Source: a virus. From it: DNA of 49,516 bases. The position numbers were made by a program, and so were the translations under genes. The stretch spans positions 1 to 49,516 of IMG/VR virus record IMGVR_UViG_3300047319_001496. One strand, written 5' to 3'. Each line of letters begins with the position of its first letter. Positions within the stretch are counted from its first letter, which is position 1. The notes under the pieces were generated by a model. That model was not told the origin of the DNA, ran no database searches, and saw nothing but the letters and a program-made list of their open reading frames with translations. This document shows positions 1 to 49,516 of the stretch, piece by piece.

Positions 1-1090
1 TATCGTGCTGTTCCTCCTCGCGCTGACTAATGGGGACGGCGCGGACGGTACTGATCTGCCTACCTTTTTGATCGAGCAGCTTGCTCGACTTGATGGACTC
101 GAGCTTGAACGACATCGGTTGGAAGCCTGGCCCGCGGATTTTGTTATAGTGGAGCTCCACCACGTCGTCGCTCGTGCGCCAGAGCGTGAGGTTGCCGTCC
201 ATCTCGGCGAGATAGGCGCCGCCGCCGCGCGGCAGCAATTGGGAAGGATCGGCGACGTATTTGATCGGATGGCAGAGCACAAGGACGCACGGCTTGCCGG
301 GCAAGGTGGAGAGTCGTCGCAGCGTGCGGGCATAGGCGCCCATCTGCGTGTTGCTTAATTCCTCGTTCCCGAGAAAGTAGGCTGCGCTGGTATCGATGAT
401 GACGAGGCTGGCCTCGCCGTTTGCTTTAGCGTCGGCCTCGATCGTGCTCCACATCTGCGCGATGTCGAAGACGCCGGGGATGAAAGTGATGTTGTCCTGC
501 GTTGGGTCGTCAGAGCGGAAGGCGTCGCCGCCGATGACGCGCATGCGGACATCGTCGGGATTTTCGCCGACGAGATAGATCACGCGCCCCTTTTCGACGC
601 GGTGCAATCCAAACATGGCGTTGTAATCGGTTGAGCTGACGAGTTGGGCTAGGTGGAGCGCGACCGCGGTCTTGGCGTGGCCGGTCTGGCCGGTCAGCGC
701 ATAAATGAAGCGGCGTTGAAAGATGCCATCGACCAGATAGTCGGGCGGGACGAAACCCATGATGAATTCCGCTTTGCTGAGAATGCGGATCGCGCCTGGC
801 CTGGCCGAGCCGTTGGCGCCATTTGGCCGATGCGCCTCGACGTGCTCGAATGCCTCGACGATGCGTTGTTGCACTTCGTCCTCGCCGAAGTGCCCGATAA
901 GGCCATACGCTTGCGCGGTTGAGTAGAGCTCATCGACCGCCGTGCCTTTCTCGAGGCCCTTCTGCACGTAGCTGGCGACTTCCTGCGCCATGTTGACAAA
1001 GATGACCATGCGCCGCTCGATGTCCTTGATCGGCGCCAGAATGCTTTTCCAGACTGCGAACCCTTTCTCGAATTGGCCGAGCTCTGTCAT
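1..1090 (-). CDS. RepA-like AAA/RecA-fold ATPase (partial at window edge)
   Basis: Starts at ATG 1090 and stays open to the left edge, giving at least 363 residues. It carries a Walker A motif GQTGHAKT at about residues 133-140 and a hydrophobic Walker B strand SLVIIDTS at about 218-225. This is the AAA_25/RepA group of RecA-fold ATPases, used by phages and plasmids as replicative helicases or loaders. The residue before Lys is Ala (GHAK), a slight departure from GxGK. It is the last gene of a tightly packed minus-strand operon and overlaps the upstream gene by ATGA. If the ends of the window join, it would end at a TAA at 49511-49509. The ATPase call is firm; the helicase role is inferred. 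Confidence 0.8.
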   Translation of the reverse strand, partial: MTELGQFEKGFAVWKSILAPIKDIERRMVIFVNMAQEVASYVQKGLEKGTAVDELYSTAQAYGLIGHFGEDEVQQRIVEAFEHVEAHRPNGANGSARPGAIRILSKAEFIMGFVPPDYLVDGIFQRRFIYALTGQTGHAKTAVALHLAQLVSSTDYNAMFGLHRVEKGRVIYLVGENPDDVRMRVIGGDAFRSDDPTQDNITFIPGVFDIAQMWSTIEADAKANGEASLVIIDTSAAYFLGNEELSNTQMGAYARTLRRLSTLPGKPCVLVLCHPIKYVADPSQLLPRGGGAYLAEMDGNLTLWRTSDDVVELHYNKIRGPGFQPMSFKLESIKSSKLLDQKGRQISTVRAVPISQREEEQHD

Positions 1091-1296
1091 GCGGCGGCCT
1101 CGATCCCAAATGCGTCATAGACGATGTCCTCGACCGCCTCCGAGCCCAGCATTTTGACTAGGCCGGCCTTGTGGGCATAGGCGAACAGCGGGTCGAGCGC
1201 CTCGCCGAGCGTGAATTCGCCGGCGCTAAAGAGCAGCGACCGCGCCTCGGCTCGCGCGCGCAAGACCAGAATTGGCGCAACGCGACCGCCGGTCAT
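1087..1296 (-). CDS. Small hypothetical protein in replication operon
   Basis: A 69-residue protein (begins MTGGRVAPILVLRARAEA). I do not recognise a family. A longer frame extends upstream, but this start gives an ATGA overlap with the preceding gene, and the stop overlaps the ATG of the ATPase gene in the same way. The reading is of ordinary soluble character with an acidic C-terminal half and no membrane segment. The double coupling argues that it is translated with the ATPase. Confidence 0.6.
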   Translation of the reverse strand: MTGGRVAPILVLRARAEARSLLFSAGEFTLGEALDPLFAYAHKAGLVKMLGSEAVEDIVYDAFGIEAAA

Positions 1297-1502
1297 TGCT
1301 TGTCGTCCAGCACGGCGTCGATGAGATTGGCCCGCAGCGTGACTTGGACGATGCGCTCGAGCAGCACGATCGGCAGCGTGTTGCGCATGCCGGCGGTATG
1401 GCAGAGCCGCGCGAAGTCGTCGGCCTCGAGGCGAATGGGACATTTGCGCCAGCGGTGATAGGTCGGTCGCAGGCGTCCCGTTGTTGCGGCTGATGTGGTC
1501 AT
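1293..1502 (-). CDS. Small hypothetical protein in replication operon
   Basis: A 69-residue protein beginning MTTSAATTGRL and ending VLDDKQ. The start was chosen because ATG 1502 overlaps the previous stop as ATGA; the frame extends further upstream but overlaps a better gene there. It has two cysteines and a hydrophobic helix-like segment (LPIVLLERIVQVTL). No family recognised. Its place in the chain of four small overlapping genes suggests an accessory replication or early function. Confidence 0.6.
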   Translation of the reverse strand: MTTSAATTGRLRPTYHRWRKCPIRLEADDFARLCHTAGMRNTLPIVLLERIVQVTLRANLIDAVLDDKQ

Positions 1503-1708
1503 CGAGTGTTCCGTTCTACTTTGGGCGGAAATGGGCAATGGCAATCGCATAGCCATTCGACGAGAACGGCATATTGCTCGTGTGCGGTGTTCGCCAGGCT
1601 GTCGTGAGGCAACCAGCCGAGTGCTAGGAAGTCGTCGAGCCGGCTCGTCCCAGTCCCTTCGTTGCGCTGAGCGTAGGCATAGGTCCATTCGTATCGCTCG
1701 CTGGTCAT
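1499..1708 (-). CDS. Small hypothetical protein in replication operon
   Basis: A 69-residue protein rich in aromatic residues (MTSERYEWTYAYAQRNEG at the N-terminus, several Trp, and a CDCHC cluster near residues 54-58). The short cysteine/histidine cluster could bind a metal, but no full zinc-finger pattern is present. It overlaps both neighbours by ATGA. Function unknown. Confidence 0.55.
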   Translation of the reverse strand: MTSERYEWTYAYAQRNEGTGTSRLDDFLALGWLPHDSLANTAHEQYAVLVEWLCDCHCPFPPKVERNTR

Positions 1709-1911
1709 TGCGCCCTCGGCGGAAACAGCTTGCGCAGCGCCGCGAGCGCGCGGTCAACGTCCTCGTCGTCGCCATCGACCGCGCGGCGCAATAGCGCGAT
1801 CACGAACGGCTTGAACACATCATCGGGCTCGGCATAATTGCCGTCGAGTATCCATCCGATGCGCTCCTGTACGCGCCTAGCGTATGCGGTTGCGTCGTCG
1901 GGCAGCCTCAT
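1705..1911 (-). CDS. Small hypothetical protein in replication operon
   Basis: A 68-residue, helix-rich protein (MRLPDDATAYARRVQERIGW at the start). It is acidic in the middle (DGDDEDVD) and basic at the C-terminus. It starts four bases inside the end of the RuvC-like gene (ATGA) and couples to the next gene the same way. No recognised domain. Confidence 0.6.
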   Translation of the reverse strand: MRLPDDATAYARRVQERIGWILDGNYAEPDDVFKPFVIALLRRAVDGDDEDVDRALAALRKLFPPRAQ

Positions 1912-2462
1912 TGCACATGCACTCGCAATCGCTGGTTAAACAGCGGCGACACCTTGAGCGCCTGCGCCGGATCGATGATCGAGCAGGCGAACGACCAGGC
2001 CGCGAGCGCGTCGCCGGCGTTGTTGTCCACGGCGGGCCAGCCGAGCATCTGGCAGCGCGCTAGGATCGTCTGCTTGGCTTGCGCCCGCTTGAGGCTGCGC
2101 TCGCCGATGAAATGGTGCCGGATGTCGCCGACCGAATAGCAGGCGATCTCGATCTCGCCGGCGCCGCGGATGTGTGCCACGCCGCGGACGATGGCGTGCA
2201 AACCGGCGAGCCGATCGCGTGTGCTCGAGTTAGTCTGCCCGACCTTGGCGCCGGGCGGCAGCATGGCCTCGAGGGCGATGATGTCCGGCCGCGGCTCGGC
2301 CTCGAGCAGCTTGCTAAACCACCCGATGGCGTGGCCGAAGGCGCAGCCGTCGCTTTCCTCGCGCGTGCCGAAGCGGATCGAGCCCGACGTAGGCGTCTCG
2401 CCGACGCGCCCGCGCGCCCATCCGGTGATAGTCGCAAGATCGAGGGCGAGAATGTCGGTCAT
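1908..2462 (-). CDS. RuvC-like Holliday junction endonuclease
   Basis: 184 residues with the RNase H-fold layout of phage RuvC-like resolvases. The first acidic strand is ILALDLATITGWA (Asp at about residue 8), the second is IIALEAMLP (Glu at about 66), and the C-terminal motif NNAGDALAAW carries the last catalytic acid. Proteins of this kind cut branched DNA before packaging or during replication and recombination. The gene sits in the replication operon with ATGA overlaps on both sides. The length is usual for the family. I am confident of the superfamily; the exact substrate is inferred. Confidence 0.82.
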   Translation of the reverse strand: MTDILALDLATITGWARGRVGETPTSGSIRFGTREESDGCAFGHAIGWFSKLLEAEPRPDIIALEAMLPPGAKVGQTNSSTRDRLAGLHAIVRGVAHIRGAGEIEIACYSVGDIRHHFIGERSLKRAQAKQTILARCQMLGWPAVDNNAGDALAAWSFACSIIDPAQALKVSPLFNQRLRVHVQ

Positions 2463-3109
2463 ATGAGGCGCTCCTGCTCGGCAAACTTGCCGTAGTCAGC
2501 GGCGATCGCCTCCATGAGCGCCATCCTGCGCGCGGCTTCCTTCGCGGTCAGCCCACCACCAGCGATCAGTTGCGGGTACACCCGCTTGCGCATCGCCAAC
2601 TCGCGCAGCGCCTCGCGGTGCTTCTCCTCGGCGGTGAATTGGGCGAGCGCGAGGATGTCGGTCATGAGCGAACGCACCATTTTATCGACGATGCTCTGCG
2701 TGCGCCGAGCGCGTTCGGCTTCCGAGCAGTCGAGCCACCATTGCGCGTTCGATGACTGCCTCCAAGTAAGTCCCAGATCGGAAATGGTTTTAACCCTTTC
2801 CCCGCCGGAAGGGTTTTTAGGCCGACCGCCTTTTGATGCGATCAGCTCGCCGCGTTCCTGCATTTCGCGGATGACGCGGCCGATGTTGCGCCAGGCCTCG
2901 AAGCGGATGCGCACCGCATCGGCGAGCAGCGTCGGGTCTTTTGCCGCAACGGCATATTGCTCAATACCAAGTGCTTGGTTGTGGATATTCTTGAGAGCGA
3001 AAACATCGGTGAGAAGCGCGAGCGTTCGGCAAGCATCATCATAGGATGGCAACATTGGCGCAGGCGCACGCCGGTCACCATCGATCAACTTCATTTGCTT
3101 GCTGCTCAT
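2459..3109 (-). CDS. Hypothetical phage early protein (helical, DNA-binding-like)
   Basis: About 216 residues from ATG 3109, which has GAGG eight bases upstream; a GTG at 3118 is possible but too close to that site. The middle reads as amphipathic helices (ADAVRIRFEAWRNIGRVIRE, then a GGRPKNPSGG linker). This recalls the helical proteins encoded next to MT-A70 adenine methylases in phages, but no methylase is adjacent. The C-terminal third has a helix-turn-helix-like stretch (GGGLTAKEAARRMALMEAI). It is the first gene of the leftward replication operon, directly downstream of the divergent control region, so it may be an early regulator. Confidence 0.6.
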   Translation of the reverse strand: MSSKQMKLIDGDRRAPAPMLPSYDDACRTLALLTDVFALKNIHNQALGIEQYAVAAKDPTLLADAVRIRFEAWRNIGRVIREMQERGELIASKGGRPKNPSGGERVKTISDLGLTWRQSSNAQWWLDCSEAERARRTQSIVDKMVRSLMTDILALAQFTAEEKHREALRELAMRKRVYPQLIAGGGLTAKEAARRMALMEAIAADYGKFAEQERLI

Positions 3110-3560
3110 GCATCGCACCTCGGCCGCGCGTCTGATAGCGGCGGCGGCTTCTCGTTAAGTGAACCAGATTGATTTGGTCGTGACGGGAATGTTCGCGAGC
3201 ACACACACTGCGACCGATCTTGCGCGGGCGTCAATACGTAGTCCTGCTGGCACATTTCGCGCCGGAGAAAAATTATTGGTGACCGTTTTGGCTACTGCCG
3301 CGTTGCGGATTTCCCAATGATTGTCGCGGAATAGTGCCTCTGTGCCGCGTCTGCGAAGTACGCCGGAGTCGCGCTATCCGCTGCGCCTGCGCCGCGCCCG
3401 CCTTGACTATTTATTTTCCTGAGCGAAAGTTGATTGGTGGAAATGCAGCGCCAAATAGGCTGCGAATAGTGGCAATGAGTGGAAATAAGAAGCAACCAAT
3501 AACAATGAGTGGAAACCTGATGCGCTCGCCGCGGATGAACCTGACGAGTGACCTGTCCGC
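3110..3560. promoter_or_regulatory. Divergent early control region with repeated TGAGTGGAAA motifs
   Basis: About 450 bases without a convincing gene, between the leftward operon (from 3109) and the rightward operon (from 3869). It holds CAATGAGTGGAAA at 3473-3485 and again at 3503-3515, exactly 30 bases apart, a related GATTGGTGGAAA at 3432-3443, and AGCAACCAAT at 3491-3500. The same two words, ATGAGTGGAAA and AGCAACCAAT, recur together at 48704-48740 in another control region. The 30-base spacing (about three helical turns) fits operator sites for one protein. No consensus promoter stands out. Confidence 0.5.
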
Positions 3561-3570
3561 CGCGATCGCC

Positions 3571-3848
3571 GCGCGCCCGGCCATGACAAACGTGATGCCT
3601 AGGACAGGTATGCCGGGCGCGCACCTATCAACGAATACGGTCGCCATGATGTTGTTGAAGCCCAGTGATCCATTGCGACCGCGCGCGCCCGGCCAGGGGT
3701 CAAGCGATGTCCAGGAAAGGACTGCCGGGCGCGCACCTTTCCCCGAAAACGGTCGCCAGGCATGCCTTGAAACCCACAGGCATAGTGCGACCGCGCGCGC
3801 TCGGCCAGTTGAGCATTGATGCCCATGTGGTGCATGCCGGGCGCGCAC
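3571..3848 (+). repeat. Paired-hairpin array 1 (before first early gene)
   Basis: Contains three type II hairpins (arms GCGCGCCCGGC and GCCGGGCGCGC at 3571-3581/3612-3622, 3683-3693/3724-3734 and 3795-3805/3836-3846) and two type I hairpins (arms CGGTCGC and GCGACCG at 3638-3644/3675-3681 and 3750-3756/3787-3793). A decayed type I hairpin may precede it at about 3523-3567. Units repeat every 112 bases, so no reading frame is kept. Every loop has a variable 9-mer, a core close to TGAWGCCCA, and another variable 9-mer. The array ends just before the AAAGGAGG ribosome site of the gene at 3869. Confidence 0.9.
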
Positions 3849-3868
3849 TTTCTCAAAGGAGGTAGAGT

Positions 3869-4573
3869 GTGACTGCCATCAAAGATGCGTTCGCCAAAGC
3901 CGGAATAAACACACGGGCGCTCGATCTCCGCGCGGCCGCTAAGGAGGCTATCGACGCCGCAAAGGGCAACATTGGCCGCGCTGCGACTCGGTTTTCTGCG
4001 GTTCTCAAGAGCAAAGGCGATCTCCGCGAGGCTATCGCGCTCGATTATCTGCAACGCATCGCCGCCGAGCCGCCACAACCGGCCGCCGCAGAACAGCCGC
4101 AGGCACAGCCATCAGCCACGCCGGCCGCTGGATCGATCAAGGTCAAGGAGCACAAGGTTCGCCAGCATCGCCGCCGCACCCACGAGGAGCGCGAGGCCGC
4201 TTTGCGATCCGCCGGTCATGCCGCAGCATCGATGGCAAGCGCCTATGACCGCCAAATCGGTGGGCGGCCGATCGGCGAACTGCGGTGGGGCGAGCTGCAA
4301 GCGTTGCGGCACAATAACGCTTTCAACGCGGCCAGCTACCTCCGGTACGGCAACGAAGCCACGGCCAATTTCATTCTGCTCGACAAGATAGAGGCGCACG
4401 TCCGCGTCACCGACCATTCGTCCAAAGTCAAGGATGTCATCGGCGAGGCCCAGCTCCAACTTTTGAGCGACGAGGCCGATGTCGAGGCGCCGCGCCTGAT
4501 TGGGGAAGGTATGCAGGCGTGGGTCACATGGCTCGAGACGCAACGCGACACCCGCCGAGCCATCGCGCCATGA
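3869..4573 (+). CDS. Hypothetical early protein
   Basis: 234 residues from GTG 3869, with a strong AAAGGAGG site at 3856-3863. Residues 1-70 are helical and alanine-rich, residues 70-90 are a proline/alanine/glutamine linker, and residues 90-110 are strongly basic (VRQHRRRTHEER). The rest is helical with a hydrophobic core (NAFNAASYLRYGNEATANFI). I do not recognise the family. It is the first gene of the rightward operon and its stop overlaps the ATG of the second hairpin array (ATGA). The basic segment suggests nucleic-acid contact, which is inference. Confidence 0.7.
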   Translation: MTAIKDAFAKAGINTRALDLRAAAKEAIDAAKGNIGRAATRFSAVLKSKGDLREAIALDYLQRIAAEPPQPAAAEQPQAQPSATPAAGSIKVKEHKVRQHRRRTHEEREAALRSAGHAAASMASAYDRQIGGRPIGELRWGELQALRHNNAFNAASYLRYGNEATANFILLDKIEAHVRVTDHSSKVKDVIGEAQLQLLSDEADVEAPRLIGEGMQAWVTWLETQRDTRRAIAP

Positions 4574-4935
4574 ACAATATTCCGAATGCGGTCGCCATCG
4601 GGCAGATGAAGCCCAATGAGCCTTTGCGACCGCTCGCGCCCGGCCAAGCCCATGGTGATGCCCATTCGAGGGTTGCCGGGCGCGTCCCTATCAACCAATC
4701 GGTCGCCAGGCAGCCACTGAAACCCACAGAAGCGTTGCGACCGCGCGCGCCCGGCCAAGGTAGGCTTGATGCCCATTCGAAGAATGCCGGGCGCGTACCA
4801 ATCACCCATGCGGTCGCCATTTGCTGGTTGAAGTCCAACTTTGCCATGCGACCGCGCGCGCCCGGCCCCAAGGCTGGTGATACCCACCGTCGCCTTGCCG
4901 GGCGCGCACTTTCTCACAGGAGCGAACACGCATGA
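4570..4935 (+). CDS. Possible translated repeat ORF made of hairpin array 2
   Basis: An open frame of 121 residues that coincides with hairpin array 2. It begins with an ATGA overlap with the stop of the gene at 3869 and ends with an ATGA overlap with the gene at 4932. The 111-base unit keeps frame, giving three 37-residue repeats of the form xVAxxxLKPxxxLRPRAPGQxxxDAxxxxAGR, basic and proline-rich. Against a protein role: the stems are conserved at wobble positions and array 1 does not keep frame. Coupling at both ends argues that ribosomes cross the array. Not similar to any protein family I know. Confidence 0.35.
   Translation: MNNIPNAVAIGQMKPNEPLRPLAPGQAHGDAHSRVAGRVPINQSVARQPLKPTEALRPRAPGQGRLDAHSKNAGRVPITHAVAICWLKSNFAMRPRAPGPKAGDTHRRLAGRALSHRSEHA
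4589..4908 (+). repeat. Paired-hairpin array 2
   Basis: Three complete units at a 111-base period: type I arms start at 4589, 4700 and 4811, each followed by a type II hairpin (the last has its 3' arm at 4897-4907). Loops obey the 9+9+9 rule. Core variants are TGAAGCCCA, TGAAACCCA and TGAAGTCCA in type I, and TGATGCCCA and TGATACCCA in type II. In several copies the variable 9-mer pairs inside the loop, for example ATGG with CCAT and AGCCC with GGGTT in the first type II loop. It fills the gap between the genes at 3869 and 4932. Confidence 0.92.
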
Positions 4936-5750
4936 CCGCCATTGACGACATTAAGACCGAACACCGCTTCCGCCGGCAAGCGATGAAACAACAACAAAAA
5001 ATGGACCGTTCGCTTGAATCCTTTATTCGCATCAACGCGACCGGCTGGACGTGGGATGCCGACGAAAAGGAACGCGAGAAATACAATCGCGAGGTGAAAG
5101 CGATCATCACCGCGGCGCGCGAGGGGACTGGCGATCAGCGCATTTTCGAGCTGGTGCTGACGGTCGACAAGGGCCGCCAGCCATTCGACGAGCTGCGCGC
5201 CGGTTGCGAAAAGCGGATGGAGGAACTTGCAGCATCGCTGCCGGTCGCGGATTGGATCGACGGCATCCGCGGCGCCGGCCCGCTCGGCCTCGCGACCATC
5301 ATCGCCGAGACAGGCGATCTGTTGAACTATTCGAACCCCGCGAAAGTATGGAAGCGGCTCGGCTTCGCGCCCTACGACGGCCTCGCCGGATCGACATGGA
5401 AGCGCACGTCCTGGCGCCCGCGCGCGCTGACTTCCGAGGAGTGGGTCGAGCATCCTTTCTCCGGGCAACGATACGCGCTCATGCACCAGATCGCCATCTG
5501 GCTGGTGAACGCACAATGGATCAGCGCCAAGAAGGCCGGCGCCGACGAAGGGAAGCCTAAGGGCCCGTATGGCGAGATTTATGCGGCCCGGCGCGCACAC
5601 ACGGCGATCACTCACCCGGATTGGACGAAGGGTCATTCACGGATGGACGGCCTGCGAGTCGCGATGAAAGCCTTTCTGAAAGACTTGCATATCGAGTGGC
5701 ACGCCCGCGCCGGCCATGCGATCGAACGCCCGCGCCAGGCCGCGGAGTGA
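4932..5750 (+). CDS. IS110 Tnp_20-domain protein, phage-encoded, no DEDD domain
   Basis: 272 residues from ATG 4932 with CAGGAGC upstream. Residues about 104-150 match the C-terminal transposase_20 domain of IS110/IS116/IS902 transposases: helix-hairpin-helix-like WIDGIRGAGPLGLATIIAE, then KVWKRLGFAPYDG. Serines follow in GSTW and PFSG, near where IS110 enzymes carry their catalytic serine. The N-terminal DEDD RuvC-like domain of those enzymes is absent; residues 1-100 are charged helices instead. No transposon ends are visible and the gene is embedded in a phage operon, so it looks domesticated. It lies between hairpin arrays 2 and 3. The domain call is by motif only; its role is unknown. 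Confidence 0.7.
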   Translation: MTAIDDIKTEHRFRRQAMKQQQKMDRSLESFIRINATGWTWDADEKEREKYNREVKAIITAAREGTGDQRIFELVLTVDKGRQPFDELRAGCEKRMEELAASLPVADWIDGIRGAGPLGLATIIAETGDLLNYSNPAKVWKRLGFAPYDGLAGSTWKRTSWRPRALTSEEWVEHPFSGQRYALMHQIAIWLVNAQWISAKKAGADEGKPKGPYGEIYAARRAHTAITHPDWTKGHSRMDGLRVAMKAFLKDLHIEWHARAGHAIERPRQAAE

Positions 5751-6001
5751 TGATGATGTTTGCGGTCGCCAAAAACCGGCTGAAGCCCAGGTTGCTCATG
5801 CGACCGCGAAGCGCGCCCGGCCAGATAGTCATTGATGCCCAACAGCTCAATGCCGGGCGCGCACTTATTCCGTTTGCGGCCGCCATTTCATGGCTGAAGC
5901 CCATTCCGCCCATGCGACCGCGAAGCGCGCCCGGCCCCAAGGCTGGTGATACCCACCGTCGCCTTGCCGGGCGCGCACTTCCATTGCCGGTGATCCGATG
6001 A
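5750..6001 (+). CDS. Possible translated repeat ORF made of hairpin array 3
   Basis: An 83-residue open frame (MMMFAVAKNRLKP at the start) spanning hairpin array 3. Its first ATG overlaps the stop of the Tnp_20-domain gene and its TGA overlaps the ATG of the exonuclease gene at 5998. The 114-base unit keeps frame, giving two repeats of the same Pro/Arg-rich pattern as the frame at 4570. The downstream exonuclease start has no clear ribosome-binding site, so its translation may depend on coupling to this frame. Whether the peptide itself matters is unknown. Confidence 0.35.
   Translation: MMMFAVAKNRLKPRLLMRPRSAPGQIVIDAQQLNAGRALIPFAAAISWLKPIPPMRPRSAPGPKAGDTHRRLAGRALPLPVIR
5763..5978 (+). repeat. 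Paired-hairpin array 3
   Basis: Two units 114 bases apart; the extra bases come from a GAA insertion between the type I and type II stems (GCGACCGCGAAGCGCGCCC). Type I arms start at 5763 and 5877; the second has CGGCCGC instead of CGGTCGC, so that stem is one pair weaker. The last type II hairpin is identical, over about 55 bases, to the last type II hairpin of array 2, which points to recent copying. The array occupies the whole gap before the exonuclease gene. Confidence 0.9.
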
Positions 6002-6921
6002 TCGAGCGCATCGAGATCACCAGCCGCGATCAATGGCTGAATCTGCGCAAGCCGGACGTAACCGCCAGCGTCGTTGCCGCGCTCTTCGGCGCCCATCCGT
6101 ACACGTCGGCGCTCAAACTTTACCTCACCTATTCCGGAATCGAATTTGACCAAGCCGACGATCGCGTGTTGCGGCGTGGTCGGTTGATGGAGCCGGCGGT
6201 CGCGCTCGCAGTCAGCGAGGAGCGGGCGGACTGGAAGATCGAGAAATGCGATTCTTATTATCGTGATCCCGAACTCCATCTCGGTGCCACTCCCGATTTC
6301 TTCATTCACGGCGATCCGCGCGGCCTCGGCGTGTTGCAGACGAAGACCGCCGCCCCGCACATCTTTGAGCGCGACTGGGAAGGCGGCGCCACGGTGCCGT
6401 TTTGGATTCAACTGCAAGTGCTCACCGAAGCGATGCTGACCGAGGCCGCCTTCGGAGCCGTCGCCGTCCTGCGGGTCGATGCCTTCGATCTCGCATTGGC
6501 CCTCATCGAGGTGCCGCGGCACCCTGCCGCCGAGCAGCGCATCAAAGCGGCGGTCGCCCAATTCTGGGCTGACGTCGCCGCTGGACGTGAGCCAGATCCA
6601 GATTACGGCAAGGACGCCGAGCTGCTCAAGGTGATCGCGCCGCACGAGGTTGTCGGCACGACGGTCGACCTGAGCGGCGACAACGAACTGCCTGCGTTGC
6701 TCGATCAGCGCGCCGAGATCATGACGGCAATGAAAGGTTTCGAAGCCCGCAAGGACGAGATCGAGACCGCGATCAAATTTCGCATGCGCGACGCCGAAAG
6801 TGTCGTCGGCTTGCCGGATTGGAACATCACCTGGAAGACGACGCACAGAGCAGAATACGTCATGAAAGCAAAGGACATCCGCACGCTGCGCATCCATCAT
6901 CGCGCGGAGAACAAGCAATGA
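5998..6921 (+). CDS. YqaJ/lambda-exonuclease-type recombination nuclease (first copy)
   Basis: 307 residues, the usual size for YqaJ viral recombinases. It shows the PD-(D/E)XK nuclease order: TASVVAALFG near residue 25, RGRLMEPAVAL (Glu) near 65, LGATPDFFI (Asp) near 98, LQTKTAAPH (the QxK strand) near 117, and FWIQLQ (Gln) near 138. Such enzymes chew 5' ends to leave 3' single strands for an annealing protein. The partner RecT follows at 7056, with hairpin array 4 between. The start overlaps the preceding open frame by ATGA with no clear ribosome site. A second exonuclease/annealase pair lies at 17140-18839. Confidence 0.88.
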   Translation: MIERIEITSRDQWLNLRKPDVTASVVAALFGAHPYTSALKLYLTYSGIEFDQADDRVLRRGRLMEPAVALAVSEERADWKIEKCDSYYRDPELHLGATPDFFIHGDPRGLGVLQTKTAAPHIFERDWEGGATVPFWIQLQVLTEAMLTEAAFGAVAVLRVDAFDLALALIEVPRHPAAEQRIKAAVAQFWADVAAGREPDPDYGKDAELLKVIAPHEVVGTTVDLSGDNELPALLDQRAEIMTAMKGFEARKDEIETAIKFRMRDAESVVGLPDWNITWKTTHRAEYVMKAKDIRTLRIHHRAENKQ

Positions 6922-6928
6922 AAGTTTG

Positions 6929-7030
6929 CGGTCGCCACATAATCTCTGAAGCCCAAGCGCGAGGTGCGACCGCGAAGCGCGCCCGGCCGGGGCACGTGTG
7001 AAGCCCAACTTCAAGCTGCCGGGCGCGCAC
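6929..7030 (+). repeat. Paired-hairpin array 4 (single unit)
   Basis: One complete unit: type I arms at 6929-6935 and GCGACCG ending at 6972, type II arms at 6977-6987 and 7018-7028. Here the type II loop carries the type I core TGAAGCCCA, and the spacers pair internally (GGGC with GCCC, GAAG with CTTC). It starts nine bases after an ATGA at the end of the exonuclease gene, but the conserved frame is closed by a stop in the first loop; the coupled frame ends at 7001. So translation of the repeat peptide is not kept here. It ends before the GAGG site of recT. Confidence 0.9.
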
Positions 7031-7055
7031 CATCTTTAACCAACGAGGAAATGAG

Positions 7056-7886
7056 ATGACCGAAGCCGCAACCAAACAAAACCACCCGCTGGTCGTGCTC
7101 AACTCTTATCTCCAGGAGCGCGTCGATTCCTTGCGCACGGCACTGCCGCCGCACATGAAGCCGGAACGGTTCATCTCGTCGGTGATGACCGCGGTGCAGC
7201 TCAACCCTGCTTTGATGGCGTGCGAGCGGCGTTCGCTCTGGCTTTCCTGCATGCGCTGCGCGCAAGACGGCTTGCTGCCGGACGGCCAGGAAGCGGCGAT
7301 CGTGCCCTACAAGGACAAGGCGCAATATCTGCCGATGTACCAAGGGCTGTTGAAGAAGTTCCGCAACAGCGGGCAGTTCCGTTGGGTCGGCACCGGCATC
7401 GTCTTCGAGGGCGACGTTTACGAGCATTGGATCACCCAGGAGGGCGAGCATTTTAAGCACGTCCCCGCCGACGATAATTCCGGCAAGAAAATCCGGCGGG
7501 TCTACGCGCTGGCGACCACCAAGGAGGGCGGTAGCTTCATCGCCGATCTTTCCATGGCCGAAATCGACAAGCGCCGCGCCATGAGCCGGGCCTCGCGCGA
7601 CGATGCGCCCTGGAAACAATGGCCGGACGAAATGATGAAGAAAACGGCATTGCGCGTGCTCTCGAAGCTGCTGCCGAAATCCAGCGACATCGACATATTC
7701 CTGCAGCGCGACGAGGCGGAATCGCTCGGCGTCGAAACCGTCCAGGCAATCGACGACCAGCGCGGCGCGGCATTCGGCAACGTGCTCGATCATTTCGCCG
7801 GGACGTCCCCCGACCAGCCTTCGACGGAGACGACGCCGACTGTGCCACCGCAATCCGAGACGATGACAGAGGAAATGCCAAAGTGA
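7056..7886 (+). CDS. recT: RecT single-strand annealing protein (first copy)
   Basis: 276 residues with the RecT family core: KPERFISSVMTAVQLNP, SCMRCAQDGLLPDGQEAAIV, QYLPMYQGLLKKFRNSG, then WPDEMMKKTALRVLSKLLP. The protein anneals complementary single strands produced by the exonuclease encoded just upstream, for recombination-dependent replication or end repair. A GAGG site at 7045-7048 precedes ATG 7056. The C-terminal 50 residues are a Pro/Thr-rich tail. The next gene begins by overlapping the stop (GTGA). High confidence. Confidence 0.92.
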   Translation: MTEAATKQNHPLVVLNSYLQERVDSLRTALPPHMKPERFISSVMTAVQLNPALMACERRSLWLSCMRCAQDGLLPDGQEAAIVPYKDKAQYLPMYQGLLKKFRNSGQFRWVGTGIVFEGDVYEHWITQEGEHFKHVPADDNSGKKIRRVYALATTKEGGSFIADLSMAEIDKRRAMSRASRDDAPWKQWPDEMMKKTALRVLSKLLPKSSDIDIFLQRDEAESLGVETVQAIDDQRGAAFGNVLDHFAGTSPDQPSTETTPTVPPQSETMTEEMPK

Positions 7887-8095
7887 GCAGAAAACGGGTC
7901 GAGGATATCGAGCTGCCGGACGCCGTGTACATGATGCGGATCGTCAGCATCAAGCAGGCCGCGCAATTGGCCGGCATCAGCGAGCGGACGCTCAAGGACA
8001 GTCACCCCGACAAGGTGATTCAGATCAGCCCTGGCCGGATCGGCATGCGGCTACGCGACGCCCTGCGGATCAAAGATCGGAGTGACGAGCCATGA
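7883..8095 (+). CDS. Small helix-turn-helix (AlpA/excisionase-like) protein
   Basis: 70 residues from GTG 7883, which overlaps the recT stop as GTGA. Residues 19-55 read as a winged-helix MerR/AlpA motif: MRIVSIKQAAQLAGISERTL then a basic wing. Proteins of this size and shape in phage early regions serve as excisionases or small regulators. The integrase is about 4 kb away, so an excisionase role is possible but unproven. Confidence 0.65.
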   Translation: MSRKRVEDIELPDAVYMMRIVSIKQAAQLAGISERTLKDSHPDKVIQISPGRIGMRLRDALRIKDRSDEP

Positions 8096-8280
8096 CCCAC
8101 GAGCTCTTCCCCGACGAGATCGTCGACTTGGTGTCCGACAGCCGCATCGAGCGCCTGCGCGACAAGCAGGACGTGATGGACCTCGCCGCGCGGCTGGCTC
8201 AAGCATTCGGGGCCGGCCAGATGCAAGGCGAGATTGCCGCAGCCTTGACGCAGCGACGATCGAGGCTGCTGGTGCCATGA
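8092..8280 (+). CDS. Small hypothetical early protein
   Basis: 62 residues (MTHELFPDEIVDLVSDSRIE at the start), mostly helical with alternating acidic and basic residues. It is coupled to the preceding HTH gene and to the following membrane-anchored protein by ATGA overlaps. No family recognised. Confidence 0.6.
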   Translation: MTHELFPDEIVDLVSDSRIERLRDKQDVMDLAARLAQAFGAGQMQGEIAAALTQRRSRLLVP

Positions 8281-8618
8281 CCCATCTCGGCGCGGCGACG
8301 TTCGGGATCGCGGCGACCGTGTCGCTGCTCGTCGTCTACATCGGCTGGCCCGCGCCATCGGCGGTCCTCGTCGAGCGCCAGGCGCCTATCGTCGCGGAAG
8401 GCAAGTCCGATCGGCTCCTACTACCCGCGGCCGAGCCAATAGTCGAGCCGCCGCAGCCGAAGCCGGTGGCGATCGTTGCGCCCGCGGCCGAGCCGTCAAT
8501 CGCGCTGCCGCTGAAGCCGCCCAGTCCCCGCGAAGGCGGGGATCCGGTCTGCGGCCCGCGCGGACGCACTTGGTACACGAAAGCCAACGGATGGAGGTAT
8601 TGGAAATGCGTAAGATGA
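8277..8618 (+). CDS. Small membrane-anchored Pro-rich protein
   Basis: 113 residues from ATG 8277 (ATGA overlap). Residues 5-24 form one hydrophobic segment (AATFGIAATVSLLVVYIGW), followed by a proline/alanine-rich stretch and a short C-terminal module (GRTWYTKANGWRYWKCVR). The segment at 8525-8542 (TCCCCGC, GAAG, GCGGGGA) is a REP-like hairpin of the kind common in Bradyrhizobium, read through as coding sequence. Probably anchored in the inner membrane with the tail outside; function unknown. Confidence 0.6.
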   Translation: MTHLGAATFGIAATVSLLVVYIGWPAPSAVLVERQAPIVAEGKSDRLLLPAAEPIVEPPQPKPVAIVAPAAEPSIALPLKPPSPREGGDPVCGPRGRTWYTKANGWRYWKCVR

Positions 8619-8812
8619 CGGCGATGAGCAAGAATAGGCTGAACGTCTACGCTGTTGACCAGCACGGCAACGTCACGATTAATTACAACAAAGACGATGT
8701 GCCCTGGGTCATATTCCGCGCCACCAGTCAGGACAAAGGCAACCTGTTTCTAGAAGTCTATTTGGCACTGTCGCTCGAGAACCGGCGCAAGCTGGTCGAG
8801 GCGGTGAAATGA
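8606..8812 (+). CDS. Small hypothetical early protein
   Basis: 68 residues from ATG 8606, chosen because GGAGG at 8593-8597 lies eight bases upstream. It overlaps the 3' end of the membrane-anchored protein gene in another frame. The sequence alternates strands and a C-terminal helix (LSLENRRKLVEAVK). No known domain. Its stop overlaps the next ATG (ATGA). Confidence 0.6.
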   Translation: MRKMTAMSKNRLNVYAVDQHGNVTINYNKDDVPWVIFRATSQDKGNLFLEVYLALSLENRRKLVEAVK

Positions 8813-9030
8813 CGACGACGTTTCTAAATCCATGGATCGTTGATCGTCACGGCGGGCGCTATTCTGATACACGCAAGGTTCGCGCCGTAGGACCGGACGA
8901 ATCGTCAGTCCGGCCCGTCTTCGATAAGATCAAGCGCGACTTACGACAGGGAGAAGTGAGGTTGCTCGATCCGACCGGAAAGATCGTCGATCGGTGCTGG
9001 GCGCCGTGCGCCAGAGTGCATTTGGGTTGA
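8809..9030 (+). CDS. Small hypothetical early protein
   Basis: 73 residues, basic, with two cysteines near the C-terminus (RCWAPCARVHLG). Start coupled to the preceding gene by ATGA. The middle (VFDKIKRDLRQGEVRLLD) looks amphipathic. No recognised family. Confidence 0.5.
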   Translation: MTTTFLNPWIVDRHGGRYSDTRKVRAVGPDESSVRPVFDKIKRDLRQGEVRLLDPTGKIVDRCWAPCARVHLG

Positions 9031-9037
9031 ATTCCAA

Positions 9038-9223
9038 ATGACATGCAGGCACGCGCACTGGGAATCTGAGGCAGCGGTCGCAGACGGAATGTGCCCAATC
9101 TGCTTGGCGGCCGAACGCGATGACCTGATGAAGGCCAACGCGCTGTTGCACGCGCTTATCGGCAACCGCGAGGCCGAAATCGAGCGGCTGCGTAGTCGCC
9201 GTGTCACAAAAATTTCTCGATGA
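9038..9223 (+). CDS. Small putative zinc-binding protein with coiled tail
   Basis: 61 residues. The N-terminal half has Cys3, His5 and the pair CPIC at 19-22, a pattern that could hold one zinc ion. The C-terminal half is a charged helix (ALIGNREAEIERLRSRR) likely to be coiled coil. The ribosome site is weak. Function unknown. Confidence 0.5.
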   Translation: MTCRHAHWESEAAVADGMCPICLAAERDDLMKANALLHALIGNREAEIERLRSRRVTKISR

Positions 9224-9250
9224 ATACGACGAAGCCACCAAGGAGGAAGC

Positions 9251-9652
9251 ATGACCATCGAGCAAGAGCACGACCGCGTCCGCCCGCTGCAAATCCGCGA
9301 CCAAGCCCAGGAAGTCGGCGAGCACGGGAAAAACGACGCGCCGCCTCGCGCCCGTGACCCGCTGGCGCTCGCCGGCGTCACCGTGCAAGCCGTCGATCAG
9401 ATCGGCGAGTCAGCCGCGCACGAGATCGAGCGGGCCGCACAAGCCCTTCAAGACGGCGCCTTCGAGATTGCGGAGAACATGCGCGAGCTCGCCACAGCCA
9501 TGCGCAAGCATTCACAGATTGCCGGCGAGCGCGTTGCCGAATTTGTGGGCCGCGCGACCGGGGCCATCGAGACCATCCGCGCGTTGCAGGAGCGACTCGA
9601 CGCCGGCGAGCCGAAGAAGGGCAACGGCAGCGATGGCGCAGACAGCAGGTGA
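9251..9652 (+). CDS. Hypothetical helical early protein
   Basis: 133 residues with a clear AAGGAGGA site before ATG 9251. Residues 45-115 are one long amphipathic helical region rich in Ala, Glu and Arg (HEIERAAQALQDGAFEIAEN), suggesting coiled-coil assembly; both ends are polar and flexible. No enzyme motif. Followed by a palindrome-rich gap at 9653-9755. Confidence 0.6.
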   Translation: MTIEQEHDRVRPLQIRDQAQEVGEHGKNDAPPRARDPLALAGVTVQAVDQIGESAAHEIERAAQALQDGAFEIAENMRELATAMRKHSQIAGERVAEFVGRATGAIETIRALQERLDAGEPKKGNGSDGADSR

Positions 9653-9657
9653 GGGAA

Positions 9658-9687
9658 CCGCTTTAAAGCGGGTTTAAAGGCCCTTTA
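9658..9687. promoter_or_regulatory. Two adjacent TTTAAAG palindromes
   Basis: CCGCTTTAAAGCGG at 9658-9671 is a perfect 14-base palindrome. It is followed at once by TTAAAGG-C-CCTTTAA at 9673-9687, a perfect inverted repeat about a single central base. Both share the TTTAAAG half-site and their centres lie about 15-16 bases apart. This is the only gene-free stretch in this part of the operon. It could be a tandem operator or a transcript-end structure; there is no T-run. Confidence 0.5.
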
Positions 9688-9755
9688 ACTGGGAGATTCC
9701 GCGAGCGGCTCGATGAGATTTCGCCCTGGGAATATTTTAGGTGGAGGTTGACCGC

Positions 9756-10154
9756 ATGAGGTCTGTACTGCCTGAGCGCCTCGAGCGCGGCCGGTTCACT
9801 GCTGGCCGACTGGCCAGCGATAGCTCCTACGGCCCGGAGGGCGCATTTCGCATCCAGGGACCATGCGGCGAGGAACTCACGATCATTGCCAGCAACGGCC
9901 AGTTAATCGCCGCCCACGGCTGGGAGCACGTCAGCGTCTCGCTGCGGCGGCGAAACCCAAATTGGCAGGAGATGTGTTTCGTCAAGGATTTGTTCTGGGA
10001 CGACGCCGAAACCGTCATCCAATTCCACCCGGAAAAACTGGCCTACGTCAACAATCACCCGCACTGCCTGCACCTATGGCGCCACGCCAAAGATGGGCAT
10101 CCGCTGCCGCCGACGCTGCTGGTTGGCATCAAGGAGCTTGGAGTGCTGACATGA
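9756..10154 (+). CDS. DUF7694-like phage protein
   Basis: 132 residues from ATG 9756, preceded by GGTGGAGG; a GTG at 9741 is in frame. The core has the sequence typical of a widespread small phage family: EHVSVSLRRRNPNWQEMCF, VKDLFWDDAETVIQFHP, then YVNNHPHCLHLWR, and a C-terminal PPTLLVG. I associate this with DUF7694. No biochemical role is known to me. The last codons overlap a possible 16-residue frame. Confidence 0.7.
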   Translation: MRSVLPERLERGRFTAGRLASDSSYGPEGAFRIQGPCGEELTIIASNGQLIAAHGWEHVSVSLRRRNPNWQEMCFVKDLFWDDAETVIQFHPEKLAYVNNHPHCLHLWRHAKDGHPLPPTLLVGIKELGVLT

Positions 10155-10201
10155 CCAAGATCGTCTGCCGCTTGTTCGAAGCGGTGAGCACTCGGGAATA
10201 A
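10151..10201 (+). CDS. Very short coupled ORF (16 residues)
   Basis: A frame of 16 codons starting with an ATGA overlap on the previous stop and ending TAA at 10199-10201. It reads MTKIVCRLFEAVSTRE. It may be a leader peptide or the remains of a gene. The only evidence is the overlap. Confidence 0.2.
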   Translation: MTKIVCRLFEAVSTRE

Positions 10202-10229
10202 TGGAAACCAGATTTTGAAAGCTAATCCC

Positions 10230-10751
10230 ATGATCCTTATTGGCCTCTATATTCTCACAATCCCGGCCGCGAATTGGCTGATTGGCAACTTCGGCACCGT
10301 TTGCATACCGAACGGCCCGTGCCTGATCCCCGTTGCGCCGGGCATCATGGCACCCTCTGGCGTGCTCATGATCGGGGCAGCGCTCGTCTTGCGCGACATC
10401 GTTCAGCGCCAGTACGGCGTGCGCTGGTCGCTCGTCTGCATTGGGGCAGGCACGGCGTTGTCATTCCTGATCGCCGTCCCAGCCCTCGCGCTGGCCTCTG
10501 GTGCTGCCTTCCTCATGTCCGAGTTGGCGGATTTTGCGGTTTATACGCCGCTCGCAAAAAGTCGGTTCGCATTGGCCATCGTGCTGAGCTGCCTTGCCGG
10601 TGCGGTCGTGGATAGCGCGCTTTTCCTTTGGCTGGCGTTCGGCTCGTTTGACCACATAACGGGACAGGTCATCGGCAAGGTCCATGCCGCAATTGCCTTC
10701 GTCGGCTGGCGCGCGGCGTCGTTGCGGCGAATGTCAGAGGGAGCCCTATGA
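10230..10751 (+). CDS. VUT-family transporter, queuosine-precursor (YhhQ-like)
   Basis: About 173 residues from ATG 10230 (a TTG at 10215 is in frame). It has four to five membrane segments and the family's marker region MAPSGVLMIGAALVLRDIVQ followed by a G-R pair, as in VUT/YhhQ transporters, which import the 7-deazaguanine precursors preQ0 and preQ1. It is shorter than bacterial YhhQ (about 220 residues), which is common in phage versions. Its stop overlaps the start of a DpdA-like gene, a pairing expected for phage DNA modified with 7-deazaguanines. Family call by motif; substrate inferred. Confidence 0.72.
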   Translation: MILIGLYILTIPAANWLIGNFGTVCIPNGPCLIPVAPGIMAPSGVLMIGAALVLRDIVQRQYGVRWSLVCIGAGTALSFLIAVPALALASGAAFLMSELADFAVYTPLAKSRFALAIVLSCLAGAVVDSALFLWLAFGSFDHITGQVIGKVHAAIAFVGWRAASLRRMSEGAL

Positions 10752-11431
10752 CCATGCATTACCACGGCACGCCGATCACGCCGATGACCGCGCTCTACGA
10801 ACTGGCGGGGCGGTGCTTCTGTGTGTCGTTTGCGCATCCGGCTGACGTGTCGCGCTGCCACATGATTGGGCAATCGGTGATGCTCGATAATGGGGCCTTC
10901 TCGAAATGGAAGAAGGGAACCCCGACGAATTGGCCGTCCTATTACGGATGGTCCGACGAATGGCTGAATTACCCGACGACCTGGGCCGTGATTCCGGATG
11001 AGATCGACGGCGGTGCCGATGTTCAAGACGGCCTGATCCTGCAGTGGCCGTTCGGGGAGCGCGGCGCCCCAGTCTGGCACATGGATGAACCGTTCGATCG
11101 CCTCGCTAAACTCTGCGACGGCTGGCCGAAAGTCTGCATCGGCTCGACCTCGAACTATGCCGATGTGATGTCGGATTCCTGGAAGCGCCGGATGGATGAG
11201 GCGTGGGATCGGCTGGCAAAGCAGCACCATCGCTTGCCGTGGGTCCACATGCTGCGCGGAATGGCCTGCTCGGGCGAGCGGTGGCCGTTTGCCTCTGTCG
11301 ATAGCACGGACATCGCCCGCAACCACAATCGAGATCAGAACACGGCACGCAAGATGGCGGATAGATGGGACATGGTGCAGTGCGGATCGAGTTGGGCCGT
11401 CTCGGCAAAGCAAGTGGAGTTGGCGCTGTAA
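10748..11431 (+). CDS. DpdA-like transglycosylase (TGT-fold DNA base exchange)
   Basis: 227 residues from ATG 10748 with AGAGGGA upstream. Two motifs match the tRNA-guanine transglycosylase fold: QSVMLDNGAFSKW, where Asp corresponds to the DSGGFQ general acid of TGT, and PFASVDSTDIARNHN, which resembles the FDCVxPTRxARN nucleophile loop. Phage DpdA proteins use this fold to swap guanine in DNA for a 7-deazaguanine base. The short length fits the compact phage subfamily. Direct coupling to a precursor transporter supports the role. No queCDE genes are present, so the precursor would come from the host. Confidence 0.65.
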   Translation: MTMHYHGTPITPMTALYELAGRCFCVSFAHPADVSRCHMIGQSVMLDNGAFSKWKKGTPTNWPSYYGWSDEWLNYPTTWAVIPDEIDGGADVQDGLILQWPFGERGAPVWHMDEPFDRLAKLCDGWPKVCIGSTSNYADVMSDSWKRRMDEAWDRLAKQHHRLPWVHMLRGMACSGERWPFASVDSTDIARNHNRDQNTARKMADRWDMVQCGSSWAVSAKQVELAL

Positions 11432-11473
11432 ACCGAGGCGCACTCGAGAGTTCTGCGCACCAGAGATGAAGAG

Positions 11474-11776
11474 ATGACAATACCTTTCACGCAGTACCTA
11501 CGCCCCAATGGGCGGCGACGGGATGTGGAAATTGATCGCCCGTCCGACATCCAAGCCTTGGCGCGTCGATTCATCGAAAGCGGCGGCCGTTATGAATGCG
11601 AGCACCTAACTACCGGGGAGGCGAGCCTGACGGCGGTCAAAGAGATCGATGGCGAGGAGCAAGATATCGCCATTGAGGTTGTTCCAAACGGCCCGGAAGT
11701 TCCGGCCGCTGTTGACCGCTTGGTGCGGGCATCCGCCGCGCGGTTTGCAGATACGGAAAGTGGAAACCAGGAATGA
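11474..11776 (+). CDS. Hypothetical conserved phage protein
   Basis: 100 residues (MTIPFTQYLRPNGRRRDVEI at the start). This N-terminus is typical of a small family found in many proteobacterial phages: an antiparallel-strand core, GGRYECEHLTTGEASLTA, and an acidic C-terminus. The function is not known to me. The stop overlaps the next ATG. Weak GAAGAG ribosome site. Confidence 0.65.
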   Translation: MTIPFTQYLRPNGRRRDVEIDRPSDIQALARRFIESGGRYECEHLTTGEASLTAVKEIDGEEQDIAIEVVPNGPEVPAAVDRLVRASAARFADTESGNQE

Positions 11777-11943
11777 AAGCTATCCCCGTGAGCCGCACCA
11801 CCATAACGGAAGAGTTGTTGCGGGTGCTGATCGACCTCCACGGCGACTGCGTTGCCTCGGATCAGTACATGCGCGCGGCAGAGACCGTCATCGCCAAGGC
11901 GCTTGCAGATGGCATCGAGCCGGCGCCAGAGGACCGCCCATGA
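11773..11943 (+). CDS. Small hypothetical protein ending the early operon
   Basis: 56 residues from ATG 11773, coupled by ATGA to the preceding gene. It is helical (RTTITEELLRVLIDLHGD, then QYMRAAETVIAKALADG). It is the last rightward gene before the convergent integrase. No terminator hairpin is visible in the 19-base gap. Confidence 0.55.
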   Translation: MKAIPVSRTTITEELLRVLIDLHGDCVASDQYMRAAETVIAKALADGIEPAPEDRP

Positions 11944-11962
11944 CGGGCGCGAGCGCGCAAAC

Positions 11963-13186
11963 TTAGTTTCCCTTTCGTATTGAAACGACATTATCGGTGG
12001 ACGCCTCGTCCGCGCTGCCGGCGAGCTGCATGACATGCGCGGCCCACCGCTCGAGCGCGGCGCGACGCTGGTCGAGGTAGAGGGCCTTATTGTAGACGCC
12101 ACCCACGCCGCTCTTGTGGCCACCGACATGGCCGAGAATCGCCTCCACGATATGGGGCGGTACGTCGAAGCGCTCGTGCAAGGCGGTCGATATCGAGCGC
12201 CGGAAGTCGTGCAGGCGCCAGGGCGCCACCGCGGCGCCGAGCTTGGCGTCGAGCTGTTTTTTGGGCGCAGTGAATTGGGAGAACGGGCCGTCGCCGTAGC
12301 CGAAAACCAGATCTCGATCGGGCCGGTGCTGCAGCCGGGCCGCGAGGATGGCACGCGCGGGCGGCGAGAGCGGGATGACATGCTCGCGCCTATTCTTGAC
12401 GCGGGCGCCCGGCAGGGTGATCAGCGCCGCCCCAATATCGACCTCGCCGCGCCGCAGGCTAGCGATCTCGTCGCGCCGGGCACCGGTGAGGATGAGAAGC
12501 CGGACGATGGCCGCATAGTCGTCGTCCACGGCATCGCCGAGCGCGCGCCAGATAGCGCCGAGCTCGGGATCAGTGACGACGTGGTCGCGGACGAAGGGTT
12601 CGCACGGCAGGTTCGTGAATGCGACCGGGTTGCTCTCGATCAGCCCTTCGCGGCAGGCCCACATAAAGAACGCGGACCAGGAAGCGCGCGACCTGGTGGC
12701 CGTCGCCGCGCCGCTGGACGCGCTGACCTCGGTGAGGCGCCGGGCGATCATGGCGCGGGTCACGGCCGTAATCGCCTCGCGGTGCAGCGGGAGCAAATGC
12801 TTGTTGAGGTGCCGGATTACCTCGCGCAGTGTCGCCGGCTTCAACCGCGGGCGCTTCCAGTCGAAGTATCGCGGCAGCAGGGCGCCGATCGTGGTGGCCG
12901 CCTCGACCCGAGCGCGAGATCGGTCGGCCGCCGGGTCGCCGCCAAGCTGGCGGACCGCCAGCAAGTCCTTGGCCTTGGCGCGCGCCGCGGCTGCGGGAAC
13001 GATCGCCGGCGAGCCGAACGATATCTTCCGGGCCCGGCCGTCGACCTCGTACATGACGGTCCAGGTCCGGGCGCCGCCGGCGCGGACGCGGAGCCCGAAG
13101 CCGGGGATGTCCTCATCCCAGAATGTCGTGTCGATCTTGCCGGCCGGGCAGGCCAGGGTGCGGATCGTCTTGTCGGAGAGCTTCAT
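11963..13186 (-). CDS. int: Tyrosine-recombinase integrase (DUF4102 type)
   Basis: 407 residues. The N-terminal 90 residues are the Arm-binding DUF4102 domain (KLSDKTIRTLACPAGKID, DEDIPGFGLRVR). The catalytic domain shows Arg in LTGARRDEIASL, the LHDFRRS box, LGHVGG, and the nucleophile Tyr in VYNKALY. It catalyses integration and excision of the phage. Its promoter side (13187-13500) carries phased repeats that look like its own arm-type sites, so attP probably lies there. It converges with the early operon. Confidence 0.93.
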   Translation of the reverse strand: MKLSDKTIRTLACPAGKIDTTFWDEDIPGFGLRVRAGGARTWTVMYEVDGRARKISFGSPAIVPAAAARAKAKDLLAVRQLGGDPAADRSRARVEAATTIGALLPRYFDWKRPRLKPATLREVIRHLNKHLLPLHREAITAVTRAMIARRLTEVSASSGAATATRSRASWSAFFMWACREGLIESNPVAFTNLPCEPFVRDHVVTDPELGAIWRALGDAVDDDYAAIVRLLILTGARRDEIASLRRGEVDIGAALITLPGARVKNRREHVIPLSPPARAILAARLQHRPDRDLVFGYGDGPFSQFTAPKKQLDAKLGAAVAPWRLHDFRRSISTALHERFDVPPHIVEAILGHVGGHKSGVGGVYNKALYLDQRRAALERWAAHVMQLAGSADEASTDNVVSIRKGN

Positions 13187-13208
13187 TCGTAAGAGCCTTT
13201 GTGCGTTT

Positions 13209-13492
13209 CTGGGTAGGGCCTGGGTAGGGCCTGGGTAGGGTTTTGGTCTGATATTGGTTTCAACCCATTTCCATTGGTTTCCACGCTAGTGTGCGGTTAG
13301 TCATTGATACATCGCGCTTTTCTGCATCAGGTTTCCAACCTTAGCGCCACCTCGCCATGCATTGCAAGCGTAAAAATCACACAATACAGGTGCAGAGTCG
13401 CGGCTGATGCGCTGTTAATACATTCAATCTATCAATGGTTTAGCCTGTGACTCCCTACCCAGGAAAGGCGGCTGGGTAGGGCCTGGGTAGGG
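13209..13492. repeat. Phased CTGGGTAGGG repeats, likely attP arm sites
   Basis: CTGGGTAGGG occurs at 13209-13218, 13220-13229 and 13231-13240 (11-base steps), again at 13472-13481 and 13483-13492 (11-base step), and inverted at 13453-13462. Together with the adjacent inverted copy the right group can form a hairpin. Two groups of helically phased sites about 240 bases apart, next to int, match the arm-type binding sites that flank a core in attP. The core itself cannot be fixed without the host junction. The stretch 13187-13689 holds no gene I can support. Confidence 0.7.
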
Positions 13493-13689
13493 TTTTTGCG
13501 CAGATGGGCGCGATAGGGGCGCCGGGTTAGGGTCGGCTGAAGTCCTCGCCAGACCAACTACCCACACTTCTCCCACACTTGACTCGCCCAGCGCCCAGCG
13601 GCGGCCGCCCATGCGCATCCCGGACGCGGCCGCTACCCATGCCGCCCGGCCGGCGTGGGCGCACCACGGTTCATCCTGAAGGCTCGGGC

Positions 13690-14022
13690 TCAGCCCTGGT
13701 CGTCGGGTGGTCGCGCTGTTGCATTGGTGGTTTCCCCCCGCGACTTCGGCCGGATGCGCGGTATGGGCGCGGCCCGCACGCGCGGTGGGCCAGCCTCTGC
13801 CGGGTCCATGCGCATGTCCTTCATTTTGCACCGCAGCGCGCGCGCCATGTGCTCGAGCACCTTGACGGTGATCCGCCGATGCCCGTTCTCAAAATGATAA
13901 ATGGCGTGCTTCGAGACCCCGATCGCCTGGCCGAGCGCGGCCTGCGTCATCAACCGGTGCTCGCGGATCTGCGCGATCCGCTTGCCAATGACCGCATCTC
14001 TCTCGCTGATTACCTGGCCCAT
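13690..14022 (-). CDS. XRE-family repressor-like regulator
   Basis: 110 residues from ATG 14022, which has AGAGGAGCG upstream; a longer frame exists but lacks a site. Residues 10-70 are a helix-turn-helix of the XRE type (IAQIREHRLMTQAALGQAIG, then VSKHAIYHFENGHRRITV). The C-terminal 45 residues are Pro/Arg-rich and disordered, with no LexA-type protease domain, so it would not be cleaved by RecA. Position next to int and opposite a LuxR-type gene makes it the candidate lysogeny repressor. Confidence 0.75.
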   Translation of the reverse strand: MGQVISERDAVIGKRIAQIREHRLMTQAALGQAIGVSKHAIYHFENGHRRITVKVLEHMARALRCKMKDMRMDPAEAGPPRVRAAPIPRIRPKSRGETTNATARPPDDQG

Positions 14023-14287
14023 CACCGTCGCTCCTCTTGAGTTAAGTTGCGTGTGATTGATCCCCGGTATTTTTCTCCAGCCGTCGTTACCGCCCCGATC
14101 CAATATGAAGCCAGGATGACACGCATTGCCACCAAAACGTGTGGCTATATGACTCCCATTTCCACTTATAGCCGCCGCCGCTTGGGGCCGGCCGCCCCCC
14201 CCCCATCCATGGGTTGTGTCAATTATGATTCCTTTTCGCGAATTTCACGTTAATTTGACCCCTAATTTCTTAGGGGCGTATACCCGA
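14023..14287. promoter_or_regulatory. Switch region between repressor and LuxR-type gene
   Basis: A 265-base divergent gap. It contains a run of ten C at 14195-14204, a hairpin CCCCTAA-TTTC-TTAGGGG at 14259-14276 just before the LuxR-type start, and TATAAGTGGAAATGGG (minus strand, around 14150-14169), which resembles the TGAGTGGAAA motif of the early control region. Promoters for both genes should lie here, but no consensus -35/-10 pair is convincing. Confidence 0.5.
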
Positions 14288-14560
14288 ATGATCCAACACT
14301 ACGATGGGGTTGCAATGCCCCATAGACCGAAGCGCGCGCGCCCTCCTTCGATGAAACTGACAGCACGCCAACGGCGTGTCCTGTGCCTCATCGCGGACGG
14401 TAAAACGGCCAAGAGCATCGCTCGCGAGATCGGCAAGTCCGAGACCACCGTCCTCGATTATATCGAGCGCATTAAAACCAATCTCGGCGCCACCAATCGT
14501 ACCAACGCCGCCGTCATCGCCCTGCGGAATGGATTGCTGAACAACAAGCCGAAGAAATAA
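14288..14560 (+). CDS. LuxR/GerE-type DNA-binding regulator
   Basis: About 90 residues from ATG 14288; a GTG at 14216 and an ATG at 14315 are alternatives. Residues 20-85 are a complete GerE helix-turn-helix: KLTARQRRVLCLIADGKTAK, SIAREIGKSETTV, then YIERIKTNLGATNRTNAAV. There is no sensor domain, so it is a stand-alone activator or antirepressor. It faces the XRE repressor across a divergent promoter region, a layout typical of a lysis/lysogeny switch. Confidence 0.8.
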   Translation: MIQHYDGVAMPHRPKRARPPSMKLTARQRRVLCLIADGKTAKSIAREIGKSETTVLDYIERIKTNLGATNRTNAAVIALRNGLLNNKPKK

Positions 14561-14582
14561 AAAAAGCCCCGCAAGGCGGGGC
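14559..14582 (-). terminator. Rho-independent terminator after lysis genes
   Basis: Read on the minus strand: a GCCCCGC/GCGGGGC stem with a 3-base loop (14582-14566) followed by seven T. It ends the leftward lysis operon 24 bases after the amidase stop. The stem also follows the LuxR-type stop on the plus strand, but without a T-run there. Confidence 0.85.
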
Positions 14583-14605
14583 CAAGTCATGGGGGGTAAC
14601 AATCC

Positions 14606-15559
14606 TCACCTTATCGCTAATTTCTCGTAAGGGAAAATGACTTCGACCTCGTCGTCCGTTTGAATGCCGAGGGCTTCCATGAGTCCTGGCGAGATGTCGG
14701 CGACGCGACCTGTATCCTCATGCGGTCCCCAATCCGCCGGAAACGCGGTGAGCGAGCGGCCGGTGGGGAGCGCCCGCACGAGCGCGACCTGCTCGAGCAG
14801 CATAGCCCGCGGCGTCACGTCGTAGTCCCATCGGCAAGCGATATAGTGGGCGTGGGGATCCAATCGACGCGCGAGGCCCGTAGTTTGCGGAGGCTGTCGA
14901 GGAAGAAAGAGATGCGGTGCATCCTCGACCTCATCAATAAAAGCCAATCCCTCATCTGATGCCACTCCCTTGTCATTCGGGCCGCCAAACCATGAAACCT
15001 TGCCGCACACCGACGATGCTTCCGGCGCTTGCACATCCTCGCCGCCGGCCAGGACGCCGGCAATAGCGCGGCAGATCGCATCGAATTCCTCGTTGTAGAT
15101 CGCCGCATCGGCCGCGCTGTCGACGAAGCACGTCTCGATCAGAATGGCCGGCATTGCGGTGTTGTTGAGAAAATAGAGATCGGTGCGCTTCTTCGGCCCG
15201 CGGTTGACGAATCCGCACGAGGCAATCGCGGCCGCCACCTGGCCGGCAAGCGCGTTCTGTGTGATGTACAGCACCTCGGTTCCCATCGGCTTTGCCGTCT
15301 CGACATAGGCGTTGAAATGCACCGACACGTCGAGGTCGCGCTGCTGCGCATTGTGCGCCTCGACGATGGTCTTGAGGTTTTCATCCTGCGATCGGGAGGT
15401 GTCGTCGTGGAATATTTTCACGTTCACGCCGCGGTCGCGCAGCCGGTCGGCGAGTCGATCGACCACGTTGCGGGCCTCCTCGACCTCGTCGAGCAGCCCG
15501 CTCGCGCCGCGTACGTATTTGCCGTGGCCGCTACTGATGACAATGCGTCCATAAGCCAT
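14606..15559 (-). CDS. Endolysin: N-acetylmuramoyl-L-alanine amidase (Amidase_3)
   Basis: 317 residues. The Amidase_3 domain spans about 1-175, with zinc ligands in VISSGHGKY (His12), LDEVEEARN (Glu) and VSVHFNAY (His), and the catalytic Glu in ILIETCFVD. It cuts the bond between muramic acid and the peptide stem in peptidoglycan. A second module (about 185-317) begins with CGKVSWFGGPNDKGVA, which recalls a double-psi beta-barrel and may bind the cell wall. There is no signal peptide, so it needs a holin. It is the last gene of the lysis cluster. Confidence 0.88.
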   Translation of the reverse strand: MAYGRIVISSGHGKYVRGASGLLDEVEEARNVVDRLADRLRDRGVNVKIFHDDTSRSQDENLKTIVEAHNAQQRDLDVSVHFNAYVETAKPMGTEVLYITQNALAGQVAAAIASCGFVNRGPKKRTDLYFLNNTAMPAILIETCFVDSAADAAIYNEEFDAICRAIAGVLAGGEDVQAPEASSVCGKVSWFGGPNDKGVASDEGLAFIDEVEDAPHLFLPRQPPQTTGLARRLDPHAHYIACRWDYDVTPRAMLLEQVALVRALPTGRSLTAFPADWGPHEDTGRVADISPGLMEALGIQTDDEVEVIFPYEKLAIR

Positions 15560-15571
15560 GCGTGGCCTCCC

Positions 15572-15847
15572 TTAAGGTTTCTTGCCGAGCTCGCGCGTCA
15601 TGATCTCGACAACCCTGTCGATCCGGGCTTTGTTGGCCTCGGTTTCTTTCTCGGTGACGGTGAGCCGGTTGTTGATCTCCGCGAGGTGCGGTGACCCGCG
15701 GACTTCCAACGTCGTCACCCGCGATTCAAGCTCAACCATGTACGCGGTCATGCTCAGCACAGCCGCGCCGATGGCTAGTCCCTGCGCTACAAGGAAATAG
15801 ACCAGCGCTTGGTTCTCGTGGAACCACGATTTAACGGAGGTCATCAT
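15572..15847 (-). CDS. Membrane-anchored coiled-coil protein, lysis cluster
   Basis: 91 residues with one membrane segment at about 13-38 (ALVYFLVAQGLAIGAAVLSM) and a heptad-rich C-terminal half (VTTLEVRG then NNRLTVTEKETEANKARIDR). This topology, N-in with a periplasmic coiled coil, is that of inner-membrane spanins or small holin partners. It lies 12 bases upstream of the endolysin start. No outer-membrane spanin is visible. Role inferred from position and topology. Confidence 0.6.
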   Translation of the reverse strand: MMTSVKSWFHENQALVYFLVAQGLAIGAAVLSMTAYMVELESRVTTLEVRGSPHLAEINNRLTVTEKETEANKARIDRVVEIMTRELGKKP

Positions 15848-15990
15848 TTTTGCCCGGCCGAACTTGAGAAGACGATCTTGCCGAGTTTAACAGGTCTGAC
15901 CACCCGAACCCGACCTTGTCGAGGGGACGAATCGCCACCTGGCCACCGGGGAGGTGTCCACCCTCACGCGCGCTGACCGCCACGCCTGCG
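15848..15990. other. Short gene-free gap in the lysis cluster
   Basis: About 143 bases with no supportable gene, promoter or hairpin between the coiled-coil membrane protein and the putative holin. Confidence 0.4.
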
Positions 15991-16188
15991 TTAGCCTCCG
16001 TATATTTTCATCAGAGCAGCACCCGCAGCGAACAGGGCCGCGCCCGCGGTCATGCCGCTGATGACGGCGAGGAATGGCGCATAGCGGATTTCCTGGCGAG
16101 CCCGGTCATGCTGCGCCAACATCAGATCGATATGCGCAAGCTTCTCGCGCAGATCAACGGGATTTGTCCCATAGTCGGTCGTGCTCAT
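15991..16188 (-). CDS. Putative holin (small membrane protein)
   Basis: 65 residues from ATG 16188, with GGAAGG eight bases upstream. A charged N-terminal helix (DLREKLAHIDLMLAQHDRAR) is followed by one strongly hydrophobic segment (FLAVISGMTAGAALFAAGAA). Size and topology fit small single-span holins, and it is the first membrane protein upstream of the amidase. The coiled-coil protein at 15572 is an alternative holin candidate. Confidence 0.55.
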   Translation of the reverse strand: MSTTDYGTNPVDLREKLAHIDLMLAQHDRARQEIRYAPFLAVISGMTAGAALFAAGAALMKIYGG

Positions 16189-16190
16189 CG

Positions 16191-16394
16191 TTAAACCTTC
16201 CGTTGCCGTCGCCGCCCGGACAGCGCCTGCACGAGCAGTCGCCGGATCGCCTCGGGGCGGGACGGGCTGTCTCCCTGCTGGCCGCGCCAAGCGTCGAGCT
16301 TGGCTTCCAGGTCCGGATATAGCCGCAAGCCGACGGGGGAACCTATCCCGGTACGGGGCCGGCCGCGCGATTTTTTGATATCGGCTATTGACAT
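16191..16394 (-). CDS. Ribbon-helix-helix regulator
   Basis: 67 residues from ATG 16394 (an in-frame ATG at 16433 would add 13). The N-terminus MSIADIKKSRGRPRTGIG is characteristic, followed by PVGLRLYPDLEAKLDAW, the DNA-contacting strand and first helix of a CopG/Arc-type ribbon-helix-helix, and SRPEAIRRLLVQAL for the second helix. Its start lies inside a divergent promoter with a TATCGGC/GCCGATA inverted repeat, so it probably represses itself and the rightward recombination cassette. No toxin gene adjoins it. Confidence 0.78.
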   Translation of the reverse strand: MSIADIKKSRGRPRTGIGSPVGLRLYPDLEAKLDAWRGQQGDSPSRPEAIRRLLVQALSGRRRQRKV

Positions 16395-16416
16395 TTGCCG
16401 ATAACGGATATCATAT
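16382..16416 (+). promoter_or_regulatory. Sigma-70-like promoter with overlapping operator
   Basis: TTGACA at 16388-16393 is followed, 17 bases later, by TCATAT at 16411-16416 (TATCAT at 16409 is an alternative). The -35 box lies between the halves of an inverted repeat, TATCGGC (16379-16385) and GCCGATA (16397-16403). It drives the cassette at 16485-19401 and is probably bound by the divergently encoded ribbon-helix-helix protein. This is the clearest consensus promoter in the window. Confidence 0.7.
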
Positions 16417-16484
16417 AGGGGCAGGCGAGGCAAGAGGTTGCAACTCCCACCCCGCCCTAACCCGAGAGCCGATGGAGGTTACCC

Positions 16485-16895
16485 ATGGCACCCCAGGCTA
16501 CCCCTAGCCGTACTACGATTCCGCTCGCCCGGTCAGCCGGGACACCCGCCCGTCCCCAGGTTCCCGCGAAGGCAGGGATCGAGATCGCCCATGCCGCGAT
16601 GCTCGCCGGGCTCGCCCGCCTCGTCGTCCCGGTCATACCCGCGGACAACGAGCCGGCGCATTTCGACGCCCTGGGCCAGCACATGCTGGACGTCGCCGAG
16701 GTCGTCGACGACTACATGACCGCGATCGGCGACCACGTGGCCGAGAATGCCACGGTCAAGATCGACCTGAGCCTGTTCGCCGCCCCGCTGCTGGCGAAAA
16801 TCGAAGGCGATGCATTTTTCGAGATCGAGAACGCGGCCGCGGCGCTCCGTGAGGATATCCGCGATCATTACGCGCCGAGGAGGTTTGCCCGATGA
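16485..16895 (+). CDS. Hypothetical protein, second recombination cassette
   Basis: 136 residues with a GATGGAGG site before ATG 16485. Residues 1-30 are flexible and Pro/Thr/Ala-rich, encoded partly by a degenerate REP-like hairpin (TTCCCGC..GCAGGGA at 16561-16578). The rest is helical, acidic and hydrophobic (DALGQHMLDVAEVVDDYMTA). First gene of the cassette; the stop overlaps the next ATG. No known family. Confidence 0.6.
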   Translation: MAPQATPSRTTIPLARSAGTPARPQVPAKAGIEIAHAAMLAGLARLVVPVIPADNEPAHFDALGQHMLDVAEVVDDYMTAIGDHVAENATVKIDLSLFAAPLLAKIEGDAFFEIENAAAALREDIRDHYAPRRFAR

Positions 16896-17146
16896 CCTAT
16901 GATCGATGGAAGACCACCAATCCGGCCGATGCCGAGCTGGGCAACGCCCACGCAGACCAACGCAAGATCGTCACCCGTTACTGGGCCAAGCCGTTCCCGC
17001 TCCGTCAATTCGACTGGGAGGCCTCCTACGATGGCGACGAGCCCAACGATGCCGGCTACATGGCGGTCGGGCACGGCCGCACCGAAGCTGAGGCGATCGC
17101 CGACCTCTTCGCAAACTACCCGCGCGAGGAGGATGGCACATGCTGA
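16892..17146 (+). CDS. Small hypothetical protein, second recombination cassette
   Basis: 84 residues (MTYDRWKTTNPADAELGNAH at the start), acidic, with a strand-rich middle (FDWEASYDGDEPNDAGYMAV) and a helix GRTEAEAIADLFANY. It overlaps the exonuclease gene by seven bases. Unknown function, probably accessory to the exonuclease/annealase pair. Confidence 0.6.
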   Translation: MTYDRWKTTNPADAELGNAHADQRKIVTRYWAKPFPLRQFDWEASYDGDEPNDAGYMAVGHGRTEAEAIADLFANYPREEDGTC

Positions 17147-17943
17147 GTCCCCTCCAGCTCGCGGCCCGCGAGGGCTGCCTGACCGCCTCGTTCCTGCCCA
17201 AGCTCATGGCCTGGGACGAGCCGGAAATCCTGCGCGAATGGCAGCGCCTCGTCGGCGATCCGGCCTGGGAGCCGGAAGACCTCGACGACAAATGGGCGGT
17301 GCAATTCGGATCCTGGATCGAGCCGTTCGCACTCGATTGGCACGAACGCAAAACCGGCCGCGCGCTCTCGCACCGCGGCGACGTGGTGCACCATCCCGAG
17401 CGGCCGTACTTTTGCTGCACGCTCGATGCGTTCCGCGCCGACGACGCCACCGTGATCGATTGCAAGGCGCCGGGGCCGTGGCGCAAGCTCGACGAGGTCG
17501 AGTCCTATTACACCCCGCAACTGATCGGCCAGCGTGCCTGCCTGGGAGCGGAACGGGCCGCGCTGTTGATCGTGCACGGCGGGCAGGAGCCGGTCGAGCG
17601 TCCCGTTGAGTGGAATGCCGATTACGAGCACGCGCTGTGGGAGCGGGTCGACAACTTTTGGCATTGCGTCGAGACGCTGACCGAACCGGTGGAGCGAGTA
17701 CCGGTTCCGCCGCTCCCGCCGCGGGTCAAGCCCATGAAGACCTACGACATGACCGGCGACAATCTCTGGGCCTCGGAGGCAGTCGTATGGCTCGAGAACC
17801 GCATCGCAGCCCGCATGGCACTGGCCGCCGAGAAAGACCTTAAGGGCCTCGTCCCGCTCGACGCCGTGCGCTGCCACGGCCACGGCATCGAAATCAGGCG
17901 CGACCGCGCCGGTCGTCTGTCACTCAAGGAGTCGCGTATATGA
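17140..17943 (+). CDS. YqaJ-type recombination exonuclease (second, divergent copy)
   Basis: 267 residues. The nuclease signature is present: TASFLPKLMAWDEPE near residue 15, VQFGSWIEPFALDW (Glu) near 53, FCCTLDAFRAD (Asp) near 90, and TVIDCKAPGPW (D-x-K) near 103, then YYTPQLIGQ (Gln). It differs widely from the exonuclease at 5998 and is not a simple duplicate. It is coupled to a RecT-like gene (ATGA at 17940). Expected to resect 5' ends for the annealing protein. Confidence 0.8.
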   Translation: MLSPLQLAAREGCLTASFLPKLMAWDEPEILREWQRLVGDPAWEPEDLDDKWAVQFGSWIEPFALDWHERKTGRALSHRGDVVHHPERPYFCCTLDAFRADDATVIDCKAPGPWRKLDEVESYYTPQLIGQRACLGAERAALLIVHGGQEPVERPVEWNADYEHALWERVDNFWHCVETLTEPVERVPVPPLPPRVKPMKTYDMTGDNLWASEAVVWLENRIAARMALAAEKDLKGLVPLDAVRCHGHGIEIRRDRAGRLSLKESRI

Positions 17944-18839
17944 ACGTCATCCAATTCGATCCGGCGGCGGTCTCGCGGCCGATGCAGGGCCTCATCCCGG
18001 CCACGCTGAAAGAAGCCATGCAGCTTGCCGACGTCATGGCCGGTGCCAAACTGGTTCCGGCCGCGCTGCAAAAATCGGCGCCCGATTGCCTGATGGTGAT
18101 CCAGCAGGCAGTGCGCTGGCAGATGGACCCGTTCGCGGTGGCGCAGGAGTGCAGCGTCATCCAGGGAAAGCTGATGTACTCGGGCAAGCTCGTTGCCGCG
18201 GTCATCAACGTGCGCGGCAATCTCGAAGAGCGGCTGTCGTTTGCTTATGCGGGCAAAGACGCTGAGCGCACCATTACTGTGCATGGCCGCTTGCGCGGCG
18301 AGGGCTCGTCCCGCACCGCGACGGTCACGCTCAAGGACGCCAGGACCGCAAACACGCAATGGAGCAAGCAACCGGACCAGCAGCTCATGTACCATGGCAC
18401 CCGGGTGTGGGCACGTCGGCACATGCCGGAAATGATGCTGGGCGTGTTCTCGCCCGAGGAGTTCGACGAGGCCACCAGCAAGGGCAACGCGCGGATCGAG
18501 CAGCTCCCGCCCGTCAATCCCCCGGTCGAAGCCGAGGGTAAGCCGCCCGCGCCAGTGCCCGCTTCCGGCGTGCCGCCCCACGATCTTGAGACCGGCGAGA
18601 TCGAGGCACCCCACACCATCGCGTTGCCGAAGGCCGACACCCAATGGCGGCGATACGTGGCCTGGGGCAGCACCTACATCGCAGCCATCGGCACGGCCAG
18701 GACGGCCGGCGAGATTGACCAGTGGCAAAAGCTCAACGATGCCACGCTGGCCGGCATCAAGACCAACGCGGTGAAAATCCATGCCCGGATCGAGGCGAAC
18801 GTCGCGGCGACGCGGAAGCGGCTCGCCGGCCCCGAGTGA
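17940..18839 (+). CDS. RecT-superfamily annealing protein (second copy)
   Basis: 299 residues. The region 20-90 has the RecT/Bet pattern: LKEAMQLADVMAGAKLVP, then MVIQQAVRWQMDPFAVAQE and GKLMYSGKLVAAVIN. The central YHGTRVWARRHMPEMMLGVF is the family's second conserved block. A Pro-rich linker (about 180-215) joins a C-terminal helical extension of about 80 residues. It pairs with the exonuclease directly upstream. Together with recT at 7056, the genome has two annealing proteins of different subfamilies. Confidence 0.82.
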   Translation: MNVIQFDPAAVSRPMQGLIPATLKEAMQLADVMAGAKLVPAALQKSAPDCLMVIQQAVRWQMDPFAVAQECSVIQGKLMYSGKLVAAVINVRGNLEERLSFAYAGKDAERTITVHGRLRGEGSSRTATVTLKDARTANTQWSKQPDQQLMYHGTRVWARRHMPEMMLGVFSPEEFDEATSKGNARIEQLPPVNPPVEAEGKPPAPVPASGVPPHDLETGEIEAPHTIALPKADTQWRRYVAWGSTYIAAIGTARTAGEIDQWQKLNDATLAGIKTNAVKIHARIEANVAATRKRLAGPE

Positions 18840-18930
18840 CCGGTGCCAAAAAGCAAATCTTTGGCTCCAGCGAACAAGCCAAACACGAAGAAACCCTTCT
18901 AATACCGTAAAACACAAGGAGCACTCTAAC

Positions 18931-19401
18931 ATGTCAACGTTTTCTAAAATCGTTACCGCCTGGGGCGTCGCCCTTGTCGTTGGTGGCATCGTCGTTCTTG
19001 GCTCACAGCGATCGCAGAGCAATACGCCGGTTGCCGCGCAAGCCAGCAGGCCAGCACCGGCGCAAAGCATGCCACCGAAGGAAGTCAGAACGGTGTTCCG
19101 TATCGATGTCGGAGTCCTGGCCGACGAATATGACAGCAACGAGATCGCGACGGACCTGAAACTCAAGGGCAACATTATCGAGGTCAGCGGCACCGTGAAT
19201 ACGATCACCAAGGATGCATTTGGATATTTGCGCGTCGGCTTGGTGACGCGAAATCAATTTCTATCTGCGAGCATGAAGATGGACAAGAAACAAGAAGCGA
19301 CGTTGGGCAATCTGCAAAAGGGCCAACCGGTAATCATCCGCTGTGAGAAAATGCAGCGATGGGGTGGCGCACCATACGGCGACAATTGCATTTTGATGTA
19401 A
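18931..19401 (+). CDS. Secreted/anchored OB-fold (tRNA_anti-like) protein
   Basis: 156 residues from ATG 18931 with ACAAGGAGC upstream. Residues 1-26 are a signal peptide or anchor (IVTAWGVALVVGGIVVLGS), followed by a flexible Pro/Ala linker. From about residue 60 it has the pattern of the tRNA_anti-like OB fold: DEYDSNEIATDLKLKGNIIE, VSGTVNTI, then GQPVIIRC. Proteins of this fold occur as small periplasmic proteins in phages and bacteria; function unknown. A moron-like gene, as it has its own ribosome site and a gap of 91 bases before it. Confidence 0.68.
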   Translation: MSTFSKIVTAWGVALVVGGIVVLGSQRSQSNTPVAAQASRPAPAQSMPPKEVRTVFRIDVGVLADEYDSNEIATDLKLKGNIIEVSGTVNTITKDAFGYLRVGLVTRNQFLSASMKMDKKQEATLGNLQKGQPVIIRCEKMQRWGGAPYGDNCILM

Positions 19402-19404
19402 CGC

Positions 19405-19968
19405 TCAGGCACTAGCTCCGGTCAGCACCTTAACCCGATCGGCTGCCGCGGCGCTGTCGGGGAATTGCTCGACCTCCCATTCGCCAGGTCGCGCCAGCTT
19501 CAGGATGTACGAGCACCTGGTGATCTCGATGTCGCGGTCGGGCAGGACCAGCCACACCCGATTGTCGACCCGGACCTGCACGACGTAGACCTTCTCGGGA
19601 TCGTTGACCTTGAGGCCGCCGTGCGCCATGCGCACCAACTGCTGGTGATATTTCGGCTCGCGCCATGTGAGCGGGTAGCGCCCGTCGACCGTCACCGTCA
19701 CCATTTGCAAGCCGTCGATCCGGCCGATGGACAGGATCATGTGGCAGGTCAGCGGGTACCATTCGTCGCCGACCCGATCCGACAACATCCAGCCGCAATA
19801 GTAGCCGCGGCAGATATGCGGGCGGCTGTCGTAAATGGCGCACCCGCCGTGGCCAGGCTTGCAATGCCCGCACCATTCATTCGCCGGCTTGTCGAGCTCG
19901 AGCACGCGCAAGAGCTTGCAGCAAAGCGAGCAGGTGCCGCACTGTCGACCGCTGGTGATGTTGATCAT
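19405..19968 (-). CDS. YkgJ-type cysteine-cluster protein
   Basis: 187 residues from ATG 19968. The N-terminal half has the cysteine pattern of the YkgJ family (CGTCSLCCKLL, then WCGHC, GCAIYDSRPHICRGYYC), thought to bind a zinc ion or an iron-sulphur cluster. The C-terminal half is strand-rich and phage-specific. It is the last gene of the long leftward late operon and overlaps the upstream membrane-protein gene by ATGA. Role in the phage unknown. Confidence 0.75.
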   Translation of the reverse strand: MINITSGRQCGTCSLCCKLLRVLELDKPANEWCGHCKPGHGGCAIYDSRPHICRGYYCGWMLSDRVGDEWYPLTCHMILSIGRIDGLQMVTVTVDGRYPLTWREPKYHQQLVRMAHGGLKVNDPEKVYVVQVRVDNRVWLVLPDRDIEITRCSYILKLARPGEWEVEQFPDSAAAADRVKVLTGASA

Positions 19969-20147
19969 CGGCGTCGTTGTCCGCGTCGTTGCGAGTAACC
20001 AGCGACAAGGCACACGGGCCAGAGCACGATCAATGCCATCAAGGTCATGGCATAAACGAACGCCGGCAGCGGCTTGGTGTTGGCACACACGGCCATCAAT
20101 CCGATCAAGGCACCGACCACCAGATAGATCGAGAAGGCTGTCATCAA
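19965..20147 (-). CDS. Small membrane protein, two spans
   Basis: 60 residues with two hydrophobic segments (IYLVVGALIGLMAVCA and FVYAMTLMALIVLWPVCLVA) and a basic C-terminus (GYSQRRGQRRR). ATGA overlaps on both sides. The topology is holin-like, but it lies at the end of the tail genes and away from the lysis cluster. Function unknown. Confidence 0.6.
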   Translation of the reverse strand: MMTAFSIYLVVGALIGLMAVCANTKPLPAFVYAMTLMALIVLWPVCLVAGYSQRRGQRRR

Positions 20148-22540
20148 CTCAAAACGACCTTTGGATCGATGTAGTAGGTCGCGGAAGGCTTCGCAGCCCG
20201 AACACGCGCGTGCAGATAACCGGCCATGCCGGGCTGTGGCGCGGACAGCGTGGTGGTCAGCTTGAATGGCGTTAGCGTGAAGGCCGCCGGGAAACCGGAG
20301 GTGAACCCGGACGGCACCGCTCCCGTGAAGGCAGAGCTGCCGAAATTGGCGATGATCGTGTCCGCGCCACCGAAGGAGATGGATGGGTAGGCCGCCGTCG
20401 ATATATTCGGAATGCTGACCCCGCCAGCGCCCGTCGCCGGATTACGACTTGCGTTGTTGTTCCAATTGCCAGCCGCCCCTAGACGCCACCACAACAACTT
20501 GTTGGGTACGTCTATTGCGACACAGATCACGGTGCCGCTGGTAATGGTTCCAAACGTGATACTTGATCCCGCCACTCCCCCTACAGTGAAGGTAAGCCCT
20601 CCATCAACATAAACACCGCCTTGCTGCGTGACCCCAGCCTGCCCAGTACCAGCGCCACTGAAAACTGTTGCAATAGGAAGCGTACTAATGCTCACCCCGA
20701 CGCCGCTATTAACGGCGGAAGCATTGAACGTGCATTCCCAATAGTACTTACCGGACGATTGCCCATCGACCGCACGAACGCTGCCGGTCCATCCAGCCGT
20801 CCCTGTCGCTGTCAGGTTGCCGCCCGACAGCGAGATGTGAGCTTCCTTGTCGGCAGGGTTCAATGTCGTATTCGGGACAGTGTAATTCCATGTTGACGAG
20901 TCAGACGCCACCGCCGCATTGGCCGCCAGCACGCTGGACTTGGTTGTGGTGACGATGGTGCCGAGCGGACTTGCCGACGAGCCGAGGTATTCCACCTCCA
21001 GCCAGATGTCGTCGTTGTTGGGCAATGCGCCGGCATTGATGGTGCCGTATACCGTCACCGTGACGTTGGCCGCAGTCGTCGGATTCCAGATCGCATAGGG
21101 TTCCGCCTTGAACGGCCGCAGCCATTGGGAGTTGGCGGTAGTGACGATCTTGCGCGACTGCGCCTGTCCGGTCGGATCGGAAGCACCGCCGACACGGGTG
21201 ACCGTCGTATCGGTCGTTTCCACGCCCTCGTATTGATAGCGCGCGGACTTGTAGCCGGTAGCAGCACTGTCGCAGCGGACAAATTGTACTGTTAACCCTG
21301 GCACAATTGGTTGAGGAAATGCAGCCGCCGCGTTCAGCTTACAGTCTTTGATCAGTAAACTACCTACTGGCTGGTTGAGGGTGACGTAGATGTTGCCGGT
21401 CAATTGCGAAAGATCGATAGCTTCAAGCACAGTAGTGCTGGTGTGAGAAGCGACAGCCTGCCCGAAATAAATCAACGATGTCGGAACGACCGACCCCGAC
21501 GCAAGTACCGGTCCAGTGTTCTGCCATATGAATGTTCCAAAAACTGGTGCCACGAAATTTGTAGCAACGGCAAACTTAACCGTGCAGTTGTTGAAAATTG
21601 TTACAGCAGATAGACCGTTGGCTCCTACTCCAATATACGAAGTATTACCCGCCTGCGTGTCAGACAACCAAAATGAACAATTATCAAAACAATTATACGT
21701 ACCCGAATTAGCCTGAAGTAAAATGAACGCACTGCTGGTGCTGACGCCGACAGCCACCTTGAACGTAATCCCGTAAAAATACGCCGAACCGCCAGTATAA
21801 GTTATATTGTTGTTGGCTGTTGTCGAAATGGACGCCCCGGTAGTGATGTCACCGGATGCCGGTGGGTACGCTCCAGAATGATTATGGCAGATAAACCGAC
21901 CGACAAGCGGATTGGCGCTTGAGGGGCCAAAAGAAATAGCTGCCGTCTGGCTCTCGGCATGATTGTCGCCGATGTAGACCGTGTTGCCAGCCGAGAACCA
22001 GTTTGTGGTGGTGGCGTTGAGGATGCGGGCGTGCGGCGCCTGCCCGCCGGTGAAATTGCCGACAACACCAAGGCAGGTCCACGTCACCGTGCTGTCGGTT
22101 TGCGTCGTGCCCGCAGTGTTGTTCGCCCAGGCCGGTTCGGTGGTCCCAGTGTTCCCGGCCGTGCTGCATATCCAGTAACTGGCAGCATTGTTGCGCTTGA
22201 TGATCGCGCCCAGCGTGATCGCCGTCGCAATACCCCCGGTGACACCGATCCAGCTCGGCGTGTTCGTCAAATCACCATTGACGGCAGAACAGCCAGTGCA
22301 TTCCTGCCACGTCACCGTGTTGTCGGTGGTCTTAGCCCCGCGCGTGAGAGTCCAGGTCGGTTCGGTCGTGGCGTGCGTCGTGCCGCCGACGATGGCAACA
22401 AACACACGCTCGTTGTTGACGGCAGGAGCCGCGAGCTGCCGACGCAGCGCGCCAGCCGCGATCGAGGCGCCCGTCGCCCAGGCTGTTATCGCAGCGTAGC
22501 CGACACTGTTTGCGTACCAGGTGGTATCGTAGAAGGCCAT
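20144..22540 (-). CDS. Large tail fibre/spike protein with SPRY-like C-terminal domain
   Basis: 798 residues, rich in Thr, Ser, Asn and Gly with a low charge, typical of trimeric beta-structured tail fibres. Residues about 50-160 contain two similar segments (ATTEPTWTLTRGAKTTDNTV and GTTEPAWANNTAGTTQTDST). The middle (about 200-480) looks like right-handed beta-helix. Residues about 600-760 resemble the SPRY-like module of phage proteins (SSGKYYWECTFNASAVNSGV, GVYVDGG, AYPSISFGGADTIIANFG). Likely receptor binding. Confidence 0.7.
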   Translation of the reverse strand: MAFYDTTWYANSVGYAAITAWATGASIAAGALRRQLAAPAVNNERVFVAIVGGTTHATTEPTWTLTRGAKTTDNTVTWQECTGCSAVNGDLTNTPSWIGVTGGIATAITLGAIIKRNNAASYWICSTAGNTGTTEPAWANNTAGTTQTDSTVTWTCLGVVGNFTGGQAPHARILNATTTNWFSAGNTVYIGDNHAESQTAAISFGPSSANPLVGRFICHNHSGAYPPASGDITTGASISTTANNNITYTGGSAYFYGITFKVAVGVSTSSAFILLQANSGTYNCFDNCSFWLSDTQAGNTSYIGVGANGLSAVTIFNNCTVKFAVATNFVAPVFGTFIWQNTGPVLASGSVVPTSLIYFGQAVASHTSTTVLEAIDLSQLTGNIYVTLNQPVGSLLIKDCKLNAAAAFPQPIVPGLTVQFVRCDSAATGYKSARYQYEGVETTDTTVTRVGGASDPTGQAQSRKIVTTANSQWLRPFKAEPYAIWNPTTAANVTVTVYGTINAGALPNNDDIWLEVEYLGSSASPLGTIVTTTKSSVLAANAAVASDSSTWNYTVPNTTLNPADKEAHISLSGGNLTATGTAGWTGSVRAVDGQSSGKYYWECTFNASAVNSGVGVSISTLPIATVFSGAGTGQAGVTQQGGVYVDGGLTFTVGGVAGSSITFGTITSGTVICVAIDVPNKLLWWRLGAAGNWNNNASRNPATGAGGVSIPNISTAAYPSISFGGADTIIANFGSSAFTGAVPSGFTSGFPAAFTLTPFKLTTTLSAPQPGMAGYLHARVRAAKPSATYYIDPKVVLS

Positions 22541-22546
22541 GACGGT

Positions 22547-23860
22547 CTAACCCTCGATATAGATCACGGTGACTGGCGGAGTTGACGGCATAATCGGACC
22601 GTCGAGTGCCAAGGTGCCATCGAAGCTCGCTATGCCTGCAATTGACGGTGCATAGAATGTGTCGGTGTCAATGACGATGCCCACCGACGACGTTTGATCG
22701 TAACCCATCGCCGGGGCGTAGAAGATGTCGGTCTCAACCAACAGCGCAGGTGTGATCGGCGGCTTGCCAACAACCGGTGAATAGAAGGCGTCAGGGTCAA
22801 TGACGGAAACAACCGGTGTGAGTGCACCGAAGCTCACGGTCGGTGCAAGGACGGTATCGATGTCCATGACAGATGGCGCGATGATTGCCGGACTGGCTAT
22901 GGGCGCGTAGAAGGCATCGATAGCACTATCATTAAGCAGTTGTGGACCAACGGTCGCGCGCTGCGGGGTGACAATTGGTACCGGAATAAACTCGCCGGCA
23001 TCGATGACGAGACCGAACGAACCGGGCTGAGTGAAGAACGGACCATTGATTACATCTGCAGCGACAACGACGCCCGGCAGCAACTGCCTTGCTGCGAACG
23101 GCGCGAAGAAGACATCGCTATCGAAGACCGCATTGGATGTTACGTAGTTGACCCTCGTCGGGGTGAAGAAGGCATCGACATCGACAAGGATGCCTGGCGC
23201 TACCGGCCCCAAGACGTTCGCAACGGGGATCGCGTCGTCGGCACCAACCGGTTGCGGGGACAGATAACCGAGCGGCGGCGTGTAGCCTGCGGTCTCTCCG
23301 ACGAACGATCCGAGCAGCGCGGTAACGCTGCTCGTGGTTTCATTGACATAGACGGTGTCAAACTCGGTGGCCAACGCGGCTTGTTGGGTGATGACGATAA
23401 CACCGGATCGTTCGACCAACGGAGCGAAAATGATGTCGATGTCGATGACAGTATCGATCGGGAAGGTCTGGTTGATTGTCGCCTTGCCCTGCGTGAGCTT
23501 TTTGACGCCGCCGAAGATGTCGAGATCGATATACAGCTGCGGACCGAGGACCTTGCTGAGAACAATCGGCCGATAGATCGTATCGACATCGGTGAAAGAC
23601 TGGGCGACGATGGCAAGGGACGCAGATCGCGTGAAGGTAAAAATGGTATCCGGGTCGACGATGAGTGGTGGGTACACACTATTGTCAACGTCCCCGACAT
23701 AGGCCTGATAGATCGTGTCACCTTCATCGAACGAGCTTTCAAACAACAGGAACCCCGGAACCTTGATCGTCGGGGATGGAACAATATCATTGTCGACGAC
23801 GATACCGGGTATCGTGGCCAACCCAAGCAACAACTCCTCTGCAATGACCCCGACGATCAT
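22547..23860 (-). CDS. Repeat protein with DxDxFYAP motifs (tail region)
   Basis: 437 residues made of about a dozen imperfect repeats of 25-35 residues. Each has the form hydrophobic strand, then (V/I)DxDxFYAPxV, for example IDPDAFYSPVV, VETDIFYAPAM and IDTDTFYAPSI. The paired aspartates could bind calcium, as in repeated surface proteins. It begins four bases inside the upstream gene. A second protein of the same kind is encoded at 34521-35738. Placement among tail fibre genes suggests a surface-exposed virion protein. Confidence 0.6.
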   Translation of the reverse strand: MIVGVIAEELLLGLATIPGIVVDNDIVPSPTIKVPGFLLFESSFDEGDTIYQAYVGDVDNSVYPPLIVDPDTIFTFTRSASLAIVAQSFTDVDTIYRPIVLSKVLGPQLYIDLDIFGGVKKLTQGKATINQTFPIDTVIDIDIIFAPLVERSGVIVITQQAALATEFDTVYVNETTSSVTALLGSFVGETAGYTPPLGYLSPQPVGADDAIPVANVLGPVAPGILVDVDAFFTPTRVNYVTSNAVFDSDVFFAPFAARQLLPGVVVAADVINGPFFTQPGSFGLVIDAGEFIPVPIVTPQRATVGPQLLNDSAIDAFYAPIASPAIIAPSVMDIDTVLAPTVSFGALTPVVSVIDPDAFYSPVVGKPPITPALLVETDIFYAPAMGYDQTSSVGIVIDTDTFYAPSIAGIASFDGTLALDGPIMPSTPPVTVIYIEG

Positions 23861-24957
23861 TGTGATTGCGATGATTTGATGTCTAGTGCAGGAGCCGCAC
23901 TCATGGTCGTGACCGCGCTATCGTGTTGCGCCAGCGTGGTCCAAGTCTGTCCTTTATCCAGCGACAATACGACAGCTCCTGAACCACCATCCTTATCTGG
24001 AGACCCACCTGCCATCAGGATGCCATCGGCTCCCGCTACGCAAAAAACCTTTTGCAAGCCTGGAATTGAGACAATAGCAGTTTGCTGGGACCCTTTATCA
24101 TCAATTTGAACAATCCTAACATCGCTCCCGCCCCAGGTTTCACCGTCGCTAGAAAAAGCGACGCTGCTGGTCCCATTCCAATAATTGATGATCGGTGGTA
24201 GAACGGGATTTGCCGTGAGCTTCTTGGACGACTTCGGAGGTGGAGCATTGATAGACAGTGGCGGTGGATCATTGGCCATGACACCATCCGGCACGTGTTG
24301 GCCTAAAGCATCAAGACAATCATTCTGATTGCAATAGCTCGGCGGAAACTCTGATATGTAATCAGAACTAGCGCCGGTTTCATTGCTGCTAATCACACTC
24401 CAACCAAGACCATCAGATGATGACAATATCTGCTCTGAAACGATGTCAGTTGCCAAACATTGATCATAGAAAAACGAGTTGTTATCTTCATTCCAAACCA
24501 ATGCAACTGGGTTCGCGGAATCTGGATTTGTTAGAGTTGGTGCGCCATCATGTTGATGTACAATTTGCCAGGTCAGGCCATCATTTGAATAATGGATCAT
24601 AGTGTGGTAAGCTAGCAGTTGTATCGGATTGCCTGCACCATCGACGGAACCAACTAAAGAAGCCGAATTGCTGCACAATAAGAATACAGGTTTTTTCTCT
24701 TCGTTAGGAAAGCCCTCGTTCTTGACGACAAGATGATAAGAACTGCCGTAAGTCGAAAGACCAAACTGCCCTGGATTGGGAATTGCAACGGCTTTTAGTT
24801 GCGGGCTCGTATCTTTACTGTTTTTAACCTTTACATAGAATATTGTACTGTCCAACAGCGTTCCATAAACAAACACAGTCCCGCCACCCCAACTGATGTT
24901 GATGATGTTCTGCAGCGGATCCAATCGCCACGGTGGGTCGGCCTTGTCCACCGCCAT
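23857..24957 (-). CDS. Asp-box (BNR) beta-propeller-like tail protein
   Basis: 366 residues. It contains Asp-box motifs SxDxGxTW: HYSNDGLTWQ near residue 123, FSSDGETWG near 272 and SLDKGQTWT near 337, with a looser SSSDGLGWS near 180. These mark sialidase-like beta-propellers. No catalytic Arg triad or RIP motif is apparent, so sugar binding is likelier than sialidase activity. The gene is less GC-rich than its surroundings, suggesting recent acquisition of a receptor-recognition module. Confidence 0.65.
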   Translation of the reverse strand: MAVDKADPPWRLDPLQNIINISWGGGTVFVYGTLLDSTIFYVKVKNSKDTSPQLKAVAIPNPGQFGLSTYGSSYHLVVKNEGFPNEEKKPVFLLCSNSASLVGSVDGAGNPIQLLAYHTMIHYSNDGLTWQIVHQHDGAPTLTNPDSANPVALVWNEDNNSFFYDQCLATDIVSEQILSSSDGLGWSVISSNETGASSDYISEFPPSYCNQNDCLDALGQHVPDGVMANDPPPLSINAPPPKSSKKLTANPVLPPIINYWNGTSSVAFSSDGETWGGSDVRIVQIDDKGSQQTAIVSIPGLQKVFCVAGADGILMAGGSPDKDGGSGAVVLSLDKGQTWTTLAQHDSAVTTMSAAPALDIKSSQSQ

Positions 24958-24960
24958 CGT

Positions 24961-25632
24961 CTACTTCCGAGGCCCGATTGGAAATGCCCCCTGATTCCCG
25001 ATAGGGTCCGCCAACAGGGCGTCGCCGTCGGAACTGAGTGACCAAAACCATTTTCGCCAAGTGTAGCCGCTGCCGGTGGTGGTGATAAGCTCATCAATGA
25101 CCTCGACCTCGACATATTGCGACTCGTCCTTGGATTCGACGTCTAGTGCGTTAAAATAATCTTTTGGGTCAGATGGAGGTTGACCATCTGCATCCTGGCG
25201 TTCTTTCGGAACGTCATAATGAATGACTTTTCGTACATGCACTTTACGAGTGGTCTCCTGGTCAACGCTCGAACCGTTTTCGTGCGTGTGTATGGTTCTT
25301 TGAAATTGCGGGCCACTACCACTTTCCACCGTGAGGGCCTTGCGAATTGGGACCTTGATGTAATCTTTGCCTCCAGCAGGTGGCGCAGTCGAGACTTCAA
25401 CAGACGGACCGTCATCCGGATTCGTGATGTATTTGTACTCGGCAATATCGGGATCCTTCGGATCGAATTTATCCCAATCATACTCGTAGTACCACTTACG
25501 ATAATCCTTCCCAGAGCCCGTCTCGAATATGAGAGCATCAATGCGCTCGATGTCCACCCAGACATCGGATGTCTGATCGTCGTCCTTGTAAATTCGAAAG
25601 ACATGAGCTTTGCGTTTGTCATCGTCAGCCAT
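24961..25632 (-). CDS. Hypothetical tail-region protein
   Basis: 223 residues from ATG 25632; a longer frame reaches 25677 but overlaps the upstream gene. It is polar and rich in Asp, Lys and Tyr (IFETGSGKDYRKWYYEYDWD) with an internal similarity near the C-terminus (ITTTGSGYTWRKWFW), so the protein may contain two related strand modules. AT-richer than the head genes. No family recognised. Confidence 0.6.
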   Translation of the reverse strand: MADDDKRKAHVFRIYKDDDQTSDVWVDIERIDALIFETGSGKDYRKWYYEYDWDKFDPKDPDIAEYKYITNPDDGPSVEVSTAPPAGGKDYIKVPIRKALTVESGSGPQFQRTIHTHENGSSVDQETTRKVHVRKVIHYDVPKERQDADGQPPSDPKDYFNALDVESKDESQYVEVEVIDELITTTGSGYTWRKWFWSLSSDGDALLADPIGNQGAFPIGPRK

Positions 25633-25636
25633 GTGC

Positions 25637-26467
25637 TTAACCCAACAAACCAAATATATCCCAGCTATTTGGTGCAACCTTTTTTGCGGTGATCACCGCA
25701 CCATTGCGCCCGGTCATGACCGAGCCTCCCGTGTGCAAAAACCCGGCAATCGTATTGAAAAACACACCAATATCTGGTTGCACGGTCACGGCGACCCCGG
25801 TGCATTGCCGAAAGGAAATTTCGGTCGACAACGGAAAATTTAGATTGGCGTCAGCGGGTATGGTGACATTGCACCCGGAGGCGTTGACGCACCGAACATA
25901 GCTCGCGATATTCGCCAGCGTTAGAGTGTAAATCGGGTCCGGAGCTTCCAATAGTGCCTGCGACGGAAACACGACCGGTGTTAGCCACCCGGCCTCATAA
26001 TCAAGATCGGACGTCTTGGTCAGGTACTGTCCCTGCAGCCCACCTACCGGTAAGACACCGGCCGGATTTGACAGCAATAGCCCGTAATAGGGATGCCCCG
26101 ATCCGTCGTTCGCACCTGGGTCAAACGTGGCGGCACTGAGATGATTGAACAACACCATGTAGGTGTTGCCATTGGTGGTGATCACATCATTGACGCTGTA
26201 ATGGGTGTTCGGGACCCACTCGCCGCGAAAGTACCACTGAGTCATCGGCAACGCGAACGGCCCCTGAATGGTGCCGTCGGTCATGTGAATATAGAACGAT
26301 GACCCACTCACCTCGAAAAAAGAGATCGACACCAACTCGGGTATCGTCTCCTCGGTCACCGTCACCCGTTTATCCAAGTCGTAAAAATTACCATCGACCT
26401 CGCCGGCAACCAGGTTCGCACCCTTGCCCGCACCCCATGGTCCCGCGCTTCTATAAATAATGGCCAT
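25637..26467 (-). CDS. Tail protein with carbohydrate-binding-like module
   Basis: 276 residues. Residues 75-125 (WYFRGEWVPNTHYSVNDVIT followed by YMVLFNH) resemble the chitin/carbohydrate-binding CBM5/12 motif seen in tail fibres. The N-terminal 60 residues have the pattern of tail-tip attachment regions, with a short coiled stretch (NFYDLDKRVTVTEETI). The C-terminal 90 residues are strand-rich. It probably joins the hub to the distal fibres. Confidence 0.65.
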   Translation of the reverse strand: MAIIYRSAGPWGAGKGANLVAGEVDGNFYDLDKRVTVTEETIPELVSISFFEVSGSSFYIHMTDGTIQGPFALPMTQWYFRGEWVPNTHYSVNDVITTNGNTYMVLFNHLSAATFDPGANDGSGHPYYGLLLSNPAGVLPVGGLQGQYLTKTSDLDYEAGWLTPVVFPSQALLEAPDPIYTLTLANIASYVRCVNASGCNVTIPADANLNFPLSTEISFRQCTGVAVTVQPDIGVFFNTIAGFLHTGGSVMTGRNGAVITAKKVAPNSWDIFGLLG

Positions 26468-26482
26468 TCTGGTTCAATCGTT

Positions 26483-26704
26483 TTATTGACCTGATGAGGA
26501 AGGCTTAGTTTCCTTTTGCTTTCCATCCATGTAGTCGCTGAACGATGTCGACCAACTTGTCGTCAGCAACTTGGCGGACCCGCCATAACCGATCTTCATG
26601 ACGACATTGGCTGGGGGCGTGCCCGACGATGAAACCGGCACCGCGACCGAAGGTGTCGTATCGACGACGACAAATGGTCTGACGATTTGCTCGAGGCTAG
26701 GCAC
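26483..26704 (-). CDS. Small tail-region protein
   Basis: 73 residues (MPSLEQIVRPFVVVDTTPSV at the start). This N-terminus is typical of a small protein encoded after the hub gene in related siphoviruses. It overlaps the hub gene by eight bases. Role unknown. Confidence 0.6.
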   Translation of the reverse strand: MPSLEQIVRPFVVVDTTPSVAVPVSSSGTPPANVVMKIGYGGSAKLLTTSWSTSFSDYMDGKQKETKPSSSGQ

Positions 26705-28622
26705 TTGGAGCTTCCAGATCGATCATTCTGGGTATAATCAGCGTTCCGACCTGGATAGGATACTCGGCCGCATAATCGAATCCAGCAACCGGAGCCAATT
26801 CAAGATCCAGCCACGTCGGATTATTTTTAACCTGATCCTGAATCTGATTTTCCATGATCTTCTGTTTGTCCTGTGCCGATTGCACTTGCTGCTCGGCGGC
26901 CAGCTCGGCAATGTCCGACATGCTCGGCGGTGGCACGACGTTTTTTGCGGCATCTTCCGGAGTCAGGCCATGCATGATCTCATATCTGATGACAGCATCA
27001 TTGCCGATCGGTGGCCCGACACCGGCCCCGCCCGGCAACGTGAATGCAAGATCATAGGTTGGCAGGGTCAGGGTTCCGCCGTCATACAATTGATAACCCA
27101 CCGCGACATAACCATCATCTGCATAAACCGGAGTGCCTTCCACGACCGTGACCGAACCACCAGCACCGATGGTGCTCTCGATCTGTACGGTTCCGATCAG
27201 CTGACCCTGATCGCCGCTTCCCTTGATATGGTATTCGGTGATCTTACCGAGCGCCTGCCCACCTGGGAGTCTGCTGTCGTGCAGCAATGCATTCTTGCGG
27301 CACGACAGGCTTATGGCGCGCTCGAATTGACAATCGAACCCGATTTTCACGGCGCGAGCTGACTGCAACAAGTGTGCTCGAGCCACCAACAAAGGATACT
27401 GCAGTGCCTGAATTCCACGATCGGTCGGAAAGAAGACATTGCGACCCGGATCGCCGATCGGCACCACACCTTGCAAGCTCACCCCGACATCGGATCCTTG
27501 CATGGAGAGCGCTATTGGATTTGCTGCCTCGTCCGCGGGTGTCGTCACTATCGACTGTAGCGCGCTGTTCATCGTGAATGTGACGGTCTCGGTACGCTTA
27601 CCATTCAAGCCATAGGCGAGCGTCAGACTTCCCTTCAATGCGAACAACATCGGTTGAATGTAGCTTACACTCTCCGACGCCGATGCCGCGGTCCCGGTAT
27701 CCGGGTCACCAATGACCCGAGTGCCGGTATCGGACGTGATATAGCTCGACTCCAGAAGATTACCTGGCATGGCATAGGTCCGACTGATGCTGACCGACAT
27801 CTGGTCCCCATTGCGATGCGTCTTTTCGTGATTTTGATAGCTCCCGGTCACGTTGTAAGTGTAGGCATTGCCTGTCCCCCACAGATCCACGAGCGCGGAA
27901 TCGGCCACACTCCAACCGCCTTGCAGGGAGGCGCCTGGCTTCGGCCAATCTGAAACCCATTGATCTCCATTGTAGAAAAGCGGCGGACTGACATCAGGCA
28001 ATTTGACGATACCACCACCCGTCTGCGTCCAATTCACGGTTCCAGTGAACTGGACCTGACTTTGCGGTGACTGCGCGAAGGAAAGCGAGACGCTGTCGTA
28101 GAATGAATCCTCGGGCAGGAATTCCGCGGTGCCGTCCTCGCCGAAAATCATGTCGGAGGTGGTGATCGTGAGTGACGTCCGATCCACATGCCACGCCGTC
28201 GTGTAGGATTCGAGGATCGTATCGGGGTCGTCCCACTTGTCCTGGGCAATCCAAATCGGATCATAATAGGGCGACACCTTGAGGGCTTCTGCCGCCGCCT
28301 GCTTCTGGGCCAGATAGTTAGTCGGCCGCGCCAAAAATGTCAGCGTCACCACCTCGTTAAACAAGTTGCTGGGCAGCGCTACCAACCGACCATAGAACAA
28401 CGGTGTGACGGCTCCGGTCGGCGACTGCCACGAGAACCAAACCCACTGCAATCGCCCCGGTGCCAGCAACCCGATCCGCGGGTTTTTTATTTCAACCGAC
28501 AAGGTAGGGATTTGACCTTCGAGATGAGCAAGATCAAATGACAGGACGATCTCGTCCTCGCGCATGTGGGCCGCGCTGAACGGCTCTCCCGGACCGCACC
28601 AGGCGAAGTAAAAAGAGACCAT
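26697..28622 (-). CDS. Baseplate hub-like tail protein
   Basis: 641 residues from ATG 28622, overlapping the previous stop as ATGA. It lies two genes downstream of the tape measure, where the hub (distal tail/baseplate) protein is expected. The N-terminal region has MVSFYFAWCGPGEPFS and LSFDLAHLEGQIPTLSVEIK; the middle is strand-rich; the C-terminal part ends in a helical segment (DIAELAAEQQVQSAQDKQK). Assignment rests mainly on position and size. Confidence 0.65.
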   Translation of the reverse strand: MVSFYFAWCGPGEPFSAAHMREDEIVLSFDLAHLEGQIPTLSVEIKNPRIGLLAPGRLQWVWFSWQSPTGAVTPLFYGRLVALPSNLFNEVVTLTFLARPTNYLAQKQAAAEALKVSPYYDPIWIAQDKWDDPDTILESYTTAWHVDRTSLTITTSDMIFGEDGTAEFLPEDSFYDSVSLSFAQSPQSQVQFTGTVNWTQTGGGIVKLPDVSPPLFYNGDQWVSDWPKPGASLQGGWSVADSALVDLWGTGNAYTYNVTGSYQNHEKTHRNGDQMSVSISRTYAMPGNLLESSYITSDTGTRVIGDPDTGTAASASESVSYIQPMLFALKGSLTLAYGLNGKRTETVTFTMNSALQSIVTTPADEAANPIALSMQGSDVGVSLQGVVPIGDPGRNVFFPTDRGIQALQYPLLVARAHLLQSARAVKIGFDCQFERAISLSCRKNALLHDSRLPGGQALGKITEYHIKGSGDQGQLIGTVQIESTIGAGGSVTVVEGTPVYADDGYVAVGYQLYDGGTLTLPTYDLAFTLPGGAGVGPPIGNDAVIRYEIMHGLTPEDAAKNVVPPPSMSDIAELAAEQQVQSAQDKQKIMENQIQDQVKNNPTWLDLELAPVAGFDYAAEYPIQVGTLIIPRMIDLEAPSA

Positions 28623-29068
28623 CAGATTTCTTCCAGATCCAGTTCCCAAGGCACCGTCCCGGCCCACTCGTCCACCTGCATGGTGCTAGATGTCACCAGC
28701 ATAGTCAGGCGCGGACGGTAGAATACGAAACTGCCCTCGGTGAATTGACTGCCTGAAATCACCAATCGTTGCGGTGTGCCCCCATTCGGGTAACATAGGT
28801 AGGCCACGCAATCGACCGTGACCGTCAGTCCCGGCCAGATGCCGTCAATGGCCGGTGTGCGGGCGTCGGTGCATGTGATTTTCGACTTATACTTGTGAAA
28901 CTGGGAATGGTTGACGTCGAGCAATAGCCCATTGATCGAGCGCCGTATGTTCTTAGACGCGTCTATCGGCTCAAGCGTTTGCGACAGATTGCGGGCAGAA
29001 TACAGCGGCACCCCCATGACACTGATTTGCAGAAAGGTCTGGTCGTTGGGTGGAGCGCCAATATACAA
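28622..29068 (-). CDS. Minor tail protein between tape measure and hub
   Basis: 148 residues, strand-rich (LQISVMGVPLYSARNLSQTL, then TEGSFVFYRPRLTMLV). Proteins in this slot, just after the tape measure, are usually distal-tail components. It is separated from the tape measure gene by no bases and overlaps the hub gene by ATGA. No specific family recognised. Confidence 0.65.
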   Translation of the reverse strand: MYIGAPPNDQTFLQISVMGVPLYSARNLSQTLEPIDASKNIRRSINGLLLDVNHSQFHKYKSKITCTDARTPAIDGIWPGLTVTVDCVAYLCYPNGGTPQRLVISGSQFTEGSFVFYRPRLTMLVTSSTMQVDEWAGTVPWELDLEEI

Positions 29069-31441
29069 CTATCGCCTCCACGACTGCTTGCGCCCGACCG
29101 AGGCGATCTGGCTGTGGACCGCGAAACGCTCCAATGCCGATGCAGTGTGCTCGGGAACCGTCAACCCTTGGAATGAACGCCCCTCGATTGTCAGGTTCAG
29201 CACGCGCGGGGAAGCGCTGCCAGCGCCGGCGATTATCCCGGCCGTGCGCGGCATGGACCCACCGACGTTCAACCCGCCGAGCGCAAAGCGCGGGGCCTGT
29301 AATGAATTGATGGCGTGCATGGCGGACACGCCGTATCTCTGCACGGCCGCCGTGTTCATGACAAATTCACCGGAGGTCAGATAGGCGAGGTTGGTATCGA
29401 CTCCGCCGTGCCGGCCGACGAACAACCCGCCCGCAGCCATCCCACCACCGCCGCCGCCGGTGGACACCGACGCCCCCGCACCCGTCAACCCAGCCCACAA
29501 TGCCTTTATTCCGTCAATGAGGCCCTGGATCCAACCGGCAATCTTGTCGACCACTGTTTTGATCGGGGCAAGAATCGCATTGAACGCATCCGTGATCGAC
29601 TTGGCGACCGCGTTGAAGCTGTCCTCGACCAACTTAACGAAACGATTGAAGGCATCGATCACCGGGTTGATGAAGCTGTCCATCAGATAATTGGCGACAA
29701 GGTTAATCAGTTGTACGCCAAATTTGAGTGCGTCCCACGCTTGTTCAATTACAACAACTATTCCACCGAAGGCAATTGCGAAACCAGCAGCAAGCATCGT
29801 TACCGCCAACAGCGCGACGCCAAGGAGCTGCGCCATGAATACGAGGCCCCGAGCAATGGCAGGGAATAACGGTTGAACGATGGCGAACACCTGTTGGATG
29901 GAGTTACCGAGAGCGGTCCAGAACGGAATTGACTGCTCGATCGCCTTTGCCATCGCATCCCAGAAGGCGGCGAAGCCGGGGGTGATCATCGCCCCCAGCT
30001 TGGTCTTAAGTGTATCTATGACGTAACCGAGTTCCCCGGTCGCCTGCTTGTACTTCTCGATACTCTCCTCATCGACCTTGGTTATGGTGAGCCCAAGATC
30101 CTTGAAGCTCTGCTGCAAGGCGCGGATCTTTTCCGGGTCCATCCGCAAAAGTGCCTCGGCAAAGCCACGCCCCACGAGTTGTGACGCCAAGGCCACGCGT
30201 TGCTCTGCATCGGGAATGTTGCGCAGGATCGTCGCAAACTGCAGCAATTGCTCCTGCCGCTTCTCATCCGGTGTGATCTGGCCCCAATCGATCTTCTGCT
30301 TGACGATGGCATCGACGGCCGCAACCATGCCCTCCAGTTGCTTTTGTATCGAGACGGATTTGTCGATGAAGATCTGTTGACCAGCTGCCGCCTTAGCGAA
30401 AGTACTCGTCAGAACGACAATGTTCTCAGCATAATCCTTTGCCGCTTGCGCCGCCTGTTCCTGCGCCTTGAGTGCAAGCTCCTGCGCCTTTACCTCGTCC
30501 TCCTTCTGCTTCATGTACTCGTCATGCGCAGCCTTCGCCTTCGCCGCTAGCTGTTCCTTGAGCTTGAGTTCGAGCTCCTGCCGCTTCATCGCTAATTCTT
30601 GCTGCTTCATCGCGAATTCTTGCTGCTTCATCTCCTGGTCGGCCGCATCCTGCGTCTGCTTCGCCTTCAATTGCTCGATCTTGAGTTCGGCCTCCTCGAT
30701 CTTTCTCCGCTTATCGGCTTCTGCATCGGCGGCAGTGTAGGTTCCCAGCAACTTCTTCAGCGCACTTTCGGCGTCGCCGATGGATAGCGACAGACTTGCC
30801 TGGCTGAAGGCAAAGTCGGTGGCACTTTTTTCCATCTCATTGGATAGACGCGCAGCCTCCACGCCGAGGTTGCTCATTGCCTGCTCGGTCCGCGCAATAC
30901 TGAAGTCCGCAGACTCCATCTTCAACGCGTAGTCACTGGAGCTATTGCCCAGTTTCTCCTGCTCCAACGCAAGCTGCGCGGCGGCAACAGCTGCTTTTTC
31001 AAACGCTACAGGGAGCTGCGCGAGGTCCTGCGCGGCCTTTGCCGACTCGGTCGCCATGCGCGAGGACAGACGCACCATTGCCTGCGCCAACCCGTCGACA
31101 CCGACGCCAGATGACTCGACCGCACCCTTAAAGGAGGACAGGTTCTCGATCGAGTCCCCCGTCACCGCCTCCAACTTCATCAGGGACTCGACCGCCTCTG
31201 CAGCATGGGATGCCAACTCATACAGTGCCCCTCCAGCAGCGGCAGCAGCAGCCGCGGCGGCCGCAAGCGCTAATCCGGCGGCACCACCGAACGACTCGAA
31301 TGCCGCGCCTGCGCTAGCGATGTCCTGCGCGATCTTCGAGAAGATCTGACCGACGGTGCCGCCAAATTCCTCGATTTGGCTGATCGCCTCGTCAGTACCC
31401 TCGATTACCAGCTTTTGTACGATATCGCCTTCGTCAGCCAT
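29069..31441 (-). CDS. Tape measure protein
   Basis: 790 residues. Alanine-rich coiled regions dominate; residues about 240-340 are a long charged coiled coil with repeated MKQQE/MKRQE words. Hydrophobic segments occur near residues 55-75 and 525-570 (VFMAQLLGVALLAVTMLAAG), as usual in tape measures. A Gly-rich patch (STGGGGGGMAAGGLF) follows near 680. It sits directly downstream of the frameshifted chaperone gene, the standard order. At about 1.5 angstrom per residue it would set a tail of roughly 120 nm. Confidence 0.9.
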   Translation of the reverse strand: MADEGDIVQKLVIEGTDEAISQIEEFGGTVGQIFSKIAQDIASAGAAFESFGGAAGLALAAAAAAAAAAGGALYELASHAAEAVESLMKLEAVTGDSIENLSSFKGAVESSGVGVDGLAQAMVRLSSRMATESAKAAQDLAQLPVAFEKAAVAAAQLALEQEKLGNSSSDYALKMESADFSIARTEQAMSNLGVEAARLSNEMEKSATDFAFSQASLSLSIGDAESALKKLLGTYTAADAEADKRRKIEEAELKIEQLKAKQTQDAADQEMKQQEFAMKQQELAMKRQELELKLKEQLAAKAKAAHDEYMKQKEDEVKAQELALKAQEQAAQAAKDYAENIVVLTSTFAKAAAGQQIFIDKSVSIQKQLEGMVAAVDAIVKQKIDWGQITPDEKRQEQLLQFATILRNIPDAEQRVALASQLVGRGFAEALLRMDPEKIRALQQSFKDLGLTITKVDEESIEKYKQATGELGYVIDTLKTKLGAMITPGFAAFWDAMAKAIEQSIPFWTALGNSIQQVFAIVQPLFPAIARGLVFMAQLLGVALLAVTMLAAGFAIAFGGIVVVIEQAWDALKFGVQLINLVANYLMDSFINPVIDAFNRFVKLVEDSFNAVAKSITDAFNAILAPIKTVVDKIAGWIQGLIDGIKALWAGLTGAGASVSTGGGGGGMAAGGLFVGRHGGVDTNLAYLTSGEFVMNTAAVQRYGVSAMHAINSLQAPRFALGGLNVGGSMPRTAGIIAGAGSASPRVLNLTIEGRSFQGLTVPEHTASALERFAVHSQIASVGRKQSWRR

Positions 31442-31486
31442 GAGCCTACCTATTAAATGCCGCCGGTGAGCTTGATGTTGACCATC

Positions 31487-31774
31487 TCACTCGGTTCCCG
31501 CTAACAGCTTTTGCAGGTACTGCTGCGCATGCTTACCGTCACCCTGCGCGTTGTGAAGGTTGGCAAAGTCATGAGCGAGATTGATTTGACGATTACGTTC
31601 GGACAGCTTGATCCAGGCCGCTAATTGACGCGGGGTGAGTCTCCACGCGTCAGACCAGGAGAGTCCGTCTGCAATGCAGCGCTGGAGGCATCGTGCGATG
31701 AGTTCCCCTGCCCGCTCCCAGTCACCGATGGGGTCAGCGCGTCCGTCCCCATCAACTTGGTGACCTGGCTGACG
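31487..31774 (-). CDS. Tail-assembly chaperone -1 frameshift extension (GT part)
   Basis: An open -1 frame with no start of its own, reached by slippage at 31780-31774. It encodes 95 residues, including DPIGDWERAGELIARCLQ, SWSDAWRLTPRQLAAW and KHAQQYLQKLLAGTE, and stops at TGA 31489-31487. The tryptophan-rich WRLTPRQLAAW segment is typical of the second part of phage tail-assembly chaperones. Fused to the first 110 residues of the upstream frame it gives a protein of about 205 residues. The stop lies 46 bases before the tape measure start. Confidence 0.85.
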   Translation of the reverse strand, partial: RQPGHQVDGDGRADPIGDWERAGELIARCLQRCIADGLSWSDAWRLTPRQLAAWIKLSERNRQINLAHDFANLHNAQGDGKHAQQYLQKLLAGTE

Positions 31775-32103
31775 AAAGGGCCGAAGCCCTGCGGGAATGA
31801 CAACCGCTGAACGGCGGATAGGATCATCATCTGATCCGCCGCTCCCAGCAACTTCGCTTTCGCCTCTACGTCCTTGTCACCAGGTGAGCCGGTGACGATG
31901 GCGATCACCTTCGCCACCACGTCGGGCGCGAGGTTCATCATGACCGCGCCCGGTGTCCCCAACTGTTCGATCATTTGACGCATGTCGGGGAACTGGGAGA
32001 ATATTTTGAACAAGTCGGAGGCCGTCAACCCATGCACCGTGAGTTTGATGCCGCGGACCTCTACTTCTTCCTCCAATGGACCGAGATCGAGTAGGCTGTT
32101 CAT
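31621..32103 (-). CDS. Tail-assembly chaperone, short (G) form
   Basis: 160 residues when read without slippage. Residues 1-110 (MNSLLDLGPLEEEVEVRGIK, GLTASDLFKIFSQFP) resemble the N-terminal domain of siphovirus tail-assembly chaperones. The last 50 residues (Ser/Thr-rich tail) come only from the unshifted frame. The gene lies between the tube protein and the tape measure, as gpG does in lambda. The two products coat the tape measure during tail assembly. Confidence 0.85.
   Translation of the reverse strand: MNSLLDLGPLEEEVEVRGIKLTVHGLTASDLFKIFSQFPDMRQMIEQLGTPGAVMMNLAPDVVAKVIAIVTGSPGDKDVEAKAKLLGAADQMMILSAVQRLSFPQGFGPFVSQVTKLMGTDALTPSVTGSGQGNSSHDASSAALQTDSPGLTRGDSPRVN
31774..31780 (-). other. 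-1 ribosomal frameshift site C CCT TTC
   Basis: Minus-strand heptamer C CCT TTC, in the zero frame GGC CCT TTC GTC. Both tRNAs can re-pair after a one-base back-slip (CCC and TTT), as in the X XXY YYZ class. After the slip, reading goes on in an open frame for 95 codons; the zero frame continues for 50. Position relative to the tape measure matches the lambda G/GT system. Confidence 0.8.
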
Positions 32104-32121
32104 TTGGCCTCACTTCTTTGT

Positions 32122-32973
32122 TTAAGTTGCCGCCGCTACAAGTGTATTCGTGCTAGTCGCCGGCGTACTGCCAATCGGATTGGTGCCGGTCACTATTACC
32201 TTGAACGATTTACCGATGTCGCCTGAGACCACCGTATAAGTCTTGCCAGTCTGTGGTGGAGAGATCGGGATCCACGGGCCAGTAGTTCCCGTGACGCTCT
32301 GCCACGCATAAGTATAGGTATGCGCTCCCGTCCAACCACCGATGGTCGCGGTCAGAACATCTCCCGTCTTGGGCGCGCCAGGCGAGGAGACGGAGGCGCC
32401 ACCCGTGATTGCCGGCAGCAGTACATTTGTCGGCGCTATCGAATTCACCGGCGGCATCAGGGTCATGGATCCGAAGACGCCGTCGATGGATTGCACCGAA
32501 CCACTGACCACCATCTTGATGAAGGCGTTATCGATGATGGGTGAGAAGTCCCCGCTTGGGGTCAGGTTCACGCTGAGCAAATCGACATACCAACGCGGGC
32601 CGACTTCGTTGGTGGCAAAAAACTTCAACTCCCCGATGAAGGAATTGCGCGAGAAAATCTGGACCTGCGGATTTGGCGGAGTACCGCCGTCATTGCCGAC
32701 ATCACCCATCAGCAACATCGCCAAATTCTGCGCCGTCAACTCCTCTAGGTCCATCTTCACTTCACCCGACTTCTCGGTGATGATGCTCAGATCCTTGAGC
32801 CGCGAGCCCCCCATCGACGAGTAATGATCGAGCACCGTCACCTTGGGAGTAAAGGTAAATGTCGGCACGTTGCCAACATGAAAGAAGCTGACTTGATCGG
32901 TAGGCTTGAACAAGATGAAGCCCTTGCCGACAGCAAGATTACTGACATCCGGACTACTGACACCGTAAGCCAT
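32122..32973 (-). CDS. Major tail tube protein with C-terminal Ig-like domain
   Basis: 283 residues. Residues 1-190 have the strand-rich layout of tail tube proteins (GFILFKPTDQVSFFHVGNVP, then KMDLEELTAQNLAMLLMGD, and the C-terminal VVSGSVQSIDGVFGSMTLM). Residues about 195-283 are an added Ig-like module (PGAPKTGDVLTATIGGWTGA, TYTYAW, GKSFKVIVTGTNPIG), which would decorate the outside of the tail. It directly precedes the chaperone gene. High confidence from order and sequence. Confidence 0.85.
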   Translation of the reverse strand: MAYGVSSPDVSNLAVGKGFILFKPTDQVSFFHVGNVPTFTFTPKVTVLDHYSSMGGSRLKDLSIITEKSGEVKMDLEELTAQNLAMLLMGDVGNDGGTPPNPQVQIFSRNSFIGELKFFATNEVGPRWYVDLLSVNLTPSGDFSPIIDNAFIKMVVSGSVQSIDGVFGSMTLMPPVNSIAPTNVLLPAITGGASVSSPGAPKTGDVLTATIGGWTGAHTYTYAWQSVTGTTGPWIPISPPQTGKTYTVVSGDIGKSFKVIVTGTNPIGSTPATSTNTLVAAAT

Positions 32974-32993
32974 CGCCTGGTTCTCCTTCTCTT

Positions 32994-33467
32994 TCAGTTA
33001 AGATCGTTAGGGTCGAGCACATAGGTCAATTGGAAGTGCAGTTGCATTTGACCGACCACGGTGGACCCGGTTTGCAAATCCGTGACGTGGCCAGAGTGTA
33101 TGAGCTCCCCGTTCGAGCCGAGTAAGGCCCACAGCTCGTCATCTTTGGTGAACGCTTTGAGCACCTGCATCCGCAGCCCGGACAATTCCTCGCCAACGCC
33201 GGGATTGTCTATGGTGTCGCGCGGTCGCAGGACGATGAACACCTGCGGTGTCAACTCGAATATGCCGGGGACGCGTGCGCCCCCGCGGGTGTGCACCGCC
33301 TGGGGGTTTTTGAGGGTCTCACTGCCGTCGAGCAAGACGAGCGCCGGAAGCTTCTCAGTGGGGATTTCGGCGCGATTGCGGAACACGTTCAAGGGATCGG
33401 CCGTGCCGTTCACCGTCCCCAGCAGCGACAACATGCGCAGAAGTATGGCTTCGCGTTTGTCCTGCAT
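32994..33467 (-). CDS. Tail terminator / minor tail protein
   Basis: 157 residues. Pattern of tail-completion proteins: N-terminal helix (KREAILLRMLSLLG), then NVFRNRAEIPTEKLPALVLL, a strand PQVFIVLRP and a C-terminal LHFQLTYVLDP. Encoded between the head-tail connectors and the tube gene, where the terminator lies in siphoviruses. One-to-four-base overlap with the upstream gene. Confidence 0.7.
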   Translation of the reverse strand: MQDKREAILLRMLSLLGTVNGTADPLNVFRNRAEIPTEKLPALVLLDGSETLKNPQAVHTRGGARVPGIFELTPQVFIVLRPRDTIDNPGVGEELSGLRMQVLKAFTKDDELWALLGSNGELIHSGHVTDLQTGSTVVGQMQLHFQLTYVLDPNDLN

Positions 33468-33808
33468 CAGCGGCGAACCTGAAGTTCCCAGTATATGACG
33501 ATGTTCCCCGGCACCAATTTCCCGACGGGCGAAACGATGCGCAGCGTCTCGAGCTCGGTGCCGGTCACGGGATCAAGTGTCACCAGCCGGTCCTGTTCCG
33601 AGTCCGGGTCGACCGTAAGATCCACCGGTGACAACAGCGCCTTGCGATCGGTCTGATTGATGATCTTGCCAACGCGCTCATGCGGCATGTAGTCCGAGAT
33701 GAAGGCAAAGCATGGTCGATCGCCATCGTCACGCCGCAGGATCGCCGGCGCCCCGTACTTGCGGATCATGCCTTCGGCGATGGCGCGCTCCCTGCCGTAG
33801 TCGATCAT
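33467..33808 (-). CDS. Head-tail joining protein (probable)
   Basis: 113 residues from ATG 33808, overlapping the previous stop as ATGA. Strand-rich (ILRRDDGDRPCFAFISDYMP, ending IVSPVGKLVPGNIVIYWELQ). Its C-terminal pattern is like head-closure or stopper proteins. Position between the DUF4054 connector and the tail terminator fits that role. No firm family match. Confidence 0.6.
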   Translation of the reverse strand: MIDYGRERAIAEGMIRKYGAPAILRRDDGDRPCFAFISDYMPHERVGKIINQTDRKALLSPVDLTVDPDSEQDRLVTLDPVTGTELETLRIVSPVGKLVPGNIVIYWELQVRR

Positions 33809-34524
33809 ACGATGGCGATCCCCGGGCTGTTGCGCCGCATCACCGCGAGGAACATCAGCCCATAGGACGAGTTGGCCAATGACGGATAGGCCGACCCGCT
33901 GGAACTGCTGGACGCCGCCGCATACTGGACCGAAATCTGTCCAATGCGTTCGGACGTGACCAACCGTCCTGCCCCACCCGCGGCCGCCTGGCCTTGTGCT
34001 ATGAAATGGGCCGCCAGGTAGAAGGTCGCGGCCTGCGCATCCACCGGATCCCAATCGTCACCGATGAACAGGGCGGCCTCGTCCAAGGCGGTCTGCACCA
34101 CACTGTCGTCCACCGCCATGAATTCGGGGAACATTGACTTGAAGGCGACGACATTGATCGGATTCGCGGTATCGATCACCGTCATGGTGCCGATGGTCGG
34201 CGTCGAGCGCCTGTTGTCGTTCAACGGATCGATGATGACGATCTCATAGTAGTAGTTGCCGGATAGGGCCATTGTATCGGCGGAAGCAAGCAGCACTGAG
34301 AATGCGTAGGACGTCGCGTCCTCGACAACGATGCTGCCATCGGCCGAAGTCTTGATGACAACCGACGCGGTCTTGTCGGCAACCCCGCGCACCTGCGGAT
34401 AGGCGGTCCAGGTCATGTTGGCCTGGGCCATGTCAAACGGCGGATCGGGCGCAGGCACGATGCCGTAGTCGACATCGGTATCGTCGCCGGCGATCAAGCT
34501 GAAGTTTTGCCGAAGCTCGGTCAT
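33805..34524 (-). CDS. Fused N-terminal beta domain + DUF4054 head-tail connector
   Basis: 239 residues from ATG 34524 (ATGA overlap with the upstream gene). Residues 1-125 are a strand domain resembling a BppU-type N-terminal module (NFSLIAGDDTDVDYG, NMTWTAYPQVRGV, NYYYEIVIIDP). Residues about 130-239 carry the DUF4054 connector signature (FKSMFPEFMAVDDSVVQTAL, then TFYLAAHFIAQGQAA and IGQISVQYA). DUF4054 is normally a stand-alone head-tail connector of about 130 residues; here an accessory domain is joined in front. Confidence 0.75.
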   Translation of the reverse strand: MTELRQNFSLIAGDDTDVDYGIVPAPDPPFDMAQANMTWTAYPQVRGVADKTASVVIKTSADGSIVVEDATSYAFSVLLASADTMALSGNYYYEIVIIDPLNDNRRSTPTIGTMTVIDTANPINVVAFKSMFPEFMAVDDSVVQTALDEAALFIGDDWDPVDAQAATFYLAAHFIAQGQAAAGGAGRLVTSERIGQISVQYAAASSSSSGSAYPSLANSSYGLMFLAVMRRNSPGIAIV

Positions 34525-35738
34525 GCGGCAATCGAACCCTTGAGGGAATGCTGCTTCATCCCGCCGACCATATAGGCTGGCCCCGACATTGAGCCGGCAA
34601 GCCGCGAACCTTGCGTCGAGTGATAATGCCCGCCACTGACACGAGCGGAGAAAAAGCGGTCGAAGTCGATGAGCCGTGGCATGGCAAACGTCGAGTTTTG
34701 CTGGAACATCGCGGCGGGAATCGCGTCCATCTCCTCGTATGGATACGGCCCGACATTTGCGTCGCCGCGCACACACATCGACGCGTACAACAAATCGGTG
34801 TCGCCGAACCAGTCGACTTGCGCCCCGACCGGACCAGCGAGCATGGACGAGCCGCTGAACTCGTCGTCGTGTGTCGTGTCGGGGTCCTGCCACAAAACAT
34901 CGCCCGGCAAAGCAACGACATCGTGGGATTGGTCATCGTCGGTCACCAATGAAGCAGTCAATGCAGAGCTCGCCTGCAGATCGTGTGGGTGCTGGATTTC
35001 GCTCTCGTCGATGCAATCTGGTGAAAGCCCCACGTCCCCCGGCACCATGCCCGCGGCGGGAACTACGTCCGCGTCCATGATGCCCAACTCTGGCATCAAA
35101 TGCCCGAATGCCGCCACACCGTCGGGGTCCAGCGTGTCCTCGACATCGACGTGGGTCGATGGTGTCAAATATTGGATCATCAGCAAGACAGCCGATGACA
35201 TGATTTGATCGTCATCAAGCACGGTCGTCGCCGTCAGCCCGTATGACCCGAGGAGAGCTGGCTCAATGACGATTTCAATATCACTAATCAGAGACGGCGC
35301 CATCTGAACGGCGCCGACACTCATTGACGGTTTGCAAATTGAATCGGTAGGACCCACAATCGGTGCAAAGACAATAAAGGTCGTTTGGATGTCATACGAC
35401 CCACCGACAGAATCATCATAAGATTCCGGCTGCAAGGTCGTCAGGCTGATAAGAGCCGCGCTGCCCACCCCGTCATTGTCGATCCAATCCTGCGGTGTGG
35501 TCCAGGCAGTGCCCAACAGCGCCGGCACCAAAAATATACTCGCGTCGTTGAACAGTGTCGGTCGTTGAACATTGCTCGCATTGGCTACAGGGGCTGGAAA
35601 TAAATCCCCTAGATCATGGAAGATAGCATCGACCAGGACCACACTAATGCCATTCGGTGTGTGGAAGTTTTCGACATCCGTCACAAGAGACGGCGGCCCT
35701 ACGGTCTGATTTGTCTTTCGAAGATCGACGACATCCAT
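34521..35738 (-). CDS. Second DxDxFxxP-type repeat protein (head-tail region)
   Basis: 405 residues built of degenerate repeats such as SLVTDVENFHTPNG, LFNDASIFLVPALLG and LIDFDRFFSARV, alternating a hydrophobic strand with an acidic turn. It resembles the protein at 22547-23860 but the repeats are more decayed and richer in Asp. The last 80 residues (GGHYHSTQGSRLAGSMSGPA) form a distinct Gly/Ser-rich end. It lies upstream of the connector gene. Perhaps a virion decoration protein; function unknown. Confidence 0.55.
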   Translation of the reverse strand: MDVVDLRKTNQTVGPPSLVTDVENFHTPNGISVVLVDAIFHDLGDLFPAPVANASNVQRPTLFNDASIFLVPALLGTAWTTPQDWIDNDGVGSAALISLTTLQPESYDDSVGGSYDIQTTFIVFAPIVGPTDSICKPSMSVGAVQMAPSLISDIEIVIEPALLGSYGLTATTVLDDDQIMSSAVLLMIQYLTPSTHVDVEDTLDPDGVAAFGHLMPELGIMDADVVPAAGMVPGDVGLSPDCIDESEIQHPHDLQASSALTASLVTDDDQSHDVVALPGDVLWQDPDTTHDDEFSGSSMLAGPVGAQVDWFGDTDLLYASMCVRGDANVGPYPYEEMDAIPAAMFQQNSTFAMPRLIDFDRFFSARVSGGHYHSTQGSRLAGSMSGPAYMVGGMKQHSLKGSIAA

Positions 35739-36065
35739 TCAACGACCGTTCTGTTTCCGGGTCACGTCAGGATCCATGACGTAGGGCATGTGCAAGATTT
35801 GATCGTGCGGGATCACGGAGCGCCGTCTCCCCGTCACCGTGTCGTAATGATTGGCGAGAAGCAATTGCTTTGCACGCCCGAACAACTCATCGATCTTTTG
35901 CTCGGCCGCAGCCCGCAGCGCATAGTTCTGCCGGATGGCGTTGATGAGGACGTTGACGGCCGCGCCCATCACCGATTCGAGCGGCATGCCTTTGGAAAAG
36001 GTCGTGAACCTTTCGAACAGAACCTTCTCCTGACCAGGCAGATGTTGCAGGGGATCGCTAACCAT
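35739..36065 (-). CDS. Hypothetical head-region protein
   Basis: 108 residues from ATG 36065, overlapping the end of the upstream gene by eight bases. Helical (SVMGAAVNVLINAIRQNYAL, AAEQKIDELFGRAKQLLL) with a polar C-terminus. No known family. A much longer frame extends upstream but runs antisense-like through the neighbouring gene and lacks support. Confidence 0.6.
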   Translation of the reverse strand: MVSDPLQHLPGQEKVLFERFTTFSKGMPLESVMGAAVNVLINAIRQNYALRAAAEQKIDELFGRAKQLLLANHYDTVTGRRRSVIPHDQILHMPYVMDPDVTRKQNGR

Positions 36066-36687
36066 GCAGCGCGTGCTCCATGACCTTCGGATAGTCGACG
36101 GCCTGGTAGGAGCCGAGCCGTCCGACACAATCCGGGTACTGCTGTTCGACCTCATGCGCCAGCACACCGATTGAAGGCACGTGAGACCGACGATAGTTGT
36201 ACCGATAGAGCGGCAGGCCATCCGGCAGCTCGCCGATGCGAATGATGTCTTCCTTCGCTGCGGCATCACTCAGCGTAAATATTCCTGAGGCGTTCCAAGT
36301 AATCACGATGTTGCCGCCGTTAGGGGTCACTGGCAGGCCTGTAACCGAGGTGTCCTCGAACAGCGTCAACCGCCAAGTTGTGTTCGCACCGGCGTTTTGC
36401 CGATAGATCACGATCGCCCCGACCACCGTGCCGGAAACGGCCGTGAAGGTGACGTCGTCACCGTCGAACGTCCCGTTGACCACCGTCGGGGTGGTGATCG
36501 GCTGCGGCGTGCCGACAATGTTCGACAGCGACGAATAGAACTGATGCGCTGCCGAGTAGGTGTAACCGGACGAGGTGGTGATCAATGCCGCGTAGGGCGC
36601 ATTGCTGCCGGTCTGGTTGAGCGACTTGTTGGCGTCGGCTTCGGTCAGAAGCGACTGCTTGAAAAGTGGGTACACGGCGTTAGCCAT
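36058..36687 (-). CDS. Virion protein with S74 intramolecular-chaperone-like domain
   Basis: 209 residues. Residues 1-55 resemble a phage decoration N-terminus (AALITTSSGYTYSAAHQFYS). Residues about 140-205 have the pattern of the Peptidase_S74 chaperone of endosialidases and fibres: SDAAAKEDIIRIGELPDGLP, LYRYNYRRS, SIGVLAHEVEQQYPDCV. That domain normally guides trimer folding of fibres and then cuts itself off. Here it is on a short protein among head genes, which is unusual. Confidence 0.7.
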   Translation of the reverse strand: MANAVYPLFKQSLLTEADANKSLNQTGSNAPYAALITTSSGYTYSAAHQFYSSLSNIVGTPQPITTPTVVNGTFDGDDVTFTAVSGTVVGAIVIYRQNAGANTTWRLTLFEDTSVTGLPVTPNGGNIVITWNASGIFTLSDAAAKEDIIRIGELPDGLPLYRYNYRRSHVPSIGVLAHEVEQQYPDCVGRLGSYQAVDYPKVMEHALHG

Positions 36688-36765
36688 GACGCTGGCCTCC
36701 TATGACGATGTGAGGGGATAAGGAAAGACGGGGCGAGCGCAGGCACCCCAAACGAAACGCAGGCG

Positions 36766-37224
36766 CTATTTCTTCTTGGCCGGTGCGTCCGGCGCCTCGG
36801 CGACCGTCTCGAGCGCATCCACGCCGCCACGGCCCATGATGCCGATGCCGGTTTCGGCCGCGAGCTTCTGCCAATCCTTCTTGGCCATCTTCTCACGCGC
36901 GTCCTTGCCGGCTTCCTGGCCGGCCTGCATCAGCTCGGTTTCTTTCTCGGCCAATGCATGGCGTGACTTCTGCTCTTCCGGTGTCGCAGCCTCGACCTCG
37001 GATGGCTCTTCCTTCTCGGGCTCGTGACCCGACACCTGCAGATGGCTGCCACGCTTTGACCCCTCCTGCAGTATCTTGGCTTGCGGCTCCGCAACTTCGA
37101 CCTCGGCCTCCTGGCCAGGGCCGATTACCTTTGCCTCACCGCTGGCGGCATGCAGGACATGCGGAGCCTTGCCGGTGTTCTTGACTTTGATCGTCTGCTT
37201 CGCGACTTCCTTGTGCTCAGCCAT
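36766..37224 (-). CDS. Hypothetical head-region protein
   Basis: 152 residues, highly charged. Residues 8-60 are strand-like (KQTIKVKNTGKAPHVLHAAS, VIGPGQEAEVEV), similar to small head-decoration proteins; residues 60-120 are a charged, probably disordered or coiled stretch; the end is Lys-rich (APAKKK). Located just downstream of the capsid gene. Confidence 0.6.
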   Translation of the reverse strand: MAEHKEVAKQTIKVKNTGKAPHVLHAASGEAKVIGPGQEAEVEVAEPQAKILQEGSKRGSHLQVSGHEPEKEEPSEVEAATPEEQKSRHALAEKETELMQAGQEAGKDAREKMAKKDWQKLAAETGIGIMGRGGVDALETVAEAPDAPAKKK

Positions 37225-37291
37225 CGCTGTGCTCCTTTGTTAGACGAAATAACAGCGCTCTGCTTGCTTACGGGCAGCCACCTTGTGGTAT

Positions 37292-38245
37292 TTAGATTCC
37301 GTCCAAGTACTGCATCGACTTTGGCCGCCGCACCTCGACGCCGCCGGTTCGGAAGATGCCGGGAACGTCGAACCGGAGCGCCGTGACCTGCATCGGCGAG
37401 CGAAAGTTGAACGGCATCGGCAGATGCAGTTTGAGGATCTGCGGATCGCGGCGGTAGGCGATCGCACGCGCGACGCCACCGGCGCCCGCGGTCTCCAGTC
37501 CGCGCACTGTGCGGATCGTCAGCGGATTGCCGGACAACGCGGTGTAGGCGTTGCCCTGCTGCACGAGATTGAGCCCGGTCACCGCCGTATTGGTGACCAG
37601 CGATTGCGCCAGCGCGGTGAACCGATCCGGCGGCAGCAACAGCGTGTCCGCAATCTCGGTGGTCAACGATGCGGTGTAGACCCCGGACAAGATCAAATTG
37701 ATGTCGCGGGCCATCTGGTTGGCGGTCTTGGTCGACCACAACGCCGAAGAGCCGGTGCCATCCGCCGGCGCGCCGGTGATCGTGACGTTCGGGTCGTTGG
37801 TGAGGCCGGTCCAGCCCTTGGTCGTATCGCCGAAGAATGCGATGCGATCGATCATTTCCTCGGAGGCTCGACGCGCAGCATTGGCGCGTTCCATGACTCT
37901 GTTGATGGTGGGGCCGGAAATCATCGCTTCCTGGCCGGTCTCCTCGAGAGTCCAGTAGTAGCCGATAGCCGCCATTTCGATGCCCTGCTCGAATTTGTTG
38001 AGCATGACATCTGCGAACGGGACATCCGCCGCAAGATGATTGAACCAGTTTGCCTGGCCGACCTTGTCGAGCGACAAGAACGCGATCGATTTCATCCATT
38101 CGTTTCCTGACGAATCGATCGGCACAAGGTTCGGGTATTGGATTTCCGGATAGGCCACCTCATAAACTTGAGGTTCGATGTATTGCGCCTGCTGCACCAC
38201 AAAGCTGAGCGCCTGTTGGGCAGCATCGCCGAATTGGTAATTCAT
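37292..38245 (-). CDS. Major capsid protein (DUF2184 family)
   Basis: 317 residues from ATG 38245. It follows the DUF2184 capsid pattern: YIEPQVYEVAYPEIQYPNLV, PIDSSGNEWMKSIAFLSLDK, VGQANWFN, DVPFADVMLNKFEQ, ARRASEEMIDRIAFFGDTTK and GLTNDPNVTITGAP. This is a variant of the HK97 fold. Gene order (protease-scaffold, cement protein, capsid) agrees. High confidence. Confidence 0.9.
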   Translation of the reverse strand: MNYQFGDAAQQALSFVVQQAQYIEPQVYEVAYPEIQYPNLVPIDSSGNEWMKSIAFLSLDKVGQANWFNHLAADVPFADVMLNKFEQGIEMAAIGYYWTLEETGQEAMISGPTINRVMERANAARRASEEMIDRIAFFGDTTKGWTGLTNDPNVTITGAPADGTGSSALWSTKTANQMARDINLILSGVYTASLTTEIADTLLLPPDRFTALAQSLVTNTAVTGLNLVQQGNAYTALSGNPLTIRTVRGLETAGAGGVARAIAYRRDPQILKLHLPMPFNFRSPMQVTALRFDVPGIFRTGGVEVRRPKSMQYLDGI

Positions 38246-38271
38246 CTCGGTGTCTCCATCCTTATGCTGGG

Positions 38272-38306
38272 TTAGGCACCCGGAGCGGTTACGCACCCGG
38301 AGCGGT
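38272..38306. repeat. Short tandem duplication over the cement-protein stop
   Basis: The word CACCCGGAGCGGTT occurs twice, 17 bases apart, at about 38277 and 38294. The second copy encodes the last codons of the cement protein gene and the first copy lies just beyond its stop. A recent local slippage event. Confidence 0.6.
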
Positions 38307-38759
38307 TGCGGTCAGCCGCAGCACTGCGAGCTGCCCGGCGCTGGCCGATGTGATGTAGCGCGAGGCCGGAATGGCCACGCCGGCAGCAACAGGATTGAGC
38401 TGACCGGTGGTTGAGTCGTAGGTCGCCGGCGAGCCGTGCGTGACGGCCGCTACCGGGCGCACCCAGACATCACCCTCATTCAACACCGCCATGCTGTCGC
38501 GCTGCTGATAAAGATCGACGGTCTGGCCGGATTTGATGATCAGGGTAGTATCGATGATCGTGATGCCGATGAACTTGGTAGCCCCGCCGAGCACCGCGCC
38601 GCGCGCGTTGGTGCCTTCCGACACCGCGCGCCCGAATGCGATGCCAGCGGCAGTTTCGCAGAGTCGCGTTTCGACATCATCGTCGTCGAGCATGCTGGCG
38701 ATCTGGCCTTCCAGGCCAGGCTGAAGCGTCGCGGAATAAGTAGTTTGAACAGCAGGCAT
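38289..38759 (-). CDS. Structural cement protein (Gp24/DUF2190-like)
   Basis: 156 residues. Characteristic order: GLEGQIASMLDDDDVETRLC, GIAFGRAVSEGT, GATKFIGITIIDTTL, YQQRDSMAVLNEGDVWV and PATYDSTTGQL. This matches the capsid cement/decoration protein family encoded between scaffold and capsid genes. It binds the shell surface after expansion. Confidence 0.85.
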   Translation of the reverse strand: MPAVQTTYSATLQPGLEGQIASMLDDDDVETRLCETAAGIAFGRAVSEGTNARGAVLGGATKFIGITIIDTTLIIKSGQTVDLYQQRDSMAVLNEGDVWVRPVAAVTHGSPATYDSTTGQLNPVAAGVAIPASRYITSASAGQLAVLRLTATAPGA

Positions 38760-38770
38760 GTGCTGCCTCC

Positions 38771-38830
38771 TTTCGCTGTTACGGGTTTGGGGTTACGCGC
38801 TTTCGCTGTTACGGGTTTGGGGTTACGCGC
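38771..38830. repeat. Perfect 30-bp tandem duplication
   Basis: A 30-base unit beginning TTTCGCTGTTACGGGTTTGG is present twice without a mismatch, at 38771-38800 and 38801-38830. The copy at 38801-38830 contains the stop codon of the protease-scaffold gene; the other lies between that stop and the AGGAGG site of the cement gene. No hairpin. Confidence 0.95.
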
Positions 38831-40187
38831 TCTTGGCCTTGTAGGCGTTGTTTAGGCTGTCGACGTACTTTGCGTAGGCGGCCTGGGACGGCGTCAAATT
38901 CGACGCCGCCGACAATGGCTGCGACAACGCACTCACTGTGCGCTGGAAGCCGTCCTTCTTGACCTGTCGCGTGACGGCGCTGAATACGCCGGCGATGGCC
39001 TCGTCCGACATTGCCTTGGCTTCTTCGTCCCCGATCTCGGCGGCGACGACTTCACGCTTGATCTGGATGTCGCTCTTTCCGTCAGTGACCAGCTTGTCCC
39101 CGAGCACGCGGCGCGCGCGGTCGAAGATTTCCATGCTGTCGCGAATGGCCTGGTCGCGTTTCTGCGGCGTCCATTCGGCATCGGCCAGCTTCTTGGTCAG
39201 GCCAATGACTTCGCCATCCTTGGTCTCGAGGCTTTTGCCGAGCGTGGCGACTTGCGCCGTCAACTCGCCCAGTTTCTTCTCGCTGTCGGCGAGCTTGCTT
39301 TGCAAGGTCCCGAGGTAACGGTCGAGGATTTGACCGTCCTTGTCCTCGAGCTCGATCTGCACGCCATCGATTGTCTTGGTAGTCATGACCTTCTCCTTTC
39401 CGGGGGCGGCATCGCCCCATTGCTTGGGAATAAGCGATGTCAGGCCCAAAGCCTTCGCCCGTTTCTTGATATGCGCCTTAGCGGCTGCCGGGTCCTTGGC
39501 GCGCCCGACAGCCTGAATCGCGTTGCGCAAATCCTTTTCCGATTTGATCGGGAAGCCGCCACCGGGCATCGCCTGGCCTTTCTCGGCCGCCTTCTCGCGC
39601 TCAGCCGTCGAGAACTCGCGGTCGGTTGTCTTGTCGTCACCGATCTTGAGCTTGTCGCCGCCGCGCGCCATCTTGACGATGGCGACATGGTTGGCGCGGA
39701 TGTCGGTCTGCATCGCGTCATACGGTTCGCCGGCCGGCGTGACACCGTCGCCCCACACGAGCTTCGCGCCGTATCCGACGCTCAACTGCGCATGGCCGTT
39801 CTGCACCGCGGTGATCGCAGCGTGATCCATGAGCGCCAGCGGCACTTCGATATAGTCACCGTCGCGGGCGACCTTGCCGGTGACATACCCGACGGCAAGC
39901 TGCTTCCAGTTTTTCGCGGTAACTGCGTCGTCAGGATGATCGAGCGTGACCGGCCGCCAGGCCAGCGATGCCATTGCCGCCTTGTTGAATACCTGCTCGG
40001 CTGGCCGATAGACCCGCACCACCTCGAGGTCGTCGCGGCCCACCTCGTGGCCGCTGTAAAGCTGGATGCCGGTGCGGGCGATGCGCGGCGACGCCACCAG
40101 ATAGCCGTCTTCAGTAATCCGCATTTTGGCGCCGGCGTCGTTGAGGTCGCAGCGCTCCTCGACCTCGATCCTGTCGAGCATGATCAT
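38823..40187 (-). CDS. Prohead protease-scaffold fusion (DUF2213)
   Basis: 454 residues. The N-terminal 200 residues carry the DUF2213 protease region (GYLVASPRIARTGIQLYSGH, VTLDHPDDAVTAKNW, with the His of LDHPD and later Ser as likely active residues). A middle segment with Lys/Ala-rich helices follows (DPAAAKAHIKKRAKALGL). Residues about 290-370 are a coiled-coil scaffold (LADSEKKLGELTAQVATLGK). Such fusions supply both the scaffold and the enzyme that clears it from the prohead. Confidence 0.85.
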   Translation of the reverse strand: MIMLDRIEVEERCDLNDAGAKMRITEDGYLVASPRIARTGIQLYSGHEVGRDDLEVVRVYRPAEQVFNKAAMASLAWRPVTLDHPDDAVTAKNWKQLAVGYVTGKVARDGDYIEVPLALMDHAAITAVQNGHAQLSVGYGAKLVWGDGVTPAGEPYDAMQTDIRANHVAIVKMARGGDKLKIGDDKTTDREFSTAEREKAAEKGQAMPGGGFPIKSEKDLRNAIQAVGRAKDPAAAKAHIKKRAKALGLTSLIPKQWGDAAPGKEKVMTTKTIDGVQIELEDKDGQILDRYLGTLQSKLADSEKKLGELTAQVATLGKSLETKDGEVIGLTKKLADAEWTPQKRDQAIRDSMEIFDRARRVLGDKLVTDGKSDIQIKREVVAAEIGDEEAKAMSDEAIAGVFSAVTRQVKKDGFQRTVSALSQPLSAASNLTPSQAAYAKYVDSLNNAYKAKSA

Positions 40188-40199
40188 GGGCGTGACCTT

Positions 40200-40334
40200 T
40201 CAGTCGACTATGGCTGGTGGCGCGATCGGATTGCGGTCCCACGCGCCGCTGAAATAGCCGTAGGCCGCAAGCGCAAGCATCGCGGCCACGACCAGTACGA
40301 ATACGGAAAAGAAAAAGTGCCGGCCGCTGGGCAT
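40200..40334 (-). CDS. Small single-span membrane protein
   Basis: 44 residues from ATG 40334, sharing one base with the previous stop (TAATG). One hydrophobic segment (FFFSVFVLVVAAMLALAAYG) and a short polar tail. Encoded between head genes. Function unknown; perhaps superinfection-related, but nothing in the sequence shows it. Confidence 0.5.
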   Translation of the reverse strand: MPSGRHFFFSVFVLVVAAMLALAAYGYFSGAWDRNPIAPPAIVD

Positions 40335-40582
40335 TAGGTCAGCGCCAGCGCCACCAGGCCCGCATGCGATATGATGCGGATCGACGGGATGCCGAACGCC
40401 AATGCCACCAGCATATAGAGTCCGATCAGCGCGACCACCGCGATGTAGAGCTTGCGCACCATGTCGGGGACGGCAAACCCGATCCAACTGCAGAACCACA
40501 GGATGACCGCGCCCACAAGCAGCAGGATGGCGACGACGATCGCGACGTTGATGATGCCTAACACAAGGCCGCTTAACGACAT
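40334..40582 (-). CDS. Small membrane protein, two to three spans
   Basis: 82 residues, almost entirely hydrophobic (NVAIVVAILLLVGAVILWFC and KLYIAVVALIGLYMLVALAF). It couples directly to the smaller membrane protein downstream. Two adjacent membrane proteins inside the head module are unusual. Function unknown. Confidence 0.6.
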   Translation of the reverse strand: MSLSGLVLGIINVAIVVAILLLVGAVILWFCSWIGFAVPDMVRKLYIAVVALIGLYMLVALAFGIPSIRIISHAGLVALALT

Positions 40583-40599
40583 GGCCTGTTCCTTTCGTG

Positions 40600-41148
40600 C
40601 TATTTGGTCATCTCGACCCGGTACAGCTCGCCGAATGTCTTGGACTCGGCGGTGATGATTTCCAGCAAATGGAACTTCTTCGGGATGCGGACGCTCTCAG
40701 CCCCGAAATATTTGGGCTCGCCATCATCTGCCGACAACAATAGCGGTGCATCGCCGGATTTGCGGTCGACGCGAAACAACCGACCGGGATAGTCCTTTGC
40801 CGAAACACCTTGTGCCTCGGGCGCAAAGCTCAACGGAATCCAGAGCAGCGGCTTACCGTGGATAATGGCGCCGTCTTGAAACACCCGCCAATAGGGAACC
40901 GCCTCCCGGATCGTGATGACGGTACGCGCTTCGCCTTCGTTGACGACTTCAGAGGTCAATCCTTGCGTCCAGCGCTGTCCGAACTGGCCGGCCGATGCAA
41001 TGTCGGCGCGACCTTTTTCTACGATTGAATTGCCGAGTTTCCTCGCCGCAGCATCGACCGATCGCCGGATTTTCTGCTTGTGCTTCGCAAGATTGGCACC
41101 GACCTGCGCTGCTGCCGGCGGCCCATCAAAACGAATGCTGATCGTCAC
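40600..41148 (-). CDS. Head/tail morphogenesis protein (DUF6441-like)
   Basis: 182 residues. Helical N-terminus (VGANLAKHKQKIRRSVDAAA), then ADIASAGQFGQRWTQGL and strands ITIREAVPYWRVFQDGAIIH, LWIPLSF. I associate this with the DUF6441 group of virion-assembly proteins. It overlaps the MuF-type gene by ATGA. Role in connecting head and tail is probable from position. Confidence 0.6.
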   Translation of the reverse strand: MTISIRFDGPPAAAQVGANLAKHKQKIRRSVDAAARKLGNSIVEKGRADIASAGQFGQRWTQGLTSEVVNEGEARTVITIREAVPYWRVFQDGAIIHGKPLLWIPLSFAPEAQGVSAKDYPGRLFRVDRKSGDAPLLLSADDGEPKYFGAESVRIPKKFHLLEIITAESKTFGELYRVEMTK

Positions 41149-42443
41149 TCGTCAGCTCCCAGGAGTGAAAGTTGACCGGCATTGGCGGCGTCATCGACAG
41201 CGGGTACAAACGTACAGCGGCAATTCGGATGCGCGGGAATCAGGTCTTCCGCCTCGTCGAGCGAGTAGGGTCCGGCCGCAGCGATGTCGTCGCATTCGTC
41301 GCAGACACGATCGTCGCCCGCGGTCTGCACGTTCACTTCCTCTGCCGCCACTTCGACCGCTGGCTCCGGTGCAACAACCTGCTCGACCTCAGTTGCAACG
41401 GCTTGTTCAGCCGCCTGTGCAGCTCCCTTCCCGGCAACCCTGGCCGCGGCTTTTGCCGCATACTCTGCCGCCCTTGCCTCTTTTCTGGCGGCGAGGACTT
41501 TCTGCCAGGCTTCGGCCGCCGCCGCTTCCCGCTCTGCCGTAGCGGCTTTGGCTGCAGCCACTTCCTCCTCGGCCCGCGCACTCGCTGCCGCTAGTTCAGC
41601 TTCAGCCTGCGCCGCAGTCTGGGCCACGAGCCCACCGGCCTGGTGCGATTCTATCTCAGCCGCGAGACTCGTCCTGTATGCTTCCAACTCGGCTTCGGCT
41701 TGCGCTTGCTCTTCCTCCCGTTGGCGTTTTTGCTCGGCCAGCAACTCATTCGCCTGACGAAGCAGTCTTTGCACTTTGGTCTCGCGATCGTGCAGACGAT
41801 GATCGTGCTGCAAGTGATCGCGCTTCAGAAACCGCGAAGGCTTGCGCGGCTCCAGGCGTTCCGGCGTGATGCCGACACGCGTGATGCCGGCGGCACGAAA
41901 TTGCGCCAACCGGCCGGAGTTATGCAGTTTGACCGTCAAGGTGTTGGTGGCCAAGCGCACGCGTGCGTCACCGACCTTGCGCAACACCGGGAGCACCCGC
42001 CGGTACATCGGCTGCGGCTTGCGCCGACCGAGCGCGGCACCTGCAGCCTGCCGAGTCACCTGCTGCACCAAGGCCGCCGCGATGCCCGCGAACTCGCGAC
42101 CGGCGAGCTCGCGGAACACCGCCGGCAGTGGCGCGGCACCGGGAGGCGTGTGTGTCAGCGCACTGCCCGCTTCAAATCCAGAGCGATAGGCGCGCTCGAG
42201 GAACCGCTCCCACCATCGGCCCCCGAGCAACTGCGCGTTAACCGTCTGCTCGAACCATTGCATGAACGCCGCCAGCCGATTACCCGGATGCGGCAACAAC
42301 TGTGCTAGCGGATCGCCGCGCGCCGCCATCACATCGTACTCGACCAGCATCGTATGCGTCAGCGAGCGCACCCGCGCCAGGCGGCGATTGCCTTCGGCCA
42401 GGAATGACCGGCGCAGGCCCGCCGTGCCGGTGGGATCGCTCAC
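41145..42443 (-). CDS. MuF-type minor head (head morphogenesis) protein
   Basis: 432 residues. The N-terminal 180 residues are helical. The middle (about 215-370) is a very long Ala/Glu/Arg coiled region (AELEAYRTSLAAEIESHQAG), much longer than in typical MuF proteins. The C-terminal motif VQTAGDDRVCDECDDIAAAG, followed by IPAHPNCRCTFVP, is the cysteine-containing MuF signature. Such proteins sit inside the head near the portal. A GC-rich repeat-like coding stretch may be prone to expansion. Confidence 0.85.
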   Translation of the reverse strand: MSDPTGTAGLRRSFLAEGNRRLARVRSLTHTMLVEYDVMAARGDPLAQLLPHPGNRLAAFMQWFEQTVNAQLLGGRWWERFLERAYRSGFEAGSALTHTPPGAAPLPAVFRELAGREFAGIAAALVQQVTRQAAGAALGRRKPQPMYRRVLPVLRKVGDARVRLATNTLTVKLHNSGRLAQFRAAGITRVGITPERLEPRKPSRFLKRDHLQHDHRLHDRETKVQRLLRQANELLAEQKRQREEEQAQAEAELEAYRTSLAAEIESHQAGGLVAQTAAQAEAELAAASARAEEEVAAAKAATAEREAAAAEAWQKVLAARKEARAAEYAAKAAARVAGKGAAQAAEQAVATEVEQVVAPEPAVEVAAEEVNVQTAGDDRVCDECDDIAAAGPYSLDEAEDLIPAHPNCRCTFVPAVDDAANAGQLSLLGADE

Positions 42444-42811
42444 CGAGCGGCGCCTCCCGCAGCATCGGGTACATCGATCGCCACCGCGAACTCGCGCAAA
42501 TCCTGCTGCGGCATTGGGGCGGCTCGTGTGCCCGACCGAAACTTGATGAAGGCGATTGCCCGCCCGACATCATGCGAAACGAGCACCGCCGCGCCCGGCA
42601 CCACGGCCGGCAGCGTGACCTCGTAGCCGTCGAGCGTGAATAGATCGTTGTAGAACACGCCGTCCGTGCTGATCTGAAACGTCAACGGTGCTGCCTCCGA
42701 CCAAGCACCCGGCATGGTGAGGCGCACCAATTCGCCGGGGCTGCAGTCGACGGCGTCCGACAACGACTCGCCAGCTTGTATGAAAGGGCCGTTTAGAACC
42801 TGCAAGGTCAT
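42440..42811 (-). CDS. Hypothetical head-region protein
   Basis: 123 residues, strand-rich (QVLNGPFIQAGESLSDAVDC, LTFQISTDGVFYNDLFTLDG), with the look of a small beta-sandwich decoration protein. It overlaps the MuF gene by ATGA. A 32-codon frame at 42808-42906 is coupled to its start and may control its translation. Confidence 0.6.
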   Translation of the reverse strand: MTLQVLNGPFIQAGESLSDAVDCSPGELVRLTMPGAWSEAAPLTFQISTDGVFYNDLFTLDGYEVTLPAVVPGAAVLVSHDVGRAIAFIKFRSGTRAAPMPQQDLREFAVAIDVPDAAGGAAR

Positions 42812-42837
42812 CGTGTTACCTCTGCATCAAATTTGGT

Positions 42838-42888
42838 GGCCCACCGGAGAGACATGGTGATGGTACACAGGGATGCTCCCGGTGGGCC
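42838..42888. other. Ten-pair intergenic hairpin before a head gene
   Basis: Arms GGCCCACCGG (42838-42847) and CCGGTGGGCC (42879-42888) are perfect inverted repeats around a 31-base loop. The hairpin lies in the 122-base gap between the small basic gene and the gene at 42811. No T-run follows on either strand. A 32-codon minus frame (42808-42906) runs through it and ends in an ATGA overlap with the next gene, so an attenuator-like leader is possible. Confidence 0.5.
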
Positions 42889-42933
42889 TTCCTGCCTACT
42901 GAGCATTGATGGATGGATCAGCGGGGCGGGACT

Positions 42934-43080
42934 CTATTTCGCTTTAGGCCTCAGGTTTGCGTTTCCGCGCTTGTAGCTATCAACTCGAATACGCTTTTTG
43001 ACGCTGCCGTCCTTATTACGAATTACACGCCAGTAGGCATGAACCTCGTGCCGCCGCTTCCTATGCTGATGCCGTGGCAT
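42934..43080 (-). CDS. Small very basic protein
   Basis: 48 residues from ATG 43080, overlapping the end of the PEP-CTERM gene by 20 bases in another frame. It is strongly basic (MPRHQHRKRRHEVHAYWRVI then NKDGSVKKRIRVDSYKRG, ending RPKAK). It reads as a genuine compact protein rather than noise, because the alternation of strands and basic turns is regular. Could bind DNA or RNA. Unknown family. Confidence 0.5.
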   Translation of the reverse strand: MPRHQHRKRRHEVHAYWRVIRNKDGSVKKRIRVDSYKRGNANLRPKAK

Positions 43081-43741
43081 CGCCTCGGCACTGCCGGCGC
43101 AGCGACCGCGTCAGCCCGGCCAAGCCCAGCAAGCCGGCGGCGAAGAACGGCAAGCTCGCCGGGAGCGGGGTGGTGGCCGCCAAGGTGGCGTCGAAGTTGG
43201 TCAGGAGCACGTTGGCGTTGCAGCCGGAGCCGCATAGGTTGACGCCAAGACCGCTGTAGAAGAAGTTGTAGTTGTCGTAGCCACCGGCCAGGCTGTGGAA
43301 GCCCTCCTGGCCACCGGGATCGGTGGAGGACGCGAGCAGGGTGAACTGGAACGGATGGTCGTCATTGCTGCCAAATATCTGCCAGCCTTCGTTCTGGGTG
43401 GTCGACCCCATCTGGACCATGATGCTGTTGGGGTCCAGCAGGTTCTTGATGCCGTCCAGGTTGAGCTGGACGAAGTTACCGCCGGTGATCTCGTGATCGC
43501 CTGACGCATCGTTGTTGAGGCCGAGGCCGTTCTCGTCGCCGCCACCGTTCTTGCCGAACAGGGCAGTCCCAGCATCGCTGGACGTGAACCCTCGCGCAGT
43601 GAGGTTGTCCCCACCCGCAGTGAAGGTCTGGGTGTTGCCCAGCACGCCGAGATGGTCCTGGAAGTTCCAGTCTAGAACGGTGGCCGCAGCCGGCAGAGTG
43701 AGCGCCGCCAGGATGGCGGTCGTAGCCAAAACTCTCTTCAT
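43061..43741 (-). CDS. PEP-CTERM (VPLPA-type) exported protein
   Basis: 226 residues from ATG 43741 with GGAG upstream. Residues 1-20 are a signal peptide (MKRVLATTAILAALTLPAAA). The C-terminus has the sorting signal TPLPASLPFFAAGLLGLAGL followed by a basic cluster RSLRRQ, the tripartite form recognised by exosortases. The body is Gly/Asn/Asp-rich and strand-like (GGNFVQLNLDG, GGYDNYNFFY). In bacteria such proteins go to the cell surface or polysaccharide. Between portal and MuF genes of a phage it is out of place and looks host-derived. Confidence 0.85.
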   Translation of the reverse strand: MKRVLATTAILAALTLPAAATVLDWNFQDHLGVLGNTQTFTAGGDNLTARGFTSSDAGTALFGKNGGGDENGLGLNNDASGDHEITGGNFVQLNLDGIKNLLDPNSIMVQMGSTTQNEGWQIFGSNDDHPFQFTLLASSTDPGGQEGFHSLAGGYDNYNFFYSGLGVNLCGSGCNANVLLTNFDATLAATTPLPASLPFFAAGLLGLAGLTRSLRRQCRGDATASA

Positions 43742-43776
43742 AGGTTTATTCTCCGTTGGTTGAAGGTAGTTGTTGC

Positions 43777-45273
43777 TCAAGCGTTCGGTGCCGGCATCGG
43801 CGGCGGCAGTAAGGCAGCGTTGGGATCAGCCGGCGGCGCATTCGGATCGGGCGGCGGCAGATGCGCACCCGCCACCAACACCGTCCCAGTCGGCTCGGGC
43901 TGCGGCGCGTTCTGCTCCTCGACCGTATCGCCCTCGGACGCCGCGTCCTCGAGCGCCTGCTCGAGCCCAGGATAGAACCCGTCCTCGATCAATTGATTGA
44001 TGCGCGCGTGCGCCAGAGCGGTCAGCGGGATCTGGCCCGCATCCACGTCTACCTTGTACGCCTGCGCCTTCTTGAGAGCGAGATCGGCCTTCTCGCTGTC
44101 GGTCTGCTGCCACAGCGAATTCCACTCGTAATAGATTTCGTCCGGCCGGTTGCCCAGCGACGAACGAATCAGCACCTCGTCGAGAATGTTCAGCGCCGGG
44201 GTCAGGTTCACCGACTGCTCGCTCGCCAGGCGATCGTAGTAATTCCGAAAATCCGCCTCGCCGGTCGTGTTGAGGCCGCGGTGCGGAAGACCCAGAAACC
44301 GCGAGGCCGGAATATCCGCGGCACCCGACGCAATCTGCAGATACGCCGTGAGCAACGCCTCCGCTCCGGCCAAATTGGTCCCGATGCGCTGCCACTCCTC
44401 GCTCGAGTCGAGCAGAATGGTGTTGATGATCGACTTGGCGACGTTCGCGTTGCTGAACCGACTGATAATCTTGTCGGTCCCGGTTTGCGTCGACAACTCC
44501 TCGCTCAGGTTCGGCACCTTGACGACGTCGAGCTTCATCTCCGAGATCAGCGTCGCCAACGAGCCAGCTATCATTCCACAGGCTTTAATCGTGTCGTTGA
44601 TCGGCTGCAGGACGCTGTCGCCGAATGACATGGTCGACGACCGCAGGATGTCCGGCGGCGGCAGTCCGACGAAGCGCACGACCCGCGAGGGATGCAGTTG
44701 TACTTGCGAGCCTGGATTTTTCTCGAACGATGCAGCGCGGGCGCTTGCCGTATTCATCCCGCCAAAACGCGGTGCGGTCGCCTGCAACTGATACCAGCTC
44801 GGCTGTCCCCAGTACGGCGACGTCACGTCCCAGACAATATCTCCCATCGACAAATAGTGCCACGGGACCACATGCAGGAACTTGAGATCGCCCTCGCCGA
44901 CCGACTCAGGATCGAGTTCCTCTTCTGGATTGCCGGATTCGACACCAATGACAATAACCGAGCCGCCGTACAGCCGTGCTTTGACAAGCGCCTGCTGGAC
45001 CTTCATCTGGACGAACAGGCCTCGCTCGCACATCTCGAGCTTGGTGATCTGATCCTGATCGGCCTGCCACGCCCGCCATTCCCGCGTCATGTCAAAGGCC
45101 GGAATATCGACGCACTTGCGCGCGATCCAGTCGCCGCGATAGGCGATCTCGCACTCAGCCAGCGACATCGGATTGAAGATGTAGGTCTGCGAGGCAAACT
45201 TGTCGCGGCCCGGCACGCCGAGGCCGGCGAGCAGATTCTGCATCCCGTCGCGCAGTTTTGTGACGACGCCCAT
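43777..45273 (-). CDS. Portal protein (DUF1073 family)
   Basis: 498 residues. DUF1073 portal features: FNPMSLAECEIAYRGDWIAR, KCVDIPAFDMTREWRAW, KARLYGGSVIVIGV, PSRVVRFVGLPPPD and the stem/wing region LPHRGLNTTGEADFRNYYD. A Pro-rich tail (about 445-498) follows. It forms the ring through which DNA enters the head. It lies 12 bases downstream of the large terminase gene. The DUF1073 label is often merged with the anti-CBASS Acb1 name; nothing here supports that activity. Confidence 0.88.
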   Translation of the reverse strand: MGVVTKLRDGMQNLLAGLGVPGRDKFASQTYIFNPMSLAECEIAYRGDWIARKCVDIPAFDMTREWRAWQADQDQITKLEMCERGLFVQMKVQQALVKARLYGGSVIVIGVESGNPEEELDPESVGEGDLKFLHVVPWHYLSMGDIVWDVTSPYWGQPSWYQLQATAPRFGGMNTASARAASFEKNPGSQVQLHPSRVVRFVGLPPPDILRSSTMSFGDSVLQPINDTIKACGMIAGSLATLISEMKLDVVKVPNLSEELSTQTGTDKIISRFSNANVAKSIINTILLDSSEEWQRIGTNLAGAEALLTAYLQIASGAADIPASRFLGLPHRGLNTTGEADFRNYYDRLASEQSVNLTPALNILDEVLIRSSLGNRPDEIYYEWNSLWQQTDSEKADLALKKAQAYKVDVDAGQIPLTALAHARINQLIEDGFYPGLEQALEDAASEGDTVEEQNAPQPEPTGTVLVAGAHLPPPDPNAPPADPNAALLPPPMPAPNA

Positions 45274-45285
45274 CAGGTGCGATCC

Positions 45286-46557
45286 TCAGCTGGCCATGGC
45301 GTCGAGATTGTATCCGCGCTTCTTGCGCTCGAAGCACGCCCACGCCAGCGCGAGCGCGCAAACGCAGTCGTCATGCATACCGGGAGGCGCCGAATATCGA
45401 ACACCAAGCCGCGTGAATTCATATTCGAAGTTATCCAACTCGATGCTGATTGGCCCTTGCGGAAAGCGCACCTTGCGTTCGTGGATCGCCAGCGCCAGAC
45501 CTTCCATCAGCATCTGCTTGGATGCGCTGGTGAACCGAAATCCCTCGAGCCGCGGGCATGACAGTTGGTAGATCTCCGCGCCGTTTCCGCGTTCGCCGTG
45601 ATCTGGGCGCTTGATCGCCTCAACGATCGGGTCGCCGACGCCGGTCTCGTCGATCAACGCCGGCGTCCTGCCGACGAACTTCTTGATGATCTTGACTTGT
45701 TCCGACCACGGTTTCTGAAACCGCAGCGCAATGGCGACGCAGCCCTCGGCATCAAGCCCGATGCCCACCGTCCAGTCCTGCTTGCGCGCCAGATCCCAAC
45801 CCCACGCTACCGCCGGCTTGCCGGACAGCGGCGCGATGCAGGCGCGAATATGCTCGGCACCAAACGGATTGCCTTCGTCGTCGCTCGGCTCGGCGAGGTA
45901 GAGCTCGCGGAACACATGGTCCGGCAGCATCGACTTCGCCGACTCGATCTCTGCGTCAGCCAACACACCCGCTTCCACCGCATCATAGGCGGTGAGCTTG
46001 TGATACGCGAGATTGGGAAAGCCGGCTTCAGCTGTGCGTGCCAGCTTGTAGAACCAATTCCTGCGGCCTTTGACGTTGCCGATGATCCGGATCGGCCCGC
46101 GCGTCGCCGTCAAGGTCGACCGAATCGCGTGCCAGCTTTCCTCCTTGAAGCGCGACGCCTCGTCAATCACCGCGGCGTGGACGTCCTCGCCGTAGAGCGT
46201 GTCAGGATGATCACCTGAACGAAACGCAATCACCGCACCGCGCTCGTTGGTGAGCGTATGATCAGCCACGTTGACCATGAATACCGATCGCCCGTCCTGA
46301 TCGAGGAAGTTCTGCCGCATGCGATTAAACGCAATGCGCGCCTGTATAGAAACCGGAGCAACCCACCAGAAGTTTTGTCCCGCCGTGCCCTGCAGCGCCT
46401 TCTCGTAAAGCCAGATGATACCCGAGACCGTCTTGCCGCTCTTGGTGCTGGCCTCAATCAGCGAGATGCGCGTTGGATCGAACATGGCCGCGCGCTGCTT
46501 CTCGTAGAGCGGCGGCCGCCGATAGATGATCTCGCGCGGTACTCGGTCGAGCATCAC
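45286..46557 (-). CDS. Terminase large subunit
   Basis: 423 residues. The ATPase half has Walker A IEASTKSGKT near residue 38 and Walker B AAVIDEASRFKEESW near 128. The nuclease half starts at about 240 (VAWGWDLARKQDW, with the first catalytic Asp) and continues with ALIDETGVGDPIVEA and GMHDDCVCALALAW. It packages DNA into proheads. It overlaps the small subunit gene by ATGA. Confidence 0.92.
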   Translation of the reverse strand: MMLDRVPREIIYRRPPLYEKQRAAMFDPTRISLIEASTKSGKTVSGIIWLYEKALQGTAGQNFWWVAPVSIQARIAFNRMRQNFLDQDGRSVFMVNVADHTLTNERGAVIAFRSGDHPDTLYGEDVHAAVIDEASRFKEESWHAIRSTLTATRGPIRIIGNVKGRRNWFYKLARTAEAGFPNLAYHKLTAYDAVEAGVLADAEIESAKSMLPDHVFRELYLAEPSDDEGNPFGAEHIRACIAPLSGKPAVAWGWDLARKQDWTVGIGLDAEGCVAIALRFQKPWSEQVKIIKKFVGRTPALIDETGVGDPIVEAIKRPDHGERGNGAEIYQLSCPRLEGFRFTSASKQMLMEGLALAIHERKVRFPQGPISIELDNFEYEFTRLGVRYSAPPGMHDDCVCALALAWACFERKKRGYNLDAMAS

Positions 46558-47084
46558 GCCACTTTTTCTTCATCACCAGGACGCTGATCCTCGATCGCCG
46601 TCGCCTCGCCGTCGATCGTCTCGTCGCTAAACACCTTGCCGCCGCGCTCGTCGAGGATCGTGACGTTCACGATCGTGCGCTGCCGCTCGCCCTGCGGCAC
46701 CATCGCGATCGCCGCCAGTCGCGGCGCCTCGTACGGCGTGATCGCCTCGAGGTATCGCAGCTGCAGCACGGCAAGATCCATGAATACTTTGTAGTCGCCG
46801 CCAGGGCGCGGCGAGCCGTCCGGTTCCCACGGCTGCTTGAGCGCCATCGCCGAGCCGAGATAGCGCGCGGTCTCGCGCAGACTCGTCAGCGACAGTTTCT
46901 GCACGACCGGCGCGTTCGCCTTGGCTTTCTCGATCGCCGCGATGGTTCGCTTATTCAGCGCGCCGTGCGGCCGGCCGCCCTTGCTGGGATAGTCCGGGTT
47001 CTTTGCCCGCGACTTGCGTTTGTACGGCTCAGGGGATTTGGAAATGTCGGCGAAGTTAAATGGCTTATCGGGGGGCGTCGTCAT
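46554..47084 (-). CDS. Terminase small subunit-like protein
   Basis: 176 residues. Basic N-terminal half (YKRKSRAKNPDYPSKGGRPH, GALNKRTIAAIEKAK), then a helical region and an acidic C-terminus. Placed immediately before the large terminase with ATGA overlaps on both sides, so DNA recognition for packaging is likely. The sequence match to known small subunits is weak. Confidence 0.65.
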   Translation of the reverse strand: MTTPPDKPFNFADISKSPEPYKRKSRAKNPDYPSKGGRPHGALNKRTIAAIEKAKANAPVVQKLSLTSLRETARYLGSAMALKQPWEPDGSPRPGGDYKVFMDLAVLQLRYLEAITPYEAPRLAAIAMVPQGERQRTIVNVTILDERGGKVFSDETIDGEATAIEDQRPGDEEKVA

Positions 47085-48490
47085 GCCGGTACTGCGGCCT
47101 CTGCGGGTTGCTGCTCGCGCTGGCCCGTCCGCTCGGCCGCGACCTGCGCGAAGGTTTGGCCGTGGCCTCCATCGAGCGTCGCCTGCTCGCCAGTGAAGTT
47201 CTGCCAGCGCAGCACCGCAACGTCGACATAGGCCGGCGCCATTTCCATACCGAAATGCTGGCGATTTTGTCGTTCAGATGCGATCAACGTCGAACCGCTG
47301 CCTATAAAAAGATCGAGCACTGTTTGAGCCTTCGGCGCGGCTGTGTTGATTACCCATTCAGCCAATGCGACCGGCTTCTGCGTTGGATGCACGCGGCGCT
47401 CCCCGCGCTCTGAGGCTTTCATTAAACCGTTCCACTGATGCCGAAATAGTCGCGCTACCTGATCGCAATTTGTCCAAGCCAACTCCATGTCGGCAAAATT
47501 TCCGGACACTTCTTTGTCCCATGCGAACCAGCACCGCGACGGTGGAAGCGCGTTGGCGTAATAATTGCCGCCCCATAGCACGATCGTCTCGACAGCAAGA
47601 TTGATCAACATTTTATAGGCGGCGATGGCCGTGTCCGTGCTGTCATCGCCGATGACTTCAGCATAGACGCCGGTCGGAATTATTGCCTTGGCCGCGTTCA
47701 CGGGAACGCGGCCAAATCCAGACTGGCCGAGGCCGTGTCCACGGCCTCGGTCGTAATTCCCGATGTGCTTTCGATCGGTGGAGTTCCGAACTCCACCGAT
47801 CGAACCAAAAGGCTTGCTACCGCCGTCGGCGGTAGCTTTGACAATGCTGATTCCATAGGGCGGATCGCAGTTCGCGAGGTGAATCTGCGCCCCATCGAGC
47901 AGCCGCTTCACATCGGTTTCGGATAGCGCGTCGCCGCAGGCCAGCCGATGCCGGCCGAGCAGCCACACATCGCCCGGCCTGCTTACCGCGACCGCGGGCG
48001 CGGGCGCCTCGGGCACCTCGTCGGGATCGGTCAGCCCCGGATTAGCATCGAGGAACGACGCCAACTCGGCGTCGCCGAACCCGAGCAGCGGCAGGTCGAA
48101 CCCGGCAAGCTTCAACTCGCCGAGCTCCAGCTGCATCAATCGCTGATCCCACCCGGCCAGCAACGCGACCTGGTTGTCGGCAATGCGCAGCGCGCGCTTG
48201 TCGTCATCGGACAAACCACGCTGCACCACCACCGGGAACGTCTTGAAGCCGGCCTTGATGGCCGCCAGCCGCCGGCCGTGGCCCTTGAGGATGACGCCGG
48301 CCTCGTCAACCACGATCGGCTGGTCGACGCCGTAGCGCAGCATGAGGTTGGCGAGCAGTTCGATCTGCTGGTCGGTGTGGGTGCGCGCGTTCTGCGGATA
48401 CGGCGTGATAGCGGTTAGCGGCCGGGTCTCAACGTGCTCGGCCGGCTGCGCCTTCGTTTCCTTGGTTATTTTACTCGGGCCGCGCTTCAC
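47081..48490 (-). CDS. ParB-domain DNA methyltransferase
   Basis: 469 residues from GTG 48490, which has AGGT upstream; GTG 48511 is in frame. Residues 20-115 are a ParB-type N-terminal domain (ITPYPQNARTHTDQQIELLA, ILKGHGRRLAAIKAG). The methyltransferase has catalytic motif IV DPPYG at about 209-213 and the AdoMet motif FIGSGST at about 415-421, the beta-class order. Adenine-N6 or cytosine-N4 methylation cannot be told apart here. Between the motifs, 47688-47836 is made of four perfect hairpins. Probably modifies phage DNA before packaging. Confidence 0.85.
   Translation of the reverse strand: MKRGPSKITKETKAQPAEHVETRPLTAITPYPQNARTHTDQQIELLANLMLRYGVDQPIVVDEAGVILKGHGRRLAAIKAGFKTFPVVVQRGLSDDDKRALRIADNQVALLAGWDQRLMQLELGELKLAGFDLPLLGFGDAELASFLDANPGLTDPDEVPEAPAPAVAVSRPGDVWLLGRHRLACGDALSETDVKRLLDGAQIHLANCDPPYGISIVKATADGGSKPFGSIGGVRNSTDRKHIGNYDRGRGHGLGQSGFGRVPVNAAKAIIPTGVYAEVIGDDSTDTAIAAYKMLINLAVETIVLWGGNYYANALPPSRCWFAWDKEVSGNFADMELAWTNCDQVARLFRHQWNGLMKASERGERRVHPTQKPVALAEWVINTAAPKAQTVLDLFIGSGSTLIASERQNRQHFGMEMAPAYVDVAVLRWQNFTGEQATLDGGHGQTFAQVAAERTGQREQQPAEAAVPA
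47688..47836. repeat. Four consecutive perfect hairpins inside the methyltransferase gene
   Basis: Stems: TTGGCCGCGTTC with a 4-base loop (47688-47715, 12 pairs); CCGAGGCCGTG with a 2-base centre (47727-47750, 11 pairs); TTCGATCGGTGGAGTTC with a 1-base centre (47770-47804, 17 pairs); GCTACCGCC with a 3-base loop (47816-47836, 9 pairs). All are exact. They encode residues about 219-268 of the protein, between catalytic motif IV and the conserved GDDSTDTAIAAY segment, the usual place for the target-recognition insert. Confidence 0.93.
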
Positions 48491-48781
48491 GTGATCACCT
48501 ATCCGGCACACAGGCTACCCCGGCTTCAAAGCCACAGGCGCGCCCATGCATTGGTTTGCGCTGGCCGCCACCCACCTAGCGGCTTGGCGCAAAACGCACC
48601 AGCGGCCATTTGTGGGCGTTTCACGTGAAACAGGAATTCGGGGTTTATTTGGAAACGCGCGCCGCGCGGTCGAGGGACGTGAATTTCGGCCCTCAATAGA
48701 TGCGATGAGTGGAAACCAACAACAATGCGTAGCAACCAATGCACGCAAAGTCGCGATCAATCAAAGTTCCATCGGTTGCGA
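48491..48781. promoter_or_regulatory. Late control region with parS site and shared motifs
   Basis: A gene-free stretch of about 290 bases upstream of the leftward late operon. It holds a parS palindrome (48618-48631), the words ATGAGTGGAAA (48706-48716) and AGCAACCAAT (48731-48740) found also in the early control region, and a partial parS TTCACGTGA at 48486-48494 over the methyltransferase start. The late promoter should lie here but no sigma-70 consensus is obvious. Minus-strand frames across it lack ribosome sites and family features. Confidence 0.6.
48618..48631. promoter_or_regulatory. parS-like site GTTTCACGTGAAAC
   Basis: A perfect 14-base palindrome equal to the core of the bacterial centromere site parS (consensus TGTTTCACGTGAAACA); the 3' flanking A also matches. 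Alphaproteobacterial ParB clamps load at this sequence. It lies 128 bases upstream of the ParB-domain methyltransferase start. No parA or classical parB is present in the window, so a host ParB is the likely reader. Confidence 0.85.
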
Positions 48782-49309
48782 CTAGTAGCTTGGATTGATG
48801 CGCACTGCAATAGCTAGGTCTGCGGGTTGGATGAGATCGCCGGCGCCGAGCTCGATGCGGGTCTCGCGGCCGAACATCTCGAGCAGGACGATTTCGCGGT
48901 CGCGGGGGCTCATGCCCTGGTAGATCGCGTTGAAGCCGCAGAACGATCCCGAGCTAATCCGCACGTTCTGGCCGGGCTTGAACGCCCTCGACTTCGGTGG
49001 TTTCGGTAGTCGTACCAGCCCGTTGCGCATGGTTGCGCCCTTGATTTTCTCGATTTCGGCGTCCGGGCAGCAGGCTGGATGGTCGCCGGCCATGATCAGG
49101 CCGAGCACGCCTGGCGTTTTGGCGACCGCGCGCCAGCGATCGACGATGCGAACGAAAGCGTAGCCGGGGAACAAGGCGACGACCCGAAATGTGCCTTTGA
49201 CGCGGATGCGGGTTTTGGGCGCGAAGACCTCAAAGCCGGCATCGGTGATGCGCCTCGCAACGTATGACTCGCGATTGATGTAGATTTGCGCGACCGACCA
49301 GAAGGTCAT
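48782..49309 (-). CDS. NusG/RfaH-like transcription antiterminator
   Basis: 175 residues. Residues 1-105 form a NusG N-terminal domain (MTFWSVAQIYINRESYVARR, FEVFAPKTRI, VALFPGYAFVRIV, GVLGLIMAGDHP). Residues about 115-170 form a KOW domain (FKPGQNVRISSGSFCGFNAI, then GRETRIELGAGDLI). NusG paralogues bind RNA polymerase and let it pass terminators on selected operons. It is encoded upstream of the late operon and has a structured leader, so it may act on phage late or early transcripts. Confidence 0.85.
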   Translation of the reverse strand: MTFWSVAQIYINRESYVARRITDAGFEVFAPKTRIRVKGTFRVVALFPGYAFVRIVDRWRAVAKTPGVLGLIMAGDHPACCPDAEIEKIKGATMRNGLVRLPKPPKSRAFKPGQNVRISSGSFCGFNAIYQGMSPRDREIVLLEMFGRETRIELGAGDLIQPADLAIAVRINPSY

Positions 49310-49380
49310 GCCGCATTGCCTTAACGCGGCAGTGGCGATGGCGTCAAATTTGCGGGTTCCGAAATCGGCGAAATTCCCCT

Positions 49381-49479
49381 TAGACTCAGAGTCTACATAT
49401 AAGACTCACTGTTGTCCTGTCCCGACCTCCCCTGGCGAACCTAGGGATTTCGCCAAGAGGGCGCAGGGACGACAACAGT
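49381..49479 (-). promoter_or_regulatory. Structured, GANTC-rich leader of the nusG-like gene
   Basis: 49408-49423 (ACTGTTGTC, CT, GTCCC) pairs with 49466-49479 (GGGAC, GACAACAGT), enclosing a second stem CCTC/TGGCGAA with TTCGCCA/GAGG (49426-49460): a long hairpin of about 72 bases. Next to it TAGACTC-A-GAGTCTA (49381-49395) is a perfect palindrome. Three GANTC sites lie within 25 bases (49383, 49389, 49403). TTATAT at 49402-49397 (minus strand) may be a -10 box. On the plus strand the hairpin is followed by a T-run (49486-49491), so it could also stop rightward transcripts. Confidence 0.6.
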
Positions 49480-49516
49480 CTCGGTCTTTTTGTTTATGTC
49501 CGAAAGACTTAGCGGA

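What the first reader, a model, noticed from the sequence alone, without database searches (positions are those of the whole stretch)
3571..7030. A family of paired hairpins with strict 9+9+9 loops in front of four consecutive early genes
Seen directly: nine units of about 111-114 bases in four arrays (3571-3848, 4589-4908, 5763-5978, 6929-7030). Each full unit has a type I hairpin (CGGTCGC/GCGACCG) and a type II hairpin (GCGCGCCCGGC/GCCGGGCGCGC); the first unit's type I is decayed. Each of the 17 clear loops is 27 bases: variable 9-mer, core TGAWGCCCA (small variants), variable 9-mer. Most copies share an unpaired C followed by an A:T pair at the top of the stem, although the two stem sequences are unrelated. 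Conservation of form with two stem sequences argues for recognition as a structured nucleic acid. The arrays occupy nearly all space between the genes at 3869, 4932, 5998 and 7056 and are absent elsewhere. I know of no named element with this plan.
Basis: partly seen in the sequence, partly recalled or inferred. Interest (0 to 1): 0.93.

Follow-up and report, generated by a model that had tools for sequence, protein, structure and literature searches.

The report
Phage guide-RNA hairpins aimed at rivals
The hairpins are arrays of small guide RNAs of the recently described TIGR-Tas kind, read together with the neighbouring gene for their RNA-binding partner, and sequence comparison indicates that they are aimed at variants of the neighbouring genes in competing sister phages, a natural target that was unknown for these systems.

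Summary
In detail: 17 hairpins in four arrays (3571-7028), each with the plan stem|CCA-N9-TGAWGCCCA-N9-TG|stem. This is a stem-loop TIGR array (Faure 2025): CCA is box C, TG is box D, and the two 9-mers are spacers A and B. ORF 4932-5750 is its TasA (solo Nop protein; nearest solved structures are TasR and TasH). About 360 hairpins from 25 relatives give three things that the TIGR paper lacked. (1) The last bases of spacers A and B are complementary (48% versus 24% expected, z about 9), so both read one central base pair of a 17-bp target; TasR uses 18 bp without overlap. (2) Natural targets: spacer pairs match, in that geometry, the o3869-tasA-exo-recT genes of sister phages (10 tigRNAs at 2 mismatches or fewer; control 1.1), usually the homologue of the gene beside the array, mostly antisense. 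One guide matches a rival's tasA 17/17; its own tasA has 6 mismatches. (3) Own copies are near-matched, never exactly (0 of 310). Best reading: nuclease-free RNA-guided silencing of sister phages' early recombination genes. Identity is near certain, targets are well supported, mode of action is inferred.

The parts
3571..3622 (+). tigRNA hairpin, type II stem; spacers TGACAAACG / GGACAGGTA; 17-mer matches the upstream region of G032 (16/17)
3638..3681 (+). tigRNA hairpin, type I stem; spacers TGATGTTGT / GTGATCCAT
3683..3734 (+). tigRNA hairpin, type II stem; degenerate core CGATGTCCA
3750..3793 (+). tigRNA hairpin, type I stem
3795..3846 (+). tigRNA hairpin, type II stem; spacers GTTGAGCAT / TGTGGTGCA; 17/17 match in relative G026 (41703)
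3869..4573 (+). early gene of unknown function (weak DUF6195), co-inherited with tasA; its homologue in G004 is matched by a tigRNA of G003
4589..4907 (+). second array: three type I and three type II hairpins (I 4589, 4700, 4811; II 4634, 4745, 4856). The hairpin at 4811 (TTTGCTGGT / ACTTTGCCA) matches G012 17/17
4932..5750 (+). tasA: 272-aa solo Nop-domain Tas protein, no RuvC or HNH nuclease domain
5037..5053 (-). 17-bp site in tasA matched exactly by a tigRNA of sister phage G003, whose own tasA differs at 6 of these 17 bases
5763..5976 (+). third array: type I 5763 and 5877, type II 5811 and 5925. The loop at 5925 is identical to that at 4856
5998..6921 (+). exo: YqaJ-like viral exonuclease
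6929..6972 (+). tigRNA hairpin, type I; CATAATCTC / AGCGCGAGG; matches exo of G003 (2 mismatches) antisense; own exo site 6707-6723 has 3 mismatches
6977..7028 (+). tigRNA hairpin, type II; GGGCACGTG / ACTTCAAGC; matches recT of ten sister-phage contigs (2 mismatches) antisense; own recT site 7450-7466 has 3
7056..7886 (+). recT: RecT single-strand annealing protein
7101..7117 (-). site in recT matched (2 mismatches, centre read by both spacers) by a tigRNA of sister phage G012
3541..3557 (+). own copy of the upstream-region site addressed by the first hairpin (3 mismatches), just upstream of that hairpin

Best explanation
The four arrays are one dispersed stem-loop TIGR array, and the gene between them (4932-5750) is its TasA. 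Transcribed with the early operon, each hairpin would be cut out as one tigRNA: a stem closed by box C (CCA) and box D (TG), then spacer A (9 nt), the loop repeat TGAWGCCCA (D + C box), and spacer B (9 nt). A TasA dimer holds it and binds double-stranded DNA, spacer A pairing with one strand and spacer B with the other. In this family both spacers end on the same central base pair, so the target is 17 bp. TasA has no nuclease domain, so binding should act as a roadblock. The spacers are aimed at the alleles of the neighbouring early genes (o3869, tasA, exo, recT and their upstream region) carried by sister phages competing for the same cell, while the phage's own alleles are mismatched. Shown from sequence: anatomy, TasA fold, 1-bp overlap rule, target geometry and location, own-copy mismatch. 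Inferred: expression, processing, binding, silencing, and benefit to the phage.
For: Plan identical to stem-loop TIGR arrays in PMC12045711. TasA profile: best PDB match TasR 9MTY E=1.8e-5, 9MTY being the TIGR-TasR structure; AF2 pLDDT 83, Foldseek top nine all TasR/TasH, then IS621. Arrays and tasA co-occur in relatives and are mostly co-absent. A9:B9 complementarity 48% versus 24%, z=8.8, far above the other 80 position pairs. Sister phages: exact 16-base matches in the A+rcB one-base-overlap geometry 4 versus 0.1 control, none at other offsets; confined to the o3869-recT region, 32 versus 2.1 hits at 2 mismatches or fewer and 10 versus 1.1 tigRNAs, with no excess elsewhere. Permutation 9 versus 1.15, maximum 4 of 400; central base matches both spacers in 19 of 23 hits of complementary pairs. 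Target is the gene next to the array, mostly antisense. Separate test on all 310 tigRNAs: own +-1.5 kb, antisense, 8 versus 0.5 (max 4 of 300) at 2 or fewer, 17 versus 5 (max 12) at 3 or fewer, sense at chance; rival genes homologous to the array's neighbour 9 versus 2.25 tigRNAs, 8 versus 1.25 antisense. G003 guide versus rival tasA 0 mismatches, own 6. Spacers turn over fast: W and G002 share 4 of 16 although tasA is 96% identical.
Against: No expression, binding or interference data. Only a minority of tigRNAs (about 10 of 54 in the best sampled group, fewer elsewhere) have a recognisable target in the 99 contigs at hand, and many hits carry 1-2 mismatches. More than one in four spacer pairs is not even wobble-complementary at A9:B9. 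Two relatives with arrays (G011, 55 kb; G009, 40 kb) show no Tas gene by profile. One tigRNA of G004 matches exo better with no overlap. Faure et al. saw no covariation for TasR, so the overlap rule may hold for this clade only. Own-copy mismatch holds in all seven examined tigRNAs, but the counts alone do not prove selection for self-avoidance.
Confidence: 0.72

Rival explanations
1. Same system and same targeting rule, but the tigRNAs regulate the phage's own neighbouring genes (autoregulation of the early operon); matches in sister phages are by-products of homology.
For: Own-genome near-matches within 1.5 kb are significantly enriched and antisense.
Against: None of 310 tigRNAs matches its own genome exactly there, whereas three W-group tigRNAs match sister phages 17/17. 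In every compared case the own site has more mismatches than the best rival site. Spacers turn over far faster than the genes.
Confidence: 0.13
2. An allele-drive or homing-like use: the array attacks alternative alleles, including alleles lacking the module, while the linked own allele is recoded, so that recombination by the adjacent Exo/RecT or selection spreads array plus resistant gene together.
For: Targets are allelic homologues of the linked gene. The first hairpin addresses the upstream region of phages without the module. The module is gained or lost between flanking hairpins, leaving a one-hairpin scar in G034/G035. The recombinase genes sit beside the arrays.
Against: TasA has no nuclease domain to start gene conversion. 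No direct evidence of biased conversion. Recoding at the G003 site is only suggestive (26 of 803 windows diverge as much).
Confidence: 0.12
3. Spacers are passive relics: array units were built by copying nearby gene sequence, and resemblance to neighbouring genes reflects origin, not targeting.
For: Matches are local to the array and mostly of one (antisense) orientation.
Against: A relic should match its own genome best when young; no exact own match exists and rivals match better. The split A / reverse-complement-B geometry with one shared base is what two-strand pairing demands and is hard to get by copying.
Confidence: 0.06
4. The hairpins are DNA-level elements (recombination sites, operators, terminators) or a bridge-RNA-like recombinase system.
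For: Paired hairpins recall the two loops of IS110 bridge RNAs; the protein has an IS110-type C-terminal domain.
Against: No DEDD/RuvC or HNH domain in the 272-aa protein; fold matches TasR/TasH before IS621. No forward-strand terminator-like sites at the hairpins. No Rfam match. Spacers hypervariable, boxes nearly invariant.
Confidence: 0.02

Closest known systems
Stem-loop TIGR arrays with TasA (Faure et al. 2025, PMC12045711, Fig. 7: Peromyscus gut contig)
   Same: Tandem hairpins in several subarrays around a solo-Nop TasA; each loop holds two spacers of 8-12 nt framed by box C (CCA) and box D (UG); loop repeat of conserved length.
   Different: Here two fixed stem sequences alternate; units are spread in every gap of an early recombination operon (exo, recT); spacers A and B share one target base pair; natural targets are identifiable. 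The paper reports no natural targets, and for TasR no spacer covariation.
Dual-repeat TIGR arrays with TasR or TasH (9MTY and the TasH structures)
   Same: Two 9-nt spacers, UG/CCA boxes in loop and edge, tandem two-strand DNA targeting; homologous Nop protein.
   Different: Edge repeat replaced by a 7-11 bp stem; no nuclease domain; 17-bp rather than 18-bp target.
IS110/IS621 bridge RNA (PMC11208160)
   Same: Left guide pairs with the bottom strand and right guide with the top strand, in the same order; both guides include the core, giving an overlap.
   Different: Overlap is 2 bp there and 1 bp here; one two-loop RNA per element, DEDD recombinase, transposition. None of these here.
Box C/D snoRNPs
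   Same: C/D boxes framing guides, Nop-domain protein.
   Different: No K-turn family match; the A+B geometry points to double-stranded DNA rather than RNA. L7 and fibrillarin were not specifically searched for.
CRISPR arrays, including phage-borne mini-arrays aimed at related viruses (general knowledge)
   Same: Works like them in outline: fast-changing spacers aimed at relatives.
   Different: Split 9+9 spacers in hairpin units, a Nop protein in place of Cas proteins, and no adaptation genes recognised nearby.

Membership tests
TIGR-Tas, stem-loop type | Nop-domain Tas protein encoded beside the array | tested here: met
   ORF 4932-5750: PDB profile best hit TasR 9MTY 1.8e-5; Foldseek top nine TasR/TasH; Transposase_20 just over the cut-off
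TIGR-Tas, stem-loop type | Tandem palindromic stems in place of edge repeats | tested here: met
   17 hairpins in the window, about 360 in relatives; stems of differing sequence all self-complementary
TIGR-Tas, stem-loop type | Two 8-12 nt spacers per unit framed by box C and box D | tested here: met
   CCA-N9-TG....CCA-N9-TG; loop repeat starts TG in 350/360 and ends CCA in 320/360; box C before spacer A is CCA in 314/360
TIGR-Tas, stem-loop type | Array processed into single-hairpin RNAs bound by Tas | not testable with these tools
   needs RNA sequencing of a TasA pull-down
TIGR-Tas, stem-loop type | Spacers A and B pair with opposite strands of one DNA target | tested here: inconclusive
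   supported by sequence only: matches enriched for A followed by reverse complement of B with one shared base; no biochemistry
TIGR-Tas, dual-repeat type | Alternating short edge and loop repeats without stems | tested here: not met
   edge position is a 7-11 bp stem
TasR/TasH nucleases | N-terminal RuvC or HNH domain | tested here: not met
   272 aa, helical coiled coil plus Nop region only
IS110 bridge-RNA transposon | DEDD recombinase domain | tested here: not met
   no DEDD domain; fold closer to TasR/TasH than to IS621
IS110 bridge-RNA transposon | Element ends and an inserted target site | not tested
   not looked for; the module borders found are hairpins
Box C/D snoRNA | K-turn boxes recognised by covariance models | tested here: not met
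   no Rfam match in 3300-7200 even at E=1

The most novel reading that the evidence does not exclude
TIGR-TasA is a phage-borne, nuclease-free, RNA-guided allele-warfare system. Each guide sits beside the gene whose rival allele it silences, so the weapon and the recoded resistant allele travel together through Exo/RecT recombination, with a one-base-overlap target code intermediate between IS110 (2 bp) and TasR (0 bp).
Probability: 0.4. Interest if true: 0.95.

Novelty: new variant of a known kind. Interest (0 to 1): 0.87.

Why it matters
The discoverers of TIGR-Tas wrote that genuine targets, spacer origin and the role of nuclease-less TasA are unknown. Here a whole clade with fast-changing spacers lies in sister phages close enough that targets can be read: the neighbouring early recombination genes of competitors. 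That turns 'what is TIGR-TasA for?' into a testable question with named guides and named 17-bp sites. It also gives a targeting rule (one shared base pair) for a new Tas subtype and a link to IS110 guide geometry. The same mining recipe (A + reverse complement of B, overlap 1, look in relatives' neighbouring genes) can be applied to other TIGR families.

Tried and rejected
Bridge-RNA or IS110 transposon reading: no recombinase domain. Terminators or promoters: none found that fit the hairpins on the coding strand. Known RNA family: none in Rfam. Close DNA relatives in INPHARED: none. TasA in GTDB genomes: two scans found none, so the host is not identified. The first control (shuffling B) inflated the target signal because it broke the A9:B9 link; it was replaced by scoring only the 16 outer bases. 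Collection-wide exact scans of two W 17-mers gave 15 and 2 hits in phages without W-like genes (one weak ParB-methylase homologue), about what chance would give, so they are not counted. The target search for non-W tigRNAs in rival contigs was at control level overall, which I put down to the lack of close relatives; the neighbour-gene tests were used instead. A tigRNA of G009 that matches the hairpin stems of other phages may be a composition effect and is not used as evidence (it is one of the nine tigRNAs counted).
Full report
What is there. The window is a 49.5-kb virus record. Between the genes at 3869, 4932, 5998 and 7056 lie 17 hairpins. Nine have the stem GCGCGCCCGGC/GCCGGGCGCGC and eight CGGTCGC/GCGACCG, and the arms are always 30 nt apart. 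Written in register, every unit is stem-CCA-N9-TGAWGCCCA-N9-TG-stem, with small variants. The strict loop length is not a selection artefact: searching by arms alone with any loop of 20-40 nt, 305 of 312 hairpins in 99 phage contigs have this length.

Which genes. The genes are o3869 (weak DUF6195), a 272-aa protein with an IS110-type Transposase_20 match, a YqaJ exonuclease and RecT. The 272-aa protein is the key. A profile of 17 homologues finds TIGR-TasR (9MTY) as best PDB match at 1.8e-5, with TasH second at 0.07; 9MTY is the TIGR-TasR RNP of Faure et al.. The AlphaFold2 model (pLDDT 83) retrieves TasR and TasH in all nine top places, then IS621. No RuvC or HNH domain is seen, hence TasA.

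Identity. Faure et al. (PMC12045711) describe two kinds of TIGR array. The second is a tandem stem-loop array, shown for a TasA, in several subarrays; each loop holds two 8-12-nt spacers framed by box C (CCA) and box D (UG), with palindromes in place of edge repeats. The anatomical elements are all met here.

Relatives. Protein and pattern scans found 25 IMG/VR contigs with the same hairpins (one of them, G001, is the same phage as the window over most of its length), 17 of which carry tasA. The stems vary between contigs but stay complementary (for example CGCTCGC/GCGAGCG, GCGCGCGGC/GCCGCGCGC); loops are hypervariable. W and G002 have 96% identical tasA but share only 4 of 16 spacer pairs. 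Relatives of W without tasA (G026-G036) lack the arrays too. G034 and G035 join W's upstream region to exo through one decayed type II hairpin, as recombination between the first and last hairpins of the module would leave. G011 and G012 keep hairpins in front of recT without a detectable Tas gene.

Targeting rule. Among 310 non-redundant spacer pairs, the last base of spacer A is complementary to the last base of spacer B in 48% (24% expected, z=8.8). The next highest of the 81 position pairs reaches z=2.6; G-U pairs are also raised. If spacer A pairs with one strand and spacer B with the other, this means that both read the same central base pair: a 17-bp target, A followed by the reverse complement of B with one base shared. 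For TasR, Faure et al. report no covariation, an 18-bp target and tolerance of small gaps. IS621 guides overlap by the two-base core. This clade lies between them.

Targets. I searched the contigs with the 16 outer bases (excluding the shared base, so that the A9:B9 link cannot create signal) at many offsets, with spacer B shuffled as control. The one-base-overlap geometry stands out. In the W group (19 contigs) exact matches are 4 versus 0.1. At 2 mismatches or fewer in the o3869-tasA-exo-recT region of other phages there are 32 hits from 10 tigRNAs versus 2.1 hits from 1.1 in controls, with no excess elsewhere in the same genomes. At offset 0 two tigRNAs also give hits in that region, mostly one G004 guide in exo. 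A stricter run with arrays masked gives 9 tigRNAs versus 1.15 (maximum 4 in 400 permutations); in spacer pairs complementary at the centre, the target's central base agrees with both spacers in 19 of 23 hits.

Which genes they hit. Guides tend to address a gene beside their own array. In the exo|recT array, the type I hairpin of W matches exo and the type II hairpins of W and G012 match recT. A guide before tasA in G003 matches tasA of W and G002 17/17. A guide before o3869 in G003 matches o3869 of G004. In most clear gene cases the orientation is antisense. Other exact matches are W:3805 to a gene of G026 and W:4817 near exo in G012. Across all groups, guides that match a rival gene homologous to a gene within 1.5 kb of their own array number 9 (8 antisense) versus 2.25 (1.25) in shuffles; further examples come from other groups.

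Self. The phage's own neighbouring gene is often near-matched: of 310 guides, 8 match within 1.5 kb in antisense at 2 mismatches or fewer (0.5 expected, maximum 4 of 300), 17 at 3 or fewer (5 expected); sense matches are at chance. None is exact. In each compared case the own site is worse than the rival site over the 17 bases: 6 versus 0 (tasA, G003), 5 versus 2, 4 versus 2, 3 versus 1, 3 versus 2. The G003 site differs by synonymous and conservative changes and is among the 3% most divergent windows of its tasA. This fits guides aimed at alleles that the phage itself does not carry.

How it works, and what is inferred. Shown by sequence: anatomy, Tas identity, pairing rule, location of targets, mismatch of own alleles, rapid turnover. 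Inferred: transcription with the operon, cutting into single-hairpin RNAs, TasA dimer binding, and, since there is no nuclease, blocking of the sister phage's early recombination genes. Faure et al. proposed such blocking as one possibility for TasA. Rivals are autoregulation, an allele-drive use, and passive relics; they are weighed in their own sections.

Limits. About one fifth of W-group guides have a target in the few relatives available. The rule was found and tested on overlapping data, but the A9:B9 link, the rival matches and the own-neighbour test in other groups are separate lines that agree. No wet evidence exists for this locus. The host is unknown.

Verdict. A real feature of a known kind (stem-loop TIGR array plus TasA), in a new variant, which appears to answer what such arrays are aimed at.

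Noticed in passing
window 1908-2462 (-): RuvC-like protein (LALDxAT ... E ... NAADAxAxW) conserved beside TIGR loci in many of these soil phages; used as a marker to find relatives.
   Followed up: partly
window 3431-3512 (+): Iteron-like copies of about AATGAGTGGAAA upstream of the first array, including a 30-nt direct repeat at 3453/3483; possible operator or promoter region of the operon.
   Followed up: no
window 4856-4907 and 5925-5976: Two hairpins with an identical loop (spacers CAAGGCTGG/CCGTCGCCT) in different arrays; G002 has a one-base variant.
   Followed up: partly
G034 (L225) about 5430-5490; G035 (L226) about 4726-4791: One decayed type II hairpin at the junction where the o3869-tasA module is missing: a scar suggesting gain or loss by recombination between hairpins.
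   Followed up: partly
G009 (L056) 22442: A tigRNA whose 17-mer matches the type II hairpin stems of G005, G007 and G013; could target rival arrays or be a composition effect.
   Followed up: partly
G009 (L055-L057), G013 (L065): Arrays of 8-12 hairpins with no Tas gene found by profile; G013 is cut at the array, G009 is 40 kb.
   Followed up: partly
window 47081-48511 (-): ParB-like domain fused to a DNA methyltransferase next to the terminase genes.
   Followed up: no
G004 (L040) 17970 hairpin: One guide fits the exo genes of many relatives with 18 bp and no overlap, in sense orientation; a possible exception to the 17-bp rule.
   Followed up: partly

What the first reader, a model, noticed from the sequence alone, without database searches (positions are those of the whole stretch)
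4589..5978. Two-loop repeat units flank an IS110-type Tnp_20 protein: possible relation to bridge RNAs
Established: IS110 transposases use a bridge RNA with two loops whose variable segments pair with target and donor DNA. Seen here: a protein with the IS110 C-terminal domain but without the DEDD RuvC-like domain (4932-5750), bounded on both sides by units of two hairpins, each loop with two variable 9-mers around a fixed core. A separate RuvC-like protein is encoded at 1908-2462. Inference: the hairpins could be guide-like or binding partners of this protein, a domesticated RNA-guided device split over genes. Many copies with different 9-mers would then be a set of specificities. This is speculative; the loops do not match known bridge-RNA sequences that I can recall.
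Basis: inference. Interest (0 to 1): 0.85.

Follow-up and report, generated by a model that had tools for sequence, protein, structure and literature searches.

The report
Phage guide-RNA array aimed at rivals
A soil phage carries arrays of small two-spacer guide RNAs next to an RNA-guided DNA-binding protein of the recently described TIGR-Tas type, and the guides at the edges of the arrays match differently coded versions of the neighbouring genes found in related phages, which suggests what such systems naturally aim at.

Summary
Seventeen hairpins with exactly 30-nt loops (CA-9mer-TGANNYCCA-9mer-T) lie in four gaps of one operon (3571-7028), in the pattern stem A, stem B. The protein at 4932-5750 has the IS110 C-terminal (Nop-type) domain and no nuclease. 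It is not a bridge-RNA recombinase. It is a TIGR-Tas system (Faure et al. 2025, PMC12045711) with a nuclease-less TasA and stem-loop arrays: box C = CCA, box D = UG, two 9-nt spacers. Its best PDB matches, by sequence and by fold, are TasR and TasH. Homologues down to about 28% identity also sit inside such arrays.

Two results go beyond the paper. (1) The last bases of spacers A and B are complementary (48% against 24% expected), so the two guides share one central base pair of a 17-bp target; the paper saw no covariation. (2) With this 17-bp rule, the outermost guide of an array matches the adjacent gene in antisense, with 1-5 mismatches, mostly at codon third positions. Some guides match related phages' versions exactly; the phage's own version was never exact. 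Best reading: guides against relatives' alleles, linked to a recoded own allele, used in phage competition. The effect of binding is inferred; inner guides' targets are unknown.

The parts
4932..5750 (+). tasA: TasA-type protein (solo Nop domain with coiled coil, no nuclease, 272 aa)
   Evidence: Profile of 23 homologues hits TasR 9mty E 5.6e-10 and TasH E 0.0024 in PDB; AlphaFold model pLDDT 90; fold matches TasH Z 17.1, TasR Z 16.5, IS621/ISCro4 Z about 13
3571..3846 (+). Stem-loop guide array 1 (5 hairpins B,A,B,A,B), upstream of ORF 3869-4573
4588..4907 (+). Stem-loop guide array 2 (three A-B units) between ORF 3869-4573 and tasA
5762..5976 (+). Stem-loop guide array 3 (two A-B units) between tasA and yqaJ
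6926..7028 (+). Stem-loop guide array 4 (one A-B unit) between yqaJ and recT; absent from relatives, where yqaJ and recT abut
6936..6965 (+). Guide loop A of array 4 (spacers CATAATCTC / AGCGCGAGG); 17-bp target CATAATCTCCTCGCGCT resembles yqaJ alleles
   Evidence: Own yqaJ 3 mismatches, G019 allele 2
6988..7017 (+). Guide loop B of array 4 (spacers GGGCACGTG / ACTTCAAGC); 17-bp target GGGCACGTGCTTGAAGT resembles recT alleles
   Evidence: Own recT 3 mismatches, all synonymous; relatives' alleles 2
4818..4847 (+). Guide loop A in array 2 (spacers TTTGCTGGT / ACTTTGCCA); exact match to a repressor-operator-like palindrome of related phage G021
6707..6723 (-). Own, differently coded counterpart of the guide-A target in yqaJ
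7450..7466 (-). Own, recoded counterpart of the guide-B target in recT (codons for HFKHVP)
5037..5053 (-). Site in tasA matched 17/17 by the guide just upstream of tasA in related phage G019 (IMGVR_UViG_3300046517_001820)
3869..4573 (+). ORF of unknown function (weak DUF6195), flanked by arrays 1 and 2; conserved neighbour of tasA
5998..6921 (+). YqaJ/RecE-like exonuclease; neighbour and target gene of guide A
7056..7886 (+). RecT annealing protein; neighbour and target gene of guide B

Best explanation
This is a TIGR-Tas system of the stem-loop-array kind with a nuclease-less TasA, carried by a phage. The arrays are transcribed with the surrounding early genes (inferred). Each hairpin becomes one guide whose two 9-nt spacers pair with opposite strands of a DNA target. 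Here the spacers meet at their 3' ends and read the same central base pair, giving a 17-bp target (supported by covariation and by target matches). The guides at the edges of each array are aimed at the gene next to them, but at the alleles of that gene carried by related phages; the phage's own allele often encodes the same peptide with other codons and is spared. In mixed infection TasA would bind the rival's recombination genes, or its tasA or operator, and block their use or bias recombination towards the array-bearing segment (inferred). Keeping guide and recoded gene side by side keeps poison and antidote linked, as in marker exclusion or a cleave-and-rescue drive.
For: Family: the profile finds TasR (E 5.6e-10) and TasH (E 0.0024) as the only PDB hits; fold Z is 16-17 to TasH and TasR against 13 to IS621. 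Guide anatomy equals the published CCA/UG boxes and 9-nt dual spacers, including stem-loop arrays. Co-occurrence. One-base overlap: spacer-end bases are complementary in 48% of 427 dereplicated loops against 24% (maximum 32% in 2000 permutations). Target matches exceed shuffled pairings clearly only with a 1-bp overlap. Targets: last hairpin to downstream gene, antisense, up to 3 mismatches, 8 against 0.5 expected (maximum 3 in 300 guide swaps); first hairpin to upstream gene 5 against 0.3; wrong sides at background. The 5-residue peptide test gives last to down 11 against 0.33. Twelve hits differ from the own gene only by synonymous codons. Exact matches in relatives: G019 guide to window and G008 tasA (own 6 mismatches); G002 guide to G012 gene (own 4); window guide to G021 operator. 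Array-free relatives.
Against: No expression or binding data. Only about 20 of 209 outermost or single guides show a recognisable target, and inner guides (most of the array) match nothing above background. Exact matches in relatives are few (three independent cases). The recT guides have no exact allele among those found (1-2 mismatches). In one case (G021 yqaJ) the own allele ties with the best relative. Strand bias of the targets is unexplained for a near-symmetric RNP. TasA has no nuclease, so how binding gives an advantage is unknown.
Confidence: 0.75

Rival explanations
1. Autoregulation: TasA with its guides binds the phage's own neighbouring genes, with tolerated mismatches, to tune expression of the operon.
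For: Edge guides resemble the adjacent own gene; TIGR cleavage tolerates some mismatches near spacer edges.
Against: Own matches were never exact among the guides tested; the own allele is worse than the best relative in 8 of 9 guide-allele comparisons of the window's group. Mismatches often fall in mid-spacer positions such as A4 and B5. Exact matches occur in other phages instead.
Confidence: 0.15
2. Self-derived relics: guides were copied from the own neighbouring gene and simply drifted, or the gene was later replaced by recombination; there is no current targeting of relatives.
For: Guides and genes are neighbours; phage genes are mosaic; most inner guides have no match.
Against: Drift should leave many guides with 0 or 1 own mismatches; none had 0 and very few had 1. 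Spacer length, boxes and stems are strictly kept.
Confidence: 0.12
3. The complementarity of the two spacer ends is an RNA base pair inside the guide, not an overlap of the two spacers on the target.
For: G-U pairs are also enriched (GU 22% on top of WC 48%), as expected for an RNA pair.
Against: Only the 1-bp-overlap target model gives a clear excess of genomic matches, which an internal pair does not predict. The two are not mutually exclusive.
Confidence: 0.25
4. The hairpins are ordinary operon hairpins (processing, stabilising or antitermination sites) and the loop 9-mers are meaningless spacers.
For: They lie between co-directional genes and fold stably.
Against: Association with Tas proteins down to about 28% identity; strict 9/9 spacers, covarying spacer ends and gene-specific peptide-level target matches.
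Confidence: 0.03
5. Bridge-RNA-like recombination: the two hairpins of a unit are target and donor loops and the protein is a domesticated IS110 recombinase acting with a separate RuvC protein.
For: Shared Nop-type fold with IS621 (Z about 13); two loops per unit.
Against: No DEDD domain; RuvC-like gene also in array-free relatives; no shared core base between A and B loops; closest family is Tas.
Confidence: 0.03

Closest known systems
TIGR-Tas, stem-loop array type with TasA (Faure et al. 2025, PMC12045711)
   Same: Solo Nop-domain protein; tandem stem-loops in subarrays; two 9-nt spacers flanked by box C (CCA) and box D (UG); palindromic stems in place of edge repeats.
   Different: Here the loop repeat has a fixed length (9 nt, TG-NNNN-CCA) as in dual-repeat arrays; stems mostly alternate A and B; the spacers covary at one base (the paper reports no obvious covariation); edge guides have recognisable targets, which the paper says are hard to find.
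IS110/IS621 recombinase with bridge RNA
   Same: Same C-terminal fold; guides made of two segments in a loop.
   Different: No DEDD catalytic domain; many single-loop guides instead of one RNA with target and donor loops.
Box C/D snoRNP (Nop5/Nop56/58)
   Same: Nop fold (Z about 7) and C/D-like boxes around two guide segments.
   Different: DNA rather than RNA targets inferred; no fibrillarin or L7Ae partner seen.
Phage marker exclusion by free-standing homing endonucleases (own knowledge; e.g. T4 SegF)
   Same: The element sits next to the gene whose foreign alleles it targets, and the own allele is resistant.
   Different: RNA-guided and with many changeable guides; no nuclease in TasA.

Membership tests
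TIGR-Tas | Tas protein with a Nop domain homologous to TasA/TasR/TasH | tested here: met
   PDB profile hits 9mty (TasR) and TasH only; fold Z 16-17
[quoted passage not shown]
   boxes as
TIGR-Tas | Stem-loop subtype: palindromic sequences in place of edge repeats | tested here: met
   Stems differ between loci and remain complementary
TIGR-Tas | The two spacers specify opposite strands of one DNA target | tested here: met
   A + rc(B) target model gives excess genomic matches, with a 1-bp overlap; computational evidence only
TIGR-Tas | Array processed into small guide RNAs bound by the Tas protein | not testable with these tools
   Needs small-RNA sequencing and pull-down
IS110 / bridge RNA | DEDD RuvC-like catalytic domain | tested here: not met
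   272-aa protein; only Transposase_20 in Pfam; model contains coiled coil plus Nop-type domain
IS110 / bridge RNA | One RNA with a target loop and a donor loop that share the core | tested here: not met
   No correlation of the central base between A and B loops of a unit
Box C/D snoRNP | Nop5/56/58 fold | tested here: inconclusive
   Z about 7 over 144-177 residues, in the range of common arrangements

The most novel reading that the evidence does not exclude
TIGR-TasA arrays in these phages work as a natural, RNA-guided poison-antidote (cleave-and-rescue-like or marker-exclusion) system. Each edge guide targets rival phages' alleles of the gene beside it, including rival tasA genes and repressor operators, while the linked own allele is recoded to be immune. 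The two spacers of a guide overlap by one base pair on the target.
Probability: 0.55. Interest if true: 0.92.

Novelty: new variant of a known kind. Interest (0 to 1): 0.82.

Why it matters
The natural targets of TIGR systems, and where their spacers come from, are stated as open questions by their discoverers. Here a set of phages gives predicted natural targets: alleles of the neighbouring gene in related phages, with the own copy recoded at synonymous sites. That makes the function testable and suggests that RNA-guided warfare between phages can act like a gene drive. The one-base overlap also gives a targeting rule (17 bp, centre read twice) for this subtype.

Tried and rejected
Rfam: no match at gathering threshold or at E up to 1 in the array region. 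INPHARED DNA search: no match. GTDB genomes: no relative of the protein and no hairpin of the strict pattern, so no host could be named. Shared core base between hairpins A and B (bridge-RNA logic): not found. Target models with no overlap, 2-bp overlap or gaps: no clear excess. Inner hairpins against neighbouring genes: background. A 5'-to-5' spacer arrangement was only partly tested, because the script timed out. RuvC-like protein as partner: rejected because array-free relatives have it too. Scan for recT alleles with the HFKHVP motif: no exact match to the recT guides, nearest 1-2 mismatches. Literature: the held library has no paper on natural TIGR targets, but preprints and most subscription journals are not held.

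Full report
WHAT IS THERE. The window is a 49,516-base virus record. Between 3571 and 7028 an operon of four genes (ORF 3869-4573, a Tnp_20-type gene 4932-5750, a YqaJ/RecE-like exonuclease 5998-6921, RecT 7056-7886) has the gap before each gene filled with hairpins. There are 17 in four clusters, all on the coding strand. Two stem types alternate in most units: A (GCGGTCGC...GCGACCGC) and B ((GC)GCGCCCGGC...GCCGGGCGC(GC)). Each loop is 30 nt: CA, a variable 9-mer, a fixed core TGAWGCCCA (or close variants), a second variable 9-mer, T. Representative hairpins fold well as RNA (z -2.5 to -3.5). The window matches no Rfam family.

HOW WIDESPREAD. An exact pattern search found 28 further stretches in IMG/VR. 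Ten of the 25 records they lie in encode the same protein at 60-100% identity. An alignment search then found eight more homologues chosen by protein alone; all eight sit in arrays of the same 30-nt-loop hairpins, with other cores (TGAACTCCA, TGAAACCCA, TGATAYCCA) and other but still complementary stems. Twelve still more distant homologues (28-56% identity) are also inside hairpin arrays, though these loci were fetched by a loose hairpin pattern. The one INPHARED relative, gene 255 of Arthrobacter phage Talia1610, has palindromic hairpins with 31-34-nt loops just upstream. Across the collected sequences, hairpins scoring 7 or more of 10 loop positions number 1278 (overlapping loci included) against 0 in controls. 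Spacer lengths are 9/9 in 224 of 226. No relative of the protein and no strict hairpin was found in GTDB genomes, so the host is unknown.

WHAT IT IS. The anatomy fits the TIGR-Tas systems of Faure et al. 2025 (PMC12045711): a Nop-domain protein, dual 8-12-nt spacers, box C (CCA) and box D (UG), and in one subtype tandem stem-loops with a nuclease-less TasA. A profile of 23 homologues hits only TasR (9mty, E 5.6e-10) and TasH (E 0.0024) among PDB sequences. The AlphaFold model (pLDDT 90) matches TasH (Z 17.1, 3.1 A over 209 residues) and TasR (Z 16.5, 2.8 A over 195) better than IS621 and ISCro4 (Z about 13). Membership in TIGR-Tas is well supported. Membership in IS110 is not: there is no DEDD domain and no shared core between paired loops. 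A loop repeat of conserved length and sequence is the form that the paper calls a possible intermediate between array types.

ONE-BASE OVERLAP OF THE SPACERS. In 463 loops only one pair of spacer positions covaries strongly: the last base of spacer A and the last base of spacer B are Watson-Crick partners in 47% against 24% expected (z 11.7). With wobble pairs the total is 72%. On 427 dereplicated loops it is 48% against 24% (maximum 32% in 2000 permutations). The published geometry, worked out from the 8-nt 3' overhangs (my derivation), puts the 3' ends of both spacers at the centre of the target. Complementary ends mean that both guides read the same central base pair, so the target is A followed by the reverse complement of B less one base, 17 bp. 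The paper found no obvious covariation in its arrays and concluded that spacers are unlikely to overlap, so this appears to be a difference of this subtype. An internal RNA pair could also produce the covariation.

TARGETS. In 1.7 Mb of non-redundant collected sequence the 17-bp model gave 3 exact and 27 one-mismatch matches, against about 0.1 and 13 for shuffled pairings; models with no overlap or a 1-base gap gave only 3 one-mismatch matches and none exact. In own genomes a clear excess appears only with a 1-bp overlap, mainly within 800 bp of the hairpin, and in antisense to the genes. By position in the array, the last hairpin matches the downstream gene and the first hairpin the upstream gene. 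At up to 3 mismatches the counts are 8 against 0.5 (maximum 3 in 300 guide swaps) and 5 against 0.3 (maximum 2); the opposite sides and inner hairpins are at background. At the peptide level the last hairpin matches the downstream gene in 11 cases against 0.33 expected. Across the 27 hits with up to 4 mismatches (about 6 expected by chance), mismatched codons are synonymous in 41 of 74, against about 21% in controls, and 12 hits keep the peptide entirely: HFKHVP in recT of three phages, MKAFLKD, FAMKVQ and VDAIRM in tasA, QREEIM in yqaJ, and others. In these the mismatches lie in multiples of three bases apart. So the guides correspond to differently coded alleles of the neighbouring gene.

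WHOSE ALLELES. A guide next to tasA in phage G019 matches the window's tasA at 5037-5053 in all 17 positions, while G019's own tasA has 6 mismatches. Both guides of a unit in phage G002 target the gene beside them: the version in phage G012 has 0 and 2 mismatches, G002's own has 4 and 5. The three guides before recT (window, G011, and the L151/L239 phage) differ from their own recT by 3, 4 and 3 bases and from the nearest relatives by 2, 1 and 1. One inner guide of the window matches exactly a CTTTGC-N5-GCAAAG palindrome, one of three near two regulator-like genes in related phage G021 and absent from the window; calling it a repressor operator is my inference. Relatives without hairpins at this site exist, and there yqaJ runs directly into recT, the natural empty site.

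MECHANISM, SHOWN AND INFERRED. Shown by sequence: family, guide anatomy, association, covariation, gene-specific antisense target matches, synonymous recoding of the own allele, exact matches in a few relatives. Inferred: transcription with the operon, processing, DNA binding by TasA, and benefit in mixed infection. Because TasA has no nuclease, blocking of transcription or replication, or biasing recombination with the neighbouring YqaJ/RecT pair, are the likeliest outcomes. Keeping the guide beside its recoded gene protects recombinants from self-targeting, the logic of marker exclusion and of cleave-and-rescue drives.

LIMITS. All phages but one are metagenomic contigs. Only about 20 edge guides have identified targets. 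Inner guides, the origin of spacers and the strand bias remain unexplained. Related phages are not independent, though about 18 sites are non-homologous by my count. Novelty is judged against the held library only.

Noticed in passing
window 4867-4896 and 5936-5965: The last B loop of array 2 and of array 3 are identical (CCCAAGGCTGGTGATACCCACCGTCGCCTT), a duplicated guide with no target found.
   Followed up: partly
window 3431-3516: Three near-direct repeats (TGATTGGTGGAAATG, CAATGAGTGGAAATA, CAATGAGTGGAAACC) about 30-40 bp apart lie just upstream of array 1; possible operator or origin iterons of the operon.
   Followed up: no
window 3542-3558: TGACGAGTGACCTGTCC, 3 mismatches from the target of the first B guide of array 1, lies directly upstream on the same strand; unlike other targets it is in sense orientation.
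   Followed up: no
window 10215-11431: A putative queuosine-precursor transporter (Pfam Vut_1) is followed by a queuine tRNA-ribosyltransferase-like protein (PHROG 887), suggesting 7-deazaguanine modification of tRNA or DNA by the phage.
   Followed up: partly
L070 (G021) about 12,500-13,000 in the array-oriented strand: Three CTTTGC-N5/6-GCAAAG palindromes near two HTH-like regulators and before yqaJ look like a phage repressor operator set; one is matched exactly by a window guide.
   Followed up: partly
L267 5500-5700 (Arthrobacter phage Talia1610): A promoter-like repeat (TTGACTCTG...TAGAGTATA) occurs twice between hairpins upstream of gene 255, so single guides there may have their own promoters.
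   Followed up: no
L060 (G009) 658 and 2007: The last guide of one array matches, with 2 mismatches, a phage integrase gene 1.3 kb downstream.
   Followed up: partly
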